Shown in pieces: positions 1-64,000 of a stretch of 64,000 nt of DNA. Made by a program: the position numbers and the translations under genes. How positions within the stretch are numbered: the stretch's first letter is position 1; every line of letters starts with the position of its first letter. Origin of the DNA: Arcanobacterium phocisimile (GTDB lineage: Bacteria; Actinomycetota; Actinomycetes; Actinomycetales; Actinomycetaceae); the NCBI RefSeq assembly GCF_016904675.1, contig NZ_CP070228.1, forward strand, positions 1,860,001-1,924,000, given 5' to 3'. The notes beneath the pieces were generated by a model, which saw only the letters and a program-made list of their open reading frames with translations, had not been told where the DNA came from and made no database searches.

Positions 1-652
1 TTGGGCATGTTCCACACGCTGGTTTACGCGAGTGACACACTTGCCGGCCATGGTCGATCACGCGGTGACAGATGATGGTCCATTGCGATTGTGGCAATAT
101 CTTTGCTAAATCAGCTTCTGCTTTTACTGGATCAGTTTCGCGTGTCCAAGCCCAGCGGCGCGATAATCTGCCGACGTGGGTATCGACGGTGATTCCGGGG
201 ATATCGAATGCGTTTCCTAGAACGACGTTAGCAGTTTTCCGCCCGACTCCGGGAAGTGTTACTAAATCATCGAGGTTGCCGGGCACCTCGCCGTCAAATC
301 TTTGGAGAAGGCCATTGGCTAAACCGTTGATCGAGCGCGCTTTGGAGCGATAAAAACCCAACGGGTGCAAGATATCTTCCAAGACTGGAAGTGGCGCTGT
401 GGCCATTGATTGCGGATCAGGGAAGTTTTCGAAAAGTGTTGGCGTCACTGAGTTTACGCGCGCATCAGTGGTTTGGGCAGAAAGCACAGTAGCTGTTAGT
501 AACTCAAATGCGTTGCTATGGTCCAGTGCGCAATGTGAGTCTGGGTAGAGTTCAGCCAATCGTTCCACGATTGTTTCAGCATGTTCGCGCCGGGCACGCA
601 GTGAGCGCGGACGGAATGGAAGACGACGTTGCACAGTTTTCTTTTCACTCAT
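1..652 (-). CDS. nth: Endonuclease III (partial, C-terminus off left edge)
   Basis: Base-excision repair DNA glycosylase/AP lyase acting on oxidised pyrimidines. Reading the minus strand from ATG at 652 gives an open frame to the window edge (217 codons). It shows the family helix-hairpin-helix LPGVGRKTANVV, followed by the conserved Asp in GITVDTHVGRLSRR. The start of the [4Fe-4S] cluster motif, Cys-X6-Cys-X2-Cys (CHSRKPACGTC), lies at the very edge, so only the last few dozen residues are missing. It is divergent from the Crp/GlxR gene, as in the mycobacterial nth-crp neighbourhood. The forward-strand ORFs in this stretch are shadows. Family assignment is secure. Confidence 0.95.
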   Translation of the reverse strand, partial: MSEKKTVQRRLPFRPRSLRARREHAETIVERLAELYPDSHCALDHSNAFELLTATVLSAQTTDARVNSVTPTLFENFPDPQSMATAPLPVLEDILHPLGFYRSKARSINGLANGLLQRFDGEVPGNLDDLVTLPGVGRKTANVVLGNAFDIPGITVDTHVGRLSRRWAWTRETDPVKAEADLAKILPQSQWTIICHRVIDHGRQVCHSRKPACGTCP

Positions 653-838
653 ACTTTCTCCTCGCTTACTTCAGCTTAACCTCACATGGGACCGCCCGCT
701 AAATAAAATAACTCTTTGAAAAGAAAATTGTGCTACCGCGTGCCTAAAGCTGTAAAACGTGGCACACTTAGTTATGTATGACCTCGCACACACGATTCGA
801 GGTTTTGTCCTAGTAGCTTTCTATTGAAAGGAATTCGG

Positions 839-1516
839 ATGGATTCCACCGTTTTGGCTCATGTAGAGCTGTTCCGAGAGTTAGATGAGTCCGATCGCGC
901 AGATCTGCTTGCTCTCATGTCCGAGACCACCTTAAAGCGTGGCGAATCGCTTTTCCACGAAGGTGATTCTGGCGACCGCCTCTACGTAGTCACCGACGGT
1001 AAGGTCAAGCTTTCCCACACTGCTGACGACGGCCGCGAGAACCTTATTGCTGTTCTCGGCCCCGGCGAGATTATTGGCGAACTTACCTTGTTCGATCTCG
1101 GTGCGCGTTCATCAACTGTGACAGCTATTGCTGCCACCAGCCTGCTGTCTCTTTCCCACAAGGATATGATGACCTACATCGACTCCCATCCTGCTATGGC
1201 GAAGTCGATGCTTCGCGAACTGGCTCGTCGCCTGCGCACCACAAATCAGCAGATGGCAGACCTCGTTTTCTCTGACGTTCCAGGCCGCGTTGCGAAGGCA
1301 CTTCTTGATCTTGCCGAGCGTTTCGGTGAGCGTACTCAAGAAGGAATCTATGTCGCACATGATCTCACCCAGGAAGAGCTTGCACACCTCGTTGGCGCTT
1401 CACGTGAGACCGTGAATAAATCCTTGGCTGATTTCACCTCGCGTGGTTGGATCCGCCTCGAAGGACGCGCAGTTCTCCTTATTCAGGTTCAGCGCTTGCA
1501 GCGTCGCGCACACTGA
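839..1516 (+). CDS. crp: Crp/FNR-family global regulator (GlxR/Crp type)
   Basis: A 225-aa cAMP-type transcription regulator. The N-terminal cyclic-nucleotide-binding fold includes the phosphate-binding cassette PGEIIGELTLFDLGARSSTV. The C-terminal winged helix contains the recognition segment LTQEELAHLVGASRETVNKS. Length and motifs match corynebacterial GlxR and mycobacterial Crp, which control carbon metabolism genes. A TTG at 824 could extend the frame by five codons, but GAAAGGA at 826-832 lies 6 nt before the ATG at 839 and fits as its ribosome site, so 839 is preferred. A strong terminator follows. Binding of cAMP is known for the family and not demonstrable here. Confidence 0.93.
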   Translation: MDSTVLAHVELFRELDESDRADLLALMSETTLKRGESLFHEGDSGDRLYVVTDGKVKLSHTADDGRENLIAVLGPGEIIGELTLFDLGARSSTVTAIAATSLLSLSHKDMMTYIDSHPAMAKSMLRELARRLRTTNQQMADLVFSDVPGRVAKALLDLAERFGERTQEGIYVAHDLTQEELAHLVGASRETVNKSLADFTSRGWIRLEGRAVLLIQVQRLQRRAH

Positions 1517-1546
1517 TTAGAGCCTCGCGCACACTAACTAGTTTTT

Positions 1547-1592
1547 ATGTCAGTGGTGGGTGGTACGAAAACGTACCACCCACCACTGACAT
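1547..1592 (+). terminator. Rho-independent terminator of crp/glxR
   Basis: Perfect 21-bp inverted repeat (1547-1567 and 1572-1592) with an AAAA loop, about 30 nt after the crp stop and followed by TCTTTT. The 3' end of the converging ridA-like gene is about 100 nt away, so it may act for both strands. Confidence 0.9.
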
Positions 1593-1688
1593 TCTTTTGC
1601 TTTCACGACAGCGAATATGATCAAACGTTTAGCCCACGGCGTCGAAGCCCGCGCGCTTCGTATTAACTTGGCGCATGACCAGCTCGTG

Positions 1689-2162
1689 CTACCCGGCGAT
1701 CGTGACGCTCAGTTCTATTTCGACTGGCGCATTTAACGGTAGCACTGCTACTCCAACAGCAGACCGAGTGTGTACTCCGTCGTCGCCAAAAATCTCTTTC
1801 ATTAAATCCGACGCACCATTAACAATGCCCGGTTGACCATAAAATTCTGGATCGGACGCTACAAAACCGGTTACGTGCGAAACTGAGACGATCCGATCGA
1901 CGTCGCCGTCGAGCACCCAAGCTATTGCCGCCAAGGCGTTCAGTGCGCAAATACGCGCCTGTTGGTAGGCTTCGTCGGCAGAAACATCCAAGCCCACTTT
2001 CCCGAGCACACGAAGTTCGCCGTCCACAAACGGCAACTGCCCAGAGGTACGAATAGTGTTCGCCGAACGTTTTGCTGGAATGTAGGCAGCAACCGGAGGA
2101 GCTAATTGTGGTAACTGAATACCAAGCTCAGCCAGCCGTTGACTAACTGAAATACGAGCCAT
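1689..2162 (-). CDS. RidA/YjgF-family protein
   Basis: 157-aa member of the RidA (YjgF/YER057c/UK114) family, whose best-known members hydrolyse reactive enamine/imine intermediates from amino-acid catabolism in the cytoplasm. The family core is visible as GQLPFVDGEL, the HTRSAVGVAVLPLNAPVEIE segment with the conserved Arg (R133) that binds the substrate carboxylate, and Glu150. The ATG (2160-2162) abuts the TAA of the upstream DUF4177 gene with no gap, so the two are one translational unit. The same pair sits near crp and whiB4 in mycobacteria. The exact substrate is unknown; this is the longer actinobacterial subtype. Confidence 0.88.
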   Translation of the reverse strand: MARISVSQRLAELGIQLPQLAPPVAAYIPAKRSANTIRTSGQLPFVDGELRVLGKVGLDVSADEAYQQARICALNALAAIAWVLDGDVDRIVSVSHVTGFVASDPEFYGQPGIVNGASDLMKEIFGDDGVHTRSAVGVAVLPLNAPVEIELSVTIAG

Positions 2163-2321
2163 TTAATGCTTCTCGCGTTTCATGTAAGCGACCGGATTCT
2201 GGCTACCGTTGGGACCTGGAACTACCGAAACTAGCTCCCAGCCATCTTCTCCCCATTGGTCTAGAATAGCTTTGGTGTTGTGCACTAGTAGCGGAAGCGT
2301 GACGTATTCAAATTTCTTCAT
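2163..2321 (-). CDS. DUF4177 small protein
   Basis: 52-aa protein starting MKKFEYVTLPLLVHNTK and ending in MKREKH. The segment LDQWGEDGWELVSVVPG is the hallmark of DUF4177, small proteins of unknown function. Its stop codon TAA directly touches the ATG of the RidA-like gene. A TAGTCT -10 element ends 6 nt before the ATG, so it is probably the leaderless first gene of a two-gene operon. In M. tuberculosis a comparable short gene (Rv3678A) sits beside the RidA homologue Rv3678c. Function is not known. Confidence 0.85.
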   Translation of the reverse strand: MKKFEYVTLPLLVHNTKAILDQWGEDGWELVSVVPGPNGSQNPVAYMKREKH

Positions 2322-2327
2322 ACCTCT

Positions 2328-2333
2328 AGACTA
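2328..2333 (-). promoter_or_regulatory. -10 element of leaderless DUF4177-ridA promoter
   Basis: TAGTCT on the minus strand, followed by 6 nt and then the ATG at 2321. There is no ribosome site, as expected for a leaderless actinobacterial transcript. Confidence 0.6.
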
Positions 2334-2377
2334 CTGGTAAGTATGGCGAAATCAAAGAACGAATTAACTGCCGAATC

Positions 2378-2698
2378 TTAGTTTAATCGCGGCACCCGTC
2401 CGGCGCGCAGTTCAGCAATCATCTGCTCTTCTGAGTTCGTTAGCCGGTCAAACCAATTTTCTTCATCAGGGAACATTCGGAGAATCGCACGGCGTTCGCG
2501 TTCAGTGAGTCCACCCCAAACACCAAATGACGCATTGGAATCCAATGCGTCAGCCAAGCATTCGAGCCGGACTTGACACGAAAAGCAGACGTTGCGTACT
2601 TGACGTTGAGCTGCGCCGCGAACAAAAAGCGAATCTGGATCAACATCTGCACATGCTGCATGGACGGCCCATGTCTGTTCTTGATATGCCAGGCTCAT
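2378..2698 (-). CDS. whiB4: WhiB-family iron-sulfur transcription factor (WhiB4-like)
   Basis: 106-aa WhiB protein. Four cysteines at positions 16, 38, 41 and 47 (C-X21-C-X2-C-X5-C) can ligate a [4Fe-4S] cluster, followed by the GVWGGLTERERR turn-plus-basic motif. The frame could extend 8 codons upstream, but AAGGGA sits 6 nt before the ATG at 2698, which is chosen. Divergent from a PASTA penicillin-binding protein and downstream metallophosphoesterase, it matches the mycobacterial whiB4-ponA2-Rv3683 order. WhiB4 is a redox sensor in mycobacteria; that role here is inferred from synteny. Confidence 0.9.
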   Translation of the reverse strand: MSLAYQEQTWAVHAACADVDPDSLFVRGAAQRQVRNVCFSCQVRLECLADALDSNASFGVWGGLTERERRAILRMFPDEENWFDRLTNSEEQMIAELRAGRVPRLN

Positions 2699-2841
2699 AA
2701 CGTATCCCTTCGGATGAAGCACCTTCGCTTCACCATACCGTGACTTCTATCACTAACATGGTACCTATTCTCCAGCTAAACGTCACATCGAGAAATTTCC
2801 AGACTTCACCACCGTCGCGAGCGCTAAGAAGAAATAGGAAG

Positions 2842-2847
2842 TATTCT
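2842..2847 (+). promoter_or_regulatory. -10 element of leaderless PBP promoter
   Basis: TATTCT followed by 6 nt and then the ATG at 2854. This supports the 2854 start over the longer frame from 2740. Confidence 0.55.
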
Positions 2848-2853
2848 TTAGGT

Positions 2854-5277
2854 ATGTCAACACACAATCGGAACTTGACCATGAAGCAAGCACTTGCTGC
2901 TCTGCTGTCATTCTTTTTACTATGTGGACTCGGTGGTAGCCTGCTTGCAGCAATGGCAATCCCCGTCGTAGCTACATCCGGGACAGCTACCAATGCTGTC
3001 ACGAAAATCTTCGACGATCTGCCAACGAAAATCGACTTCACGCTTCCATCAGAAGTATCCACAATCGTTGCAGCAGACGGCACTAAATTAGCGAGCTTCT
3101 ACTCAGAAAACCGTATTGTTGTTGCGTCACAAGACATCTCCCAATTCATCAAAGATGCTGCCGTAGCTATTGAAGATCAGCGCTTCTACCAGCATAACGG
3201 CATCGATGCCCAAGGCATTCTTGGCGCAGCGTTCTCAAATCTCACCGGCTCTTCGCTCGCCGGTGGATCGACAATCACCCAACAGTATGTGAAGAACGCA
3301 CTTCTCGAAAAAGGTCGAATTGAAGAAGATGACGAACAAATTGCAGCTGCCACCGAGCAAACAATCGCTCGTAAGCTCAACGAAGCACGCTTTGCGATCG
3401 CCGTCGAAAACCAAATGACAAAGGATGAAATCCTTACCGCATACCTCAATATTGCTCAATTTGGCCCATCCCAATACGGTGTTGAAGCAGCTTCGCGTTA
3501 CTTCTTCTCCACAGCTGCAAAAGATGTCACCCTAGAACAAGCCGCCATGCTTGCCGGCATCACCCAGGCACCTGGACGGTGGGACCCAGTGTCGAATCCG
3601 GAAGGCGCCCTCAAACGCCGCAACACTGTGTTGGGCACGATGCTCGAACAAGGTTATATCACACAAGAACAATATGATGTGGCGATAGCTGTGCCTATCG
3701 AGGATATGCTCAAAGTATCACCGGCATATAACGGCTGTGAAGAAGCTGGGATCTCCGCAAACTTCTGTGAATATGTTGTACGGGACGTACTGAACTCTGA
3801 TGCCTTAGGTGAGACTCGAGACGAGCGTATCAGTAAGCTCTACCGTGGCGGTCTCGTCATCCAGACCACTATCAATCCGGCCGAACAACAACAGGCATAC
3901 GACGCGATTATTAAGCGCGTTCCAATCGGCGATCCTTCTGGTATTGACATCGCATTATCCTCGATTGAGCCCGGTACCGGAAACATTCGGGCGATGGTAC
4001 AAAATCGCCCCTTCGGTAACCCGTCTGACGCTGAACCTACAGCCACTAAAGTCAATAACAATGTCGGAGAAGACATGGGCGGCGGATCTGGCTTCCAGCC
4101 CGGATCTACCTTCAAGATCTTTACACTTGTGGACTGGATCGCGAAGGGCCATAGCCCCTACGAAAAGCTCAACGGATCACGAAAGATCACTATTCCAGCT
4201 CGGGATTGGAAAATCTCTTGCGCCCCCGGATTGGCCGACACGTTCAGTCCGTCTAATAACGACGGCGAAAACTTCGGCCTCATTCCGGCAACAACCGCAG
4301 CTAAGTACTCGGTCAATACTGCATTCACCCAGATGTCTTCCAAGCTTGATCTTTGCGATATCACCCGAACTGCTGAAGCGATGGGCGCCCGTCAAGGCGG
4401 ATATGTTACTGCCGATCTCGTTAAAGAATTGACGAATGCTGGAATGACAGGTGTCAAAGAAGGTGACATCGCACCGATTATTCCGCGCCCTTCCCAAGTG
4501 CTCGGCGTCAATCCAACTACTCCATTGTCGATGGCTTCCGCGGTCTCAACCTTGGCTGCAGACGGGCTTGCTTGCCAACCTCATTCGTTTACCAAGATCA
4601 CCGACCGTGCCGGCAACATTCTCATCGAGCGTCAACCAGAATGCCGTCAAGTTATTGATAAAAATGTTGCTCGTGCAGTCAATGGCGTATTGCAACAAGT
4701 TCCGCAGCCGGGCGCGACAGGTTCAGCTGCACAGCTAGCTGGTGGACGTCCATCTGGCGGCAAGACCGGTACTACCGACTCTTCGTACCACATGTGGTAC
4801 GTCGGCTATACTCCGCAGTTAGCAACTTCTGTGTGGACCGGTCACATGAATGGCAATATCCCAATGTTGAACGTTACCGTGAACGGCGTTTACTACAGCA
4901 CAGTCTATGGTGGCACTCTGGCCGCTCCAGCGTTCCGCGATTTCATGAACTCTGCCTTAGCAGATCAGCCGATTGTCCCGTTCGCAAAACCTACCGGCGC
5001 AATTTCTGTCAACAAGGAAGAAGAAGAACGAAAGGAACAAGAGCGCAAAGCCGAAGAACAACGCCAGCAAGAAGAACAGCAAGCAGCCGTCCCTTCGGTT
5101 ATTGGAATGTCTGAGGATAATGCTGTTTCTACCTTGCAACAAGCAGGCTACGTGGTTGCGGTTGGCACCGATTATTCGGATCTTCCGACAGGACAAGTAG
5201 CCCGCCAAGAAAATACTGGCGATGGCGGCCCTGGCAGTCGTATCAATCTGTGGATTTCGATCGGCCCTCGTCCATAA
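2854..5277 (+). CDS. ponA: Bifunctional class A penicillin-binding protein with PASTA domain
   Basis: 807-aa membrane-anchored enzyme that polymerises and cross-links peptidoglycan. An N-terminal TM anchor (about residues 10-40) is followed by the GT51 glycosyltransferase domain with catalytic EDQRFYQHNG (E107) and GGSTITQQ. The transpeptidase domain has STFK (S418), SVN (486-488) and KTGT (637-640). After an E/Q/K-rich linker comes one PASTA domain (about 745-807), which binds muropeptide or beta-lactam-like ligands. The open frame extends to 2740, but the -10 element and the TM position favour 2854. It is PonA2-like by synteny with whiB4, and the metallophosphoesterase follows by 15 nt. Confidence 0.95.
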   Translation: MSTHNRNLTMKQALAALLSFFLLCGLGGSLLAAMAIPVVATSGTATNAVTKIFDDLPTKIDFTLPSEVSTIVAADGTKLASFYSENRIVVASQDISQFIKDAAVAIEDQRFYQHNGIDAQGILGAAFSNLTGSSLAGGSTITQQYVKNALLEKGRIEEDDEQIAAATEQTIARKLNEARFAIAVENQMTKDEILTAYLNIAQFGPSQYGVEAASRYFFSTAAKDVTLEQAAMLAGITQAPGRWDPVSNPEGALKRRNTVLGTMLEQGYITQEQYDVAIAVPIEDMLKVSPAYNGCEEAGISANFCEYVVRDVLNSDALGETRDERISKLYRGGLVIQTTINPAEQQQAYDAIIKRVPIGDPSGIDIALSSIEPGTGNIRAMVQNRPFGNPSDAEPTATKVNNNVGEDMGGGSGFQPGSTFKIFTLVDWIAKGHSPYEKLNGSRKITIPARDWKISCAPGLADTFSPSNNDGENFGLIPATTAAKYSVNTAFTQMSSKLDLCDITRTAEAMGARQGGYVTADLVKELTNAGMTGVKEGDIAPIIPRPSQVLGVNPTTPLSMASAVSTLAADGLACQPHSFTKITDRAGNILIERQPECRQVIDKNVARAVNGVLQQVPQPGATGSAAQLAGGRPSGGKTGTTDSSYHMWYVGYTPQLATSVWTGHMNGNIPMLNVTVNGVYYSTVYGGTLAAPAFRDFMNSALADQPIVPFAKPTGAISVNKEEEERKEQERKAEEQRQQEEQQAAVPSVIGMSEDNAVSTLQQAGYVVAVGTDYSDLPTGQVARQENTGDGGPGSRINLWISIGPRP

Positions 5278-5292
5278 CCCTTTGCATTCACT

Positions 5293-6270
5293 ATGACTAT
5301 ATATAAACTCATTGGCAGTGTTATCGGAACCGGGATACTGTCAACTGCTGGTGCTTTAGCACATGCCCATGCATATAAGATTCGCCGGCGTACCGCGATT
5401 ATTTCCGCCAACTATAAAAAGCTGGCCGAACCCGCACAACTACGGATCGTGCACATCTCGGACACCCATCTTTTGGCGCGTCAAAACAAACGTCGGGCAT
5501 TTATTCGTTCGCTAGTTCAGTTACACCCAGATTTCGTTGTACTCACAGGTGACCTCATTGCCGAAGATCGCGCAATCCCAGCATTGCTTGCGGACCTCGG
5601 ACCACTGCTGACCGTGCCTGGCGCCTTCGTTTTTGGTTCAAATGACTACTCAGGCCCAGAGTTGAAAAATCCGTTGCGCTATCTCGCTGGACATACCGGA
5701 AAGAGCGCGACAGAATCAAAAGATGTAGTTGGACAGCCGCTAGCCACTGATAAGTTACGTAGTGGGCTTACCAGCGGCGGATGGATAGACCTCAACAATG
5801 CCCGGCAGCGCGTTGTTGTTGGAGACTGGACACTGGATTTAGTTGGTATTGACGACCCACATATTGACCGTCATGCTATGCCAGCAGCTTCACACAACGA
5901 CGACGTCACCGGACCGCACATGCGTATCGCCTTAGCTCACGCACCCTACACATGGGTTTTAGATATGATGCACGACGACGGTGCAGATATCACGTTTGCT
6001 GGGCACACACATGGCGGTCAGGTTAATCTGCCCGGCTCACGCGCGTTAGTGACCAACTGTGACTTGCCCACAAGTTACTCCAACGGATTGTTCCGATGGC
6101 CAGCGCACCCGCAAGACGGCAACCCTACGGTTATTAAACGTGATGGCTCTGTGGATTCACGTGGCACCATGCTTGTGAACATCTCGGCTGGGATTGGTAC
6201 GTCGCCATATACGCCGATCAGAACTTTTTGTGCTCCGGAAGCAATCATGATCGACGTCGTTCAAGTGTGA
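5293..6270 (+). CDS. Calcineurin-like metallophosphoesterase, membrane-associated
   Basis: 325-aa YkuE/Rv3683-type phosphoesterase. An N-terminal hydrophobic segment (about residues 5-25) precedes the metal-binding motifs: D57-X-H59 (HISDTH), GD87 (LTGDLI), GSND (117-118, variant of GNHD), the later LAHAPY, and GHTHGG. It starts 15 nt after the PBP stop and is probably co-transcribed with it. Homologues act on lipid or nucleotide phosphoesters at the membrane; the substrate here is unknown. The PBP-phosphoesterase pair is conserved in actinobacteria and hints at an envelope role (inference). Confidence 0.9.
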
Positions 6271-6323
6271 TTCCTTCGAGCGGCACATTGATGTGATGTC
6301 TTGCGCAGGCACCGCCCATGAAT

Positions 6324-6352
6324 TTCACAAAATGCTTGCGCGGGGTTATGAT
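6324..6352 (+). promoter_or_regulatory. Sigma-70-type promoter of tRNA-Pro
   Basis: TTCACA (6324-6329), 17-nt spacer, TATGAT (6347-6352). The mature tRNA begins 23 nt later. Confidence 0.65.
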
Positions 6353-6375
6353 TATTTGGTTGGTTATCAACCTTT

Positions 6376-6449
<74 letters not shown>

Positions 6450-6455
6450 CTCGTC

Positions 6456-6493
6456 ATTGAGGGCCTGAGACAGATCTGTCTCAGGCCCTCAAT
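6456..6493. terminator. Palindromic terminator between tRNA-Pro and ribokinase gene
   Basis: Perfect 38-nt palindrome (19-bp arms, centre AGATCT). ATTTTCAT follows on the plus strand. It lies between convergent units and can serve both tRNA-Pro and the sugar operon. Confidence 0.85.
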
Positions 6494-6568
6494 ATTTTCA
6501 TCAGAAAAATGGTGCGGTAACGATAGCAGGCAAAACAACACTGCTACCGTTACCGCATCACATATCTG

Positions 6569-7471
6569 TTACAACTGTGCAAATTCTGTTGCCGTTGCGT
6601 ACGACGTTTGCGTTCCGAGCTTTGTTATTGAATCAGCAGCATATCGGTTCGCTTTCGCAATTGATTCTCGGATATCTCCAGTCTTGACCAGATAATGACT
6701 AAAGCACCCGATAAATGCGTCACCAGCACCAGTAGTATCGCGAGCTTTAACAGTGTGAGCAGGAAGAAGTTCGTCAATACCGTCAGCCATCCACAAAACT
6801 CCACGGGAGCCAAGAGTGACGATAACGTTCTTCATCCCGGCATTCAAGAGCGTCGTGGCAGCATTGCGAACGTCGTCGATAGTATCAACAGGCATACCCG
6901 TGAGCAGTGAGAGTTCAGATTCATTCGGCATGAAGTATTCACAGTCTTTTACTTCAGAGAGCACCAAATCTGGCTGCGCTGGTGCCGGGTTGAGCAAAAC
7001 TGGAATATTGTGTTCTTTACCAAAACGAATAGCGGCATAAACCGTTTCTAGCGGTACTTCAAGCTGTAGCACGATAAGTTTGCACTGGATAATATCACCT
7101 GCTGCATTATCAACATCGGCAGGCGATAATTGCGCGTTCGCACCTTTGATAATCAAAATCGAATTATGCGATTCTGCATCAACAAAAATCGGTGCTACTC
7201 CAGATCTTCCCTCAGTACGCATCACATACCGGGTATCGATACCGTTCTTTTCGAAATTGGCTACGGTGTTGTCCGCAAAAATATCTGTCCCAACCCGAGT
7301 GACCATCAAAACGTCAGAACCAAGCCGAGCCGCAGCCACCGCCTGGTTTGCTCCTTTTCCACCACACCCCATGTGGAAATCTGGAGCTTCTAGGGTTTCG
7401 CCTTCAGCTGGCATACGATCAATGTACGCAATAAGATCCACCATATTTGATCCAATTACTGCAATATCCAT
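6569..7471 (-). CDS. rbsK: Ribokinase-like PfkB-family sugar kinase
   Basis: 300-aa PfkB/ribokinase-family enzyme, phosphorylating a sugar (typically D-ribose to ribose 5-phosphate) with ATP. The first signature is GCGGKGANQAVAAARLG (about residues 35-51). The second signature is DTTGAGDAFIG, with the catalytic-base Asp and the oxyanion hole GAGD. NPAPA and the preserved order fit ribokinase better than fructokinase. It starts 3 nt after the DUF4432 gene and is the last gene of a permease-epimerase-kinase operon. The true sugar is uncertain because its two partners are fucose/mutarotase-like. Confidence 0.9.
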   Translation of the reverse strand: MDIAVIGSNMVDLIAYIDRMPAEGETLEAPDFHMGCGGKGANQAVAAARLGSDVLMVTRVGTDIFADNTVANFEKNGIDTRYVMRTEGRSGVAPIFVDAESHNSILIIKGANAQLSPADVDNAAGDIIQCKLIVLQLEVPLETVYAAIRFGKEHNIPVLLNPAPAQPDLVLSEVKDCEYFMPNESELSLLTGMPVDTIDDVRNAATTLLNAGMKNVIVTLGSRGVLWMADGIDELLPAHTVKARDTTGAGDAFIGCFSHYLVKTGDIRESIAKANRYAADSITKLGTQTSYATATEFAQL

Positions 7472-7474
7472 GGG

Positions 7475-8494
7475 TTACTCCTTGATTCCAGTGGTGACGG
7501 TAAATGTCCGGGTCTGCCCTGCACCTAGTTCAATCAGCGTACCTGCTTCACACGCTGCAAGGAAACCTTCGGGGCGCGATGTTCCTGGTATAACGAAGGC
7601 AGCTACTTGCTGATCGGCATTGTAGAGAATCCAGCGAGTAGCCACCGGTAATTCTTCTGAACTAAATTCCGTACGGAAAACTACACCATTTTCACCCGCT
7701 AATTCACATTCGACACGTTCGCCATATTGTGGCAGATCGTCAGCGAAGAAGACGATTTCTGGATCGAATTCCTTTGCCTGAGCCAATGAGGATGCGTCAA
7801 TATCGCCAGCTAAAATCTGTTCGTTGATTTCGCTCCAGCGCGGAGTTGGCGTAACGTGCGCCGGAACACTTCGGCGGAGCTGGAATGCGCCAGCAGGCAA
7901 GTTTTCACTCATCACACCGTTTTCCACAAAGGCATAGTTCATGTGGCACATGTACTGCAACGGCATCGGCGCATACTTCGACAGGTTAGTAACCTTCATG
8001 CCAATATCGAACATGGCGGAGTCGGGACGCATTTCGACATGTGGCACCGCCCAATAGTGGTGTCCGAAACCTTGGACGTATTCGTAGGAAGATACGACAC
8101 GTACTGTGCCGTCGTCGTCGATTTCTAACCAAGCCTCATCCATGGTTGCACACGGGAATTCACCGTGAAGGGGATGATCGTCAGCAGGTGAGGGGCATCC
8201 AGCAGACAACAGTCCCGAATGGAACGCAAAACACCCGTATGTGTCAACGATTTCTTGGCACGGCTGCGGACAGCTAAACATATTCGTCATCCGTAGCGAG
8301 GTATGGTCAAATTCTGCGTCCCAAATGATTTGCCCCATAAATGGCAGAATCTCAATATATCCGCGACTGTTGTCTAACCGTAGCGTTTCGATGCCGGTTG
8401 CATACCGAAAAGATTGAACTTTGATATGTTCGCTGGCCACGATTAGTTGCCACACGTCAGTAAATTGATTGCGATGGAGCGGAATTGTTAGCAT
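7475..8494 (-). CDS. DUF4432 aldose 1-epimerase-like protein
   Basis: 339-aa protein resembling the DUF4432 branch of the galactose-mutarotase-like superfamily, whose members are predicted to interconvert sugar anomers or epimers. The beta-rich sequence carries the family elements GYIEILPFMGQIIWDAEF, LHGEFPCATMDEAWLE and MPLQYMCHMNYAFVENG, and His residues that may be catalytic (HGE, CHMNYAF). It lies between the MFS permease (9-nt gap) and the kinase (3-nt gap), so it probably prepares the imported sugar for phosphorylation. No specific substrate can be read from sequence. Confidence 0.78.
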   Translation of the reverse strand: MLTIPLHRNQFTDVWQLIVASEHIKVQSFRYATGIETLRLDNSRGYIEILPFMGQIIWDAEFDHTSLRMTNMFSCPQPCQEIVDTYGCFAFHSGLLSAGCPSPADDHPLHGEFPCATMDEAWLEIDDDGTVRVVSSYEYVQGFGHHYWAVPHVEMRPDSAMFDIGMKVTNLSKYAPMPLQYMCHMNYAFVENGVMSENLPAGAFQLRRSVPAHVTPTPRWSEINEQILAGDIDASSLAQAKEFDPEIVFFADDLPQYGERVECELAGENGVVFRTEFSSEELPVATRWILYNADQQVAAFVIPGTSRPEGFLAACEAGTLIELGAGQTRTFTVTTGIKE

Positions 8495-8503
8495 GATGAG
8501 TTC

Positions 8504-9847
8504 TCACTTTTCAATTATAGAAGCGGTTTTTTCAGCCCGGTGTTGCATAACAAAATATGTCAAGACGACGAGGAAGCACACGAGCGACACGGAGAAGGCC
8601 AGTTGCATTGAGCCGAACGTATCGGAGACGAGTCCTTGGATAACCGGGATAACAGCACCGCCGATGATGGACATAACGATGACTGCACCGCCGGTTTCAG
8701 TGTGGCGCTTATCTTCAATAGCGTCAAGGGTTCGAGCATAGATGGTGGCCCAGCATGGTCCGAAGAGGCCCGATGTGAGGATCGCGGCATACACTGCTGT
8801 CATGTTAGGAACGGTGATAACCCAGATGAGAGCCAGAACGCCAGCAACAGAGTAGCCGATCAGGACAAGATTCTCATTGAACTTGGTCATGAGGATATTT
8901 GCGATGAACTTGCCGACGAAGAAGGCGGCGAAGGCCCAGATCATATAGTTCGATGCGGTACGTTCGTTGATGGTGTCGTCGAGGTTGAGGGCAAGACGGA
9001 TGGTGAATGACCATACTGCGGTTTGCATACCGACATACATGAATTGGGTGAAAACGCCGGTGGCGAACTTTCGGTTCTTTCCGAGGTATCGCAGGGTTTC
9101 ACCGATGGTCGCTTTAACTTCCTTATCGTGCGATAGCGGTTTGGCATGTGGGAATTGCGTTATAGCAATAACGAACATGAGAACAGCGAGGACGACGATG
9201 ATCCAGCGGTATGGTCCAAGGGTACGTTGGAGCATTTCTTCAGCGAATTGTTGACGTTCTACTCCAGTAAGGGCGTCGAGTTGTTTGCCGAGGGCGTCTC
9301 CGTCGGTGAAGATGAGGTATTTGCCGAGCAGGATACCGAAAATGGATCCGAGTGGATAGAACGTTTGGGAAATATTGAGGCGCAGAATGGCGTATTTACG
9401 CGGGCCGATCATCGACGAGTAGGTGTTTGCGGAAGTTTCGAGGAACGATAATCCTACTGCGATAGCGAAGAGTGCGGCTAAAAATACAGTGTAGGTGGCC
9501 ACGTGGGAGGCTGGGAAGAAGAGCATACATCCGATGATGTAGAAGCTTAAACCGATGAGCAGTCCGGACTTGTAGCTCCAGCGACGAATAACCCGGGAAG
9601 CTGGAATGGCTAGGAGGAAGTAGCCACCGTAGAACGCGGATTGCACGAATGCGGAAGCAAAATCAGATAGTTCGAAGATGGATTTGAATTGAGTAATCAA
9701 AACGTCATTGAGCGACGCAGCTGCTCCCCACATCGGGAAACAGATGGAGAGCAAAATGTATTGCCAGATTGGTGTTTTATCGAGGTATCCATCTGGTTGT
9801 TGAATGGTTGGATCTTTAATAAGACCAAAAGAAGTATTCGTGGCCAT
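8504..9847 (-). CDS. FucP-like MFS sugar permease
   Basis: 447-aa transporter with about 12 hydrophobic segments in the arrangement of the FHS family (L-fucose:H+ symporter FucP and glucose/galactose relatives). Typical stretches include FVQSAFYGGYFLLAIPAS and the long TM4-5 segment with FLETSANTYSS. The frame extends to 9901, but GAAAGG lies 7 nt before the ATG at 9847, so MATNTSFG is the likely start. It is the first gene of the operon, about 110 nt from a palindromic operator and a SorC regulator. It probably imports a hexose, pentose or deoxysugar with protons; the substrate is unassigned. Confidence 0.87.
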   Translation of the reverse strand: MATNTSFGLIKDPTIQQPDGYLDKTPIWQYILLSICFPMWGAAASLNDVLITQFKSIFELSDFASAFVQSAFYGGYFLLAIPASRVIRRWSYKSGLLIGLSFYIIGCMLFFPASHVATYTVFLAALFAIAVGLSFLETSANTYSSMIGPRKYAILRLNISQTFYPLGSIFGILLGKYLIFTDGDALGKQLDALTGVERQQFAEEMLQRTLGPYRWIIVVLAVLMFVIAITQFPHAKPLSHDKEVKATIGETLRYLGKNRKFATGVFTQFMYVGMQTAVWSFTIRLALNLDDTINERTASNYMIWAFAAFFVGKFIANILMTKFNENLVLIGYSVAGVLALIWVITVPNMTAVYAAILTSGLFGPCWATIYARTLDAIEDKRHTETGGAVIVMSIIGGAVIPVIQGLVSDTFGSMQLAFSVSLVCFLVVLTYFVMQHRAEKTASIIEK

Positions 9848-9922
9848 GAGTAAACCTTTCACGGAGTTCGTCGTTGAACTTATGATCTGGATTACCCTCA
9901 ATCTAACCTCTCTACCGCACTA

Positions 9923-9938
9923 TGTGAACCACCTCAAC
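9923..9938. promoter_or_regulatory. Possible Crp/GlxR site upstream of sugar operon
   Basis: TGTGA-N6-TCAAC resembles the Crp/GlxR consensus TGTGA-N6-TCACA with a two-base change at the end of the right half. Catabolite control would make sense here. The match is weak. Confidence 0.3.
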
Positions 9939-9960
9939 ATAACGATTGTTCCAGGCAAAT

Positions 9961-9980
9961 ATCGTTGATATAGCAACGAT
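9961..9980. promoter_or_regulatory. Palindromic operator, probably for the adjacent SorC regulator
   Basis: ATCGTTG-ATATAG-CAACGAT, a perfect 7-bp inverted repeat between the permease start and the end of the regulator gene. A further AACGAT-type half-site lies at 9941-9946 inside AACA-N7-TGTT. Position and symmetry suit a sugar-responsive repressor of the permease operon. Confidence 0.6.
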
Positions 9981-10010
9981 TACTAGGGATAATTAGGCAA
10001 TTTTTGGTTA

Positions 10011-10982
10011 TTATTTGTATCGTTCGTACTTGAATGGAACATTTGTTCCGACGATGTGCTGTGCTGTACGGACGTCAGTTACCAATCGATTGACGTAGCC
10101 GTGTTCTAACGCAGCTTTGACGACGTCGACTTTTTCTGGTCCGCCCGCTACGAGAATTTTTTGTTCTTTACGACGTAGTTCTGGCAACGTAATCCCAACC
10201 GTGCGGTTATTAAGATCTGGAAGACACACTCGTCCTCCACTATCAACAAACCGGCCACAAATATCGCCAACCGATCGTGTAAAAATAGTATCTTTTTCGG
10301 TTTCAGATAGCGGGCTAGCTTCAATAAGTTCTTGGTTCGCCGTCGTCGACCCAACGGTATATATCGCGATCCGAGCCTGCGCACCTGCTTCTAGAACCCG
10401 GCGCACATGCGGGGTTTGCGTCAACCGGGTACGAACTGGAACCGAACCTAAGAATGTTGGCGCATTCAACTCTTGATAGCGAGCGCTAAATGCTGCCGCA
10501 AAACGTTCGAGCGTACTTGGCCGGCCCGGTTTAGGAGCCGGATCCGATAGTCCGCGACAGAGCTGGATAACCTCAACGTTTCGGCGCTGACGTGGTTCAA
10601 GATAGTCAGCTATCGCGCTGATCGTTCGTGAAGGCACTAAACCAATCGCGTCGCCGTCACGAACTAGAGAACCAATAAGCTGAGCTCCTGCTTTGCCAAG
10701 GGCGTCACGCATCGCCACTTCTCCGGTGCGCACTGGACTAATAATCACAACATCAATCAGATGGTAACGACGTTGCAGTTCCTCAACAAGCAATTCATCT
10801 TGTTCTCGTGGATCTAAAATGCGCACGTCAATAAAACCTTGCGCATGGGCATGAGCCAAAAGTTTAGAAACAGTTGGTCGGGAAACATGTAGCCGTTGAG
10901 CAACTTGCTCTTGGTTTAGCCCGGAATAATATAGTTTGGCAGCATCAAGGGATTGAATATCGCGCTCACTCAATGACTCCAT
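10011..10982 (-). CDS. SorC-family sugar-responsive transcriptional regulator
   Basis: About 323-aa SorC/DeoR-like regulator. The N-terminal HTH (about residues 21-40, GLNQEQVAQRLHVSRPTVSK) is followed by a C-terminal sugar-phosphate-binding domain with a GD-type substrate pocket (LVRDGDAIGLVPSRTISAI) and a late GGPEKVDVVKAAL. The frame could start at several upstream codons to 11036. AGG placed 8 nt before the ATG at 10982 and the position of the HTH favour the short form. The gene lies upstream of the permease operon in the same orientation and probably represses it through the 9961-9980 palindrome. Confidence 0.88.
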   Translation of the reverse strand: MESLSERDIQSLDAAKLYYSGLNQEQVAQRLHVSRPTVSKLLAHAHAQGFIDVRILDPREQDELLVEELQRRYHLIDVVIISPVRTGEVAMRDALGKAGAQLIGSLVRDGDAIGLVPSRTISAIADYLEPRQRRNVEVIQLCRGLSDPAPKPGRPSTLERFAAAFSARYQELNAPTFLGSVPVRTRLTQTPHVRRVLEAGAQARIAIYTVGSTTANQELIEASPLSETEKDTIFTRSVGDICGRFVDSGGRVCLPDLNNRTVGITLPELRRKEQKILVAGGPEKVDVVKAALEHGYVNRLVTDVRTAQHIVGTNVPFKYERYK

Positions 10983-11034
10983 AACTCGCATCCTATCGGC
11001 TTTGCCTTGTTGTATCAGCATCCCACCTAAAAAC

Positions 11035-11086
11035 AAAGCAGGATACGTGATACGCCTACATATAGGTGTATCACGTATCCTGCTTT
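11035..11086 (-). terminator. Terminator downstream of the FG-GAP gene
   Basis: 24-bp inverted repeat (11035-11058 and 11063-11086, one G-T position) that starts 25 nt past the FG-GAP stop. On the minus strand it is followed by GTTTTT. Confidence 0.85.
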
Positions 11087-11110
11087 TAGTAACTCTTGAG
11101 GGTGTACCCT

Positions 11111-14100
11111 TTATGAGTTTTCTGAGCGTTGTCTATTTACTGCTATTAAACACCCCACTCCCATCAGAAGAACAGCGCCTAGAGCTGCCATGATGTTCAT
11201 GATGGTTAGGCCAGTGTGCGCCAGCGAGTGACGTACCACAGGGTTAACTGGCTGCGCTAGTATCTGGGGCTGATTCTTGTGTTGGATTTTATCCATCACC
11301 CCAGAATCTGCGCCCGGCTTCACGTCCGGCTTCACGTCCGGAACAGTATTTTGTTCCTCATCTATTGTCATAGTGAGAATGTGCGCGGCATGCGAGTACC
11401 CTTCTTCGTCGGCAACTGGATCATCAACAACACCATCAGCGCCAATAGCCAAAGTAGTAGCATCCATGTAGTCGCCAATAAATGCAACTGAACGGCCAAA
11501 GCGTGCACGGTGTGCATCAGTATCAATACGCCGAACTGCCGATCCAAGATCCCCAACAGAGGTTACTCCGGCGGGAATTTTTACCCCATCAAGTAGATAA
11601 ACAGCACCGTCACCTTGGTCACCCCACGCACCTACTGCAATAAGCTTACGTTCCGGTAAAGCATCTACTGCCCACCCAAATCCATCGCCACTTCCCATTC
11701 CAGTGACAACAGATATTGTTGAATCCTGATGGGCTACATCGTTTGGCGAAATAACACGAGTGGACGACGTCGTCGATGCAAAATTCGTTCCATGGACAAG
11801 AGCGATACCTCCGTTCGTCGTATTAACTACCTGTCCACCATCAAATCCGATAACAAAATCACCAAGTCCATCACCATCAATATCACCAAGTGAAGCAATC
11901 GAATTTCCAGCACCTAACCGATACGAAGCATCCGACGGCATCACCAGAGTAAAGCCTGGAACATCGTTATCAAGATCAATATGAGTATCGGCTGACCCAT
12001 ACACTACCCATGCTTGACCAGGAACTGTACCGGTGTCAGAAAATGAATTGAAGTCTGCTAGAACATAATCTTGCTGACCATCACCATTAATATCGCCAAC
12101 CACATTAAATGCCGATAATGTGTGCCCTTGCGGAGTTTGAGCACGCCAGATTACTCGAGGATTGTCATAAGATGCGATTAGGTCGACGTCGTCAGATTCT
12201 GCTTGCCCACTAACAACTAATGCTGTTCCAAACGATCCATATTCACCACGCGATAACGGCGTATTGGCCACAATGAAACCAATATCAGCTAAACCGTCAT
12301 GGTTAACATCACCAACCGTGGCAACTTGATATCCGGCAGCCCCAAGTTCATAAGGCATCGAGATAGCATAACCATGCTTCTTTTCCAGTTTATTCATATC
12401 GGCATATTGGATATTCGGGCCTCCATAAAGAACCCATACTTTACCCATCGTGTGCGAGCCGACGGCGATATCATCAATCCCGTCACCATTAACATCACCT
12501 AGACATGCCACCGATAAGCCCATTGCCGCATCTACTGCTGGATCTTGAGTTTCTTTCGGCCCGTGGATCGTCATAATGGAATCGTCAGGTAAAACACTTC
12601 CTGGTGTCGCATGCGGAATAATCTGCAGTTGACCAGTAACATTCAAAATCCATCCATGAGTGGGAGTTGAAAGCTCATAGTGCGGATCAAATTTCCATTC
12701 CGAACGTATCGGTGATGATGTCACCAAATCAGGTTTACCATCACCAGTAACGTCACAACGCCCTCGCGCAATAATGCTACCCAGACCGTCCGAAAACTCC
12801 CCTACCCAACGCTTTCGCGTCGTCGTATCAATAGGCTTGATAGCTGGCGGTTCAATGACTTTATCTGGAGCTGGATAAAGCGGCTCGACCGGATCAGTCG
12901 TTTCTGTTTGACGACTCATATCGACTGTCCAGACATTCACCTTTCCGTCCGAATCAGTTGTCAAAACCGCCGAAAGATACTCAGCAGTGTCTGACGATTG
13001 GACTACTCCAACGCCAAGACCACCGTCGCCTTCACCTTCTTCAGCAGCAAACCATGCCCATTGACTACCCGGTATCGCATCCACTCCCAGTCCTGAATTC
13101 CAATCACTTTTCAATGCGCGTGTGGAAATCATTAGCGCCCCTGGGTGCTCTTCATGATCAGGACGGCCAACAATTAAGGCTCCAGGATTATCTGGCCCAT
13201 CGTGCTGCATATACGCTAACGAAACACCTAATCGTCCTACCGCAGATTGCCGCAATAGTGTTCCAGACGGCGTGCCATTAGTTGTTACCGCACCGGGGGT
13301 ATCCGCGTCGAGCTGTACTGCAACATGTATTTCCGAAGCAGGGCTTTCTTGACCATAAATAATCGCAACCGCACCGGCATCATTATTAGCCTGTGGGGCC
13401 CCAACTGCGAAGTCGTCGATATCGTCGTCGTTAATATCACCGATTCCAATAAGCGCACTACCAAAACCAGCCGTTCCCGTGTCTTCTGTGCCAGTAATTT
13501 TCGCTGCTATCTCAGAAACACGCCCAGAATCCGCCGATACTGGGATCGCATAAACAGTATCTCTACTTGGTAATCCAACACCAAGTGTTACTTCGTCACC
13601 GTAAACACTGTTGAGTGGCACTAATGTTGCTTGAGGATCTACGTCATCAAGTTGCCAGGTGCGCCGTGCTTTGGTGGCTGTAAACTCACCCTTTTCCGTT
13701 AACGAAGAAAAATAAAATACGCCATCACCGGCGAGAACTGCCAGTGCCTGATTTTCAAGTACTGGTGAAGCCGACGATATGGCATAAACAGGCTTATCAA
13801 ATGTGTATGTTGCATGGATAGGCAACGTGATAGCAGGTTGCGCTTCAAACGCCGACCGATCAATAACATATACTGTATTGCCATTCGCTAATGCGATTGT
13901 TGGTTTCTCACCACGGCTAATTTTGACGCATGTTGTTTTCCATGGTCCATTCGCATCACTTGGTAACTGATATTGCCGTATTCCTGGTTGTTCATCAATC
14001 AGTCGTTCAATCTGGTCAGTATCGGAGCCATATGGAACATAGTCAAGAATCGACAACTTCTGTTCTTTATCTGAGACAAATATTAGATCATCGTGATTAT

Positions 14101-14371
14101 CACCTAAAATATCGCATGATACTTGGGGAATTGTGCCGGCATCAGTGTATGTTATTCGGTCTGTTTTTCGAATCGCATCACCGTAACGGCTACCATCTAT
14201 TCCACCCCATTGCCGACCGGTAGAATCTGCAGGAGTAGCATGCTTTTCTTGCGTCGTAGCCGCGGACTGATGCGCTGGTTCAATGCTTTCAGCCTGTGCT
14301 GGAAGAGCTACCATCTGAGCGATAACCATTCCTAGACACGTACTAGCGATGACGGCACGTATGTTTTTCAC
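11111..14371 (-). CDS. Wall-anchored FG-GAP (integrin-alpha-like) repeat protein
   Basis: 1086-aa secreted protein. A signal peptide (to about residue 27, ALPAQAES) precedes multiple FG-GAP/VCBS-type blades, seen as repeated Ca2+-binding loops such as DINDDDIDDFAVG, DVNGDGIDDIAVG, DVNHDGLADIG, DINGDGQQDYVL and DIDGDGLGDFVIG. These probably build a beta-propeller. The C-terminus has LAHTG, a hydrophobic segment and an RQRSENS tail, an LAxTG-type sortase signal. The start codon is GTG. Ligand is unknown; integrin-like propellers bind proteins or glycans. A DtxR/IdeR-like box upstream suggests iron control. Confidence 0.88.
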   Translation of the reverse strand: MKNIRAVIASTCLGMVIAQMVALPAQAESIEPAHQSAATTQEKHATPADSTGRQWGGIDGSRYGDAIRKTDRITYTDAGTIPQVSCDILGDNHDDLIFVSDKEQKLSILDYVPYGSDTDQIERLIDEQPGIRQYQLPSDANGPWKTTCVKISRGEKPTIALANGNTVYVIDRSAFEAQPAITLPIHATYTFDKPVYAISSASPVLENQALAVLAGDGVFYFSSLTEKGEFTATKARRTWQLDDVDPQATLVPLNSVYGDEVTLGVGLPSRDTVYAIPVSADSGRVSEIAAKITGTEDTGTAGFGSALIGIGDINDDDIDDFAVGAPQANNDAGAVAIIYGQESPASEIHVAVQLDADTPGAVTTNGTPSGTLLRQSAVGRLGVSLAYMQHDGPDNPGALIVGRPDHEEHPGALMISTRALKSDWNSGLGVDAIPGSQWAWFAAEEGEGDGGLGVGVVQSSDTAEYLSAVLTTDSDGKVNVWTVDMSRQTETTDPVEPLYPAPDKVIEPPAIKPIDTTTRKRWVGEFSDGLGSIIARGRCDVTGDGKPDLVTSSPIRSEWKFDPHYELSTPTHGWILNVTGQLQIIPHATPGSVLPDDSIMTIHGPKETQDPAVDAAMGLSVACLGDVNGDGIDDIAVGSHTMGKVWVLYGGPNIQYADMNKLEKKHGYAISMPYELGAAGYQVATVGDVNHDGLADIGFIVANTPLSRGEYGSFGTALVVSGQAESDDVDLIASYDNPRVIWRAQTPQGHTLSAFNVVGDINGDGQQDYVLADFNSFSDTGTVPGQAWVVYGSADTHIDLDNDVPGFTLVMPSDASYRLGAGNSIASLGDIDGDGLGDFVIGFDGGQVVNTTNGGIALVHGTNFASTTSSTRVISPNDVAHQDSTISVVTGMGSGDGFGWAVDALPERKLIAVGAWGDQGDGAVYLLDGVKIPAGVTSVGDLGSAVRRIDTDAHRARFGRSVAFIGDYMDATTLAIGADGVVDDPVADEEGYSHAAHILTMTIDEEQNTVPDVKPDVKPGADSGVMDKIQHKNQPQILAQPVNPVVRHSLAHTGLTIMNIMAALGAVLLMGVGCLIAVNRQRSENS

Positions 14372-14402
14372 AGTGCTTTCTTAACCTTCCTCTTAGTTTT
14401 GC

Positions 14403-14421
14403 TTAGGAAACCCTAACCTAA
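14403..14421. promoter_or_regulatory. DtxR/IdeR-like iron box
   Basis: TTAGGAAACCCTAACCTAA matches the DtxR/IdeR consensus TTAGGTTAGSCTAACCTAA at 16 of 19 positions. It lies just downstream of a possible -10 (TAAACT on the minus strand, 14421-14426) of the FG-GAP gene, about 30 nt before its start. That is a repressor position. Confidence 0.65.
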
Positions 14422-14464
14422 GTTTAGCTGTATGAGAATTCTTCCCCGCAAGAAGAAAACACAA

Positions 14465-14498
14465 AAGTGCCCCAGTAGACGTATCCACTGGGGCACTT
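14465..14498 (-). terminator. nanH terminator
   Basis: Inverted repeat with 12-bp arms (AAGTGCCCCAGT and its complement) and a 10-nt loop, 12 nt past the nanH stop. On the minus strand TTTGTGTTTTCTT follows. Confidence 0.88.
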
Positions 14499-14510
14499 GT
14501 CAGTTATGAC

Positions 14511-17138
14511 CTAGCTGTTAGTGCGTCGGCGACTAGTCACGCTTAGTGCGCCACCGAGTGCCAACAAACTGAGCATCGCCACGCCAGCAACACCAAGTCC
14601 TACACCGGTCTTCGCCAACACGTGCTTATCGTGTTGAACTTCTGGAACAACTTGTGGTTGTTGCGGAGTCGGGGTATCCCCATCTTGCGGCACCTTCTTT
14701 TCCATCACATCGAAAGTAGCGCGCACCGCAATCTTTGCTCCTGTTATGTTCACCGTATGTTGACCAGGGGCAAAATCAGCTGGAACCGTCCAGGTAAGAG
14801 TGAACTCACCTTGTTCGTTAGCAGTTACCGCACCCAGATCGACGACGACGGAGTGGACCGTCACCTTGAAGGTTTCACCTGGAGTAAATCCGCTTCCAGT
14901 GAAGGTATATGTTCCACCTTGGACAATGTCACCTGCAGGCATCATGATCTTCGGCTGGGAACCATCTTCACTTGGCTTCTCCGATGGTTGGGCTGGAGTC
15001 AACGGAATAAGTGGAATCTCAACCTGTGGCTTGTTTTGCGCATCGGCTAGTTTCTTCTCTAGTTCCGCTTTCTCCGCCTTCAGCTTTTCTGCTTCTGCTT
15101 CAGCCTGAGCTTGGGCGTCCTTAGCCGCCTGAGCTTCTTCCTGTGCCTGAGCTAGCTTCTCAGCCAACTCTGCCTTGTCCTTTTCTAGCTGGTCAATCTT
15201 CTTTCCAGCTTCATCAGTAGCTTGCTGGGCTTGAGCTAATTCTTCAGCGTTCGCCGCATTATCTGCCTTGACCTTTTCCAGCTCAGCCTTCAGTTGTGCT
15301 AGTTCCTCCTGAGCTTGTGCAAGAGCATTCTCTGCTTCTTGATGAGCTTTCTCAGCTTGCTCCTTCTCAGCTTCCGTCTTTGCTAGTTCTGCCTTGCTAT
15401 CTTCAAGATCGCCCTGAGCCTTATCTAGTTCTGCCTGCTTATCAGCAAGATCTTGTTCTGCTTTCTCGACGTCTGGCAACAATGGGAGAGCCTTATCTAG
15501 ACCCAGCCAGGCCAAATCAACTGTGCGATAAAGAATCTCAGAAGATTCACCTTCGAAGAGGATGCCATACTTGCCGTCGCCCAGTGGTTCCATCGTGGAA
15601 TACTGCATGCTGCCCGACTTGAACAACTGCGTATCACTCCAGGTCTTTCCGTCGTCGTAACTGACGCTGACCATACCATCAACACGCGCAGTGTCACTAT
15701 TTGCATGGGAGGACAACAGTACCTTTGCACGCTCACTGTTTTGTGGGGCGTCGGGGAATGCGCGGATAATGGAGGCGTTATTACGCGGATCCTTCAACCG
15801 GCGATTATTTGACTTATCCACGACATACGAGTGACCACCATCGGTCGAAATTGCGTAATGCCGGCCATACAATGCCGAGCTTTCATAGCGGCGAGAGCTG
15901 AGCAAAACACTTCCGTCAGACAACTCAACAACTTTATTCTCGTCCATTTGCTCACCGATGGTGCCGCCTACTGGTTGGCCAACTTGCCAAGTCTGACCGT
16001 GATCATCAGAGTAGAGCGAGGCTGCCTGGTGACGGCCAACTGACCAGGAACCACCGTTGACAACCGTGTATTGCTGAATCAATCGTCCCTTGTGCTGCCC
16101 ATACTTGAGCTGGATGCCACGACCAGAAGCTGCGAAGCGAGCGTGTTGGTCTTGTCCCTGAGAGATTTCTTCAGTCACTACTACTGGTTCAGACCATGTT
16201 TCGCCCTTGTCTTCAGACTTGACGTAAACCGTGTGGATAATATTGCGATTTAGTGGATCAAAACCTGGGACTGACTGGACAATACCAGCGTCGAAGCTCC
16301 TGACGAAGAACGCGAAAATAGTGCCGGTTTCTTCATCGACGATAAATGAAGGATCAGAATAGCCGTACTTATCTGCACCTACATGTCCCTGGGCGATAGT
16401 TGAATATTCACTCCAGGTTTCGCCATCATCGTCAGAGTAACGCATAATGATGCTGTTCGGATTTGGGGCATCGGCACAATTGTTGGGTCGCCCGTCCCAG
16501 GCAGCAATCAACCGCCCTTCGACCTTCGCTAGTGCAGGAATACGATGACATACGTAGTTATCGTCACCCGCACGCGCTAACGTTACCGTCTTATACGGGT
16601 CTTCTGGAATCGCTTCGCTTTCGCCTGGCTTATAGACTCGAACAGTTTTCTTCACCGTAACAGCTTGAGAGCTAGAATTATCCAATGCCTGTGCTGTGAA
16701 CGTGAAATCAAGAGTAGCCCAGCCGCGTTCTTCATCTTCTGACGTCACTGTGTATGTGGGCCATGACTGAAAATTCTGTGACTGTGTGTTGCAGTTATAA
16801 CGACCGCGTGGTGCGGGTGGGAAATTATTCCAGTTACAGTTTTCTGGGCCGGCAATAGTTGTTGATGAACCAACAATATTTACTGTTGTATTCAGAGCAG
16901 ATTCGAAGCGCAGAGAAACAGTTATCTCTTCTCCGGCACTATACCCTTCCCCTTTAGTTGGGGCGGATAGGATCATAATTGCTACGCCAGTATCATTTGT
17001 TTGGCTAGTTGACTCGCTGGCTGGCGAGATAGCCGGATCTGGCTGCGATTCTCCGGCAGCGTATGCCGGTAATCCGGGGACTAAAAGTAGGCCAACTATT
17101 GCTACAACAGCGACCAACTTAGAGGTCAACGTCCTCAT
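14511..17138 (-). CDS. nanH: Cell-wall-anchored sialidase (GH33 neuraminidase)
   Basis: 875-aa exo-sialidase that cleaves terminal sialic acid from host glycans. A signal peptide (to about 28, PAYAAGES) is followed by an N-terminal beta-sandwich. The catalytic six-bladed domain starts near 185 with HRIP (199 is the catalytic-triad Arg; the family norm is F/YRIP) and has Asp boxes SDDDGETW, SEDKGETW, SDDHGQTW and SYDDGKTW. Residues about 555-705 form a long Ala/Glu/Lys coiled-coil stalk, then an Ig-like domain (about 730-815) and LAKTG with a membrane tail. The RBS AAGGAG precedes the ATG. The architecture is like that of Arcanobacterium/Trueperella NanH proteins. Confidence 0.95.
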   Translation of the reverse strand: MRTLTSKLVAVVAIVGLLLVPGLPAYAAGESQPDPAISPASESTSQTNDTGVAIMILSAPTKGEGYSAGEEITVSLRFESALNTTVNIVGSSTTIAGPENCNWNNFPPAPRGRYNCNTQSQNFQSWPTYTVTSEDEERGWATLDFTFTAQALDNSSSQAVTVKKTVRVYKPGESEAIPEDPYKTVTLARAGDDNYVCHRIPALAKVEGRLIAAWDGRPNNCADAPNPNSIIMRYSDDDGETWSEYSTIAQGHVGADKYGYSDPSFIVDEETGTIFAFFVRSFDAGIVQSVPGFDPLNRNIIHTVYVKSEDKGETWSEPVVVTEEISQGQDQHARFAASGRGIQLKYGQHKGRLIQQYTVVNGGSWSVGRHQAASLYSDDHGQTWQVGQPVGGTIGEQMDENKVVELSDGSVLLSSRRYESSALYGRHYAISTDGGHSYVVDKSNNRRLKDPRNNASIIRAFPDAPQNSERAKVLLSSHANSDTARVDGMVSVSYDDGKTWSDTQLFKSGSMQYSTMEPLGDGKYGILFEGESSEILYRTVDLAWLGLDKALPLLPDVEKAEQDLADKQAELDKAQGDLEDSKAELAKTEAEKEQAEKAHQEAENALAQAQEELAQLKAELEKVKADNAANAEELAQAQQATDEAGKKIDQLEKDKAELAEKLAQAQEEAQAAKDAQAQAEAEAEKLKAEKAELEKKLADAQNKPQVEIPLIPLTPAQPSEKPSEDGSQPKIMMPAGDIVQGGTYTFTGSGFTPGETFKVTVHSVVVDLGAVTANEQGEFTLTWTVPADFAPGQHTVNITGAKIAVRATFDVMEKKVPQDGDTPTPQQPQVVPEVQHDKHVLAKTGVGLGVAGVAMLSLLALGGALSVTSRRRTNS

Positions 17139-17257
17139 TGCACATTTCTCCTTGAATAGACACCATTGTCTTACCCGAATACTACATCATTTACTTGACA
17201 GACATCTCACCAATCATCGTTGTAACGGTTTTCGTAAATTCAGCAAGTATACATAAA

Positions 17258-17298
17258 AAACAAGCCGCGAAACGGACGTGTCGCTTCGCGGCTTGTTT
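17258..17298 (-). terminator. Terminator of the GlsB/YeaQ-like gene
   Basis: 14-bp perfect arms (AAACAAGCCGCGAA and its complement), 13 nt past the stop. GTTTTTTATG follows on the minus strand. Confidence 0.88.
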
Positions 17299-17310
17299 GA
17301 GGTAAAACGC

Positions 17311-17583
17311 CTACTTATTGCGCATCCGACCACCGGCATAGAAACCGATTGCACCCATAGCTACGAGCGTGCAGACCACCCAGCGGATCCAGTCAATACC
17401 GGAGGTGTCGGTGGGGTATCCGAAGAGGGAGAGAATCAAGTTGCCCAGAAGGACACCAGCAACGCCAAGCACAACTGTTGCAACAACCGAGAGGTTAGCG
17501 CCCTTGAAGAACTTAGCAAGGAAGCCAATGACAGCTCCAAAAATAATTGTTCCAATGATATTAAACAAAACAACACCTTCCAC
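17311..17583 (-). CDS. GlsB/YeaQ/YmgE-family small membrane protein
   Basis: Up to 90-aa integral membrane protein of the GlsB/YeaQ/YmgE (transglycosylase-associated, stress-response) family. Three hydrophobic segments carry the Gly-rich family patterns GAVIGFLAKFF and GNLILSLFG, then GAIGFYAGGRMRNK at the end. The GTG at 17583 is the longest start. GAAGG then lies 7 nt before a TTG at 17568, which could be the real initiation codon and would give 85 aa. It is monocistronic with its own terminator. The molecular function of the family is not settled. Confidence 0.82.
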   Translation of the reverse strand: MEGVVLFNIIGTIIFGAVIGFLAKFFKGANLSVVATVVLGVAGVLLGNLILSLFGYPTDTSGIDWIRWVVCTLVAMGAIGFYAGGRMRNK

Positions 17584-17963
17584 ACACGTTTCTCAAAGAC
17601 ATCTGGCGCTCGAGAAATATTTGAAAATAGACATAAATTATCCTAGCGAAAGCATTCTCGATGATATAGTTAGTCAGCTCTACGTGGAATACTGTACCTA
17701 CAGCTAACGAAAACGGGCGACTACCGCTAAGATAGTCGCCCGTTTTCTATGAGAGTCCGTCTAACTAGATCAAGGTCGCACAATTCCCTGAAACTAACGG
17801 TCTTTCAAATATTCACTTTCCGCATTCTTTAGGAGTTACACACTAGGATTTCCTTCAGATACGTAAATCTAAACATGTCTAACTCGAAAACCAATGCGCA
17901 GATACTGAGAAAAACCTGAGAATTATGGTTACCGATTAGATACTGGTTATGCGTCGCACAACA
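17584..17963. other. Intergenic region without a supported gene
   Basis: About 380 nt between the GlsB-like gene and the P-type ATPase stop. It contains the hairpin at 17709-17747. The forward ORF 17369-17707 overlaps it but lacks a ribosome site and runs antisense to a real gene. Confidence 0.5.
17709..17747. terminator. Strong symmetrical hairpin terminator
   Basis: 15-bp perfect arms (GAAAACGGGCGACTA and its complement) with a 9-nt loop, flanked by A and T runs. It lies about 216 nt beyond the ATPase stop. It can end a long 3' UTR of the ATPase operon or an unannotated plus-strand transcript. Confidence 0.75.
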
Positions 17964-20384
17964 TCAATGCCGCGAAACAAGCGGATCATGGCGCCATAAA
18001 ATCGCTGGCTCACCTTGGAAACGTTTCACAGTCCACCACAACGCTTCGATAAGAACTACTGCGATCGCGCCGATCACCATCGCTTGCAGCATCATCGCAG
18101 AATTCGACGAATCCAACATGAAAATACGTTGCGTGAAGTCCCAGGTGAAAATAACCCCGTATCCCAACAATGGCAACACAACCAGGATCGACTTCCACCA
18201 CGACAGCGGGCGAGCGACACATGCCAAAACCCACGTCGACGGAATAATCAACGCCAACAACGCCGCCGTCGACTCTGGAACATAACTCCGGCCCGCAACA
18301 AAATCGCCACCCGTAGCCATCCAGAACGACACAAACGCGCTCACGCCAACCACAACTCCGGCAGGAACCGCGAACCACAGCACGCGGCGCACAAAACCAT
18401 CGCGAGCGCGCTGATTGTTTGGTGGCAACGACAATACGAAGGCCGGCACACCGATTGTGAACCAACCAGTAATCGTCACATGGATCGGCTGGAATGGGAA
18501 TGGAATCGCCGCGATAATCACCAGCATTGCTAACACAGCCGAATAGATCGTCTTCGTCAAAAATAGGTTGGCAACCCGCTCAATATTGCCGATTACCCGG
18601 CGGCCCTCAGCCACCACATAGGGCAACGTCGCAAACTTATCGTCCAACAACACAATCTTGGCAACCGACCGAGTAGCCGGAGCGCCCGACCCCATCGCCA
18701 CACCAATATCGGCATCCTTCAACGCCAACACGTCATTGACGCCGTCACCAGTCATCGCAACCGTATGGCCAGCGCCCTGCAACGACGCCACCATCGAACG
18801 TTTCTGATCCGGCGTGACCCGACCAAACACAAGATTGTCCGCCACCTGGGAATCGAAATTCTCTTCCGTCAACGTCCGCGCATCAACCGCCTGACCCGAA
18901 TCCACACCCAGCTTGCGCGTCACTGCACCAACCGAAGCCGCATTGTCACCCGAAATAACCTTCACCGTCACATTCTGTTCGGCGAAATACTCCAACGTTT
19001 CAGCAGCATCTGGGCGCACTTTCTGTTCAAAAACCACCAAGCCAACTGGTTCGACGTCGGACAGTTCAGTGTCGTCATCCACTACCTGATCAGTGTGTGC
19101 CAACATCACCACACGCAAGCCGGTCGCACCAAGTTCCTCGGCATTCTTCGCATATGCGCTACCCCCAGCAAGCACGTCAGCAGCACCCAACAACCAGGAA
19201 CCCTGCCCGGCAAATGTGATACCAGACCACTTCGTCGCCGAGGTAAACGCATGCCGGCTCTCAACGTCCCACTTCTGCTCGCCTGCATCCAACGCATGCG
19301 CCTCAATAATCGCAGCCATCGTCGAATTCGGGTCCTGGTCGGCAGCACCCAGCTGCGCCAGCACCTCTTCCAACTGAGCAAAATTCCATTTACTCGCCGT
19401 AGTTTTCGAATCAGCCAAGGCGCCGTCGTCGTCAAACAACCGAATCGACTCGAAAACCATCCGGTTCTCTGTCAACGTACCAGTCTTATCCGCACACACC
19501 ACGTCCACGCGAGCCAAACCCTCAATCGCAGGCAACTCCTGCACCAAACACTGACGCTGACCCAACCGGATCACACCCAGCGCGAACGCCGTCGACGTAA
19601 TAAGAACCAAGCCCTCTGGAATCATCGGAACCAACGCACCCGAAATCTTCAAAATAACCTGATCCCACTGGCTTGTTCCCTGCGAAACCTGCGAATAAAT
19701 AATCAGCACACCAACGGGGACCAACACCCACGTAATGTACTTCAAAATCGTATTAATCCCCGATTGGAGCTGCGACTTGGCCAACGTGAAACGCGAAGCC
19801 TCCGCCGTCAGCCGAGCCGCATACGAATCCGCCCCAACCTTGGTCACGCGGTACGCACCCGTACCCGAAACCACAAACGACCCAGACAAAATATCCTCGC
19901 CCGGCTGCTTACGAACCGCGTCAGACTCGCCGGTCAGCATCGACTCATCGATACTTAAACCGTCGGAATCCACCACTTCGCCGTCGACCGCGATCTGGTT
20001 ACCGGACCGCAAGGCTACGACGTCGTCAAGAACAATATCTTCCTGAGCAACCTCGACAATCTCGCCATCACGCCACACCCGAGGCTTCTCTTCACCGATC
20101 AACGACAGCGAATCGAGCGTACGCTTCGCCCGCAACTCTTGAACGATACCGATGCTCGAGTTGACGATAATCAACAACCCGAACGCCGCATTAATAACCG
20201 AACCAGTTGTCATCACCATCACGAACAGTACCGACAACATTGCGTTTATTCGAGTAAACACATTGGACCGAATAATATCGCCCACCGTCTTTCCCGTGCG
20301 TGGCGGTAACGTATTAACCTGCCCATCATGACGACGTTGCGCAACCTGCTCAGATGATAAACCGAACGATGATGTCTGGGACAT
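17964..20384 (-). CDS. P-type cation-transporting ATPase (CtpE-like)
   Basis: 806-aa P-type ATPase. It has the actuator motif TGES (151-154), the cation-site TM4 motif PEGL (256-259), the phosphorylation motif DKTGT (D299), a hinge GDGVNDVLALKDADIGVAMG, and a hydrophobic C-terminal half. It has no N-terminal heavy-metal domains and lacks CPx, which excludes Cu/Zn P1B pumps. The layout resembles mycobacterial CtpE, reported as a Ca2+ uptake ATPase; Mg2+ or Ca2+ is the best guess. It begins 2 nt after the DUF1846 stop, in one operon behind a structured leader. Confidence 0.9.
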   Translation of the reverse strand: MSQTSSFGLSSEQVAQRRHDGQVNTLPPRTGKTVGDIIRSNVFTRINAMLSVLFVMVMTTGSVINAAFGLLIIVNSSIGIVQELRAKRTLDSLSLIGEEKPRVWRDGEIVEVAQEDIVLDDVVALRSGNQIAVDGEVVDSDGLSIDESMLTGESDAVRKQPGEDILSGSFVVSGTGAYRVTKVGADSYAARLTAEASRFTLAKSQLQSGINTILKYITWVLVPVGVLIIYSQVSQGTSQWDQVILKISGALVPMIPEGLVLITSTAFALGVIRLGQRQCLVQELPAIEGLARVDVVCADKTGTLTENRMVFESIRLFDDDGALADSKTTASKWNFAQLEEVLAQLGAADQDPNSTMAAIIEAHALDAGEQKWDVESRHAFTSATKWSGITFAGQGSWLLGAADVLAGGSAYAKNAEELGATGLRVVMLAHTDQVVDDDTELSDVEPVGLVVFEQKVRPDAAETLEYFAEQNVTVKVISGDNAASVGAVTRKLGVDSGQAVDARTLTEENFDSQVADNLVFGRVTPDQKRSMVASLQGAGHTVAMTGDGVNDVLALKDADIGVAMGSGAPATRSVAKIVLLDDKFATLPYVVAEGRRVIGNIERVANLFLTKTIYSAVLAMLVIIAAIPFPFQPIHVTITGWFTIGVPAFVLSLPPNNQRARDGFVRRVLWFAVPAGVVVGVSAFVSFWMATGGDFVAGRSYVPESTAALLALIIPSTWVLACVARPLSWWKSILVVLPLLGYGVIFTWDFTQRIFMLDSSNSAMMLQAMVIGAIAVVLIEALWWTVKRFQGEPAILWRHDPLVSRH

Positions 20385-20386
20385 AA

Positions 20387-21880
20387 TTACTTCTTCTGGT
20401 AGAGAGACTTACGCTGGAACACTGGCTCGCTGGTCACATAGACGCCCAGATTGCGGAAGATGCTTTCATCGACCGTACCTAGAATCGTCGTCACATGAGC
20501 GTCGCAACGAGCTAGATTCTTCAATTGTGCCATGGCATTACGGGCATCTTGGCTAGTACCGGCCGAAACACTCAATGCGATCAGCACTTCATCAGTATGC
20601 AGACGCGGATTACGCGATCCTAAATGCTCCGTCTTCAACTTCTGAATCGGTTCAATCGACTGTGGCGAAAGCAACAACGCTTCACGATCAATCCCCGCCA
20701 AATGCTTCAAGGCATTCAACAACATCGCCGCCGAACAACCCAACAGTTCAGACGTCTTGCCCGTAACAATCGTGCCATCTGGCAGCTCAATAGCCGATGC
20801 TGGACCACCAGATTTCTGAGCCAACTTCAACGCCGGAGCAACCACCTTACGATCCGCCGTCGTCACACCCGCCTTACGCATCACATGACGAACACGATCC
20901 GACAACGTCGAATCCATAGATTCCTTACGCTCTTCAACACGAGCCTGATAATAACGACGAATAATCTCCTGACGCGAAGCCTCCCGCACAGCCTCATCAT
21001 CACTAATACAATAGCCAGCCATATTCACGCCCATATCGGTTGGACTCTGATACGGCGACTCGCCCGCAATCCGCTCCAACATCGTATGCAACAACGGGAA
21101 AACATCAATGTCGCGGTTATAGGAAGAAACCGATTCGCCGTAAGCCTCTAAATGGAACGGATCAATAAGATTCGCATCATCCAAATCCACAGTCGCAGCC
21201 TCATAAGCCAAATTCACCGGATGCTCAAGCGGAACATTCCAAATCGGGAACGTCTCAAATTTCGCATAACCAGCCTTCGTTCCACGCTTAGCATCATGAT
21301 AAATCTGCGACAAACACGTAGCTAACTTGCCAGAACCCGGACCAGGCGCCGTCACCACAACAAGATCACGAGAAGTCTGAATAAAATCATTCTTCCCCAA
21401 GCCCTCTTCTGAAGCGATGAGATCAACATTCGACGGATAGCCAGCAATCACCCGATGGCGAGCCACCTTAACCCCCATCCGCTCCAACCGCTGCATAAAC
21501 GTCACAGCTAACGTATTCGATTCATCGAACTGCGTCATCACAACATTTTCCACCAAAAAACCACGCTCACGGAAAACATCAATCAAACGCAACACATCTT
21601 CGTCGTACGTGATACCAACATCCGACCGCATCTTCTGACGTTGCAAATCCTTGGCATTCAAACACACAATAATTTCAATCTCGTCAGCGATCTTCTCCAA
21701 CATGACGATCTTATTATCCGGAGTAAAGCCAGGCAATACTCGCGAGGCGTGGTTGTCATCAAACAGCTTGCCACCCATCTCAAGATAGAGCTTGCCACCA
21801 ATCTTCGCCCGCCGCTCCAAAATATGCTTTGACTGCATCTCGATATACTTCTCGCGGTCGAACCCCACCTTGAAGCCCAT
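20387..21880 (-). CDS. DUF1846-family protein
   Basis: 497-aa member of DUF1846, a conserved cytoplasmic family of unknown function with nucleotide-hydrolase-like structural features. It starts [16 protein letters not shown] and has the family segments [30 protein letters not shown] (a P-loop-like turn) and [13 protein letters not shown]. The frame extends to 21949, but AAGGAG lies 6 nt before the ATG at 21880. It is followed after 2 nt by a CtpE-like ATPase, suggesting a shared ionic or stress role (inference). Its transcript has an unusual leader. Confidence 0.88.
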
Positions 21881-21901
21881 GCTTATCTCCTTAATACTCC
21901 C

Positions 21902-22072
21902 AACGGCAAACGCCGTTCGGAACCGGTTGTTCCCTGCAGAAAACAACAACGTGAAACCAGTAGATCGTCACGCAAACTCACCACCGGAACACCTCGCTAT
22001 TTCCATCATAAATAAGGAAAAGCTCCCTTGCCGAAATCTTCAGTAAAAACTGAGATGACTTCCAGGGAGCCC
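21902..22072 (-). promoter_or_regulatory. Structured leader of the DUF1846-ATPase operon (possible attenuator)
   Basis: Read on the minus strand, GGGCTCCCT pairs with AGGGAGC at about 22072-22022. An inner CTCAGT/ACTGA stem sits within, and TTTTCC follows directly, which is the form of an intrinsic terminator. A 13-codon ORF (MMEIARCSGGEFA) comes next, and then a perfect AACGGC-4-GCCGTT hairpin (21917-21902) ahead of the ribosome site. It could be the def terminator instead, but a promoter candidate lies between def and the hairpin. Confidence 0.5.
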
Positions 22073-22080
22073 AACAACGG

Positions 22081-22110
22081 AGTTTACGCGCCATTGTTTA
22101 TCCTCGTCAA
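22081..22110 (-). promoter_or_regulatory. Promoter of the DUF1846-ATPase operon
   Basis: On the minus strand TTGACG (22110-22105), 18-nt spacer, TAAACT (22086-22081). It lies just upstream of the leader hairpin. Confidence 0.55.
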
Positions 22111-22164
22111 ATGCTCATCCAAATTGTGGGCATTTTGCGACTGTTTTAGCTCGGGATAGCGGTT

Positions 22165-22863
22165 TTAAGATAGTCCGAAACTTGCGCCCTTACCGTCTTC
22201 AGCCGGGAAGGCAGAAGCTTCCCCTTCCACCTCCGGATCTTCCGAAACACCCGCGAAATAGCGAGTCATCTCGTCAAGCTTCGCAAGTGCATCGTCGTCG
22301 AGATCAAACAACTCGTCCTCACCTGGCAACCACGCAATCCCTGGAACATTCCACTTCTCACGCTTCATGACCTTCGACACGTGATGCGCTGACTTGCCCG
22401 TCAGCCGATCAACATAAATCCGGCCGTGTAAATGATCGTATTCGTGCTGCATGATACGAGCAAACCAGCCATCGGCCTCTAACTCGTACCATTCGCCATT
22501 AACATCTTGGGCGCGCAACACCGCATGCGGCGAGCGGCGCAAACCATACTGGTAGCCAGGGAAAGACAGGCAGCCTTCCTCGTCGGCTGGAGTTGGCTCG
22601 AACGTATCAACCGGCTCGATCAGAAGCGTCGGGTTGATTGCCACTCCGCGCTGTGGCCCCTTATGCTCCGGGCCGTCATACATCCACACATACATCGATA
22701 AATCGAGACCGATCTGCGGCGCGGCGAGGCCAACGCCTGGAGCAACTTCGCACGTTTCAAACATGTCTTCGGTGAGCTGTTTGAGTTTGTCATCGAAAAC
22801 AGTCACTGGACGGCTGGTTTTATGGAGAACCGGCGAACCATATACATGAATGGGGTAAAGCAT
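22165..22863 (-). CDS. def: Peptide deformylase
   Basis: 232-aa metalloenzyme removing the N-formyl group from nascent proteins. All three motifs are present: GVGLAAPQIG (43-52), EGCLS (96-100, Cys98 metal ligand) and HEYDH (140-144, two His ligands and catalytic Glu). It is longer than the usual 165-200 aa because of an acidic, low-complexity C-terminal tail, as in several actinobacteria. The ATG is at 22863 with TAGTCT 6 nt upstream and no ribosome site, so it is leaderless. It is an essential housekeeping gene. Confidence 0.96.
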   Translation of the reverse strand: MLYPIHVYGSPVLHKTSRPVTVFDDKLKQLTEDMFETCEVAPGVGLAAPQIGLDLSMYVWMYDGPEHKGPQRGVAINPTLLIEPVDTFEPTPADEEGCLSFPGYQYGLRRSPHAVLRAQDVNGEWYELEADGWFARIMQHEYDHLHGRIYVDRLTGKSAHHVSKVMKREKWNVPGIAWLPGEDELFDLDDDALAKLDEMTRYFAGVSEDPEVEGEASAFPAEDGKGASFGLS

Positions 22864-22869
22864 ATATCT

Positions 22870-22875
22870 AGACTA
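22870..22875 (-). promoter_or_regulatory. -10 element of leaderless def promoter
   Basis: TAGTCT on the minus strand, 6 nt before the ATG at 22863; the same arrangement as upstream of DUF4177. Confidence 0.6.
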
Positions 22876-22987
22876 CGCGATTGGCGGTAGGTGTGCATTT
22901 ATTTGGGGTTTAGTGAGAATCTGGAGGCCGCGGCGGCTGGGGTGGCTGGGGTGGTGCTATTTAGTCCGTTGTTTGCTCCATGCCCGG

Positions 22988-23020
22988 CCTCTACCCTGCC
23001 TCTACCCTGCCTCTACCCTG
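22988..23020 (+). repeat. Three tandem 11-bp repeats
   Basis: CCTCTACCCTG repeated three times, followed by a partial CCTCT, directly before palindromic repeat copy 1. Confidence 0.85.
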
Positions 23021-23033
23021 CCTCTTGTGCACT

Positions 23034-23108
23034 CAATCGGGGAATAGCGCAAACCTCGTCCATATACGCCGAGGTTTGCACTATAACCCCATTCACTGCA
23101 GTTACCGC
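23034..23108 (+). repeat. Interspersed palindromic repeat, copy 1
   Basis: About 75 bp able to fold into a long hairpin. The outer arms are GGGGAATAGCGCAAACCTCG and CGAGGTTTGCACTATAACCCC-type, the loop contains CCATATACG, and a conserved tail ATTCACTGCAGTTACCGC follows. Copies 2 and 3 lie at 24259 and 25617 in the same outer orientation. Confidence 0.88.
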
Positions 23109-23309
23109 TGAGTACCAAACCAACCAAGCGTCCGTTGGACCGCCCAACCGCCCGCCGAGCCACCTATCAAACCGACAAACCACCCACTAAACCGCCCGCA
23201 AGCCCGGAACTTCGCCAACATTTTCCACACCACCCCCATTTCCTCCGGATATCCACAGGAAATGAAAACCCCCATCCTCGGACACGGGACTTACCTCAGT
23301 ATTTATTCC

Positions 23310-24185
23310 ATGGAAAAACAACTCTTTCGCCGCTCCCAACTCCCCACGCCACTCGACACGAACCGCTACCAACTCCACATGGCACTCAGTCGCAAAGAAC
23401 TTGGACGACTCCATCACCACTGGTACGCCACGCCCAATGCTTCGAATTTAGAAATAACCGCGGCAACTCATGGATTTCTCATCGGGTGTTGCACAGCGGC
23501 CAACTTATGGGGACTGTGGATGCCTGACTCGAAAACCCCGCATTTCATTTGCCCACGGAATGCCCAGCGGGTCGAAAAGCGGGGAATGATTATCCATCGC
23601 GCACTCAATGGACACCGCCAGTTCGGAATACATCATCCACCAAGCAAAGCTCCTCATATCATTTGTTCTCTAGTGGAAGCAGTCGAGCAAGTCGTTCACT
23701 ATCACGACGCTGAAACCGGATTGATCATCCTCGAATCCGCATTGAACAAACAGAAAATCACCCTAGCTGCCGTTGATGAAATCATTAGCTACGCGCAAAA
23801 ACGCAAGCAACCAATCCTCAGGCGTCGCATCAGTACAGCACAATCTGGGAGCGAAACGCGAGTGCGAAGTTTCCTCCAATCTCTAGGTGTGCAAGTACAG
23901 CCTCAAGTATGGCTTGCGGGAGTTGGGCGGGTGGATCTGCTCGTCGGAAAGTCACTCATTATCGAATGTGATAGCACGGCCTTTCATAGTCATCCGTTGA
24001 ATGTCGTCGACGATCGGCGCCGAGATGCTCAGCAAACTCGCCTCGGATATAGCTTTCTGCGACTGAGCTATCACCAGGTTTGGGACGATTGGGAAAACAC
24101 ATGCAGCTACATTCGCGCAGTGCTGCATACCCGGAAGCATTTGAAGCCACCCCGGCCGCTGGTTGGTCGTTTTGATGTGCAGTAA
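23310..24185 (+). CDS. PDDEXK/DUF559-type nuclease-like protein
   Basis: 291-aa protein with two parts. The N-terminal half (HWYATPNAS...ATHGFLIGCCTAANLWGLW) resembles the winged-helix/AbiEi-like region of actinobacterial DUF559 proteins. The C-terminal half carries a Vsr-like PDDEXK core: SGSETRVRSFL (Glu), VGRVDLLVG (Asp), IIECDS (E-x-D) and DRRRDAQQTRLGYSFLRLSY. The ATG at 23310 is chosen because the upstream extension is low-complexity. Nuclease activity is predicted only. Such genes are common in actinobacteria with unproven roles, sometimes proposed in defence. Palindromic repeats flank it on both sides. Confidence 0.75.
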   Translation: MEKQLFRRSQLPTPLDTNRYQLHMALSRKELGRLHHHWYATPNASNLEITAATHGFLIGCCTAANLWGLWMPDSKTPHFICPRNAQRVEKRGMIIHRALNGHRQFGIHHPPSKAPHIICSLVEAVEQVVHYHDAETGLIILESALNKQKITLAAVDEIISYAQKRKQPILRRRISTAQSGSETRVRSFLQSLGVQVQPQVWLAGVGRVDLLVGKSLIIECDSTAFHSHPLNVVDDRRRDAQQTRLGYSFLRLSYHQVWDDWENTCSYIRAVLHTRKHLKPPRPLVGRFDVQ

Positions 24186-24264
24186 ATCGACGTGCAGTAA
24201 ATCGACGTGCAGTAAATCGACGTGCAGTGAACCGTTGCGCAGTGATTGATGTGCAGCAAATCGG
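24177..24264 (+). repeat. Tandem 15-bp repeats overlapping the DUF559 stop
   Basis: GTGCAGTAAATCGAC three times (24177-24221), followed by degenerate units beginning GTGCAGTGAACC, GCGCAGTGATTG and TGCAGCAAATCG that run into palindromic repeat copy 2. The first unit supplies the stop codon of the DUF559 gene. Confidence 0.88.
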
Positions 24265-24332
24265 GGAATAGCGCAAACCTCGTCCATATACGTCGAGGTT
24301 TGCGCTATAGCCACATTTACAGCAGTTATCGC
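24259..24332 (+). repeat. Interspersed palindromic repeat, copy 2
   Basis: Same 74-bp element as copy 1 with few changes; the loop reads CCATATACG. Its tail includes TTACAG (24317-24322), 17 nt before a TAAACT, so it may supply a -35 for the next gene. Confidence 0.86.
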
Positions 24333-24339
24333 CCGATGT

Positions 24340-24345
24340 TAAACT
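24340..24345 (+). promoter_or_regulatory. -10 element of leaderless promoter for the Trp-rich membrane protein
   Basis: TAAACT followed by 6 nt and then the ATG at 24352. A TTACAG -35 candidate 17 nt upstream lies inside palindromic repeat copy 2. Confidence 0.55.
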
Positions 24346-24351
24346 CGTTCC

Positions 24352-25629
24352 ATGCAGATTTGGACACTCGAACACCCCATACATGGACATTTCGAGATTG
24401 TCGAGGCTCCCGCAGTAGAAATGCGCAAGCTTGACCCGGAGTGGGACGCTGTGCCTGACGTATCGCCAGCCGATGAAACTAGCAACGAAGCTCTCGACTC
24501 TAAAAAAGGCATACCTGAAACTGGAGTAGCCACACCTGAAACAGGAACAGACATACCTGAAGTCGCCAAAGAAACATCCAACCCCAACAAAGAGACTGAA
24601 GATCAGCGCGTAGCCCTCAAAAATCTTGCTGACCGCTTCGAACGCTGGTCCAATCGTCTCCCGCGTCAGCTAAATCCCGTCAAGGAAAGATTATCTGAGT
24701 ACACAGAGCGGATCCGTTCAAACGTGGGAAATCAGGTGGCAATACGGCTCAATGGCCGCACGCTAGCGCGTTACTACCGCCCTCGTTCTGGCACTTGTGG
24801 GCTACGCGCCTTCCTTCTTGAAGGGGAAGCTTCAGCCGCTGATGGGCAGGCTCATTCTAATGATGGCCAAGCTCCCACAGACTCTGACACATCATCCTCA
24901 CCTTTCCCTGCACCTGGCGAATTCGCGCAACTAAGTCCGGCTCGGAAGCCTAAAATTACACTCGAGGCGTCACCTTTTGGTGACATTATTTCGGCATACT
25001 ATGTGGGCTCGGGGCAATCCACTAACAAGCCGGCCACCCGCAACCAATCGGCCGATGACATCTTCGAATTCACCGCCCCACCGAACAGCTATGCAGAGAA
25101 ACGACTGCGCATGCTGGAGTCGTCACCACTAAAGCGCCTTTTCCTTCCTATTCTCATTGGATTAAGCAAGGTGGGGTGGGCTTGGTTCGCCGTCTTATTC
25201 TTCCCAATTGTCAAAGCTGTTCTAGAACCAGTCTGGGATTCAGTGAAGTTGTACGTATCATGGTTGTTCTTTCCACTCGCGTGGTTGTGGACGAAGTTTT
25301 GGTGGCTGATTGGAAAGATCTGGTGGCCGATCGGGTGGCTGTTGCGGAAGATCTGGTGGCCAATTGGCTGGCTGCTTGACACGCTTGGTTCATTACTTAA
25401 ACCTCTCAAGGATGCCGTCGTGCAGTTTTTTGCGTGGCTTAGTTCATTCTTCCCGCCACTCCCCGATCTTCCTGACTGGCTGGCGTGGCTGGTTGGCCAT
25501 CCGAAGCTGTGGCTACCGGTGGTGACGGGAATTGCGTTTGGGATTCTTTCATTTATTCGTTATCGCCGGGCACGCAGGACCCGGAACAGCACCCAGCCAA
25601 ACCCAGAGCAGCAGCAAATCGGGGAATAG
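24352..25629 (+). CDS. Unrecognised membrane protein with Trp-rich repeats
   Basis: 425 aa, no family recognised. Residues 1-250 are polar and acidic, with short repeats around PETG (55-65), and look cytoplasmic or extended. Residues 255-405 hold several hydrophobic segments. Within these, a near-exact 11-aa repeat KIWWPIGWLL occurs at 322-331 and 333-342, preceded by a related KFWWLIGKIWW, so aromatic residues recur helically along the membrane. A basic tail RYRRARRTRN follows. The last codons and the TAG lie inside palindromic repeat copy 3. The start at 24352 is supported by a leaderless -10 element. Function unknown. Confidence 0.72.
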   Translation: MQIWTLEHPIHGHFEIVEAPAVEMRKLDPEWDAVPDVSPADETSNEALDSKKGIPETGVATPETGTDIPEVAKETSNPNKETEDQRVALKNLADRFERWSNRLPRQLNPVKERLSEYTERIRSNVGNQVAIRLNGRTLARYYRPRSGTCGLRAFLLEGEASAADGQAHSNDGQAPTDSDTSSSPFPAPGEFAQLSPARKPKITLEASPFGDIISAYYVGSGQSTNKPATRNQSADDIFEFTAPPNSYAEKRLRMLESSPLKRLFLPILIGLSKVGWAWFAVLFFPIVKAVLEPVWDSVKLYVSWLFFPLAWLWTKFWWLIGKIWWPIGWLLRKIWWPIGWLLDTLGSLLKPLKDAVVQFFAWLSSFFPPLPDLPDWLAWLVGHPKLWLPVVTGIAFGILSFIRYRRARRTRNSTQPNPEQQQIGE

Positions 25630-25690
25630 CGCAAACTGCGACGTATATGGGCGAGGTTTGCACTATAACCCCATTCACTGCAGATACCGC
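25617..25690 (+). repeat. Interspersed palindromic repeat, copy 3 (inverted loop)
   Basis: Outer arms and the ATTCACTGCAG tail have the same orientation as copies 1 and 2. The loop reads CGTATATGG, the reverse complement of CCATATACG. The 29-nt hairpin core matches the reverse complement of copy 2 at 26 positions. It supplies the 3' end of the preceding gene. Confidence 0.85.
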
Positions 25691-25743
25691 AGCGCGCCAG
25701 CCCCAACCGACCCCACCAAGCCCCGCCGCATCACCGAATTCGA

Positions 25744-25749
25744 TAGTCT
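25744..25749 (+). promoter_or_regulatory. -10 element of leaderless acyltransferase promoter
   Basis: TAGTCT followed by 6 nt (GGTGTC) and then the GTG at 25756. Confidence 0.5.
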
Positions 25750-25755
25750 GGTGTC

Positions 25756-26829
25756 GTGAATATTTTCTTAGTTGCACTCGTGCTGGTTTCGCTGATTGGT
25801 CTGCGGATATATGCGCGTCCCGACGTTGATTCCTATATTTCGCATGCTCACACGACGCAGATTAATGGTGTATTTATTTTGATCGTGTTTTATGCCCATG
25901 TGCGCACCTATATTCCGTTGGCTCCGGCGGCGGATGGCTGGATGTACGGGTTGGCGACGGGCCTGGGCCAGCTGATGGTCGCTCTATTTTTGTTTTATTC
26001 GGGCTTTGGGGTGCAAGAGTCAATTAAGCGCAAGCCGGGATATGTTGCTTCTATTCCGGTGAAGCGCCTGGCCGTGACGTGGGTGAATTTTGCGGTTGCG
26101 GTGAGTGCGTATGCAGTGTTGTCGTTGGTGACCGATCGTGACATTTCGGTTTCGCAGTTTGTGTTGGCATTGTCTGGTTGGACGAGTGTTGGTAATTCGG
26201 CGTGGTATATTTTTGCGATTTTGGTGTTGTATGGGTTGACGTTTGTGGTTCATCGGCTCTTAGGTGATGTTGCGCGCCTACGTCCAAGCCTCGCGGTGAC
26301 GGCGATGTTTGCTGCCGGCTTGCTGTTTGGCGCGTTGATGTTGTGGGCGAAGGGCGCGAGCGCGGCGTATACATTTAACACGGTGTTGTGTTATCCGTTG
26401 GGGATGGCGTGGTCGGTTTTCCGCGCTCCGGTGGAAGCTCGGTTACGTGGTCCACGTGGCCGGTTGTGGTGGCTGGTTTTTCTGGTGTCGACGACGGCGA
26501 TCTTTGTTGCGTTGAAGAGTGTTGCGGGTGTGCACTATTTGGTGTTCCAGTTGGCGGCGTTGGCGTATTGTGCGGTGGCGGTGTTGGTGTCGATGGTGGT
26601 TCATTTTGATAGCCCGATTTTGGCGTGGTGTGGCCGGAATCTGTTTTGGATCTATGTGTTGCAACGGTTGCCGATGTTGACGTTGACGTATTTTGGGTTT
26701 GCCGATAGTTACCGGTATTGGTTTGTGGTGGTGTCGTTTGCGGTTACTGTTGCACTGACGGTTGTTTTCTCACGCTTAATGGCGCCGGTTCAACGGAAAA
26801 TCATCGCAGCATTCCAACCACCACGGTAG
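25756..26829 (+). CDS. Acyltransferase 3 (OafA-like) family membrane protein
   Basis: 357-aa polytopic protein with about ten TM segments. The opening segment HTTQINGVFILIVFYAHVRTYI, with a His in the first long helix, and the later NSAWYIFAILVLYGLTF match the acyltransferase-3 fold used to O-acylate cell-surface glycans. The canonical R-x10-H motif is not clean, so activity is uncertain. It starts with GTG behind a leaderless -10. Codons are T/G-ending, unlike the preceding accessory genes. The region upstream ends in palindromic repeat copy 3. Target polymer unknown. Confidence 0.72.
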   Translation: MNIFLVALVLVSLIGLRIYARPDVDSYISHAHTTQINGVFILIVFYAHVRTYIPLAPAADGWMYGLATGLGQLMVALFLFYSGFGVQESIKRKPGYVASIPVKRLAVTWVNFAVAVSAYAVLSLVTDRDISVSQFVLALSGWTSVGNSAWYIFAILVLYGLTFVVHRLLGDVARLRPSLAVTAMFAAGLLFGALMLWAKGASAAYTFNTVLCYPLGMAWSVFRAPVEARLRGPRGRLWWLVFLVSTTAIFVALKSVAGVHYLVFQLAALAYCAVAVLVSMVVHFDSPILAWCGRNLFWIYVLQRLPMLTLTYFGFADSYRYWFVVVSFAVTVALTVVFSRLMAPVQRKIIAAFQPPR

Positions 26830-26888
26830 GGTTTATCCGAATTGTTTGAAGTGTGGGACTTGGGTCCTCATTTGGGCTTCTTTGTGTC

Positions 26889-26905
26889 TCCTATCCGCGA
26901 TAGGA
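26889..26905. terminator. Short hairpin after the acyltransferase gene
   Basis: TCCTATC-CGC-GATAGGA, 60 nt past the stop, with GGGGTTTTC further on. It may be a weak terminator or part of the promoter of the next operon. Confidence 0.4.
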
Positions 26906-26986
26906 TGATGATGGGGTTTTCTTAACCTCGAGCGCAATTCAACAGACGTTGGCATCGTTGCGCGAATACAACAGAAAGGAGATCAC

Positions 26987-27430
26987 GTGCTACCTGAAGT
27001 AACACATGATCGTGTCAAGCTTCTTTTGGAAGCTGAAGAGCTGAAGTATGAAGTCACTGATGACGAGCGTCTCGTTGTTCATTTTGAGTCGTTGATTGCG
27101 TTTATGCGCGTGACCGAGAATCTTCTCCTGATTACGGGTTTGTGGCGTGCAGATATTGTCGCACAGGAAGACGTCGAGCAGGCGTATCTTTTGGTGAACA
27201 AGATTAATACTGAGCGTACGTTGCCTAAGGCGTATGTGGAGGATCCTACCGAAGAAGGTAGTGGTTCGATTGTTTTTGAGTTTAATCTCCCGATCGATGA
27301 TGGCTTGAGCGATGAGCAGCTCCAGGCTGCGTTCCGTAACGCTATGGGTTCCTTCTTTGGAGCTGAGGCTGAGCTTGCTGAGGCGTTGCCACATTTGGTG
27401 ACGTGGACCGTCGAGGATCAAGGAGAGTAA
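26987..27430 (+). CDS. YbjN-domain protein A
   Basis: 147-aa acidic protein of the YbjN / type III secretion chaperone-like fold. The pattern is alternating strands and helices: LLLEAEELKYEVTDDERLVVHFE, then LITGLWRAD, then IVFEFNLPIDDGLSDEQLQAAFRNAM. YbjN proteins have no enzymatic motif and are thought to bind other proteins. It starts with GTG at 26987 behind AAAGGAG. It is the first gene of a tight operon with a second YbjN protein (1-nt gap), an Hsp90-family ATPase and a TPR protein, suggesting an adaptor role in a chaperone complex (inference). Confidence 0.82.
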   Translation: MLPEVTHDRVKLLLEAEELKYEVTDDERLVVHFESLIAFMRVTENLLLITGLWRADIVAQEDVEQAYLLVNKINTERTLPKAYVEDPTEEGSGSIVFEFNLPIDDGLSDEQLQAAFRNAMGSFFGAEAELAEALPHLVTWTVEDQGE

Positions 27431-27431
27431 C

Positions 27432-27908
27432 ATGGCGTGGTTTAACAAGAAGAAGGATGAGCTAACTCCAGCTCCGGTCACGATTGAGCGCATCAAGCAG
27501 ATTTTTGCGAAGAACGAGTGGTCGTTCGACGTCGATGAGGAGCGCGAGAATACGCTACTGACTGGTTTTGATGGCCGGTTCACGGTTGTGCGCATTATTG
27601 GCGAGTCGGATATGTTGACGGTTGCTACGTTTGGTACTGGCGCTATTTTGCCCGCTGAGCGTTTCAATGAGGCACTTTCGTGGTCGAATAACTGGAATCG
27701 GGAGACTGTTTTCGGTACGGCGCATCCGCATGTTGATGACGATAACGATCTGATCATGAATGTTGATGTGTCGTTCCCGATTGAGGCTGGTGCAACTGAT
27801 GAGCAGCTTGAGCGTTACATTGGTTTGTCAGTGAGCTTGAATATTTCGGCGATTGATAAGTACATCGAGGATTTCGAGATTCCTCAGCCGGAGCAGGAAG
27901 AAAACTAG
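27432..27908 (+). CDS. YbjN-domain protein B
   Basis: 158-aa paralogue-type YbjN protein. The N-terminal basic stretch MAWFNKKKDELTPAPVT is followed by IERIKQIFAKNEWSFDVDEE, a hydrophobic core FTVVRIIGESDMLTVATFGT, and NVDVSFPIEAGATDEQLERYIGLSVSLN, which parallels the end of protein A. The acidic C-terminus is PEQEEN. It starts 1 nt after the first YbjN gene and lies 24 nt upstream of the Hsp90-family gene. It probably forms a hetero-pair with protein A; no catalytic residues are seen. Confidence 0.82.
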   Translation: MAWFNKKKDELTPAPVTIERIKQIFAKNEWSFDVDEERENTLLTGFDGRFTVVRIIGESDMLTVATFGTGAILPAERFNEALSWSNNWNRETVFGTAHPHVDDDNDLIMNVDVSFPIEAGATDEQLERYIGLSVSLNISAIDKYIEDFEIPQPEQEEN

Positions 27909-27932
27909 TAATCGAGGACGAGTAGGGTGTCG

Positions 27933-29789
27933 ATGGCGGGGCAGAATTTTGCGGATGACGGCCAGGTTGAGCAGTTGTTCCAAGTTGATTTGGGCGGTCT
28001 TGTTGAGCTGTTATCTCGGAATTTGTACTCTAGTTCGGCGGTGTTTGTGCGTGAGTTGTTGCAAAATGGCCTCGACGCGATCACGGCTCGTGCTGAGTTG
28101 GATTCTGCTGCTCCGCGTCGGATCCGGTTTATTACGACCGGCTCTACTTTGCGGGTAACCGATACGGGTGTGGGTTTGACCTTTGACGAGGTGAAGAATC
28201 TGCTCTCGACGATCGGCGCTTCGTCGAAGCGTGACGATTTTGGCTTTTCGCGTGCTGATTATTTGGGACAGTTTGGCATCGGTTTGCTCTCGTGCTTTAT
28301 GGTCTCGAATTCTATTACTGTCTACTCGCGATCAGCTAAGGTAGCTGACCGGCGAGTAGTGCGGTGGGTTGGCCGCTCGGATGGTACGTGGCTGGTTGAT
28401 TATCCGCAGCCGCATGAGGTTCCGGCCGAGTCGGGCGACGCCGGTACGACGGTTGTGTTGGAACAGATTCCGGGCGATCGTAGTTTTGATTATGCGAAAT
28501 TGCAGTCGTTGATTAGTGGCTATGGCCAGTTTTTGCCGTTGTCTGTGACGTTGGAGCGGGAGAATACGCAGGCTGTGACGCTGACTGATTCGACTCCTCC
28601 GTGGGATATGCCGCGCGGCCAGAAGGCGCGTTGGTGTATCGAGAATTTTGGTTTTTCGCCGTTTGACATGATTGATCTTGAGGTGCCAATTGCGGGCATT
28701 AAGGGTGTCGCTTATGTGTTATCTTCGGGGGCGAGCCCGGGCCAGTCGTTGCATCATCACGTGTATTTGCGCTCGATGTTGTTGGGCAAGAAGGTCACCG
28801 ATATTTTGCCAGAGTGGGCGTATTTTGTGCGCGTTGTGCTCAATACGGATAATTTGAAGCCGACGGCGTCGCGCGAGCAGCTTTTTGATAACGAGATTTT
28901 GGATGCGGCTCGTGAGCAGATGGGTGATCAGGTCCGGGCGTGGCTGCAGCAGTTGGCGCAGTTTGATCTTGAGCGTTTCCACCGGTTTACGAGTGTTCAT
29001 ATTAATGGTTTGAAGTCGTTGGCGATAACGGATCGGGCGACTCGCGATTTGGTGGTGTCGGCGGTTCCGTTTACGACGAGCCAGGGCCAGTTGACGTTGG
29101 CGGCGATTATTGAAAAATATGGCTCGATTCGGTTTACACGTACGGATAATGAGTTCCGTACGTTGGAGACAATTTTTGAGCGTAACGGCTTGTGCGTGGT
29201 GAATGCTGGTTTTGCGTTCGACGAGGAGTTGTTGGCGCAGGTGGCGTTGGATCGTCCGCAGATGTCGATTAGTGAGCTCGACGTCGATGAAGTGTTGAGT
29301 GTGCTTGAACCGGTGAGCATTTCCCAAGAGGCGTATTTTATGACGTTGCTGGATGTTGCTACTGACGTGATGGAGGGCCAGTCGTTGGTGGTTGAGGCGC
29401 GGAGTTTTGATCCGTCGTCGTTGCCGGTGTTGTTTTTACCGAACGGCAATTTGGCTGGGAAGCTGATTGAAAAAGACGAGCGCGATAGTGGCGATGATTT
29501 ATTCGCTGGACTTCTGGATTCTGCTGATGCTGCGCGCAGTAACGGGCAGGTGAAGGATGATGCGCCACGGCTTATTTTTAATGCGCGTAGCAGTGTGATT
29601 AATGAGCTTGCCGGTGCGGTGACAACGGAGAAGGATGCGGTTAAGAGCGCGATTCGGGGCTTTTATGTCCAGGCGTTACTTGCCGGCCGGCATCCGATGA
29701 ACCAGCAGGCCAGGTCGTGGTCGGCAACCGTATTTACCACCTTAGTTTCGGCGTTAATTTCGCGCCGTGGCACGATGGGAGAAAAGTAG
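27933..29789 (+). CDS. Hsp90-family (HtpG-like) chaperone ATPase
   Basis: 618-aa protein with the GHKL ATPase fold of Hsp90. The ATP-lid residues are E-x3-N-x2-D (FVRELLQNGLDAI), then DTGVG for the adenine pocket, and the glycine lid GQFGIGLLSCFMVSNSI. A middle-domain arginine loop region (LKPTASREQLFDNEIL) resembles HtpG. Length equals HtpG, but the C-terminal dimer domain is divergent. The GTG at 27927 is an alternative start two codons upstream. It is operon-linked to two YbjN proteins and a TPR protein, and eukaryotic Hsp90 co-chaperones also use TPRs. Clients are unknown. Confidence 0.88.
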   Translation: MAGQNFADDGQVEQLFQVDLGGLVELLSRNLYSSSAVFVRELLQNGLDAITARAELDSAAPRRIRFITTGSTLRVTDTGVGLTFDEVKNLLSTIGASSKRDDFGFSRADYLGQFGIGLLSCFMVSNSITVYSRSAKVADRRVVRWVGRSDGTWLVDYPQPHEVPAESGDAGTTVVLEQIPGDRSFDYAKLQSLISGYGQFLPLSVTLERENTQAVTLTDSTPPWDMPRGQKARWCIENFGFSPFDMIDLEVPIAGIKGVAYVLSSGASPGQSLHHHVYLRSMLLGKKVTDILPEWAYFVRVVLNTDNLKPTASREQLFDNEILDAAREQMGDQVRAWLQQLAQFDLERFHRFTSVHINGLKSLAITDRATRDLVVSAVPFTTSQGQLTLAAIIEKYGSIRFTRTDNEFRTLETIFERNGLCVVNAGFAFDEELLAQVALDRPQMSISELDVDEVLSVLEPVSISQEAYFMTLLDVATDVMEGQSLVVEARSFDPSSLPVLFLPNGNLAGKLIEKDERDSGDDLFAGLLDSADAARSNGQVKDDAPRLIFNARSSVINELAGAVTTEKDAVKSAIRGFYVQALLAGRHPMNQQARSWSATVFTTLVSALISRRGTMGEK

Positions 29790-29793
29790 TCTC

Positions 29794-32520
29794 ATGGCGA
29801 GCAATAATAACTGGGTTGATGACGGTGTCGACGAACTTACTGATCTGATTCAGCGTGCGGAGGGTTCTCCGTGGGGTAAGACGTGTTCGGCGTTGTGGGC
29901 GCAGGCTGCGAAGGTGGCTGAAGATCGTGGCGATATGAAGATGGCTGTGCGCTGTTATGTTGAGTTGGTAACCGCTTATGTTCAAGGTGGTGAATCGACG
30001 CGCGTGATTGCTCCGTTTGCGTGGCTGGAGCGTAATTTCCGGGACAATCCGCAGTGGTTTGACGACGTTGAACTCCCCGGATATTCCGATGGCTTAATTC
30101 ATCAGCTTGGCTGGTATTACAAGTATGTGTTCTCGGCTGCGCGTGAGTTGCCGAATGTGTCGGTTGTACAAACGGAACAGATTTTGCAGCGTATGCATGA
30201 TTTTTATCAGCAGCAGTCTGATCCGCAACGTGCGTGGTATTTCCGTAATTACGAAATGTATCGCCGTCTTGGGGAGCAGGAGAAGGCGGAGGGTTTCTAT
30301 CAGCAGTGGCTGAATGCTGACCGTTCTGAGTTGTCCGATTGTGCGTTGTGCGATCCTGGCCATGAGGTCGATTATTATGCTCGCTTGGAGCAGTGGGATA
30401 AGGCTATTGAGATTGGGGAGGAGGCGCTAGGTGCGGAGAGCCAGTGCAGTAATCAGCCCGAGCAGTTGTTGAGCGATTTGTTGTTGCCGTGGCTGTATTC
30501 TGGCCGTGATGACAAGGCGTGGGCTGCACATTTGCGTGCCTATCGCCGTTATCAGCAGTCGGCTACCTATTTGCAGAATCTCGACCAGCAGTTAGTTTAT
30601 TTGGCGGTTTCTGGCCGTGCTGGCCGCCCGGAGCGGTTGGAGCGTGGATTGACGATTGTTTCGCGCCATATTCCGTGGATAAAGGAAGCTGAGTCGCCGC
30701 GCGTTTTGCTGGATTTCGCTGCGACTGTGACATTGATGTTGGACAGTTTTGATGGAGAGCGTGACGCCGAAGTTCTCGATGTTACGTTGCCGGGTGCGGA
30801 GCTGCCATGGGCTAGCGCCCCGCAGGTGGAGCGTCCGACGATTCGTCAGGCGCGTGACTGGTTTTATCAGTTGGCACTTGATCTTACTGAGCAGTTTGTA
30901 CAGCGTCCGGGACATCCGCATCCGGAACGTGAAATGGAGCGCTTGAATGAGATCCTCAATCCGCTCCCGGCGCCAGAACCGACGGTCAAGAGCGCAATTC
31001 CTGACGTTTCTGGTATGAAGATTAGCGAAGCGTTATCGGCGTCGTCGGCCAGCGACGTTGTCGACGACGAAGAACTGTCCACTCTCGAATCGGAACCGGG
31101 CTTGTCTGCTGATCAGCTTTCGGGCCCGTGGAAGGACATGTCGCTGAGCGAATTATTGACGCGGGATGCCGAGTTTGGTTCGGCGGTGTCGTCGATTTAT
31201 TGGATGCAGGCCTTGGAGCGGGTGGTGGCTGAGCCGCAGCTTCTCGACGCTGATCTGCCAGACTTGTCTGACGCGGCGCGCAGTGAGTGGGAGCAGTTGC
31301 GTCTTGAGATTCGCGAGTTGTTGTATGAGGAAGATGAGTCGCCGTATCGTATTCCGGACGTAATCTCGGATCCGGCGTTTAAGCTTATTGCGCAGGCTGA
31401 GCAGTTCATGGACAGCGGAGATTACATGGAGGCGGCGCAAACTGCCGATGAGGCTTTGGGTGCTGATACTGCCGATCCGCTGGGTGCCCGGTTGCGGGCG
31501 TTGCGCTTGTTGGCGCAGGCGGCGCAGAAGGCTGGCTATATTGAAGAAGCGATCGAACCAGCTCGGGAGCTGCTCAATATTTCGTCGGCTGCACAACTGC
31601 CTTACCGTCAGAGTGTAGCAGCGGTGTATTTGGTGCAACTGTTGGGCCGCCGCCGTCGCTGGGAAGAGATGGCGGAGGTTGCACAAAATGCGCTTGATGT
31701 TTTGGAGCGTCAGCATCTTGGTGGCGTTGTGCTTCCGCATCTGCATTTAGCGTTGGCGCAGGCGTCGGGGAAGATGGAGCAGAGTGAGACTGCGGCGCTG
31801 CATTTGGAGCTGGGTGCGCAGACGATGCCGGTCAAGGATCAAGATGCGCATACGCAGGCGTTGACGCGGGCGGCGCAAGCTTACCGCGAGGCGCATCGGT
31901 TTCCTGATTCGATTCGTGTCTGGCAGCAGGTTCTTGCGCTGGTCGAGGATGGGTTTGCTCAGGCGAGTACTGTTCTTGACGAGTTAACGATTGCCGATAA
32001 TGACGCCGATGCGATTGTGCAAGCGGAGAAGGATTACAACACGGCGGTGCGTCAGGTATGCCAGACTCTCTATCAGTTTAGTGAGTCGATAGGTCAGCAG
32101 CCAGGTCAGGTTCCAGACGAAGACGTTGCCTTGTTGGAGTCGATGATGGAACGGTTGCGCACGCTGGTCACCGATCCGAACCATACCGAGTTTTTGAAAC
32201 GCAGTCCGCAATGGTATGAGGCTGACTGGCAGAGCGACATGGGTCATATGTACATGTTGTGCTACAAGTACGGCATGGCGGAGAGCCATTTCCAGGCGTC
32301 TATCGCGGGTTTTGAGCAGCTTAACCAGACCGAGTGTGCGCTGGAGGTCAGTTGCCGGTTAGCACACATGTACCTCATTACGGGGCAGCTGGATCAGGCT
32401 TCGGAACTGATTACTCAGATTTCTGATGCAGTGGCTGAGCCGAAGTTTGCAGGTAAGAACGTACGCTCGTATGCGCGGCAGCTTAAGCAGCATCTCAACT
32501 CGTTGCGAGATGGCTATTGA
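29794..32520 (+). CDS. Large TPR-repeat protein
   Basis: 908-aa protein built almost entirely of alpha-helical TPR-like pairs. Examples are the stretch at YARLEQWDKAIEIGEEALG, the later FMDSGDYMEAAQTADEALGADTADPLGA, KAGYIEEAIEPARELLNI, and a C-terminal YKYGMAESHFQASIAGFEQL...TGQLDQASELI. A central acidic linker (about 400-440) divides N- and C-terminal solenoids. There are no TM segments or signal peptide. The frame begins at 29767, inside the Hsp90 gene; the ATG at 29794, 4 nt after its stop, is chosen. It is a probable scaffold or co-chaperone for the adjacent Hsp90 protein. Confidence 0.82.
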   Translation: MASNNNWVDDGVDELTDLIQRAEGSPWGKTCSALWAQAAKVAEDRGDMKMAVRCYVELVTAYVQGGESTRVIAPFAWLERNFRDNPQWFDDVELPGYSDGLIHQLGWYYKYVFSAARELPNVSVVQTEQILQRMHDFYQQQSDPQRAWYFRNYEMYRRLGEQEKAEGFYQQWLNADRSELSDCALCDPGHEVDYYARLEQWDKAIEIGEEALGAESQCSNQPEQLLSDLLLPWLYSGRDDKAWAAHLRAYRRYQQSATYLQNLDQQLVYLAVSGRAGRPERLERGLTIVSRHIPWIKEAESPRVLLDFAATVTLMLDSFDGERDAEVLDVTLPGAELPWASAPQVERPTIRQARDWFYQLALDLTEQFVQRPGHPHPEREMERLNEILNPLPAPEPTVKSAIPDVSGMKISEALSASSASDVVDDEELSTLESEPGLSADQLSGPWKDMSLSELLTRDAEFGSAVSSIYWMQALERVVAEPQLLDADLPDLSDAARSEWEQLRLEIRELLYEEDESPYRIPDVISDPAFKLIAQAEQFMDSGDYMEAAQTADEALGADTADPLGARLRALRLLAQAAQKAGYIEEAIEPARELLNISSAAQLPYRQSVAAVYLVQLLGRRRRWEEMAEVAQNALDVLERQHLGGVVLPHLHLALAQASGKMEQSETAALHLELGAQTMPVKDQDAHTQALTRAAQAYREAHRFPDSIRVWQQVLALVEDGFAQASTVLDELTIADNDADAIVQAEKDYNTAVRQVCQTLYQFSESIGQQPGQVPDEDVALLESMMERLRTLVTDPNHTEFLKRSPQWYEADWQSDMGHMYMLCYKYGMAESHFQASIAGFEQLNQTECALEVSCRLAHMYLITGQLDQASELITQISDAVAEPKFAGKNVRSYARQLKQHLNSLRDGY

Positions 32521-32617
32521 GTTTATTGTCTTTTGTTGTGAACAGTGCCTACACGTGCAATTTTCCAATGATAATTAGTCCAGACTGCGATTCTTAGGGT
32601 TTTCACGTGGGATAGAG

Positions 32618-32657
32618 GAGTGGGTGGGTAAAGATTTTCATCTCTACCCGCCCACTC
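32618..32657. terminator. Bidirectional terminator between the TPR and adhesin genes
   Basis: 13-bp arms (GAGTGGGTGGGTA and its complement, with one G-T) and a 14-nt loop, between convergent genes. TTTAT follows on the plus strand. Confidence 0.82.
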
Positions 32658-32674
32658 TTTATAAGGAATAAGGA

Positions 32675-35164
32675 CTATGCTTTCTTACGACGTAACAGCA
32701 CTGCGCCACCCGCAACGAGCAGGAGCGTTACCATACTCAGACCAGCAAGGTTAATACCCGTCTTAGCGAGATTACCACTCTGGTTTGGAACAGGCTTCGG
32801 AGTTTCCGGAGTCTGCTTCTTTTCAGGAGCTGGCGTCTTTGGACTCGTGTCGCGAACGTCTTCCATTGTGATTGTTGAGTCCTTGGCTTCAACCCAAACA
32901 CCGTTTTGAAGAATCTCAATCTTCTTACTATCAACGGTGTTTGTTACACGGAAAGTAATCGCTTCAGCCTTCAAGAAGCCAAGAGGAGCCTGGTCTTCAA
33001 CGAGGGTGTAGATACCTTCGTTGAGTTCAAAGGTCTTTACAGCTCCAGTGGAGATCCACTCAGCAACAACGTCTGAACCATCAGCCTTATCACCTTTAAC
33101 AATCTTGAGTGCTGCACCCTTGAGTTCATCACCCTGACCGGCAATAACCTTCGAGAAGTTAACCGCCACAGTAGACGGAGCAGGAGCAATAGGCTTCTTC
33201 ACAGTAACAGTAACCGTCTGATCATCAGAATCCTTCTCAACGTGCTCAGCAACAGCATCGCCAGTCTTCTTACCAGCATCATCAGCCTTAAACACACGCT
33301 CAAGAACAGTGAACTTCACCGGCTGACCATCAGCAGTCAACGCCGACTCAGGAATCGTCAAGATCACAGGAACTGTAGCTTCGCCAAACGCTGCCTGATC
33401 TTTTGTCACAACGAACTTCTGTTCTCCTACAACAACAGATTCTTGACCAGCATTATTAACAACATACGTCGCCTCAGCAACATACTTACCAGCTGGGAGA
33501 TCCTTCCAAGCAATCGTGTCAACAACCTCAACAGGCTTCACACCATCAAGCTCAACAGACTTCTCACCATTAACCGTAGCAACAGTCGAAATCGACGGCT
33601 TCGGAGCAACAGGCTTCTTCACAGTAACAGTAACCGTCTGATCATCAGAATCCTTCTCAACGTGCTCAGCAACAGCATCGCCAGTCTTCTTACCAGCATC
33701 ATCAGCCTTAAACACACGCTCAAGAACAGTGAACTTCACCGGCTGACCATCAGCAGTCAACGCCGACTCAGGAATCGTCAAGATCACAGGAACTGTAGCT
33801 TCGCCAAACGCTGCCTGATCTTTTGTCACAACGAACTTCTGTTCTCCTACAACAACAGATTCTTGACCAGCATTATTAACAACATACGTCGCCTCAGCAA
33901 CATACTTACCAGCTGGGAGATCCTTCCAAGCAATCGTGTCAACAACCTCAACCGATTTAGCCTGGCTTAACGTTTTTTCTTTTTCACCGTCAATAGTGGC
34001 TTCGGTTGATATTTTAGGCAGAGATGGTTCCTCCTGCTTTTTATCGACCATTTGAAGAGTTGGTACATAACTGGGATTATCTAGTTTTGTACCGATAAGG
34101 TTTTGATAACCAGGCTGTGACGCCGAATAGAAATTCAAAGTTGAATTACCAGGTAGTTGCTCATCAGTATTGCCCGCATACGCTATTAACTTCTCGTAAG
34201 CTTTTTTGACGCTACTATTCGGCTCTTCATTTTTCAAAATCCCCTCAAAGCCATGGGATTCTTTTCCTTCATTTACTGCTTTTTGAACGTCAAAGTTATC
34301 CGTCAAATGGTAAATTGCTAATTGTGTCGCAGTTCTGAACTGGGTTGCAGTCAGTTTCAATTCCTGACCTATATTCTGCGAGTCGTTAGGATATCCTGCC
34401 CAGACTATCTTTGCTAACTTATCGTACGTTCCTTCCTGGAAATCAGTCACTGCACCATCTAAATACTTCGCAACGTTCTTATCATTTACACGTTCATACG
34501 TGACAATATTCGGTTGCAAAATGTTAGGCTTGACATCATTTCCAGTTCCATCATATGATTCCGGAGGAGCTTTTCGCTCAATATTCAGACAATAAACCAC
34601 TTCCCCTTTGCCGGAATTCTCTTCGGCACTGTCCGTGGTTTTTGCGTAGTAGAACTTTCCATATGGAGTACCTGGCCAGGACATACTATCATCATTAAAA
34701 TCACTAAACGCGGTGACACTCTTGGAGTCGATATGTTTCAGGGGAGTTTCGACGAAACTGCCAGATGAGTCCTTCACAAGCACTGACCCATCACTCTGCA
34801 CTTTAAAGATGATCGGCTCAGCTAGGCTGTAACCTTTGGGAGCTTCTTTTTCTAGTAATTTATATTCCCCTGGCATCAGTTTAGTCTGATGAAGGGACCC
34901 GTCTGACTCCCACTCTTCAATAGTCACACCGGTTGAACCATTTTGATTTCTACGTATCTCCAACTTCGAGCCTTCTAGACTCTTGTTTGTGTCTGCTCCA
35001 ATTTTGGAGATATTTAGATCGATTTTTCTTAGCTCAGCACCCTGCGCCTGGCTGGAATAGTTGAATCCCATTATTGAGATGAGCAAAACAATTGTTGCCA
35101 CCACACAAGTTATGCGCCGTCCTAAACCACCCAGTTGCCTATCAATGATATTGCATGTACTCAT
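32675..35164 (-). CDS. Thioester-domain adhesin with SpaA/Cna-B and VaFE repeats, LAKTG anchor
   Basis: 829-aa wall-anchored surface protein. The signal/TM segment (about 17-42) precedes a SpaA-like prealbumin domain (about 45-140). A thioester domain follows with Cys192 (VYCLNIE) and Gln281 (ATQLAIYHLTDN), able to form an internal Cys-Gln thioester that bonds host amines. Two 140-aa VaFE/T-Q ester domains (VVDTIAW...FTVLERVF...DDQTVTV) come next, then a second SpaA domain (about 670-780) and LAKTG with an RRKKA tail. The two VaFE units are 350 bp alike with one mismatch. It is a probable covalent host-surface adhesin or pilus-tip-like stalk. Confidence 0.88.
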   Translation of the reverse strand: MSTCNIIDRQLGGLGRRITCVVATIVLLISIMGFNYSSQAQGAELRKIDLNISKIGADTNKSLEGSKLEIRRNQNGSTGVTIEEWESDGSLHQTKLMPGEYKLLEKEAPKGYSLAEPIIFKVQSDGSVLVKDSSGSFVETPLKHIDSKSVTAFSDFNDDSMSWPGTPYGKFYYAKTTDSAEENSGKGEVVYCLNIERKAPPESYDGTGNDVKPNILQPNIVTYERVNDKNVAKYLDGAVTDFQEGTYDKLAKIVWAGYPNDSQNIGQELKLTATQFRTATQLAIYHLTDNFDVQKAVNEGKESHGFEGILKNEEPNSSVKKAYEKLIAYAGNTDEQLPGNSTLNFYSASQPGYQNLIGTKLDNPSYVPTLQMVDKKQEEPSLPKISTEATIDGEKEKTLSQAKSVEVVDTIAWKDLPAGKYVAEATYVVNNAGQESVVVGEQKFVVTKDQAAFGEATVPVILTIPESALTADGQPVKFTVLERVFKADDAGKKTGDAVAEHVEKDSDDQTVTVTVKKPVAPKPSISTVATVNGEKSVELDGVKPVEVVDTIAWKDLPAGKYVAEATYVVNNAGQESVVVGEQKFVVTKDQAAFGEATVPVILTIPESALTADGQPVKFTVLERVFKADDAGKKTGDAVAEHVEKDSDDQTVTVTVKKPIAPAPSTVAVNFSKVIAGQGDELKGAALKIVKGDKADGSDVVAEWISTGAVKTFELNEGIYTLVEDQAPLGFLKAEAITFRVTNTVDSKKIEILQNGVWVEAKDSTITMEDVRDTSPKTPAPEKKQTPETPKPVPNQSGNLAKTGINLAGLSMVTLLLVAGGAVLLRRKKA
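33183..33952 (-). repeat. Two near-identical 420-bp-period VaFE repeat units
   Basis: 33183-33532 and 33603-33952 match over 350 bp with one difference (33190 T versus 33610 C). The 70-bp spacers differ. Confidence 0.9.
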
Positions 35165-35394
35165 TGGGTTCCTTTTCTATTTTAAATTAAACCTCTTCAA
35201 CCATATCGCAAAACGGTTACTATGGGAACATTATCTGCTTGAAGTCATATTAAATTGATACAAAATCTTGTTATGTAAGGTTGCAACATTAGATCTACGC
35301 TATTCCAAAGTAACTTTTGCCAGACTTCGGGTTCTCGAATTTCATCTAAAAATGAGGTGCTCCGAGTTATGTTCCTTGGCGTGTACCTTGATTT
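35165..35394. other. Upstream region of the adhesin gene
   Basis: AT-rich, with no gene supported. It holds the promoter region of the 829-aa adhesin and then grades into transposase remnants. Confidence 0.4.
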
Positions 35395-35716
35395 CAATCA
35401 TTTATGGCTTCTGCGCCGGTCCAAAACTCTTCCTCAGTGTCAACCGGTGTACGGTAGCCCAGGTTTTGGTCGAGCCGCGCTTGGTTCCACCACGAACCCC
35501 ATTCAAACGCCAGCGATTTCAACGTCCAACCACGGACCAATCACGACCGCCTATAGATCGGCTCATTCTTATACGAACCGTTGACATTCGCAAACCAGAG
35601 CGTTGTCATAGGAATCGCCAACCCTCACTGTAGATACAGGAATTCCATACTCGGCAAGACTCTCATTGTAAACAATGCTTACATATTGCGATCCGTGGCC
35701 GCAATGGTGAATTAGA
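35395..35716 (-). pseudogene. IS3-type transposase (orfB) C-terminal remnant B
   Basis: Minus-strand translation in broken frames gives LIHHCGHGSQYVSIVYNE, then VGDSYDNAL, then KSLAFEWGSWWNQARLDQ and LGYRTP. These are the IS3-family integrase-core hallmarks (GSQY, GDSYDNA, W-N-RLH-LGY-P). Frameshifts and stops fall after DSYDNAL, so the gene is dead. It abuts a second, unrelated-phase remnant at about 35716. Confidence 0.8.
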
Positions 35717-35945
35717 TCGGTCGTTTTCGATTTCTTGCGGGATGGGGTATCCCAGTTCGCAGTGGAGGCGGGTGGTGTTCGACCGGTGAACCGCGCCCAA
35801 GGTTTCCCACTCGACTTCGGTTAATCCTTCCGACGTTTGGGAGTAGATCAGTTCACTTTTGCGTAGGCCGTTGACGGTCTCGGCTAGGGTATTGTCGTAG
35901 GAGCCTCCTACACTACCAGTGGACTCATCAATCCCCGGGTCTGAT
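35717..35945 (-). pseudogene. IS3-type transposase C-terminal remnant A
   Basis: Encodes GGSYDNTLAETVNGLRKSE and LTEVEWETLGAVHRSNTTRL, then LHCELGYPIP, the C-terminal third of another IS3 transposase. It is joined to remnant B in a different phase. An in-frame stop precedes GGSYDN, so it is not functional. Confidence 0.75.
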
Positions 35946-35966
35946 GCATTTTTAGGTGACAGTTTT

Positions 35967-36965
35967 TTATGCAGCTTTGAGAACTGCGGATACTATTTTC
36001 TCATATTCTATGGGTGTTTGTTTACCGAGCCGGTTTTGGTGGCGTTGGCGATGGTAGGTGTTCTCGATCCATGTGGTTATCGCGATTCTTAGTTCGTTGC
36101 GGGTCTTCCAGTGCCAGGTGTTGAGCACGTTGCGTTGGAGTAGAGAGAAAAAGGATTTAGCAGCAGCGTTATCGCCACACGCTCCAACTCTTCCCATAGA
36201 CCCAATCACGTGGTGATTTCGCAGGGCTTGAGTCTAAGCATTCGAACGAAATTGGCTACCGCGGTCGGAATGGACAATACATCCGTGCGTGTTCATTCCT
36301 TCTCGCTTGCGGTGCATGATTGCTGCTTGTAGAGCATTGATGGCTAACGAAGCATCCATACGCTCGTTCATGCTGTATCCTACTATGTAAGTTAGAGTGC
36401 AGATCTTTGATCATACACAAATACAGTTTCCCTTCCTTGGTTGGATGCTCAGTAATATCAGTAACCCATACGTGATTCAATCTCTGCGTTGCGGTAGTGA
36501 ACTTATGGCTAATTACTCCTTGTTGATCTGTGATTGCTCAGTAATCATCACCAACAGCAGGCCCAGGCCTTGAACGGCGAGAACGTTTTTTACCGTAAGA
36601 AGACCATAGTCGTTCTTGATTACACAGTTTCCATGCACTTACGTTCGCACATGTTCACACCAGCTTGGCTTGCTTAATCTTGTAGATAACGGTATCCAGC
36701 TTGTGGATCTTTTTCATGCCCGGCACGTAAAGCGAATAAACGCTAAAGCACCTCAACGCTCACTTGGTGTTAGGGGTTGAGATAACCAACGGTAATACTG
36801 GGATCTACTTTCATCCAATCCAAGATCGAATGCGGCGACATACGAAGTTTAACCACAATCCCTTGGGCTGCTACCCAACGTGGACACTCATGAAACTGCT
36901 GATGTTCAAACGCCAAACGAATAGCCCAATCCTTCAACCCCTGCGTAAATTTCCGTGCCAAAACA
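35967..36965 (-). mobile_element. Decayed IS3-family element (orfA and orfB)
   Basis: A more complete IS3-like element on the minus strand. The orfA part (36770-36961) gives MARKFTQGLKDWAIRLAFEH and a LRMSPHSILDWMK helix-turn-helix. The orfB part has HVWVTDITEHP (first Asp), a frameshift near 36395, then NTHGCIVHSDRGSQFRSNA (second Asp), a stop, and GACGDNAAAKSFFSLLQRN with ENTYHRQRHQNRLG. The third catalytic residue, normally Glu in AAAESFF, is Lys. It is inactive by frameshift, stops and substitution. A possible right end follows at about 35938-35966, next to TGACAG. Confidence 0.8.
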
Positions 36966-37314
36966 ACAATCCTTCCTCAAAACAACAGGGAACAAAACCC
37001 ACGACGGTCCACTCACAACCAGATGTGCGAAGAATTGTTCGGGGATCACCCCTTCTATTAAGACAAGAATACCGAAAAAGAATTACATGACAACAGAATA
37101 GGTACGATAATGAACATCCGCATTGAACGTTAGAAAACATAATCGCCAAATGAGTGTGCGGAGCAATAGAAACACGAGAACCAGATAGCAACCGCTCAAG
37201 TTGTACGAACTGATTCTTAGCTCACTGCGCAGTTACCCCGCTCTCAACCCATATTTTTATCGGGCTAAGTAGCGGGGTAACATTTAGGCTTACAGTAACA
37301 CTTGATTGTTACGT
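36966..37314. other. Spacer between the IS remnant and adhesin 3' end
   Basis: No gene seen. It contains the stem-loop at 37232-37281 and probably the decayed left end of the IS element, which I cannot delimit. Confidence 0.4.
37232..37281 (-). terminator. Stem-loop downstream of the 1304-aa adhesin gene
   Basis: GTTACCCCGCT and its complement, 11-bp perfect arms with a 28-nt loop, starting 33 nt past the stop. There is no clear T-run, so this is a terminator of uncertain strength. Confidence 0.5.
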
Positions 37315-40300
37315 TTAGCAGTTATCCTCTTTGTGGACAAGTAGCCTGTTGATTAACAGAATTCCACCAGAAACACTCATAACAATGCCCAACAATAAAA
37401 GGAGCGGTAGTTCTACTCCTGTCCGAGCCAGGGTCTTGGATGGAGGTGCTACATTTCCCTTCGGTGTGGTCACAACAGTTTGAGACTTATCAGTCTTGTC
37501 CTTATGCTCAACCACATGCTTAGCATCCTTGACACCATCTTTATCAGCATCAACAAGATCCTCAACCGACACAGCACTCTCGTACACAACATACGTCGTA
37601 CCAGCCTCAAGCTTCACGGTACCAAAATCAATGTCCCACGTACCAGCACCATTATCACTAGCAGCAAGAGTCTTAGACACCACAGCATTAGCAACAGGCG
37701 TGACAGTCTCACCATCAACCTTCATCAAAGTACCAGTGACCTTATACTGAGCACCCGCAACCAAACCAGTGTAGGTAATAGTATCAACCACCGGAACACC
37801 GGCAACAGCCTTATCACCCAAAACACTCACAGCCCGATCACCAGTAGCAGCAACCGAATCAGCCTTCACAGTAGTCTTCAAAGAACCAACCGGATTCACA
37901 ACCTTCGGTGTGGTCACAACAGTTTGAGACTTATCAGTCTTGTCCTTATGCTCAACCACATGCTTAGCATCCTTGACACCATCTTTATCAGCATCAACAA
38001 GATCCTCAACCGACACAGCACTCTCGTACACAACATACGTCGTACCAGCCTCAAGCTTCACGGTACCAAAATCAATGTCCCACGTACCAGCACCATTATC
38101 ACTAGCAGCAAGAGTCTTAGACACCACAGCATTAGCAACAGGCGTGACAGTCTCACCATCAACCTTCATCAAAGTACCAGTGACCTTATACTGAGCACCC
38201 GCAACCAAACCAGTGTAGGTAATAGTATCAACCACCGGAACACCGGCAACAGCCTTATCACCCAAAACACTCACAGCCCGATCACCAGTAGCAGCAACCG
38301 AATCAGCCTTCACAGTAGTCTTCAAAGAACCAACCGGATTCACAACCTTCGGTGTGGTCACAACAGTTTGAGACTTATCAGTCTTGTCCTTATGCTCAAC
38401 CACATGCTTAGCATCCTTGACACCATCTTTATCAGCATCAACAAGATCCTCAACCGACACAGCACTCTCGTACACAACATACGTCGTACCAGCCTCAAGC
38501 TTCACGGTACCAAAATCAATGTCCCACGTACCAGCACCATTATCACTAGCAGCAAGAGTCTTAGACACCACAGCATTAGCAACAGGCGTGACAGTCTCAC
38601 CATCAACCTTCATCAAAGTACCAGTGACCTTATACTGAGCACCCGCAACCAAACCAGTGTAGGTAATAGTATCAACCACCGGAACACCGGCAACAGCCTT
38701 ATCACCCAAAACACTCACAGCCCGATCACCAGTAGCAGCAACCGAATCAGCCTTCACAGTAGTCTTCAAAGAACCAACCGGATTCACAACCTTCGGTGTG
38801 GTCACAACAGTTTGAGACTTATCAGTCTTGTCCTTATGCTCAACCACATGCTTAGCATCCTTGACACCATCTTTATCAGCATCAACAAGATCCTCAACCG
38901 ACACAGCACTCTCGTACACAACATACGTCGTACCAGCCTCAAGCTTCACGGTACCAAAATCAATGTCCCACGTACCAGCACCATTATCACTAGCAGCAAG
39001 AGTCTTAGACACCACAGCATTAGCAACAGGCGTGACAGTCTCACCATCAACCTTCATCAAAGTACCAGTGACCTTATACTGAGCACCCGCAACCAAACCA
39101 GTGTAGGTAATAGTATCAACCACCGGAACACCGGCAACAGCCTTATCACCCAAAACACTCACAGCCCGATCACCAGTAGCAGCAACCGAATCAGCCTTCA
39201 CAGTAGTCTTCAAAGAACCAACCGGATTCACAACCTTCGGTGTGGTCACAACAGTTTGAGACTTATCAGTCTTGTCCTTATGCTCAACCACATGCTTAGC
39301 ATCCTTGACACCATCTTTATCAGCATCAACAAGATCCTCAACCGACACAGCACTCTCGTACACAACATACGTCGTACCAGCCTCAAGCTTCACGGTACCA
39401 AAATCAATGTCCCACGTACCAGCACCATTATCACTAGCAGCAAGAGTCTTAGACACCACAGCATTAGCAACAGGCGTGACAGTCTCACCATCAACCTTCA
39501 TCAAAGTACCAGTGACCTTATACTGAGCACCCGCAACCAAACCAGTGTAGGTAATAGTATCAACCACCGGAACACCGGCAACAGCCTTATCACCCAAAAC
39601 ACTCACAGCCCGATCACCAGTAGCAGCAACCGAATCAGCCTTCACAGTAGTCTTCAAAGAACCAACCGGATTCACAACCTTCGGTGTGGTCACAACAGTT
39701 TGAGACTTATCAGTCTTGTCCTTATGCTCAACCACATGCTTAGCATCCTTGACACCATCTTTATCAGCATCAACAAGATCCTCAACCGACACAGCACTCT
39801 CGTACACAACATACGTCGTACCAGCCTCAAGCTTCACGGTACCAAAATCAATGTCCCACGTACCAGCACCATTATCACTAGCAGCAAGAGTCTTAGACAC
39901 CACAGCATTAGCAACAGGCGTGACAGTCTCACCATCAACCTTCATCAAAGTACCAGTGACCTTATACTGAGCACCCGCAACCAAACCAGTGTAGGTAATA
40001 GTATCAACCACCGGAACACCGGCAACAGCCTTATCACCCAAAACACTCACAGCCCGATCACCAGTAGCAGCAACCGAATCAGCCTTCACAGTAGTCTTCA
40101 AAGAACCAACCGGATTCACAACCTTCGGTGTGGTCACAACAGTTTGAGACTTATCAGTCTTGTCCTTATGCTCAACCACATGCTTAGCATCCTTGACACC
40201 ATCTTTATCAGCATCAACAAGATCCTCAACCGACACAGCACTCTCGTACACAACATACGTCGTACCAGCCTCAAGCTTCACGGTACCAAAATCAATGTCC

Positions 40301-41229
40301 CACGTACCAGCACCATTATCACTAGCAGCAAGAGTCTTAGACACCACAGCATTAGCAACAGGCGTGACAGTCTCACCATCAACCTTCATCAAAGTACCAG
40401 TGACCTTATACTGAGCACCCGCAACCAAACCAGTGTAGGTAATAGTATCAACCACCGGAACACCGGCAACAGCCTTATCACCCAAAACACTCACAGCCCG
40501 ATCACCAGTAGCAGCAACCGAATCAGCCTTCACAGTAGTCTTCAAAGAACCAACCGGATTCACAACCTTCGGTGTAATCACACGACCTGTAATTAACGAC
40601 TGAGTTTCTTTTCCTCGCTTTGGACGCTGGGCTTCATAAATATCCACAACGACTTCTACACCACTAGGAATTGCCTGAGGATCGCGCATGAAAGCATCAA
40701 GCTCTTTCATTGCCTCACCGTAAATACTAGTCAGTTTCTTAGTATTTACAATGTTATATACTAACTCCTCTTGAGCTGCCCATAATCTGAACGACGGAAA
40801 ATTATACCTTTCCTGAATTTTTAGCGGATCTCGTTCCATCGAATATATGAGTCGCTTAATCATTTCAAAGCGTTGGTCTTTGGAGAATTCTGGATTCCTG
40901 AGATCTAAAGCCCGACCACCTTCCGCGTTAGCTAACACCGCATCGAGAGTATCTGCATTAGCATTACTGATGAGCCTATACTCACCCACTTTTTTCTTCG
41001 AAGAATAACTTGGGGTGCCATGACGCTCATCTAAACAGAACGACCAGGGGGCGACAATTTCGCCCGTTTCCCCTTTTACGACCTTTAGTCGCTCTCCTTT
41101 ATCGTGAGCGTAATAGACAGTAGTTTCATCTTTAGACGGAGACGGAACGGCTATTGCTGACGTAACTCCAGAAAGCATCAGGAAAAGCGCCAAAAAAAAT
41201 ATTCCCATCCGGTTGAGATATCGCATCAT
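37315..41229 (-). CDS. Thioester adhesin with seven identical VaFE/T-Q ester repeats, LARTG anchor
   Basis: 1304-aa surface protein. A signal peptide (to about 27) precedes a thioester-type domain with Cys65 (SFCLDERHG) and Gln153 (LWAAQEELVYNIV). Seven consecutive 148-aa repeats follow, each starting near VGSLKTTVKADSVAATGDRA and carrying VVDTITYTG (Thr of the T-Q ester), TYVVYESAV and KDKTDKSQTVV (Gln). Intramolecular ester bonds would make a rigid, protease-resistant stalk. LARTG, a hydrophobic helix and a short tail complete a sortase signal. The DNA units are 444 bp and appear identical. It is flanked on both sides by IS3 remnants. Adhesive function is inferred from domains. Confidence 0.88.
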   Translation of the reverse strand: MMRYLNRMGIFFLALFLMLSGVTSAIAVPSPSKDETTVYYAHDKGERLKVVKGETGEIVAPWSFCLDERHGTPSYSSKKKVGEYRLISNANADTLDAVLANAEGGRALDLRNPEFSKDQRFEMIKRLIYSMERDPLKIQERYNFPSFRLWAAQEELVYNIVNTKKLTSIYGEAMKELDAFMRDPQAIPSGVEVVVDIYEAQRPKRGKETQSLITGRVITPKVVNPVGSLKTTVKADSVAATGDRAVSVLGDKAVAGVPVVDTITYTGLVAGAQYKVTGTLMKVDGETVTPVANAVVSKTLAASDNGAGTWDIDFGTVKLEAGTTYVVYESAVSVEDLVDADKDGVKDAKHVVEHKDKTDKSQTVVTTPKVVNPVGSLKTTVKADSVAATGDRAVSVLGDKAVAGVPVVDTITYTGLVAGAQYKVTGTLMKVDGETVTPVANAVVSKTLAASDNGAGTWDIDFGTVKLEAGTTYVVYESAVSVEDLVDADKDGVKDAKHVVEHKDKTDKSQTVVTTPKVVNPVGSLKTTVKADSVAATGDRAVSVLGDKAVAGVPVVDTITYTGLVAGAQYKVTGTLMKVDGETVTPVANAVVSKTLAASDNGAGTWDIDFGTVKLEAGTTYVVYESAVSVEDLVDADKDGVKDAKHVVEHKDKTDKSQTVVTTPKVVNPVGSLKTTVKADSVAATGDRAVSVLGDKAVAGVPVVDTITYTGLVAGAQYKVTGTLMKVDGETVTPVANAVVSKTLAASDNGAGTWDIDFGTVKLEAGTTYVVYESAVSVEDLVDADKDGVKDAKHVVEHKDKTDKSQTVVTTPKVVNPVGSLKTTVKADSVAATGDRAVSVLGDKAVAGVPVVDTITYTGLVAGAQYKVTGTLMKVDGETVTPVANAVVSKTLAASDNGAGTWDIDFGTVKLEAGTTYVVYESAVSVEDLVDADKDGVKDAKHVVEHKDKTDKSQTVVTTPKVVNPVGSLKTTVKADSVAATGDRAVSVLGDKAVAGVPVVDTITYTGLVAGAQYKVTGTLMKVDGETVTPVANAVVSKTLAASDNGAGTWDIDFGTVKLEAGTTYVVYESAVSVEDLVDADKDGVKDAKHVVEHKDKTDKSQTVVTTPKVVNPVGSLKTTVKADSVAATGDRAVSVLGDKAVAGVPVVDTITYTGLVAGAQYKVTGTLMKVDGETVTPVANAVVSKTLAASDNGAGTWDIDFGTVKLEAGTTYVVYESAVSVEDLVDADKDGVKDAKHVVEHKDKTDKSQTVVTTPKGNVAPPSKTLARTGVELPLLLLLGIVMSVSGGILLINRLLVHKEDNC
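37460..40567 (-). repeat. Seven-copy 444-bp in-frame tandem repeat
   Basis: Exactly 7 x 444 bp (3108 bp), beginning at each TTCGGTGTGGTCACAAC. All seven translate identically in both sense and antisense frames, so recent homogenisation or expansion is likely. An eighth unit start is diverged at 40568 (TTCGGTGTAATC). Confidence 0.93.
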
Positions 41230-41803
41230 TTTATTCTCCTACAAGCAATCAACGGACAATCCTCTTAATTATACGTTGTCTACGTCTAAAAGATATCTTT
41301 CGCTTTGTACGCTATCTCACTTTAAAAGTGAAATGCAGTGATCCAATTTCTTTCTTGAGCTATGTCAACCCAGTAATTCGAATGGGTTAACTCATTTTTG
41401 TATGTGCCTATGAACATTTTGAAGTTAACGCGTTATTGTAACTATCAACAACGTTGCCCGTTGAAGGAATAAAACTGGCATCTATTAACCGTTGGCTACA
41501 CTCAGAGGATTCAGCCCTCCCCAAAACGAACCGCACGAACCTTAGCCTCGTAATCAGATTTCTTAGGTTTAGTACAGGCTTCCTACCTACCCAAAAGAAA
41601 GATAATCCGGACCACTTCAACGGCCTACACATAACTTACTCCGAAATAACTGATCATTGCCCCCCAACAGACCCGCTACAACTAACCATCATGAAAAACA
41701 CCGGCAAAACTACCGTCTAATACGGTAGACCCCACCTGCACCTTTTGAAAAACCTCACCATGCGGTCACATGACGTGAAATATGAAGCCTCGAAAACACA
41801 GAA
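41230..41803. other. Intergenic region upstream of the 1304-aa adhesin
   Basis: Promoter region of the adhesin, followed by an IS3 remnant (41411-41505) and a short CTACCGT-CTAAT-ACGGTAG hairpin (41710-41728). The forward ORF 41454-41720 has no supporting features. Confidence 0.4.
41411..41505 (-). pseudogene. Short IS3 transposase remnant
   Basis: Minus-strand peptide SQRLIDASFIPSTGNVVDSYNNAL aligns by eye with the IS3 integrase-core segment normally reading RL-DAGI-PSVGSVGDSYDNAL. It is too short to be functional. It marks the other flank of the adhesin gene. Confidence 0.65.
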
Positions 41804-41837
41804 AGTTCCCCGACATGCGAACACATGTTGGGGAACT
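41804..41837 (-). terminator. Terminator of tRNA-Ser(CGA)
   Basis: 14-bp perfect arms (AGTTCCCCGACATG and its complement) with a 6-nt loop. TTTCTGTGTTTT follows on the minus strand, just past the tRNA 3' end. Confidence 0.88.
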
Positions 41838-41839
41838 AG

Positions 41840-41930
41840 TGGCGGTAGCGGAGGGATTTGAACCCTCGGTACGGGGTTACCGTACACAGCATTTCGAGTG
41901 CTGCACCTTCGGCCGCTCGGACACGCTACC
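41840..41930 (-). tRNA. tRNA-Ser (anticodon CGA)
   Basis: Class II tRNA with a long variable arm. Acceptor GGTAGCG/CGCTACC, anticodon stem CAGCA/TGCTG with loop CTCGAAA (CGA), T-loop TTCAAAT. CCA is encoded (41840-41842). It reads serine UCG. Confidence 0.95.
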
Positions 41931-42056
41931 TTGCCTGCCAATCCTATCGTGTTAGCCTACCTGCACGCAAAATTAGACACGTTTCGGGTACGTCACATAG
42001 TTCAGCATCGATATTCACGACTGTATAGGGGATTTGTCGGCTCTTTTTCCAGTGCA

Positions 42057-42509
42057 CTACCGACGTTGCTGGAACCAGTCGCGCAGCAGCTGCATATTTT
42101 CTTCTTCACGGATGCCGCCAAGAACTTCGACGGTGTGGTTAAGTCGAGCGTCGCGCAATACGTCCCGCACAGACCCAGCCGCTCCGGCTTTTTCGTCCCA
42201 AGCACCAAACACCACGCACGAGATCCGCGAGTTCACAATCGCTCCGGCACACATCGTGCACGGCTCAAGCGTCACCACCAACGTACATCCGCTTAAATTC
42301 CAGCGACCCAATGCTCGCGCCGCTTCCCGCAAGGCGTTAATTTCGGCGTGCCCGCACGGATCGGCGTCGACCTCGCGGGTATTCCACCCGGTGCCGATGA
42401 CGACGTCGTCGGCAAACACCAATGCACCCACCGGCACGTCGCCAGCTTCCCCGGCACGGCGAGCAAGCTCTATGGCGTGACTCATCGCTTCTTTTTCGGA
42501 TTCATACAT
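42057..42509 (-). CDS. tadA: tRNA(adenine-34) deaminase
   Basis: 150-aa zinc-dependent deaminase that converts A34 to inosine in tRNA-Arg(ACG), required for decoding CGN codons. The catalytic motifs are H54-A-E56 and P-C84-T-M-C87, with DVPVGALVF and GWN segments in front. The frame runs to 42584, but the MYESEKEA start at 42509 gives the usual length. It lies between tRNA-Ser and the divergent upp gene. Confidence 0.94.
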   Translation of the reverse strand: MYESEKEAMSHAIELARRAGEAGDVPVGALVFADDVVIGTGWNTREVDADPCGHAEINALREAARALGRWNLSGCTLVVTLEPCTMCAGAIVNSRISCVVFGAWDEKAGAAGSVRDVLRDARLNHTVEVLGGIREEENMQLLRDWFQQRR

Positions 42510-42660
42510 ATCACTATGGTCGCATGTTTGTTGCCATCCGTGTACTCTCGATAGAATTTCCAGAACGCCACCATCCTCGCGCACCCACCTCCCTCGAGCC
42601 CTACCAAATTTTGATGCACATTCGTCACCAGTAAAACATGTCTGATATCCATAAACCCGG

Positions 42661-42666
42661 TAGATT
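42661..42666 (+). promoter_or_regulatory. -10 element of leaderless upp promoter
   Basis: TAGATT, then 7 nt, then the ATG at 42674. There is no ribosome site. Confidence 0.5.
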
Positions 42667-42673
42667 AGTAAGT

Positions 42674-43312
42674 ATGGAACTTCAGGTAATTAGCCACCCA
42701 CTTGTGGCACATAAGCTTACAACTCTCCGCGACAAGAAAACCCCTTCCCCAGTTTTCCGCCAACTGGTTGAAGAAATCATCATGCTTCTGTCTTATGAAG
42801 CAACACGCGATATTCTCACTGAACCAAAGGAAATCGATACTCCGGTTGCACATATGACCGGTACAACGATGGCTCACCCACGCCCAGTTGTGGTCCCAAT
42901 TTTACGTGCGGGTTTAGGCATGCTTGATGGTATGGTTCGCGTTATCCCAGCGGCCGAGGTTGGTTTCTTGGGTATGAAGCGTGATGAGCAGACTCTTGAG
43001 GCGATCACCTACGCTAACCGCCTTCCTGACGACCTGCACGACCGTCAGTGTTTCGTCCTCGACCCGATGTTGGCTACCGGCCACACGTTGATCGCGTCGA
43101 TCGATTACTTGTTGGAGCGCGGCGCTCGTGACGTCACAGCTGTATGCATTTTGGCTGCCCCAGAAGGCTTGGAGGCTCTCGAAAAGCACATCGGCGATCG
43201 CGGAAACGTCCGCATCATCGTCGCTGCAGTTGACGAGAAGCTAAACGAGAAGGGCTTCATTGTTCCTGGATTGGGCGATGCTGGCGATCGTTTGTATGGA
43301 ATCGTCGATTAA
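42674..43312 (+). CDS. upp: Uracil phosphoribosyltransferase
   Basis: 212-aa pyrimidine-salvage enzyme making UMP from uracil and PRPP. It starts [20 protein letters not shown]. The substrate and PRPP loops are visible as [32 protein letters not shown] (PRPP-binding DPMLATGHT), and the C-terminal [14 protein letters not shown] that closes on uracil. The frame extends 12 codons upstream, but the start at 42674 has a leaderless -10 and fits family length. The next gene starts 1 nt after the stop. Confidence 0.96.
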
Positions 43313-43313
43313 T

Positions 43314-44312
43314 ATGTACACCGGTCTGATCCCCACGTTTGGCCCGCGGGTTCCAGATTATTTGGGTCCGGATTGGGTGGCACGTACGGCTTTTTTGAAT
43401 GAGGTCGACGCCGGTACCCCGCCTGGCCGTCCCGATGTTGCGGTTCTGGTCAGTGAGGTCGACGCCGATGCGCGCGTTAGGCGTTCTGGTGTTGCCGCGC
43501 TGTGGTTGCCTGGGTTTTTGGATTCGTTTTTCCATGTGGAACAAGCCCAAGCGTGGGGCAAGGCTGGTATTGCGTTGTATGGTTTGGATTTTCGCCGTTC
43601 TGGGCGGGCGTTGCGGGTGCCGTCGCGCCGCGATGATGTGCGCGATCTGTTGATCCGTGAAGAGGAAATCCATGCAGCGCTAGCTCATCTGCGAGCTCAA
43701 GGCGCTGAGCAGATTGTTTTGATTGGTCATTCAACTGGTGGCTTGCAGGCTGCCTTGTTTGCCGATCGTCATCCAGGTGAAGTCGATGCGGTGATTCTTA
43801 ATTCACCGTGGCTAGATCATAATGGTCCGCGATGGCAGCGCACAGTTGCGACATCGGCGGTAGAAAAAATCGCACGGGTTTCTCCGCTTTCTCCGATTGC
43901 TCGGCTAAAGCCGGCCTATGCGCGCAGCCTGCATGTTGATTATGGCGGAGAGTTTTCGTTCAATCCGCTCCATAAGCCTCTCACGTCAGCTACCGTCTTT
44001 GCCGGATTCTTCACTGCTGCCCGCCGCGGGCACGCGATGGTTGCGCAAGGCTTGAATATCAAAGAGCCCGTGCTGCTTGCACATTCGGATCAGTCCGGTA
44101 GCGTCATGCATCCAACTGCTGCCGAACTGGCACATACCGACGTCGTTCTCGACGTCGCTGACATGAAACGCTTGGCTCCAACGCTCGGCAGAAACGTCGA
44201 AACAGTGGAGATTATTGGCGGTCGCCACGATCTTTCTCTGTCAGAAAAACCTGCACGTAATCGTTATACACGCGAGACGATCCGTTGGGCGTTACGCCAA
44301 CTCGGCCGTTAA
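43314..44312 (+). CDS. Alpha/beta-hydrolase (serine lysophospholipase-like)
   Basis: 332-aa hydrolase. The nucleophile elbow is GHSTGG (VLIGHSTGGLQAALFADRHP). A HxG-like oxyanion element and the strand-turn ALYGLDFRRSGRA precede it. A late Asp (VLDVADMKR) and His (IIGGRHDLSLS) complete a triad. The overall pattern resembles bacterial lysophospholipase/monoacylglycerol-lipase-like proteins. The ATG at 43314 is 1 nt after upp; the frame also runs back into upp, but an overlap of 54 nt is less likely. Substrate unknown. Confidence 0.83.
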   Translation: MYTGLIPTFGPRVPDYLGPDWVARTAFLNEVDAGTPPGRPDVAVLVSEVDADARVRRSGVAALWLPGFLDSFFHVEQAQAWGKAGIALYGLDFRRSGRALRVPSRRDDVRDLLIREEEIHAALAHLRAQGAEQIVLIGHSTGGLQAALFADRHPGEVDAVILNSPWLDHNGPRWQRTVATSAVEKIARVSPLSPIARLKPAYARSLHVDYGGEFSFNPLHKPLTSATVFAGFFTAARRGHAMVAQGLNIKEPVLLAHSDQSGSVMHPTAAELAHTDVVLDVADMKRLAPTLGRNVETVEIIGGRHDLSLSEKPARNRYTRETIRWALRQLGR

Positions 44313-44404
44313 TTCGCGCCATTTACTTCTACCGTTTACTGTTAATATACGTATCATGTGCCGCTTTTGGCGGCCTAACCTGTTCTATCTAAAAGGAGAT
44401 GCCG

Positions 44405-45262
44405 ATGGGCAAGGCAAGCCGCCGAAACAAAGAAAAGAAGCCAAAGAAGGCACGTATCCAGTTTGTGGATCGTCCGTTTGAAGGCCTACCGTTTGAGCCG
44501 CAGCTTGTTGCAATGCGTGAGATTATTCCAGCTGCAACATTGCCAGTGCGTACTACCGCCGAATTCGGTGGCGAAGATCTGATGATCGTCACGTTGCTTC
44601 CCGGTATGGCTGCGGCGTTGCGTCGCAAAGATGGCGTTCTCCTGGTTGCTGCGCAAACCGTGATGAATTCTGGCGATGTGTCGCTTGATATTGCTGACCG
44701 TGTTATTAAGGGTATGGAGTTGAAGGCTGGCGATACTCTCCAGCAGACCGACCAGCCAGTTCCTGGCCCGCGCCTGCAAGATATTCTTGACCTCAGCGCC
44801 GAATCTGAGATGACGTTGCATGAGAATTATGCTTTCTGGGTTGATCCAGCTGAGCTTGATGATCCAGAAATGAAGTCGGCTATTGAGCAGACTCGCGACC
44901 AGGTTCTGCCAACTGCTCACGTTCCAGAGATCGAGGGCGCGTTCTGGTGCCGGATGCAGCGCGAGTTCGTGCGCTGGGTGCGCCCGGAGCCAGAAGCTCA
45001 GGTTTTGGACGCGTTGGCGCGCCTACACCAGGCTCGTGAGCTCGGGTTCGACGGTGGTCGTTTCGTTGGCGCTTTCCGTGCGCTCGGTTTGATGATTCCA
45101 GTTTTTGAGCTCGATGCCAGTAGCGAAGCTGATGAGATGACCAAGCCAATGGCTGTGTTTGCTGAGCGTTTCGAAAAAGCACTTGCAGTGACGGATGCGT
45201 TGACCCCAGAAGAGCGTCGCGCTCGTGCGGGTATTATTTCTCGCCAGGTGACTTTGCGCTAA
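44405..45262 (+). CDS. DUF5926-family protein
   Basis: 285-aa actinobacterial protein of DUF5926 (older entries call it SecA-like because of a C-terminal zinc motif in some members, not seen here). The very basic N-terminus MGKASRRNKEKKPKKA is followed by FVDRPFEGLPFEPQLVAMREIIPAATLP and a conserved FWCRMQREFVRWVRPEPE segment. AAAAGGAG lies before ATGCCG-ATGGGC; the second ATG (44405) is better spaced. It has its own terminator. Function unknown. Confidence 0.85.
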   Translation: MGKASRRNKEKKPKKARIQFVDRPFEGLPFEPQLVAMREIIPAATLPVRTTAEFGGEDLMIVTLLPGMAAALRRKDGVLLVAAQTVMNSGDVSLDIADRVIKGMELKAGDTLQQTDQPVPGPRLQDILDLSAESEMTLHENYAFWVDPAELDDPEMKSAIEQTRDQVLPTAHVPEIEGAFWCRMQREFVRWVRPEPEAQVLDALARLHQARELGFDGGRFVGAFRALGLMIPVFELDASSEADEMTKPMAVFAERFEKALAVTDALTPEERRARAGIISRQVTLR

Positions 45263-45277
45263 GTGTGTGTTGTTGCA

Positions 45278-45309
45278 AGGGGTGGTAGAGAATTTTTCTA
45301 CCACCCCCT
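45278..45309 (+). terminator. Terminator after the DUF5926 gene
   Basis: AGGGGTGGTAGA pairs with TCTACCACCCCCT around a 7-nt loop; TTTTATC follows. Confidence 0.88.
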
Positions 45310-45397
45310 GTTTTATCTAGTGTAGGTGTGTCCACCAGTCTGATATTTCCGACACTCACGGGACCCTTACTGAATATATGGAGTATTGTTACATATT

Positions 45398-46168
45398 GTG
45401 AATACCGAACAGCGCGTTGCAGTTATTATCCCGGCAATGAATGAAGAAGATCGAGTTTCCGCTACCATCAGCGCAGCCCGCACGATCCCCCACGTGGATC
45501 TGGTCGTCGTCGTCGACGATGGCTCGTCCGATAAGACGCAAGACGTTGCTCGGCAAAACGGTGCGACAGTCGTCCGGCATGCCGTTAATCGTGGCAAAGC
45601 CGCCGCGATGGAAACCGGAGTAGCTGTTGTTGCGATGCGTGACGTTGAAGGCCAACCAGCACGGGCACTCCTTTTCCTCGACGCCGACCTGGGTGAATCC
45701 GCTATTGAATGCGCACCGCTTGTTCAAACAATTTTCGATGGCGGTGTTGATTGCGCAATCGCTTATCTGCCACCACAGGCCGGTGCTGGCGGTCACGGGA
45801 TTGTCACCAACACTGGACGCAAAGGCATCAAAGCTCTTACCGGATGGAATCCGCGTCAGCCACTATCTGGCCAGCGCTGTATTACCCGCACTGCTTTTGA
45901 TGTTATTACTCCATTGGCTCCCGGCTGGGGCGTGGAAGTTGGTATGACGATAGATCTGCTTGTTGCTGGCTTCACGGTCCAAGAAGTGCCATGCGACCTG
46001 CGCCATCGAGTTTCGACGAACGATTTTGCCGGGCAGCTCCACCGTGCCGCACAGCTACGTGGAGTTTTAAAGGCACTCGCTTCGCGTACTATCCAACGCC
46101 ATAAGGTACATACCTCGCACCGACCACCGGTTATCGACGGCGAACCGTTCAACGCATACGGAGCGTAA
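45398..46168 (+). CDS. Family-2 glycosyltransferase
   Basis: 256-aa GT-A fold enzyme. AVIIPAMNEEDRV opens the fold, VVVDDGSSDKT (about 37-47) gives the nucleotide-binding Asp, and FLDADLG (about 92) is the DxD-like metal site. GWGVEVGMTIDLL resembles the WGxExG-type motif of polyprenyl/glucosyl transferases, including glucosyl-3-phosphoglycerate synthase relatives. No TM segment is seen, so it is cytoplasmic or peripheral. GTG at 45398 is chosen; a TTG at 45386 is possible. The 3' end bears a duplicated 17-bp segment. Acceptor unknown. Confidence 0.83.
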   Translation: MNTEQRVAVIIPAMNEEDRVSATISAARTIPHVDLVVVVDDGSSDKTQDVARQNGATVVRHAVNRGKAAAMETGVAVVAMRDVEGQPARALLFLDADLGESAIECAPLVQTIFDGGVDCAIAYLPPQAGAGGHGIVTNTGRKGIKALTGWNPRQPLSGQRCITRTAFDVITPLAPGWGVEVGMTIDLLVAGFTVQEVPCDLRHRVSTNDFAGQLHRAAQLRGVLKALASRTIQRHKVHTSHRPPVIDGEPFNAYGA

Positions 46169-46187
46169 AGGCATACGAAGCGTAAAG
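46154..46187 (+). repeat. 17-bp tandem duplication at the glycosyltransferase stop
   Basis: GCATACGGAGCGTAAAG is followed directly by GCATACGAAGCGTAAAG (one difference). The first unit holds the stop codon and the second lies just beyond it. Confidence 0.85.
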
Positions 46188-46200
46188 GCCACTCAGAGCC

Positions 46201-48489
46201 TTAAAGTTCCGACGCCTGTAATCGCCGGCTAGCTCGTTGGCGCTCCACAATCGATAGTGGCGCCCCAAAAGCTACACCAATGAGCAAAATCACGAGTCCG
46301 GAATCGTTGAGTGCAACCGCCACAAGAACCAGAGTGAGGACGGATCGATCCACCCAACGAATATCTGGATCGACATTCACCAGCGCACTTTTCGCACTCG
46401 AGGTAGCGAAAAGCTGTTGCATCCGTGAACGATACAGCCATATCGTTGCCGCAACGAAAACCACGATCACCCATACGAACCAAGGCGCTGAACCGAGCAT
46501 AGCCATCAGCTTGCGGTAGACTACCGCTACGGCCCCACCGTCGATCACACTTTGAAAGAATCGCGCCAAATGAGTCCAGGACTCTTGCGGGCGCAGCCAG
46601 TCAATGAATGCTACCCCGATGCTCACACCGGCCCCCACACCAAGCACAATAATCATGGTTCGGGCGGTGAGGGTGCGACCACCGAGCGCAACAAACAAGA
46701 CGAAGAACGCAATGAAAAGCGCTGGTACGCCACCGAAGTCGGCACCGAGTGAGCCTGCCCCATCAAGAATGAGGGCCACTATACCCATCACAATCACTGT
46801 TCCGGGAACCGTGATCTGACGGTGGTGTTCGCGAAGAACATGAACAGCAACAATGGTGAGCCAGAGCATCGAGATCGCAAAAACAGTAAATGGGGCGTTT
46901 GAAAAACCATAGAAACGACCGCCTTGTTGCGGTTGGTCACCGAGCACTGACGACGAATGTAAAAGCGAACCAGTGAGAACATCGACGCTTAGCACCCCAG
47001 CACTCAAGAGCGCAACAGCTCCTGCTGGCCAGGAGCTCATAACGCTCATATAGGCACCGAATAGACTAAACGTCATGACAAGAAGCAAGAAAACAACTGT
47101 TGGCGACGTCCAGTTCCACCATGGGAGCAGGTTGACGATAAACGAGGCCACTGGCATTATTGCCACCGTCAAGCCAACCAATTCATGAGCACGACTACTC
47201 TTCGCTATTTGACGGCCACGAGCCGCACGCCATAAGCGCACACCCGACCATCCCAGGAAAATTACTGCGAGCGCACTAAACAGCACGTAGAACGGACCAA
47301 CTGCTGGTCGTACTGCGATTGCTCGGGCGTCACCAGCTCGCAAAGTAGCGGAAATGTCGGCGAAGGCACGTTGGTGAGTGTCAGTCATGGCGATCGCGGA
47401 GCCGACAAAGTCTGGTAGTGGACGCAGCCCTAGTTGAGTGACGATCAGTTGCGGGAGATCAGTAAGTTGAACGAGTCCGCGATGACGGGTTGAATTGGTG
47501 TACGCCAAGGTTCCTGGTTCGATCTGCGTCCCAGTGGCGGTAAAGAATTGTAGATGCGCAGTGCTCGTATCAGAATCAGCGAGCGAAGCGACGATAATCG
47601 TCGTACCTGGATCAATCTGTTCGAGGAGTTCTCCGATGTGCTGGTCAAGTTGTGCAATCGCGGAGCTAGCTTGTGGACTTCGCTGAGCAGGGGCGGCAAA
47701 TGCGGCACGTAGATCTGCCAGCATGCCTTTTGATTTGGTTTGCCCAACAGCTGAGGCTCCAGTACTAGGTTCGTTGTCGATCCGCCCCATGTCGATCATA
47801 ACAAGGTCAGCGTTGGCGACCTGCGGATAACGCTGTGCCGCATTGACAGTGAGCCCATCTTCGGTTTTCGCATCTGCGTGGTAGCGATGTGGTAGCGCAG
47901 TGTTCGACGACGATCGCGCCGCGAGCGCCGCACCAGAACCGATTGTTGCTACGGAGATATTAGCGCGTGCGAGCTCGTCTCCAAGGGTTGTTCCGGGTGC
48001 ATCGTAAGGGGAGAGTTTTTCGGCCTCACTACGAGCAGTTTCGACGTCGTTTGGTAAAACACCGTTAGATGAAGCGGTGACGGGTTGTGCACAGCCCTCA
48101 GCAATGGGGTCTGCAGCACGTACGCCTTGGCTGAGCGTTAGCCAGCCCGCGTTTGGGCACGTAGTGACTCCGAGAGTTTTCACGGCAACATTTGCGGAAG
48201 CTCCACGTTTCACTAAACCGACTAGGGCAGGTGTTTTTTCCGGCGAAATATCCGCCCAAGTTACGCCACTAAATCCGATAACCACGGTTTTATGGCCCGG
48301 ATCAACCCGCACTGCGCCGTCGTTATCGATCGTCATTCCGCGCCAAGCTGGGGCTACAACGATGGTGACAAGCGCGATCACTAGTACGCTGATGGTCGCC
48401 CACCATCGCCGTAGTACACGCCTAGAGTTTGTGTACTGGCTGGCGTCAATATGCCCAGTGCCGGTGGAGTTGTGTGCCGATTGGCTCAT
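46201..48489 (-). CDS. Large membrane protein with N-terminal extracytoplasmic domain (paralogue 1)
   Basis: 762 aa. One N-terminal TM (about 28-48) precedes an extracytoplasmic phosphatase-like domain of about 330 residues. This contains VVIGFSGVTWADISPEKTPAL and a TCPNAGWLTLSQG motif. Then come about eight to ten TM helices with RFYGFSN, GADFGGVPALF and NDSGLVILL. The same motifs recur in the protein at 51991-54252. The start ATG overlaps the stop of the lipid kinase gene by four bases (ATGA), so the pair is translationally coupled. Function is unknown; envelope or polysaccharide export is a guess. Confidence 0.75.
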   Translation of the reverse strand: MSQSAHNSTGTGHIDASQYTNSRRVLRRWWATISVLVIALVTIVVAPAWRGMTIDNDGAVRVDPGHKTVVIGFSGVTWADISPEKTPALVGLVKRGASANVAVKTLGVTTCPNAGWLTLSQGVRAADPIAEGCAQPVTASSNGVLPNDVETARSEAEKLSPYDAPGTTLGDELARANISVATIGSGAALAARSSSNTALPHRYHADAKTEDGLTVNAAQRYPQVANADLVMIDMGRIDNEPSTGASAVGQTKSKGMLADLRAAFAAPAQRSPQASSAIAQLDQHIGELLEQIDPGTTIIVASLADSDTSTAHLQFFTATGTQIEPGTLAYTNSTRHRGLVQLTDLPQLIVTQLGLRPLPDFVGSAIAMTDTHQRAFADISATLRAGDARAIAVRPAVGPFYVLFSALAVIFLGWSGVRLWRAARGRQIAKSSRAHELVGLTVAIMPVASFIVNLLPWWNWTSPTVVFLLLVMTFSLFGAYMSVMSSWPAGAVALLSAGVLSVDVLTGSLLHSSSVLGDQPQQGGRFYGFSNAPFTVFAISMLWLTIVAVHVLREHHRQITVPGTVIVMGIVALILDGAGSLGADFGGVPALFIAFFVLFVALGGRTLTARTMIIVLGVGAGVSIGVAFIDWLRPQESWTHLARFFQSVIDGGAVAVVYRKLMAMLGSAPWFVWVIVVFVAATIWLYRSRMQQLFATSSAKSALVNVDPDIRWVDRSVLTLVLVAVALNDSGLVILLIGVAFGAPLSIVERQRASRRLQASEL

Positions 48490-49652
48490 CTAGGTACCCG
48501 AACGTTAAGCGCTTGCGGAAGAATCTGGGAATGAACGCGATTGGTGTAGCCGAGGACGTCGCCGTCGACTTGTACTGGGTGGGCGTCTTCAGTTTCTAGG
48601 GAAGCTTGGGTGATACGGTGAATATCGAGGGCTGCCTGTGCTGGGACACCAGGGATTTCGGAGCTGGTTTGCCCGCGACTCTGATTGCCAGCACGGCGTA
48701 GTAAATCGACCCATCCGATGAGTCCAAGCTTGGTGTCGATAACGGCTAGTTCAATCCAGCCATCATCCGCTTTGGCAGTCGTATCAAGAATAATGCCACC
48801 AACAAGCTCACCACAGTTCAGGAACATGACGGTGCGTGCCTCTGTTTTAACTGGCTTACCATCACGACCCGCCGTGATTTTGGCTTTCATTTTTGGCGCC
48901 AAAATATGCGGTAACGCTGCTTTGAAGTAAGCCACCCAACCGATGTGTTCTTTCAATGTTTGGTTAGCTTCAGCTTCGGCCATAATTTCGGCATCGAGCC
49001 CCATCCCGGCATTAACAACGAACACATACCTTCCTGGTTGCGCAACATGGCTGGGTTCGCGATGTCGTTTACTGACGATCGGAACGGAAGGTTCACGCAC
49101 TGTAAGCACACCAACGTCGATCTTGCGATTCACGCCGGTCAACGCAATCCGTGCCAGTTGTTGGGTGTCATCTAACGGTAAGTTGAGGTTTCGTGCCAAT
49201 AAGTTTCCAGTTCCCAGAGGGAGCAACCCGATTGGGATTCCGGTATCGACTAAACCTTCGGCAACCACTCGGACTGTGCCGTCACCACCGGCGGCAATTA
49301 CTACCGAAGCGCCGGCATCTATAGCTGCCTGAGTCTGGCTCACGCCTGGATCCTTAGCAGTCGTTTCTAGCCAGATGGGCTCTGGCATGGAAGCATCGCG
49401 GGCAACTCGAGCGAGCTGTTGGCGAATCTGATCCCAGTTAGCTTTCTTCGTCGGATTGTAAATGACGTGGGCAGGCCCTTGGTTAGGTGGTGGAACTGGT
49501 GCGCTCAATTCGTCTTCATTGATGAGTAAAGTGCTGGTTCGGCGTCGTTCAGCGACGAGCAACCGAATGGCTCGACGGTTTTGGAGTGCGCCAATGAGCG
49601 CTACGAGCGCAAGCACAAAGGTCGTAATCAAGAGCACTAAATCCCATTTCAT
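48486..49652 (-). CDS. Diacylglycerol/lipid kinase family protein
   Basis: 388-aa DAGK-catalytic-domain lipid kinase. An N-terminal membrane helix (MKWDLVLLITTFVLALVAL) precedes IYNPTKKAN, the nucleotide loop VVIAAGGDGTVRVVAEGL and PLGTGNLLARNL, the family signature. It phosphorylates a lipid such as diacylglycerol or a polyprenyl/sphingoid-like alcohol. The frame begins at 49700, but a leaderless TAGAAT 7 nt before the ATG at 49652 and the TM position support the shorter start. It is divergent from serS and coupled by an ATGA overlap to the large membrane protein. Confidence 0.88.
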   Translation of the reverse strand: MKWDLVLLITTFVLALVALIGALQNRRAIRLLVAERRRTSTLLINEDELSAPVPPPNQGPAHVIYNPTKKANWDQIRQQLARVARDASMPEPIWLETTAKDPGVSQTQAAIDAGASVVIAAGGDGTVRVVAEGLVDTGIPIGLLPLGTGNLLARNLNLPLDDTQQLARIALTGVNRKIDVGVLTVREPSVPIVSKRHREPSHVAQPGRYVFVVNAGMGLDAEIMAEAEANQTLKEHIGWVAYFKAALPHILAPKMKAKITAGRDGKPVKTEARTVMFLNCGELVGGIILDTTAKADDGWIELAVIDTKLGLIGWVDLLRRAGNQSRGQTSSEIPGVPAQAALDIHRITQASLETEDAHPVQVDGDVLGYTNRVHSQILPQALNVRVPR

Positions 49653-49659
49653 AGTCACG

Positions 49660-49665
49660 ATTCTA
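49660..49665 (-). promoter_or_regulatory. -10 element of leaderless lipid kinase promoter
   Basis: TAGAAT on the minus strand, 7 nt before the ATG at 49652. Confidence 0.5.
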
Positions 49666-49730
49666 CTCGATGTTGCCCACTGCTTCGTCTCATTGCTCAC
49701 TTACCATTAGGCCACAGCGTTCAAACGCAC

Positions 49731-49736
49731 TAAACT
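49731..49736 (+). promoter_or_regulatory. -10 element of leaderless serS promoter
   Basis: TAAACT, then 7 nt, then the ATG at 49744. Confidence 0.55.
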
Positions 49737-49743
49737 TATACCT

Positions 49744-51027
49744 ATGATCGATATTCGTACCCTTCGGGAAAATCCAGAAGCAGTCCGCGCCTCGCAACGT
49801 GCTCGCGGCGATGATCCAGCATTTGTTGATGCAGTTCTTAGCGCAGATGAAAAGCGCCGCTCCTCTCAGCAGGCATTTGAGGATCTGCGCGCCCAGCAAA
49901 AGAACCTGTCTCGCACGGTTGGCAAAGCCTCACCTGAGGAACGCCCAGCGATTTTGGCTCAGGCAAAGAAAATGTCTGAACAAGTTAAGGCGTTAGAAGC
50001 TGAAGCTAATGCGGCAGCCGCTGATTTCCAGGCTGCCATGCTGAAGATTGCCAACCCGGTGCTTCCAGGTGTCCCAGCTGGTGGCGAGGACGATTACGAA
50101 GTTTTGCGCGAAGTAGGCACGGTTCGTGATTTTGTTGCTGAAGGTTTTGAGCCACTCGATCACCTCGATGTGGCTGAAGGTTTGGGTGCGGTCGATATGG
50201 AGCGCGGCACGAAGGTTTCTGGTTCGCGCTTCTACTATCTGAAAGGTATCGGTGCTCGTCTCGAGCTAGCACTACTCACCATGGCAGCCGATCAGGCTGA
50301 AGCTAACGGGTTCACGTTGATGAACACTCCCACTTTGGTTCGCCCAGATGTTATGGGTGGCACTGGTTTCTTGGGTGCGCACACTGACGAAATCTATTAC
50401 TTGCCGGCCGATGATTTATACCTGACCGGTACCTCCGAAGTTGCCTTGGCTGGTTATCATTCAGATGAGATTCTCGATTTGAGTGCGGGTGCAAAGCGCT
50501 ACGCTGGATGGTCTACGTGTTACCGTCGCGAAGCTGGCTCTTATGGCCGCGATACGCGCGGAATTATTCGTGTTCACCAGTTCAACAAGGTAGAAATGTT
50601 CTCCTTCTGCACCGCCGATGAGGCCGTGGAAGAACATCAGCGTTTCTTGGCGTGGGAAGAAGAAATGATCCAGAAGATGGAACTTCCCTACCGCGTGATT
50701 AATACTGCTGCTGGTGACCTTGGTTCTTCAGCTGCTCAAAAGTTTGACTGTGAAGCTTGGCTTCCAACCCAAAACCGGTACATGGAAGTGACGTCAACGT
50801 CAAACTGTACAACTTTCCAGGCTCGCCGCCTAGGTATCCGCGAGCGCGCAACCGACGGTTCAACCCAAGCAGTTGCCACCTTGAACGGTACGTTGGCTAC
50901 AACGCGCTGGCTGGTTGCTATGTTCGAAAACCATCAGCAGGCTGATGGCTCCCTATACATCCCTCAAGCGATGCGTCCATATCTTGGTGGCCGTGAGCTT
51001 GTTTCACCGATTGGTGCTACTAAATAA
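49744..51027 (+). CDS. serS: Seryl-tRNA synthetase
   Basis: 427-aa class II synthetase charging tRNA-Ser. The N-terminal coiled-coil arm (about 25-100) contacts the long variable arm of tRNA-Ser. The catalytic core has [14 protein letters not shown], motif 2 [21 protein letters not shown], and motif 3 [17 protein letters not shown] with [13 protein letters not shown] at the end. It starts at a leaderless ATG. Three tRNA-Ser genes lie within 8 kb. A terminator-like hairpin (51049-51077) follows its stop. Confidence 0.97.
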
Positions 51028-51028
51028 C

Positions 51029-51964
51029 GTGAATATTGACAATTCTCGACGGTCCGGGAACGCAATTCCCGGGCCGTTGCCCTACTTTAAAGATGTCCTG
51101 CGCTCTGCTTCATTACCGAAGGCAGGACCGGATTTATTACTCGCTATCGATCTCGATGGCACGACCTTACATCATGACGCGACGCTGTCTGCCCGGATGC
51201 GTGAGGCTGTTCATGCTCATATCGCTGCCGGCACGACCCTGATTTTCGCTACCGGGCGCGGTATTACTGGCACCCAGGTGGCGTTGAGTGACGTGGGTAT
51301 TGAGCGCGGTATTGCAGTGGTGTGTAATGGTGCGGTTACGACCTCGATTGGGGGCGTGCTTCCGGATTCGGAAACTACTGCGCTGCCAGATTTTTTGGGC
51401 GCGAATGGGCCGGTGTTCCGCCTAGTTGATTCGCACACCTTTGATCCGACTCGGGAGATTGAGATTCTTTCTGCTGGGTTGCCGAGTGATGTGTGGTTTG
51501 CGTTAGAAACATTGGATGAGCCGACGCGGGTGACTTACCCGTTCCCGCCGGATGAACTTTCTGGCCCGAGCCGGCTGGTGCCGTTGGAGGAGTTGGCGTC
51601 GACGAAGGCTACCCGGTTGACGGTTCGCGCTGCGAAAATGACTGCTCGTGAGCTTCTTGACGCAGTTGCTGACCTTGGTTTGCACGGCGTTGAGTATGCT
51701 GTGGGTTGGTCTGCCTGGATGGATATCACACCTGAGGGTGTTTCGAAGGCTTCTGCCTTGGAGGAATTGCGTGTGCGGTTCGGTATCGATCCATACAATA
51801 CGGTCGCTGTTGGCGATTCAGGTAACGATGTGGCGATGTTGGAGTGGGCAAACGTAGGTGTTGCGATGGGCAATGCTCCGCAGTATGTTCGCGAGTCTGC
51901 CGATGCATTTACTGATCATGTTGACGACGACGGTTGCGCAGCGGTGCTCGAAGCTTTGCTCTAA
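51029..51964 (+). CDS. Cof-type HAD-superfamily phosphatase
   Basis: 311-aa haloacid-dehalogenase hydrolase of the Cof/subclass IIB type, dephosphorylating sugar or nucleotide phosphates. Motif I is LAIDLDGTTL, motif II is FATGRG, motif III Lys is in KASALEEL, and motif IV is VAVGDSGNDVAML. The GTG at 51029, 1 nt after serS, is the first in-frame start outside serS. A perfect-looking serS terminator hairpin occupies codons 7-17, so a TTG at 51077 is an alternative start that removes the low-complexity N-terminus. Confidence 0.87.
   Translation: MNIDNSRRSGNAIPGPLPYFKDVLRSASLPKAGPDLLLAIDLDGTTLHHDATLSARMREAVHAHIAAGTTLIFATGRGITGTQVALSDVGIERGIAVVCNGAVTTSIGGVLPDSETTALPDFLGANGPVFRLVDSHTFDPTREIEILSAGLPSDVWFALETLDEPTRVTYPFPPDELSGPSRLVPLEELASTKATRLTVRAAKMTARELLDAVADLGLHGVEYAVGWSAWMDITPEGVSKASALEELRVRFGIDPYNTVAVGDSGNDVAMLEWANVGVAMGNAPQYVRESADAFTDHVDDDGCAAVLEALL
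51049..51077 (+). terminator. serS terminator-like hairpin inside the HAD 5' end
   Basis: ACGGTCCGGGAA pairs with TTCCCGGGCCGT (one G-T) around CGCAA, 22 nt past the serS stop. No strong T-run follows. Confidence 0.55.
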
Positions 51965-51990
51965 CTCCTGGCCATATCTTGAGAGACTGG

Positions 51991-54252
51991 TCAGCTCGAT
52001 TTCCGCTCCGTTTCGGGGCGGTTTTCAAATTCTGGGGTGCGTGTGGCGGCTTGGCCAGCGATAACTGCGGCGAGGGCTGGCAGGGAAATGTAGAGTCCTT
52101 CTTTGATCATGATGGCTCCGGAATCGTTGATTGGTACAGCTATCAGGATTCCGGCTGCGATACCGATTGCGATCGGAACAAATCCATACCCTGAGGTGAT
52201 CTCATGCAGGGAGGCTAGGTGTACTCCGCTGCGGGAGTTGAGGTAGCGGGTGGCAAAAATAGCTCCTACTGCCACGATTACGGCCGCTACAATCAAGATG
52301 AGCAGGTCTGGACGGCCAACGAAGGAGCGGGTGACGTCGCGAATTTTTCCGCCGATAATCGCCCAACTATCAGAGCTACCGAACTTTGACCAAAATCTGC
52401 CAATATGTGATTCTCCGCCGCGTGTAGCGTCCACAAAACCTACAGCGGACATGACAGCCACGGTGGCGATTATCCATAGGAGGATATGCCACCAGCGCAG
52501 TTTCTTGCCGGCAACTAAGAGTGCGGCGATGGCGAATCCGGCAATAATGCCGGGTGGTCCTCCGAAGTCTGCTCCCCATCGTGGCATCGCATCTACGGCG
52601 AGCATCACGACGCCGACGCCGGCTATTGCGTAAGCGCTGGCGGTTGCGAGCTGGTTTTTTATACGTTTGCTAGCCATGCGCGTGCCGACAATACGTTTGC
52701 CGGCTGTGTTTAGCGCGGACACTCGCTGTTTATTCGCTCGTTGGCGCAGATAAGCGATAATGAACAGCGCTGCCATGAGTCCGCCAGCGACCAGTATGAG
52801 GTAGGTACGGTTGGAGATGCCGTAGTATCTGCGCGAGGTGAGCATGAGGGATCCCATGAAACCGTTGCGCTGGTGTGGTGAACCGGCAATAATATCCAGG
52901 CTTAAAATGGCGGTAGCAACCATTGCAATGAAGCCGGCACGATGTGGGGTTAGGTGTGCCAGAGCCACCAGAGTGATTGCTATGAGGCTGGTGAGTAGAA
53001 TCGCCCAGGCTTGCATCGCACCGGGCCGTCCAGGGAGATCCCACCAGGGAAGGAAGTTTAATATCATTGCCGAGGGCACCCAGGCGAATACCCATAGGTT
53101 GAACTTTTCGAGGGCCACCCATACCCATTGTGGGGCACCCCAACGGTGGCCTTGCCGAGCGGGCTTGACGAGGAAAACGGCAAGTAGTCCGACTACACCA
53201 ATCAATGCCACCATGTTGAAGTATTGATACCATTTCGCTGACGATGAGGCGGCCGTGTAGGCATGTTTGGCAACGTCGAGCACTGGATTCAACGCGGCAC
53301 TCTGTGATGTTGCGGGATGGATATGGAGTCCGTTAAGTTTACCGGTGATCATGTTGCGCAGGTCGGCTGCGGTGATGAACCCGGTTGCACGGGTGAGGTC
53401 TGATCCGATTGTTCCGGGCCCGTTGCGGCCGTCGATTGTCATGTTGGTGGCGAAGAAGTGTAGGTGGGCACGCCGCCATTGATCTCCTAGGGAGGCGATC
53501 ATAACTGTTCGCGGGTGGGCGCTGTTTTTATTGGCGGTTAAGATGTCTATCAGCTTTTGCTGGGTGAGTTGTATTTGGGTGGGGACGTCGAGGTAGCGTG
53601 GTGCTCCGCGTACGGTACCGATATCGGCGACGATGTCGGCAGGTGAATTATCTAAAATGCGCGTGAGTTCGTGCTGTGCTTTGGCAGCGTTTTCGGGGTT
53701 TCCGCCGTCGGGCAGGGCATACCATTGTTTTACTGTGCCTACCTCGGAAGCTACCGGGATGGCGGCATTGAGGCCGATGGCAACGACGTCGTCCGAAAAA
53801 AGATGATTTTCCGGCCACTGTGTTTCGCCGAGATGCTGTACGAAATTACGAATGTGAACCGGCTGGGCAGATGTGTTGGTCAGGCTGGCTGGATCTTCGA
53901 GAATTGTGGTGGGATGACATTCGTCTCCATATTTCACGATGAAGGATTCAGGGAGCCGATCGGAGATGTCGCGTGATGTACGTAACTGCATCCACCCTTC
54001 AGATGGACATGTGAGAGGAGACACTGAACGTGGGGTGAGGGCAGCGAAGGAGTAGTCGGAAAGTAGCGTTGATAATTGTCGATCGGTGAAGTCCAGATCG
54101 TGCGGACGAACTCCAGCCATGCCGATAAAAAGTAGAGAATCGCTAGCAGAAGTCTCGGTTGAGGCGGGAGTCGCGACAGCCGACTGGCCTGCGCCAAGAG
54201 CGCTAAAAAAGCCTAGTATCACTATCAATATCGAAATTATTCGTAGCCGCAC
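51991..54252 (-). CDS. Large membrane protein with N-terminal extracytoplasmic domain (paralogue 2)
   Basis: 753 aa, same architecture as the 46201-48489 protein. A signal/TM segment (residues 4-27) precedes an extracytoplasmic domain with LLFIGMAGVRPHDLDF and LTCPSEGWMQL. About ten TM helices follow with RYYGISNRTYLIL, WGADFGGPPGII and INDSGAIMI. The three motifs (R-F/Y-YG-x-SN, GADFGG, NDSG) occur in the same order in both paralogues. It starts with GTG at 54252 behind AAGGGG. Function is unknown. It is convergent with the HAD gene. Confidence 0.75.
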   Translation of the reverse strand: MRLRIISILIVILGFFSALGAGQSAVATPASTETSASDSLLFIGMAGVRPHDLDFTDRQLSTLLSDYSFAALTPRSVSPLTCPSEGWMQLRTSRDISDRLPESFIVKYGDECHPTTILEDPASLTNTSAQPVHIRNFVQHLGETQWPENHLFSDDVVAIGLNAAIPVASEVGTVKQWYALPDGGNPENAAKAQHELTRILDNSPADIVADIGTVRGAPRYLDVPTQIQLTQQKLIDILTANKNSAHPRTVMIASLGDQWRRAHLHFFATNMTIDGRNGPGTIGSDLTRATGFITAADLRNMITGKLNGLHIHPATSQSAALNPVLDVAKHAYTAASSSAKWYQYFNMVALIGVVGLLAVFLVKPARQGHRWGAPQWVWVALEKFNLWVFAWVPSAMILNFLPWWDLPGRPGAMQAWAILLTSLIAITLVALAHLTPHRAGFIAMVATAILSLDIIAGSPHQRNGFMGSLMLTSRRYYGISNRTYLILVAGGLMAALFIIAYLRQRANKQRVSALNTAGKRIVGTRMASKRIKNQLATASAYAIAGVGVVMLAVDAMPRWGADFGGPPGIIAGFAIAALLVAGKKLRWWHILLWIIATVAVMSAVGFVDATRGGESHIGRFWSKFGSSDSWAIIGGKIRDVTRSFVGRPDLLILIVAAVIVAVGAIFATRYLNSRSGVHLASLHEITSGYGFVPIAIGIAAGILIAVPINDSGAIMIKEGLYISLPALAAVIAGQAATRTPEFENRPETERKSS

Positions 54253-54379
54253 ATCTGCCCCTTCTTGTCTCTACCTCTCCATAGTAGAACAAATATCTGC
54301 CTTACCAGTTTTTACTTGAGCAACAATTCCCTTACAATAATGGAAGTGTTAAGAATCCCTCGTGGTTTCTTGAGGCTAA

Positions 54380-54467
54380 GGAGAGTTGTCAGAGCGGCCG
54401 AATGAGCTGGTCTTGAAAACCAGTATGCAGTAACCCTGCATCAAGGGTTCGAATCCCTTACTCTCCG
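54380..54467 (+). tRNA. tRNA-Ser (anticodon TGA)
   Basis: 88-nt class II tRNA. Acceptor GGAGAGT/ACTCTCC, anticodon stem CTGGT/ACCAG with loop CTTGAAA (TGA), a long variable arm TGCAG/CTGCA, and TTCGAAT. CCA is not encoded. Confidence 0.95.
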
Positions 54468-54491
54468 CTGTTTGTTTCACACAAACACAAA

Positions 54492-54583
54492 GGAGACGTG
54501 GCTGAGTGGCCGAAAGCGCTCCCCTGCTAAGGGAGTAGTCGCCTAAAAGCGGCTCGCGGGTTCAAATCCCGCCGTCTCCGCCA
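54492..54583 (+). tRNA. tRNA-Ser (anticodon GCT)
   Basis: Class II tRNA with acceptor GGAGACG/CGTCTCC and anticodon stem CTCCC/GGGAG with loop CTGCTAA (GCT). CCA is encoded at 54581-54583. It lies 24 nt after tRNA-Ser(TGA). Confidence 0.95.
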
Positions 54584-54614
54584 AATGTCCCGGTAGATTT
54601 CCTACCGGGACATT
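54584..54614 (+). terminator. Terminator of the tRNA-Ser pair
   Basis: AATGTCCCGGTAG and its complement with a 5-nt loop, followed by TTTCTTTT. Confidence 0.9.
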
Positions 54615-54911
54615 TTCTTTTCTCACTACACTTCTTTCCACACTGAGCTAACGGAACAAGAAGTGCCCGTGTAGCCAGCTGACAAATATCCGTGAAGATT
54701 GACGAAAGCACTACTCCCTAGAGCGTGATTTCAGGCATTTAAAACCACATTTTTCCGCTATATTCTCAGCTAAAACTGTATTTTCTGAAGCAATGAGGAT
54801 CACATATTGCGATACATTAAGGTACGTTGCACCCGATCCAAAGTTCTCCTTACGCACACCACCCCCAATAGTGAGATCGGGCTAAAAGCATAACAAGTAC
54901 TATCTGACTGA
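54615..54911. other. Intergenic stretch with no gene seen
   Basis: About 300 nt between the tRNA terminator and the hydrolase stop. No ORF, hairpin or repeat that I can support. Confidence 0.4.
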
Positions 54912-55691
54912 CTATATATTCGTCTTTAACCAAGCAGTAACCGCTGCAGCGAATTTTTCTGGCTGATCTCGGCGTACACAATGGCTTGCCCCGGCGATAC
55001 GCTCAATAGTGATTACTGGGTTGGCTATCATCCCAAGCCTATCTTCGTCGAACAAAACATTGCCACTATCCCCAGTTATCAGTAGCGTCGGCACAGAAAG
55101 TTTGGCAAACAAACTTTCATCCGTAGTTCCTACAACACCAGTTTCGACCAGACGCATATCCACTTGGGTTTTTCCTTGTACCCACCCAGCGCATTCGGAT
55201 ACTGACCAGGCCGGATGTGCGGCCCGAATATCCGTCAGCGCCCTGCCCGGATCACCGCACACTCCACGCACACTAGCAACTAAATCAGGTGCAGATTCCC
55301 GATACTTCCTCACTTGGCGAGCAGTCAAAATCGCTGGATCTTCCAATACCACCCCAGCCACGAACTCCGGGTAGGTAACCGCCACCCATGCCGCGATCGC
55401 CCCGCCCATCGAATGGCCAGCAAGAACCACTTTCCCGCTACCAGACTCACGCGCGTAACGTTGAACAACCGTGCTCGCAGCCTCACACGCAGCAGTGAAT
55501 GGATCTTCCAGATTGTCGTCGGAAAACCGTTCGGAAAAACCGTGCCCGAGAGAATCAACTAAAACAACCTGCCACGTGGATCCGAAATGAGTAGCTAGAT
55601 CAGCAAGTGATACAGCATTATCCGTAACCCCATGGAACGCAACAATAATGCCATCGAAGTTTCTTCCTGTTTCAGTCACCGACAACCGCAC
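54912..55691 (-). CDS. Alpha/beta-hydrolase fold protein
   Basis: 259-aa hydrolase. The oxyanion strand IVAFHGVTDNA is followed by the nucleophile elbow GHSMGG (VVLAGHSMGGAIAAW), an Asp in LLITGDSGN and a His in GASHCVRRDQPEKF. It is a small esterase/lipase-like or haloalkane-dehalogenase-like protein of unknown substrate. Its 3' end, from 54944 to 55021 and including the catalytic His codon, is duplicated at 62521-62598 beside the cas genes. The start codon is not securely placed; the upstream region lacks a clear ribosome site. Confidence 0.83.
   Translation of the reverse strand: MRLSVTETGRNFDGIIVAFHGVTDNAVSLADLATHFGSTWQVVLVDSLGHGFSERFSDDNLEDPFTAACEAASTVVQRYARESGSGKVVLAGHSMGGAIAAWVAVTYPEFVAGVVLEDPAILTARQVRKYRESAPDLVASVRGVCGDPGRALTDIRAAHPAWSVSECAGWVQGKTQVDMRLVETGVVGTTDESLFAKLSVPTLLITGDSGNVLFDEDRLGMIANPVITIERIAGASHCVRRDQPEKFAAAVTAWLKTNI
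54944..55021. repeat. Direct repeat, copy A (hydrolase 3' end)
   Basis: 78 bp matching 62521-62598 at 77 positions, same orientation, offset 7577 bp. The difference (54983 G versus 62560 A) falls in the catalytic His codon. Confidence 0.93.
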
Positions 55692-55940
55692 GATCAGTCC
55701 TTACAAATACAAACCTACCTAGCTCTCACCACACTACTCGCGCACATATCACCCGCGCCAAGCAAACCCACGAAGTTCCCAGAAAACTCACTCACAGATA
55801 ATCTCAGGCCTGGTGGACATCCTCGATAGTATCGAATTTTGCTCAGAGCTTGGCACTATGGGCTTCTGGTCGCTGATTGTTTACAGTTAGCTATAGTACA
55901 ATTTTTAATCATCACGATATAACGATTTAAAGGAGAAAAG

Positions 55941-56444
55941 ATGACTGACGTTCCAGCTTCCGCAACCGGATCTGCACGTATCAAACCACCATATATCGAC
56001 GTCGAAATGCCATCGGTATACAACGCTATGGAAGGCGTTGCAGTTGCGCTAAGTTCAGCATTCGACGACGTTGACCTCTCCCGCACAATTGTTGAACTAG
56101 CTTACGTTCGCGCATCCCAACTCAACGGTTGCAGCACCTGCCTGTCAGTACATGTTCCACGCGCGTTAAGCGTTGGTGTTTCCCAACAACAAATTGATCT
56201 TCTTCCATCGTGGCGCCACGCAAAGAAGGTTTACTCCGATGCGGAAAAGATGGCGATTGAACTCGCTGAGGTCATCACCCGTCTTCCCGAAGATGCCTCC
56301 TACGAAGAACTCCTCACCCGTGCCCGCGAACACTTCACGAAGGAACAACTCGTTGCTCTGGAATGGGGAATCATTGCGATCAATGCGTTCAACCGCGTCT
56401 CGGTCGTCTCCCAACATCCAGTTCGTAAGCGTCCACGCGCCTAG
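55941..56444 (+). CDS. Carboxymuconolactone decarboxylase/AhpD-family protein
   Basis: 167-aa CMD-family protein. ELAYVRASQLNGCSTCLSVHVPRAL contains the redox CxxC (C-S-T-C) and downstream His of the AhpD-like peroxidase partner group, rather than a ring decarboxylase. AAAGGAG lies 7 nt before the ATG. It stands alone on the plus strand between the hydrolase and galE, and a terminator lies downstream. It probably acts in peroxide or disulfide chemistry; the substrate is unknown. Confidence 0.85.
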   Translation: MTDVPASATGSARIKPPYIDVEMPSVYNAMEGVAVALSSAFDDVDLSRTIVELAYVRASQLNGCSTCLSVHVPRALSVGVSQQQIDLLPSWRHAKKVYSDAEKMAIELAEVITRLPEDASYEELLTRAREHFTKEQLVALEWGIIAINAFNRVSVVSQHPVRKRPRA

Positions 56445-56519
56445 CATATATGCGTGGGCGGGAAACCTCCACGCACCCACGCGATCGGCACGTAACGTTC
56501 CATACGTCATCATAAAGCT

Positions 56520-56544
56520 GAGGGCCACGCACTGCGTGGCCCTC
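56520..56544. terminator. Bidirectional terminator between the AhpD-like gene and galE
   Basis: GAGGGCCACGC-ACT-GCGTGGCCCTC, 11-bp perfect arms, between convergent genes. A second GCGTGGG/CCCACGC hairpin lies at about 56454-56481. Confidence 0.85.
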
Positions 56545-56569
56545 TATGTGTGGATATGCGGAAAAAGCT

Positions 56570-57586
56570 TTACTTCTGATATCCGTGTGGATTGTTTTGC
56601 TGCCAATTCATCGACGTCGCCGCCATATCATCCATCGTGTACCGGGCCTGCCAATGCAAGTCATGCTGAGCTTTAGAAGCATCCGCGTAAGAAGAGGCAA
56701 CATCACCATCACGACGTGGCTGGATAACATAAGGGATGGCCTTACCCACAGCCTTCTCGTAAGCCTTGATCACTTCGAGTACCGAATAACCGTGACCGGT
56801 TCCAAGATTGTAAACATAGACGCCGGTCTTGTTGATATTCGAAGCGGCAGCGACATGCCCTTGGGCAAGATCCATAACGTGGATGTAGTCGCGCACGCCG
56901 GTACCGTCAGCGGTGTTGTAGTCGTCCCCAAAGACGTTGACCTTGTCGAGTTCACCAATAGCAACCTTGGCCACGTATGGGGTCAGGTTTGCTGGAATAC
57001 CCTTCGGGTCTTCACCAATCAAACCGGATTCGTGTGCCCCCACTGGGTTGAAGTAACGCAGCAAGACGACGGTCCAGTCCGGATCGGCGCGATGCAGATC
57101 GGTGAGGATTTGTTCTTCAAACACCTTCGTCCAACCGTAAGGGTTAGTTGCTTGCGCGGCTGGAGTTTCTTCGGTGATAGGCAAAGTTTGCGGATCACCA
57201 TAGACGGTTGCCGAGGATGAGAAGATGATCTTCTTTACTCCGTGACGGCGCATAGAACGCAACAAGACGAGTGCTCCACCGACGTTGTTGTCATAATATT
57301 CGAGTGGCTTTTCTACCGATTCACCCACCGCTTTCATACCAGCGAAATGAATAACCCAGTCAATGTTGTTTTCAGTGAAAATCTGGTCGAGGAGTTCTTC
57401 GTCGCGCAGATCGCCTTCATAGGCGCGCACTGGTTTTCCGATAATCTGTTCGACGCGCTTGAGAGCTTCTGGGGACGAGTTGGAATAGTTATCGACGCAG
57501 ACGACGTCGAATCCTTTTTCTACGAGGGCTACGGTGGTGTGGGTGCCGATATATCCGGCGCCACCTGCGACGAGAACTGTTGTCAT
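56570..57586 (-). CDS. galE: UDP-glucose 4-epimerase
   Basis: 338-aa SDR enzyme interconverting UDP-glucose and UDP-galactose (or the N-acetyl forms) with bound NAD. The N-terminal GGAGYIG dinucleotide motif (8-14), Ser124 in FSSSATVYG, and catalytic Y150-x3-K154 (NPYGWTKVF) are all present. It is the last gene of lnpA-nahK-galT-galE, 39 nt after galT. In this pathway it recycles UDP-GlcNAc or UDP-Glc used by the uridylyltransferase. Confidence 0.95.
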   Translation of the reverse strand: MTTVLVAGGAGYIGTHTTVALVEKGFDVVCVDNYSNSSPEALKRVEQIIGKPVRAYEGDLRDEELLDQIFTENNIDWVIHFAGMKAVGESVEKPLEYYDNNVGGALVLLRSMRRHGVKKIIFSSSATVYGDPQTLPITEETPAAQATNPYGWTKVFEEQILTDLHRADPDWTVVLLRYFNPVGAHESGLIGEDPKGIPANLTPYVAKVAIGELDKVNVFGDDYNTADGTGVRDYIHVMDLAQGHVAAASNINKTGVYVYNLGTGHGYSVLEVIKAYEKAVGKAIPYVIQPRRDGDVASSYADASKAQHDLHWQARYTMDDMAATSMNWQQNNPHGYQK

Positions 57587-57625
57587 GTCCGTTACCTGTC
57601 TTAGTTGATTTTTGAGGGTTGTCGT

Positions 57626-59116
57626 TTAGTTTTCAGTAGTGAAACCGAGATCTTCAAGGAAACTTTGCGTGATGCTGTGGTCCTTAAACACTGCAGTATT
57701 TTCTAGGATACGCTGGCAGACGCTTCCAAGCTCGTCACGAATTGCTTGAGCGATAACGTCAGCGTCGCGGTTTTCTCCGATGAGTTCTTGTAGTTCGGCA
57801 AACACTCCAGCAAATTCGTTGAGTTCTGCGGGTAGCTCCTGATTGTTTTCGAGCAGCTGGGCTAGTTGAGCCAGCTGGGTATCAAGGCGTCCGGGTAGAA
57901 TAAACAGGCCTTGCGCTTCGATCAATCCGATGGATTCTTGTTTGATGGCGAAGAATTCTGGGTGGGCGTGGAAAATACCTTCTGGATATTCTTCGCTGGT
58001 GATATTCGACCGCAAAATGATCGACATTTCGTATCCACGTTCGGTCAGGCGCACAGTTGGTGAGATGGCGGAGAAGACGTCGTTGCCGGCGCGCGGAATA
58101 ATGCCCAGTTCGTCGTTTCGGTAGTTGATCCAGGCTTCGTGGATGCGTGTCGATAGCTCTTCGATCGCTTCGCGGTCTGTGGAGACGACGCGCACAGCAG
58201 TGTTGTGCCAGTCAAGGATTTCGATTTCTGCCTGCGGGAAGTCAGCACTGCGGAAACTCTTCCAGCTACCTGCTACGTGCATAGGTAGCTTTTCACCACC
58301 GGCCTGGTAGTGGTCGTGGCCTAATACCGAACCGCCGATTCGTGGCAGGGCGGCGTTTGAGCCGATGAACAGATCTGGGTATTGGTCGACGAAGTCCATC
58401 AATCGGCGGAACGTGCCTCGATCGACATGCATCGGGGTGTGCTCATAGTTCACCGCAATACCGTGTTCGTACAGGTAGCCGTATGGGGAGAATTGCCAGA
58501 ACCAGTCCTGCCCGTCAAGTGTCAATGGAACAGTGCGAAGCGTGAACTTGGTACGCCCCGCAAAGCCTTCATTTTCGTGGCAGATCGAGCACTTGGGGTA
58601 TCCGCCGGCGACGGAGTTACCGGCCTGTGCCTTGGCCGCGCTCTTGAATTCTGGTTTGGCTTTGTTGATCGTGACGATCAGACCGTTGGTGTCGAAACGT
58701 GGGTTTTGGTCGAGAACGGAACGGCGAACGTAGTTGTTCTTGATCGAATAGTTGTAGAGGTTCGCCATGGCGTGGGAACCGCCGTAGGCTTCTACGTCGT
58801 GAAGGAATCCTCGTTTCATTGCCGACGGGGACAAGCTCACGATACCCATCATCTGGTCACACAGTGACTCTGCTTGACTTTCGTCAAACAAGCCGGCTGC
58901 AATTCCGGTGTCCCGTAACTGTTCGATGATGACGTCTGGCCGCTCATGTCCAGTGCCGGTGGCACCGGTTGGTCGATATGAGTTCAACCCAAAGAGCGCG
59001 AAAATCTGGTTACGTGACCAGTCTGAATCGACCGGGTCAAGTTTGAGATGAGTGTGGGCATAGTCGATTAAGGCATCGACTGCCTGATAGAAATTCGTGA
59101 GCTTGTCTTCGCTCAT
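57626..59116 (-). CDS. galT: Hexose-1-phosphate uridylyltransferase (GalT2 class)
   Basis: 496-aa type-2 GalT, the long form typical of Firmicutes and bifidobacteria rather than the 350-aa E. coli form. Recognisable segments are DKLTNFYQAVDALIDYA at the start, the metal-site-like CSICHENEGFAG, the nucleotide/His region GSVLGHDHYQAGG with the H-x-H nucleophile, and the final FLEDLGFTTEN. It exchanges UMP between UDP-glucose and the galactose 1-phosphate released by LnpA. The next gene upstream, nahK, ends 1 nt before its start codon. Confidence 0.93.
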   Translation of the reverse strand: MSEDKLTNFYQAVDALIDYAHTHLKLDPVDSDWSRNQIFALFGLNSYRPTGATGTGHERPDVIIEQLRDTGIAAGLFDESQAESLCDQMMGIVSLSPSAMKRGFLHDVEAYGGSHAMANLYNYSIKNNYVRRSVLDQNPRFDTNGLIVTINKAKPEFKSAAKAQAGNSVAGGYPKCSICHENEGFAGRTKFTLRTVPLTLDGQDWFWQFSPYGYLYEHGIAVNYEHTPMHVDRGTFRRLMDFVDQYPDLFIGSNAALPRIGGSVLGHDHYQAGGEKLPMHVAGSWKSFRSADFPQAEIEILDWHNTAVRVVSTDREAIEELSTRIHEAWINYRNDELGIIPRAGNDVFSAISPTVRLTERGYEMSIILRSNITSEEYPEGIFHAHPEFFAIKQESIGLIEAQGLFILPGRLDTQLAQLAQLLENNQELPAELNEFAGVFAELQELIGENRDADVIAQAIRDELGSVCQRILENTAVFKDHSITQSFLEDLGFTTEN

Positions 59117-59117
59117 G

Positions 59118-60191
59118 TTACTTCTCCTCTTGTCCGTTATAGGCTCGGTTGGCTATCTCGCACATCTGGTCATATTTGCGTTCGATGTCAGCAACGAGCG
59201 CGATCTGGTTACGGGCACGTACCAGATTGTGTTCGGCATATGCGGTCGCAAAGTAAACATCTCCGTCGATATAGTCTGTTAAGAACCGCATACCGCATTC
59301 GGCGGTCATGAGTTTCGCTGAAAATGCTAGCAGATCTCGTTCGGCTGGTGTGAGGGTTTCACGCAATGTGGGGATGAAGCCTTCGCAGTATGCGGTGTAA
59401 AGATCGAGGCTGAAACCTACTTTCGAACGATCTTTTTCGTCTTCATCGGCAAGGGCAGCGCCGGTACGTAACGCATCGCCGAAGTCGTAGAGTAAGGAAC
59501 CGGGCATGACGGTGTCAAGATCGATCACGGCCCGGACTTCTCCGGTATCTGCATCAAGCAAGATGTTGTTGATCTTGGTGTCGTTGTGGGTTACGCGCGA
59601 GGGAATCTCCCCGGTTGTCAGCAGGTCAGTCACGTAGGAATATTCAGCTGCTCGCTGGGTGAAGAACTCGATCTCGTCAGTAACTTCTGCCACTCGTCCG
59701 GAAGTATTCTTCTCAACCGCCGCTAACAGGTTGTGATAGCGCGTCGGGGTGTGGTGGAAGAACGGTATCGTTTCTGCCAACAACGTGGCATCGAAATCTG
59801 CCAAGTCACGCTGGAATTGACCGAATGCTGCAGCCACTGAGCGCACCATGTTTGGCGAAGTTGCCAAACTGTATGAGCGCGAGTTGCCGATATAGCGATA
59901 CATGCGGAAATATTCTTCCCCTTGGCGAAGATACAGCTTGTTATCGAGCGTCGGAATAATCTCCAGCGTCTCTTTGCCTTTCTTCCCTAAATGTTCGGTG
60001 ACGAGCTTGATGTTGTTCATCAAACTATCCACATCCGCAAACACGGTTTTGTTGATCTGCTGCACGATGTAGTCGTCGCTACTGGTTGTCACTCGATAGG
60101 TTCGGTTAATATGCCCGTCACCCCAACGAGTACTCGAGACGTGTTCCCCGCGAATACAGAATTTTTGTGCAATGCTCCATGCTTCATTCAT
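59118..60191 (-). CDS. nahK: N-acetylhexosamine 1-kinase
   Basis: 357-aa aminoglycoside-phosphotransferase-fold kinase. The catalytic loop RVTHNDTKINNILLD and the metal-binding Asp in AVIDLDTVMPGSLLYDFGD mark the active site. GDGHINRTYRV is the nucleotide loop. In bifidobacteria NahK/LnpB phosphorylates GlcNAc or GalNAc at C1. The start ATG at 60191 overlaps the lnpA TGA as ATGA. It is paired with lnpA and galT/galE, exactly the lnp order. Confidence 0.92.
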   Translation of the reverse strand: MNEAWSIAQKFCIRGEHVSSTRWGDGHINRTYRVTTSSDDYIVQQINKTVFADVDSLMNNIKLVTEHLGKKGKETLEIIPTLDNKLYLRQGEEYFRMYRYIGNSRSYSLATSPNMVRSVAAAFGQFQRDLADFDATLLAETIPFFHHTPTRYHNLLAAVEKNTSGRVAEVTDEIEFFTQRAAEYSYVTDLLTTGEIPSRVTHNDTKINNILLDADTGEVRAVIDLDTVMPGSLLYDFGDALRTGAALADEDEKDRSKVGFSLDLYTAYCEGFIPTLRETLTPAERDLLAFSAKLMTAECGMRFLTDYIDGDVYFATAYAEHNLVRARNQIALVADIERKYDQMCEIANRAYNGQEEK

Positions 60192-62350
60192 GATATCGCC
60201 GTCCATTCAATCGCTGACGGCGCCAGATCAAATGTTGCCGCCTTACCCCCTGGCAGGCTCACCACAGTATGCTGTGGTTTTTCCGAGTTGTTCACTACTG
60301 CGTAGATACCTTTCTCGGCAAAGTATGCCACTTCACATTCTGGGTTCGATGAACCCCAAACGGCGTACTGGTCTTCCTTGTGTGCCGCATAGAACAATGC
60401 GCGTTCGAGCAATCGTGCGTTCAGTGCCGAATATGGTAGGCCAGAGAGGTAGACGCCGCGGCCGTCGTCGTAACTGTTGACTGCGAGCTGAACTTGGCCG
60501 GCGAGCCCAGAAATCACGGTTGTCTGTTGCGAAATCGGGAAGGTGTTCATAATAGCTTCGCCGAAATCGAGGCTCTCGCGCGGAATATCTTGGATAACGA
60601 AGTGGTCCTCTGTGAGCTCGGGCCAATACTTATCTACGTTGAGGCTGTGGTAGATTTCTTGATCCACGCCCAGAATATCTGCCAGCTGGAAATGACGGCC
60701 ACCGTGTTCGACGGCGCTCGGCTGGCCAACACCTACGAAGCCCTTACCGGAACTGACCCAAGAACGAATCAGCGAAACGAGCTGCGGATTCTTCCAGGCT
60801 TGGGCACCAGAATACGACGTGCCTTGTGGACCGGCGTTAATAATGACGTCGATATCGGAATCGATACCGTTGGCGAGGACGTCGTCGAAACTCAAGAAAC
60901 GCACATTGACGCGCATACCTGAAAGTGCTTCGAGGATGCCGTAGAACGAGCGGTTGTATTTGTTCGGCAACGCATGAGCAACCGTGAACTCCTGCCAGGA
61001 TCGGCGAGCACCCCAGGCATCTAGCAATGCCACTGTGAGCTGGGCTTGAGCGCCAGTACCACCAGACTTGTCATAAATATCGCGGAACTCGTTCGCAATA
61101 GTTGCTACGTCGTCTACGAACTTCGGGAACTTCGCTGCCAAGGAGAGGTAGCCGCCGTAGCCCATGCGTTCAAGTGGCGAACGCAAAATAGCGCGGCGAG
61201 ACTTGCGCCAATTATCCCACGCTTCGATCGACGGATCGGCGCCCTCGTAAAACGAATCCGGGAAGAAGTACGGCAAGAAGCGACCCTCGTGATACTTCAC
61301 GCCCTTAATGTCAGCAATCATGCGGGTGGTTGTGCCGTCACCGACCGAACCGACGATCGCATCCATACCCACATTCGGGAATGTTGAACTGTATGGTTCG
61401 GTGCCGATCCACTGATCGCCGAGGAACATCATGGCTTCTTTGCCGGCAGCCTGGACGCGCTCAACCATCTGCTTCATCAGCGAGTGAACAAAGTCCGCCG
61501 TGAAGTCGAGCCAGTCACGCTGTTCTTTGCTTGGGTAGACGAAGGACGAACCGTAGGATCCGCCGTCGACGAAGTGTTCTGGGCGCATCCGATAACCATA
61601 CTTACGTTCGAACTCATCGAGCGCACGCGGCGAAACCGTCACCGCAAAACCGGTCCAGTCAACAATCTTCTCTTTGCGCTCGTTGTTGAAAATCAACGTG
61701 AACTGATAAAAAAACGTAGTGAAGCGAACGACGTCGACATGCGGGTTATCCACCAGCCACTTATCCAAGGTGTTCAGCATAAATTCTTGGATTTCCGGGT
61801 GACGTGGATCGAACGCGATTTCGTGTTCCTTATCGCCCCAATCGTTGGTGATGTGGTTGTACATCTGTACCGGATCCCAGATGACGTACGCCAAGAATGT
61901 CACGGTGTATTCGTGCATCTTGTGGGCATCGTGGATGTGAACGACGTCGGCGTCGGCGTCGAGGCTCCACTGGTCGGTGGGCAGAACTTCGCCCGAGGTA
62001 CGATCGATAACTTCCCAGAATCGATGTGGGCTTGCATCACGATTGATGGTGAGTTGCTCGGCGAAGTAGGTGTGCATCAGCGGCACGTCGACTGTGGTGT
62101 CCGTGGCGCGGGTACGTTCTGACATCAGGTAGACCATGGGCACGCAGTCCATATGATCTTTCATAAAATAGTTGTGACCGCGGTTAGGGAAGTATGCCGA
62201 ATATATACGTTTGCCCATGTTGATAACGTCGTCGTCGAGGTGGGTGCCGTCTGAATTACGAATTGCGTCCGCACCCCATTTTTCGGCTAACTCAGTGGAC
62301 TGCTGAATAAAGTTTTCTTCGGTAGGTATGGTAAAGCGACCAACGCTCAT
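60188..62350 (-). CDS. lnpA: Galacto-N-biose/lacto-N-biose phosphorylase (GH112)
   Basis: 720-aa cytoplasmic phosphorylase that splits Gal-beta-1,3-GalNAc or Gal-beta-1,3-GlcNAc with phosphate, giving galactose 1-phosphate and HexNAc. It starts MSVGRFTIPTEENFIQQSTE behind GGGGAG (5 nt). Hallmark stretches include VDVVRFTTFFYQF, EKIVDWTGFAVTVSP, EAMMFLGDQWIGTEPY and GSVGDGTTTRMIADI. A longer frame to 62476 has no ribosome site and is rejected. It is the first gene of a four-gene operon; no GNB-binding ABC transporter is adjacent. Confidence 0.93.
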   Translation of the reverse strand: MSVGRFTIPTEENFIQQSTELAEKWGADAIRNSDGTHLDDDVINMGKRIYSAYFPNRGHNYFMKDHMDCVPMVYLMSERTRATDTTVDVPLMHTYFAEQLTINRDASPHRFWEVIDRTSGEVLPTDQWSLDADADVVHIHDAHKMHEYTVTFLAYVIWDPVQMYNHITNDWGDKEHEIAFDPRHPEIQEFMLNTLDKWLVDNPHVDVVRFTTFFYQFTLIFNNERKEKIVDWTGFAVTVSPRALDEFERKYGYRMRPEHFVDGGSYGSSFVYPSKEQRDWLDFTADFVHSLMKQMVERVQAAGKEAMMFLGDQWIGTEPYSSTFPNVGMDAIVGSVGDGTTTRMIADIKGVKYHEGRFLPYFFPDSFYEGADPSIEAWDNWRKSRRAILRSPLERMGYGGYLSLAAKFPKFVDDVATIANEFRDIYDKSGGTGAQAQLTVALLDAWGARRSWQEFTVAHALPNKYNRSFYGILEALSGMRVNVRFLSFDDVLANGIDSDIDVIINAGPQGTSYSGAQAWKNPQLVSLIRSWVSSGKGFVGVGQPSAVEHGGRHFQLADILGVDQEIYHSLNVDKYWPELTEDHFVIQDIPRESLDFGEAIMNTFPISQQTTVISGLAGQVQLAVNSYDDGRGVYLSGLPYSALNARLLERALFYAAHKEDQYAVWGSSNPECEVAYFAEKGIYAVVNNSEKPQHTVVSLPGGKAATFDLAPSAIEWTAIS

Positions 62351-62429
62351 ATTTACTCCCCTAATAACAGGTAGTCGGTACGAGAATAAGCATCCCTCAG
62401 CTGTGCCAGTGGAAAATCGGCGACTGGCT

Positions 62430-62453
62430 TGGAGAGTCCACGATGACACTCCA
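62430..62453. promoter_or_regulatory. Inverted repeat upstream of lnpA (candidate operator)
   Basis: TGGAGAGTC-6-GACACTCCA, 9-bp arms with one mismatch, about 80 nt before the lnpA start. It is a plausible repressor site; no regulator gene is adjacent. Confidence 0.35.
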
Positions 62454-62520
62454 CAACTGCAAAAATCGTAGCACATTTACTAACGGGAACTAGAAAGTAA
62501 AGCTATCCATCTCGCTATGA

Positions 62521-62598
62521 CTGCAGCGAATTTTTCTGGCTGATCTCGGCGTACACAATAGCTTGCCCCGGCGATACGCTCAATAGTGATTACTGGGT
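62521..62598 (-). pseudogene. Duplicated 3' fragment of the hydrolase gene
   Basis: 77 of 78 bp match 54944-55021. The one change turns the catalytic-His codon CAT into TAT (Tyr) on the minus strand. Too short to be functional. It lies where cas6e would be expected after cas5e. Confidence 0.9.
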
Positions 62599-62614
62599 GC
62601 GTGATAGATATTTT

Positions 62615-62647
62615 GTGGGGAGTAAACCTGCTTGATTTACTCCCCAC
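62615..62647. terminator. Hairpin after cas5e
   Basis: GTGGGGAGTAAA and TTTACTCCCCAC, 12-bp perfect arms with a 9-nt loop, 20 nt past the cas5e stop. There is no T-run, so the terminator status is uncertain. Confidence 0.55.
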
Positions 62648-62666
62648 ACTGCTACTCGCTCATAAA

Positions 62667-63404
62667 TCAGCCAGCTAATTGCCGTCGGATAACCAGATGG
62701 CCGCTGATGAACGATAATTGCTCGTCGCGTTGGTTAACCACGGTAATAGCTGTTTGGTTCCGTCGCCCACTAGCCGGATGGAATGGACCATAAGTCACCA
62801 TTGTTACCGGCTGAGATTGAGGTTGTTCGCTCTCAACAGTTCGATGCAGATTGGAAACTATTGGAATCTCGTTAATGCAGTCGGCAGATCCCCGCCCCAG
62901 ATAGAACGGGAAATCCGGAGCAAACGCTTTGCGTCCAAGATAGGTTACAAAACCGGGTGTTGCTAAAGCATTTTCCAGCTCATCAAGATGTTTTTCGGAT
63001 GTAATTCGCACAATAAACTCGCCGTCAGCTAGGTAGGTACGGTTCACAACCGACGTCCCACCTTGCGCATCGGGAGTAAAAACAAGTGCTTTGCCTTTAG
63101 CTTTGCCAGCAGAAATACCTTGGACGATCTGGTGTCTCCTGCGGAAAAGTGTAGATTCTGTGCGCGGATTAATTGTATGAAAATCATCCACAATGTTAGG
63201 CCGGCGATCTTGTCGAACAACGAATTCAACATCATTTAACCACTCCGGCCATTGTCCGCGCTCAGCGCCCAAGGCACCTGCAAGTAGCCCAAGAAGACCT
63301 GAGCGGGTGGGCCACGGCTCAGTACGAATGATGTTACCGCTCACCGCTGGGCCAGCCCACGATTGAAGTGGTCCACTCAGCCGGATATACAGCGACTCAA
63401 TCAT
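62667..63404 (-). CDS. cas5e: Cas5e, type I-E Cascade subunit
   Basis: 245-aa RAMP-superfamily protein that caps the 5' handle of crRNA in Cascade. The Cas5 signature is LYIRLSGPLQSWAG at the N-terminus, then WPTRSGLLGLLAGALGAERG. The ATG at 63404 overlaps the cas7e TGA (ATGA). In I-E operons it should be followed by cas6e, cas1 and cas2. Here the coding strand instead meets a hairpin and the hydrolase fragment. Confidence 0.9.
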   Translation of the reverse strand: MIESLYIRLSGPLQSWAGPAVSGNIIRTEPWPTRSGLLGLLAGALGAERGQWPEWLNDVEFVVRQDRRPNIVDDFHTINPRTESTLFRRRHQIVQGISAGKAKGKALVFTPDAQGGTSVVNRTYLADGEFIVRITSEKHLDELENALATPGFVTYLGRKAFAPDFPFYLGRGSADCINEIPIVSNLHRTVESEQPQSQPVTMVTYGPFHPASGRRNQTAITVVNQRDEQLSFISGHLVIRRQLAG

Positions 63405-64000
63405 TGCAGAATCCAATCAACAATGCGATCGATCATACCATCAAGAGTTTCTCGTTCCACACCTGCAAACTGATCATCGGAAAATTCCGCAGTGCCGGAA
63501 AGAACTTCAACTGGCCCGAAATTTCCGGGATCAAACGATCGTGCCCGCTGGTATTGTGCGGCAAGCTCCTTGATCGATTCTGCTTCGTAACCGCCATCGG
63601 AGCCCACTTTTACTGGCTTTTCAAAGCTGTATGCAGTACGGTAACGCTGTTCTTCAGCAAAAACAAGGCTTGGCATTGTGTAAGGTGCAGTAGAGTTTTG
63701 TTTACCTCGTGGCATTCCATATACTGCTGCTCGAATGAACTCTCGTAAGTTATCTCGTGTTTCTGGAAGCTCAAAAGCAGTCCAAACTGCTTTGAGCTGT
63801 TCCTTATCGATCGATATTGTTCGATAGAATGTGCCGTTCACGTATCGTGATACGCCAAGATAGGTTGCACCCGATTTTTTGCGATCGCGTTCGCGCACGT
63901 CATCGCCTGTGGAGAAGTAGTCAGACTCAATAGTTGCTGCGTGGGTAGTAACCCCTGGCGATACCGCGATCGCTGCTTCAGTGTTTTTCCCTGGTGCATT
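63401..64000 (-). CDS. cas7e: Cas7e, type I-E Cascade backbone subunit (partial, N-terminus off right edge)
   Basis: The last 199 residues of a Cas7e (CasC/Cse4) protein, the six-copy filament that coats crRNA. It is open to the edge; NAPGKNTEAAIAVSPGVTTHAA, then GATYLGVSRYVNGTFYRTISID and KQNSTAPYTMPSLVFAEEQ match family features. The GTG internal start seen at 63898 is not the real N-terminus. It is coupled by ATGA to cas5e. Confidence 0.88.
   Translation of the reverse strand, partial: NAPGKNTEAAIAVSPGVTTHAATIESDYFSTGDDVRERDRKKSGATYLGVSRYVNGTFYRTISIDKEQLKAVWTAFELPETRDNLREFIRAAVYGMPRGKQNSTAPYTMPSLVFAEEQRYRTAYSFEKPVKVGSDGGYEAESIKELAAQYQRARSFDPGNFGPVEVLSGTAEFSDDQFAGVERETLDGMIDRIVDWILQ

Follow-up and report, generated by a model that had tools for sequence, protein, structure and literature searches.

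A dispersed palindrome family with inverting centres brackets an EDxHD nuclease gene in Arcanobacterium

Introduction

Three copies of a long palindrome lie close together in the genome of Arcanobacterium phocisimile, and in one of them the centre reads in the opposite direction to the other two. The locus raises three questions: what kind of repeat this is, how its centre came to be inverted, and whether it belongs with any of the genes that it separates. We followed the palindrome from a 64,000-nt stretch of contig NZ_CP070228.1 (positions 1,860,001 to 1,924,000; "the window") through the genus and into other actinobacteria. The gene enclosed by the first two copies encodes a nuclease of the MTES_1575/DUF559 type. 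Such genes are common in actinobacterial genomes, and we know of no function assigned to them.

Results

The three palindromes are all described on the forward strand. Copy 1 (23026-23108; core arms 23043-23058 and 23070-23085; centre 23059-23069, TCCATATACGC) lies between the divergently oriented def and nuclease genes. Copy 2 (24250-24332; core arms 24267-24282 and 24294-24309; centre 24283-24293, TCCATATACGT) is located directly 3' of the nuclease gene, and copy 3 (25608-25690; core arms 25625-25640 and 25652-25667; centre 25641-25651, ACGTATATGGG) overlaps the stop codon of an open reading frame of 425 codons (24352-25629, plus strand) that lies between copies 2 and 3 and has no Pfam match. 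Each copy, about 75 nt long, consists of an outer arm (TGCAGTAAATCGGGG), an inner arm (AATAGCGCAAACCTCG), an 11-nt centre and the reverse complements of the arms, and the arm pairs are near-perfect. Within the three sites the palindromes themselves are placed at 23028-23100, 24252-24324 and 25610-25682. The first-pass annotation had reported three repeat copies here, each separating adjacent genes, and we recovered palindromes at all three sites in that arrangement.

Two short tandem repeats adjoin these elements. A 15-nt unit, GACGTGCAGTAAATC, identical to the palindrome's outer arm (TGCAGTAAATCG), occurs in about four tandem copies at 24174-24233, just ahead of copy 2, and an 11-nt unit, CCTCTACCCTG, is repeated at 22983-23025, just ahead of copy 1. 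The 425-aa product carries tryptophan-rich repeats towards its C-terminus, and the presence of its gene between palindromes varies among related species.

As single strands, copies 1, 2 and 3 gave folding z-scores of -5.4, -6.6 and -3.9, respectively, and none of the shuffled sequences folded equally well. An Rfam scan of the window returned tRNAs only. We looked for a T-tract terminator at the three copies and found none, which speaks against intrinsic terminators.

The inner 21 nt of copies 1 and 2 match at 20 of 21 positions when read directly. Copy 3, on the other hand, matches copy 2 at 18 positions as the reverse complement and at 10 directly, and copy 1 at 17 and 10, which confirms the earlier suggestion that its centre is inverted. 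The same annotation held that the outer flanks had kept their orientation. Since one arm is almost exactly the reverse complement of the other, only the adjoining sequence and the few arm positions that break the symmetry bear on this claim.

To place the repeat in a wider context we compared Arcanobacterium genomes, one per species, labelled here by G-numbers (G000, G002, G004-G008). The A. phocisimile genome (1.99 Mb, one contig) has the palindrome family at 19 places (best E 1.2e-37), far above chance. Three of eight congeners possess homologous families (G004, G005 and G007, with 16, 11 and 18 candidate copies, respectively, at first look); the search found none in the remaining five congeners, nor in 30 genomes sampled more widely from the family and the order. 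Contigs assigned to A. phocae have this family. Low-scoring "elements" from a relaxed arm scan that coincided with coding sequence were removed by hand. A core of 16+11+16 nt is constant throughout, and the elements are intergenic, lying between divergent, tandem and convergent genes alike. Single arms outside paired elements occurred only at chance level, so the palindromes are not the termini of some longer insertion sequence. In viral contigs the 16-nt arm had ten isolated matches, and the paired-arm pattern outside Arcanobacterium was limited to single palindromes in unrelated bacteria.

Copy 1 has orthologues at the same place in G004, G005 and G007, and at the position of copy 3 there is no element in G004 and G007. 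G005 lacks the 425-aa ORF and has one element left between the nuclease gene and the ORF at 25756-26829, which is the pattern expected from recombination between flanking copies. The empty-site search yielded one decayed remnant and no clean empty site. At a separate locus the elements at G000 472944 and G007 49788 have the same flanks and are identical in core and outer arms although neighbouring copies differ, which suggests a recent transfer.

We then asked whether centre inversion is peculiar to copy 3. We treated elements as orthologous when the sequence on either side of them matched between two species, and their centres were compared in the orientation of the flanks. Among 43 such pairs from four congeneric species the centre had the same orientation in 26, the opposite orientation in 11 and an ambiguous one in 6. 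The inverted pairs derive from about five independent orthologous loci, copy 1 among them, and since orientations oppose between species at each, centre inversion is recurrent. The clearest case is G004 67488/G007 806657 compared with G005 1706017 (20/21 inverted, 9/21 direct); others are G000/G007 compared with G005 560180, and G004 170257 compared with G005 1442277. Overall, the best cases match at 20/21 or 19/21 positions inverted versus 8-13 directly. The centre of copy 1 in A. phocisimile is inverted relative to both G005 and G007. The orthologues of copy 2 have opposite centres in G004 and G007, and an arm variant private to these two genomes (ATCAAG/CTTGAT) lies on opposite sides.

These data support the proposal, made for copy 3 in the first-pass annotation, of inversion at the stem. 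They also bear out its expectation that both orientations should occur at one locus, as a difference between species, in a sample of one genome per species. Its suggestion of a recombinase did not hold up in the same way. We found no evidence for a dedicated enzyme, and as the sole cause of inversion one is not needed: in plastids the centre of a hairpin flips between inverted arms as a by-product of the palindrome and without a recombinase (PMC2903610), so template switching or cruciform processing would suffice. In both settings relatives differ in the orientation of a centre enclosed by inverted arms, but the Arcanobacterium elements form a bacterial repeat family tied to a nuclease gene. 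Because 4.5% of non-orthologous element pairs also match at ≥19/21, replacement of a whole element by another copy (conversion) may account for some loci.

The gene bracketed by copies 1 and 2 (23262-24185, plus strand) encodes 307 aa, probably with its conserved start at 23310. It is the palindromes' most probable partner, which the first-pass annotation had missed while reading the inversion correctly. The protein matches PF18741 above the cut-off (E 1.1e-10), and a profile built from its homologues matches the structures 3hrl (DUF559) and 3r3p (I-Bth0305I), the latter with E 4.5e-4 across the catalytic domain. Of 45 intact homologues, 44-45 retain residues E198, D225, H242 and D251. By profile and by catalytic residues, then, its sequence places it in the EDxHD (Vsr-like) superfamily, MTES_1575/DUF559 type. 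At the N-terminus, three of 11 homologues match AbiEi_4, and AbiEi_3_N matches are also present. A single-sequence structure model had a mean pLDDT of 33 and was unusable. Several homologues from the Actinomycetaceae have one in-frame stop codon within the matched region, which suggests gene decay in many lineages.

In G004, G005 and G007 the nuclease gene is likewise bracketed by the palindrome family of copies 1-3. G008, the closest congener by Def identity (91%), is without this family; its nuclease orthologue (56% identical) instead has an unrelated 75-nt palindrome on either side, in two copies that are 93% identical. This palindrome is dispersed over about 33 places in G008 and has only two distant occurrences elsewhere in the genus. 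No clear target duplication was found in G008, where the highest z over about 190 combinations of offset and length was 4.0. Roughly half of the palindromes in G008 are embedded in a longer unit that is itself repeated (left ctgaaatgtcgg..tttgcctgtt, right gcacaactta..cgaggc); the palindrome may therefore also travel within a larger element. G006 retains only a fragment of the nuclease gene at this locus and has neither the A. phocisimile nor the G008 palindrome family.

Other nuclease paralogues of the genus have palindromes of their own on one or both sides. Two such families are dispersed in G006 (16 and 13 places among the matches listed) and one in G007 (9 places; the family is present in G007, G004 and G005). 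In G002 a nuclease-adjacent palindrome occurs at 39 or more places (40 of 116 candidates were scored) with 95-98% identity, and this likeness suggests recent spread. At a second, apparently orthologous nuclease locus (G006 264625, G007 248771) the adjoining palindromes are wholly different in sequence. The palindrome families are specific to lineages, and because every paralogue has its own, our first test, which compared the A. phocisimile palindrome with any MTES_1575 domain, showed no association. We set aside a simple association of that kind; testing the flanks paralogue by paralogue resolved the matter.

We extended the flank test to nuclease homologues from 151 genomes of Actinomycetaceae (29 usable loci), with an unrelated 260-aa gene from the same genomes as matched control. 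Copies of a locus's own palindrome were present on both sides at 16 of 29 nuclease loci and at none of 29 control loci (Fisher p=1.7e-6), while about 45% of nuclease loci had no detectable repeat pair. At class level flanking repeats were found at 8/28 nuclease loci compared to 0/29 controls (p=0.002). A palindrome of ≥45 nt lay within 500 nt at 19/30 (Actinomycetaceae) and 20/28 (class) nuclease loci, compared to 4/30 controls. The arrangement of gene and palindromes also occurs in other actinobacterial families, and most nuclease-adjacent palindromes are dispersed, including families in other genera. These p-values are indicative only, since the genomes share ancestry and the loci are not fully independent. 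As the association was found after inspecting nuclease flanks, the matched control and the loci outside the genus are the main guard against hindsight.

The palindromes, mostly unrelated in sequence, also share a centre. ATATA/TATAT occurs in the central 16 nt of 12/16 Actinomycetaceae palindromes compared to 3.1% of windows from the same flanks (p ~1e-15). At class level only 3/20 have it, so it is a trait of a subset. Palindrome similarity follows nuclease identity only where the latter exceeds about 60% (over 105 non-independent pairs, Spearman 0.35), as would be expected under rapid turnover.

Discussion

The layout described above recalls the REP/REPIN palindromes and RAYT enzymes ("REPtrons"), which likewise comprise dispersed intergenic palindromes in lineage-specific families (PMC3116915, PMC8266576), with copies adjoining the gene of a cognate DNA-cutting enzyme, as we infer for Arcanobacterium. 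REPs are proposed to have a selfish origin in palindromes that flanked an autonomous element (PMC3116915, PMC8266576). However, REPs are 20-50 nt long, follow a tetranucleotide (mostly GTAG) and use an HUH Y1 transposase, whereas the Arcanobacterium palindrome measures 65-80 nt, is AT-rich in its middle and has a Vsr-like EDxHD nuclease as its putative enzyme. The Y1 transposase TnpA-REP (PF01797) was found in none of the nine Arcanobacterium genomes (the control set matched in 5/14), and neither GTAG nor any other constant tetranucleotide precedes the arms across the 19 copies. On these grounds, and given the length of about 75 nt, we reject membership of REP/RAYT. That the palindromes flank the gene of a cognate enzyme is shared in layout only, as the enzyme differs.

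Two further systems resemble the putative enzyme. I-Bth0305I is an EDxHD homing endonuclease that binds its target, nearly 60 bp long, as a dimer (PMC3943268); the catalytic residue pattern is common to both, and a long target bound as a dimer is what we propose for the Arcanobacterium protein. I-Bth0305I is, however, encoded in a phage intron whose insertion disrupts the target, whereas the Arcanobacterium gene is free-standing, its product has an AbiEi-like N-terminus, and intact candidate targets lie on both sides and genome-wide. AbiEi binds a 49-nt palindrome (23+3+23) beside its own gene and represses its own promoter (PMC3985639). It shares with our protein an N-terminal winged helix (AbiEi_4 in 3/11 homologues) and a palindrome beside the gene (~50 nt for AbiEi), but in Arcanobacterium a nuclease replaces the C-terminal antitoxin domain, no AbiEii toxin partner was seen, and the palindromes are two-sided and dispersed.

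We lean, though not strongly, towards the view that the nuclease whose gene lies between copies 1 and 2 recognises the palindromes as its cognate sites, and that its cutting or nicking maintains and spreads them. The protein would join an AbiEi-like winged-helix N-terminus to a Vsr-like EDxHD nuclease. A dimer would bind both arms of a 65-80 nt palindrome, which is plausible for such a fusion by analogy with the I-Bth0305I dimer target and the AbiEi palindrome, and would bring both nuclease domains to the AT-rich middle (ATATA/TATAT), where the DNA would be cut or nicked as a duplex, cruciform or hairpin. As such breaks were repaired from other copies, the family would spread, undergo conversion and become more uniform, and hairpin processing would occasionally flip a centre, as in copy 3. 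The nuclease would retain two copies beside its own gene, resembling an autonomous element with palindromic ends, of which solo copies elsewhere would be non-autonomous derivatives. Palindrome binding and cleavage, mobility and selfishness would all follow from this model. Several points count against it. Cleavage at 19-40 intact sites in the chromosome would do harm unless the activity were nicking, structure-specific or restrained. At two loci the nuclease-adjacent position is conserved and the palindrome sequence is completely different. Finally, the share of loci with no repeat pair and the lack of a clean empty site or target duplication do not favour the model.

The main rival is that the AbiEi-like winged-helix protein represses its own gene through the flanking palindromes, the dispersed copies being a regulon or decoys. 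In that case the nuclease domain would serve another purpose, e.g. defence, and the palindromes would not be nuclease-mobilised. The precedent of AbiEi (PMC3985639), the AbiEi_4 or AbiEi_3_N matches in the homologues and the position of copy 1 upstream of the nuclease gene, in the intergenic region shared with the divergent def gene, are all consistent with this. We nevertheless consider it rather unlikely, as copies also lie 3' of the nuclease and other genes and in all gene orientations, operators are usually far shorter than 75 nt, one family gives way entirely to another between closely related species, and the near-identical copies in G002 look like recent proliferation.

It is less probable still that an ordinary MITE- or REP-type repeat, moved by another transposase, finds a favoured or protected landing site at the nuclease locus. 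Length, intergenic position, dispersal and the chance-level frequency of partnerless arms would suit such a repeat, but the nine Arcanobacterium genomes have no Y1/RAYT transposase, target duplication was not detected in G008, and in several genera unrelated palindromes are coupled to the nuclease in the same way. Least probable of all is a role as RNA hairpins, bidirectional terminators or the like, unlinked to the nuclease and with centre inversion as a neutral by-product of template switching. The strong predicted hairpins and the well-known inversion of hairpin loops without a recombinase (PMC2903610) speak for this; the missing T-tract (0/3 copies) and the placement between divergent, tandem and convergent genes speak against it, and it leaves unexplained the control-tested flanking association and the shared ATATA centre.

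In the open-access literature, which our search covered, we found no description of a nuclease-palindrome pairing of this type, and the layout gives the impression of a selfish DNA of a kind not described before. A more general proposal, which we advance tentatively and with somewhat less assurance than the nuclease model itself, is that free-standing wHTH-EDxHD nucleases form a new selfish-DNA class across actinobacteria: they would propagate long ATATA-centred palindromes by recognition and cutting, with two copies bracketing the gene and with rapid joint turnover of nuclease specificity and palindrome. A sceptic could file the system under the REP/RAYT way of life, as it appears to work in the same manner, yet it departs from REP/RAYT in two of the defining tests. 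Long, variable, nuclease-specific recognition sites could be of use as rare-cutting tools, and the recurrent inversion of the centres would offer a natural record of hairpin processing. If the palindromes are the targets, an orphan nuclease family would gain a substrate and an orphan repeat family an enzyme, and the two could be tested jointly. In that case the REP/RAYT way of life would have been invented twice, independently and with unrelated enzymes.
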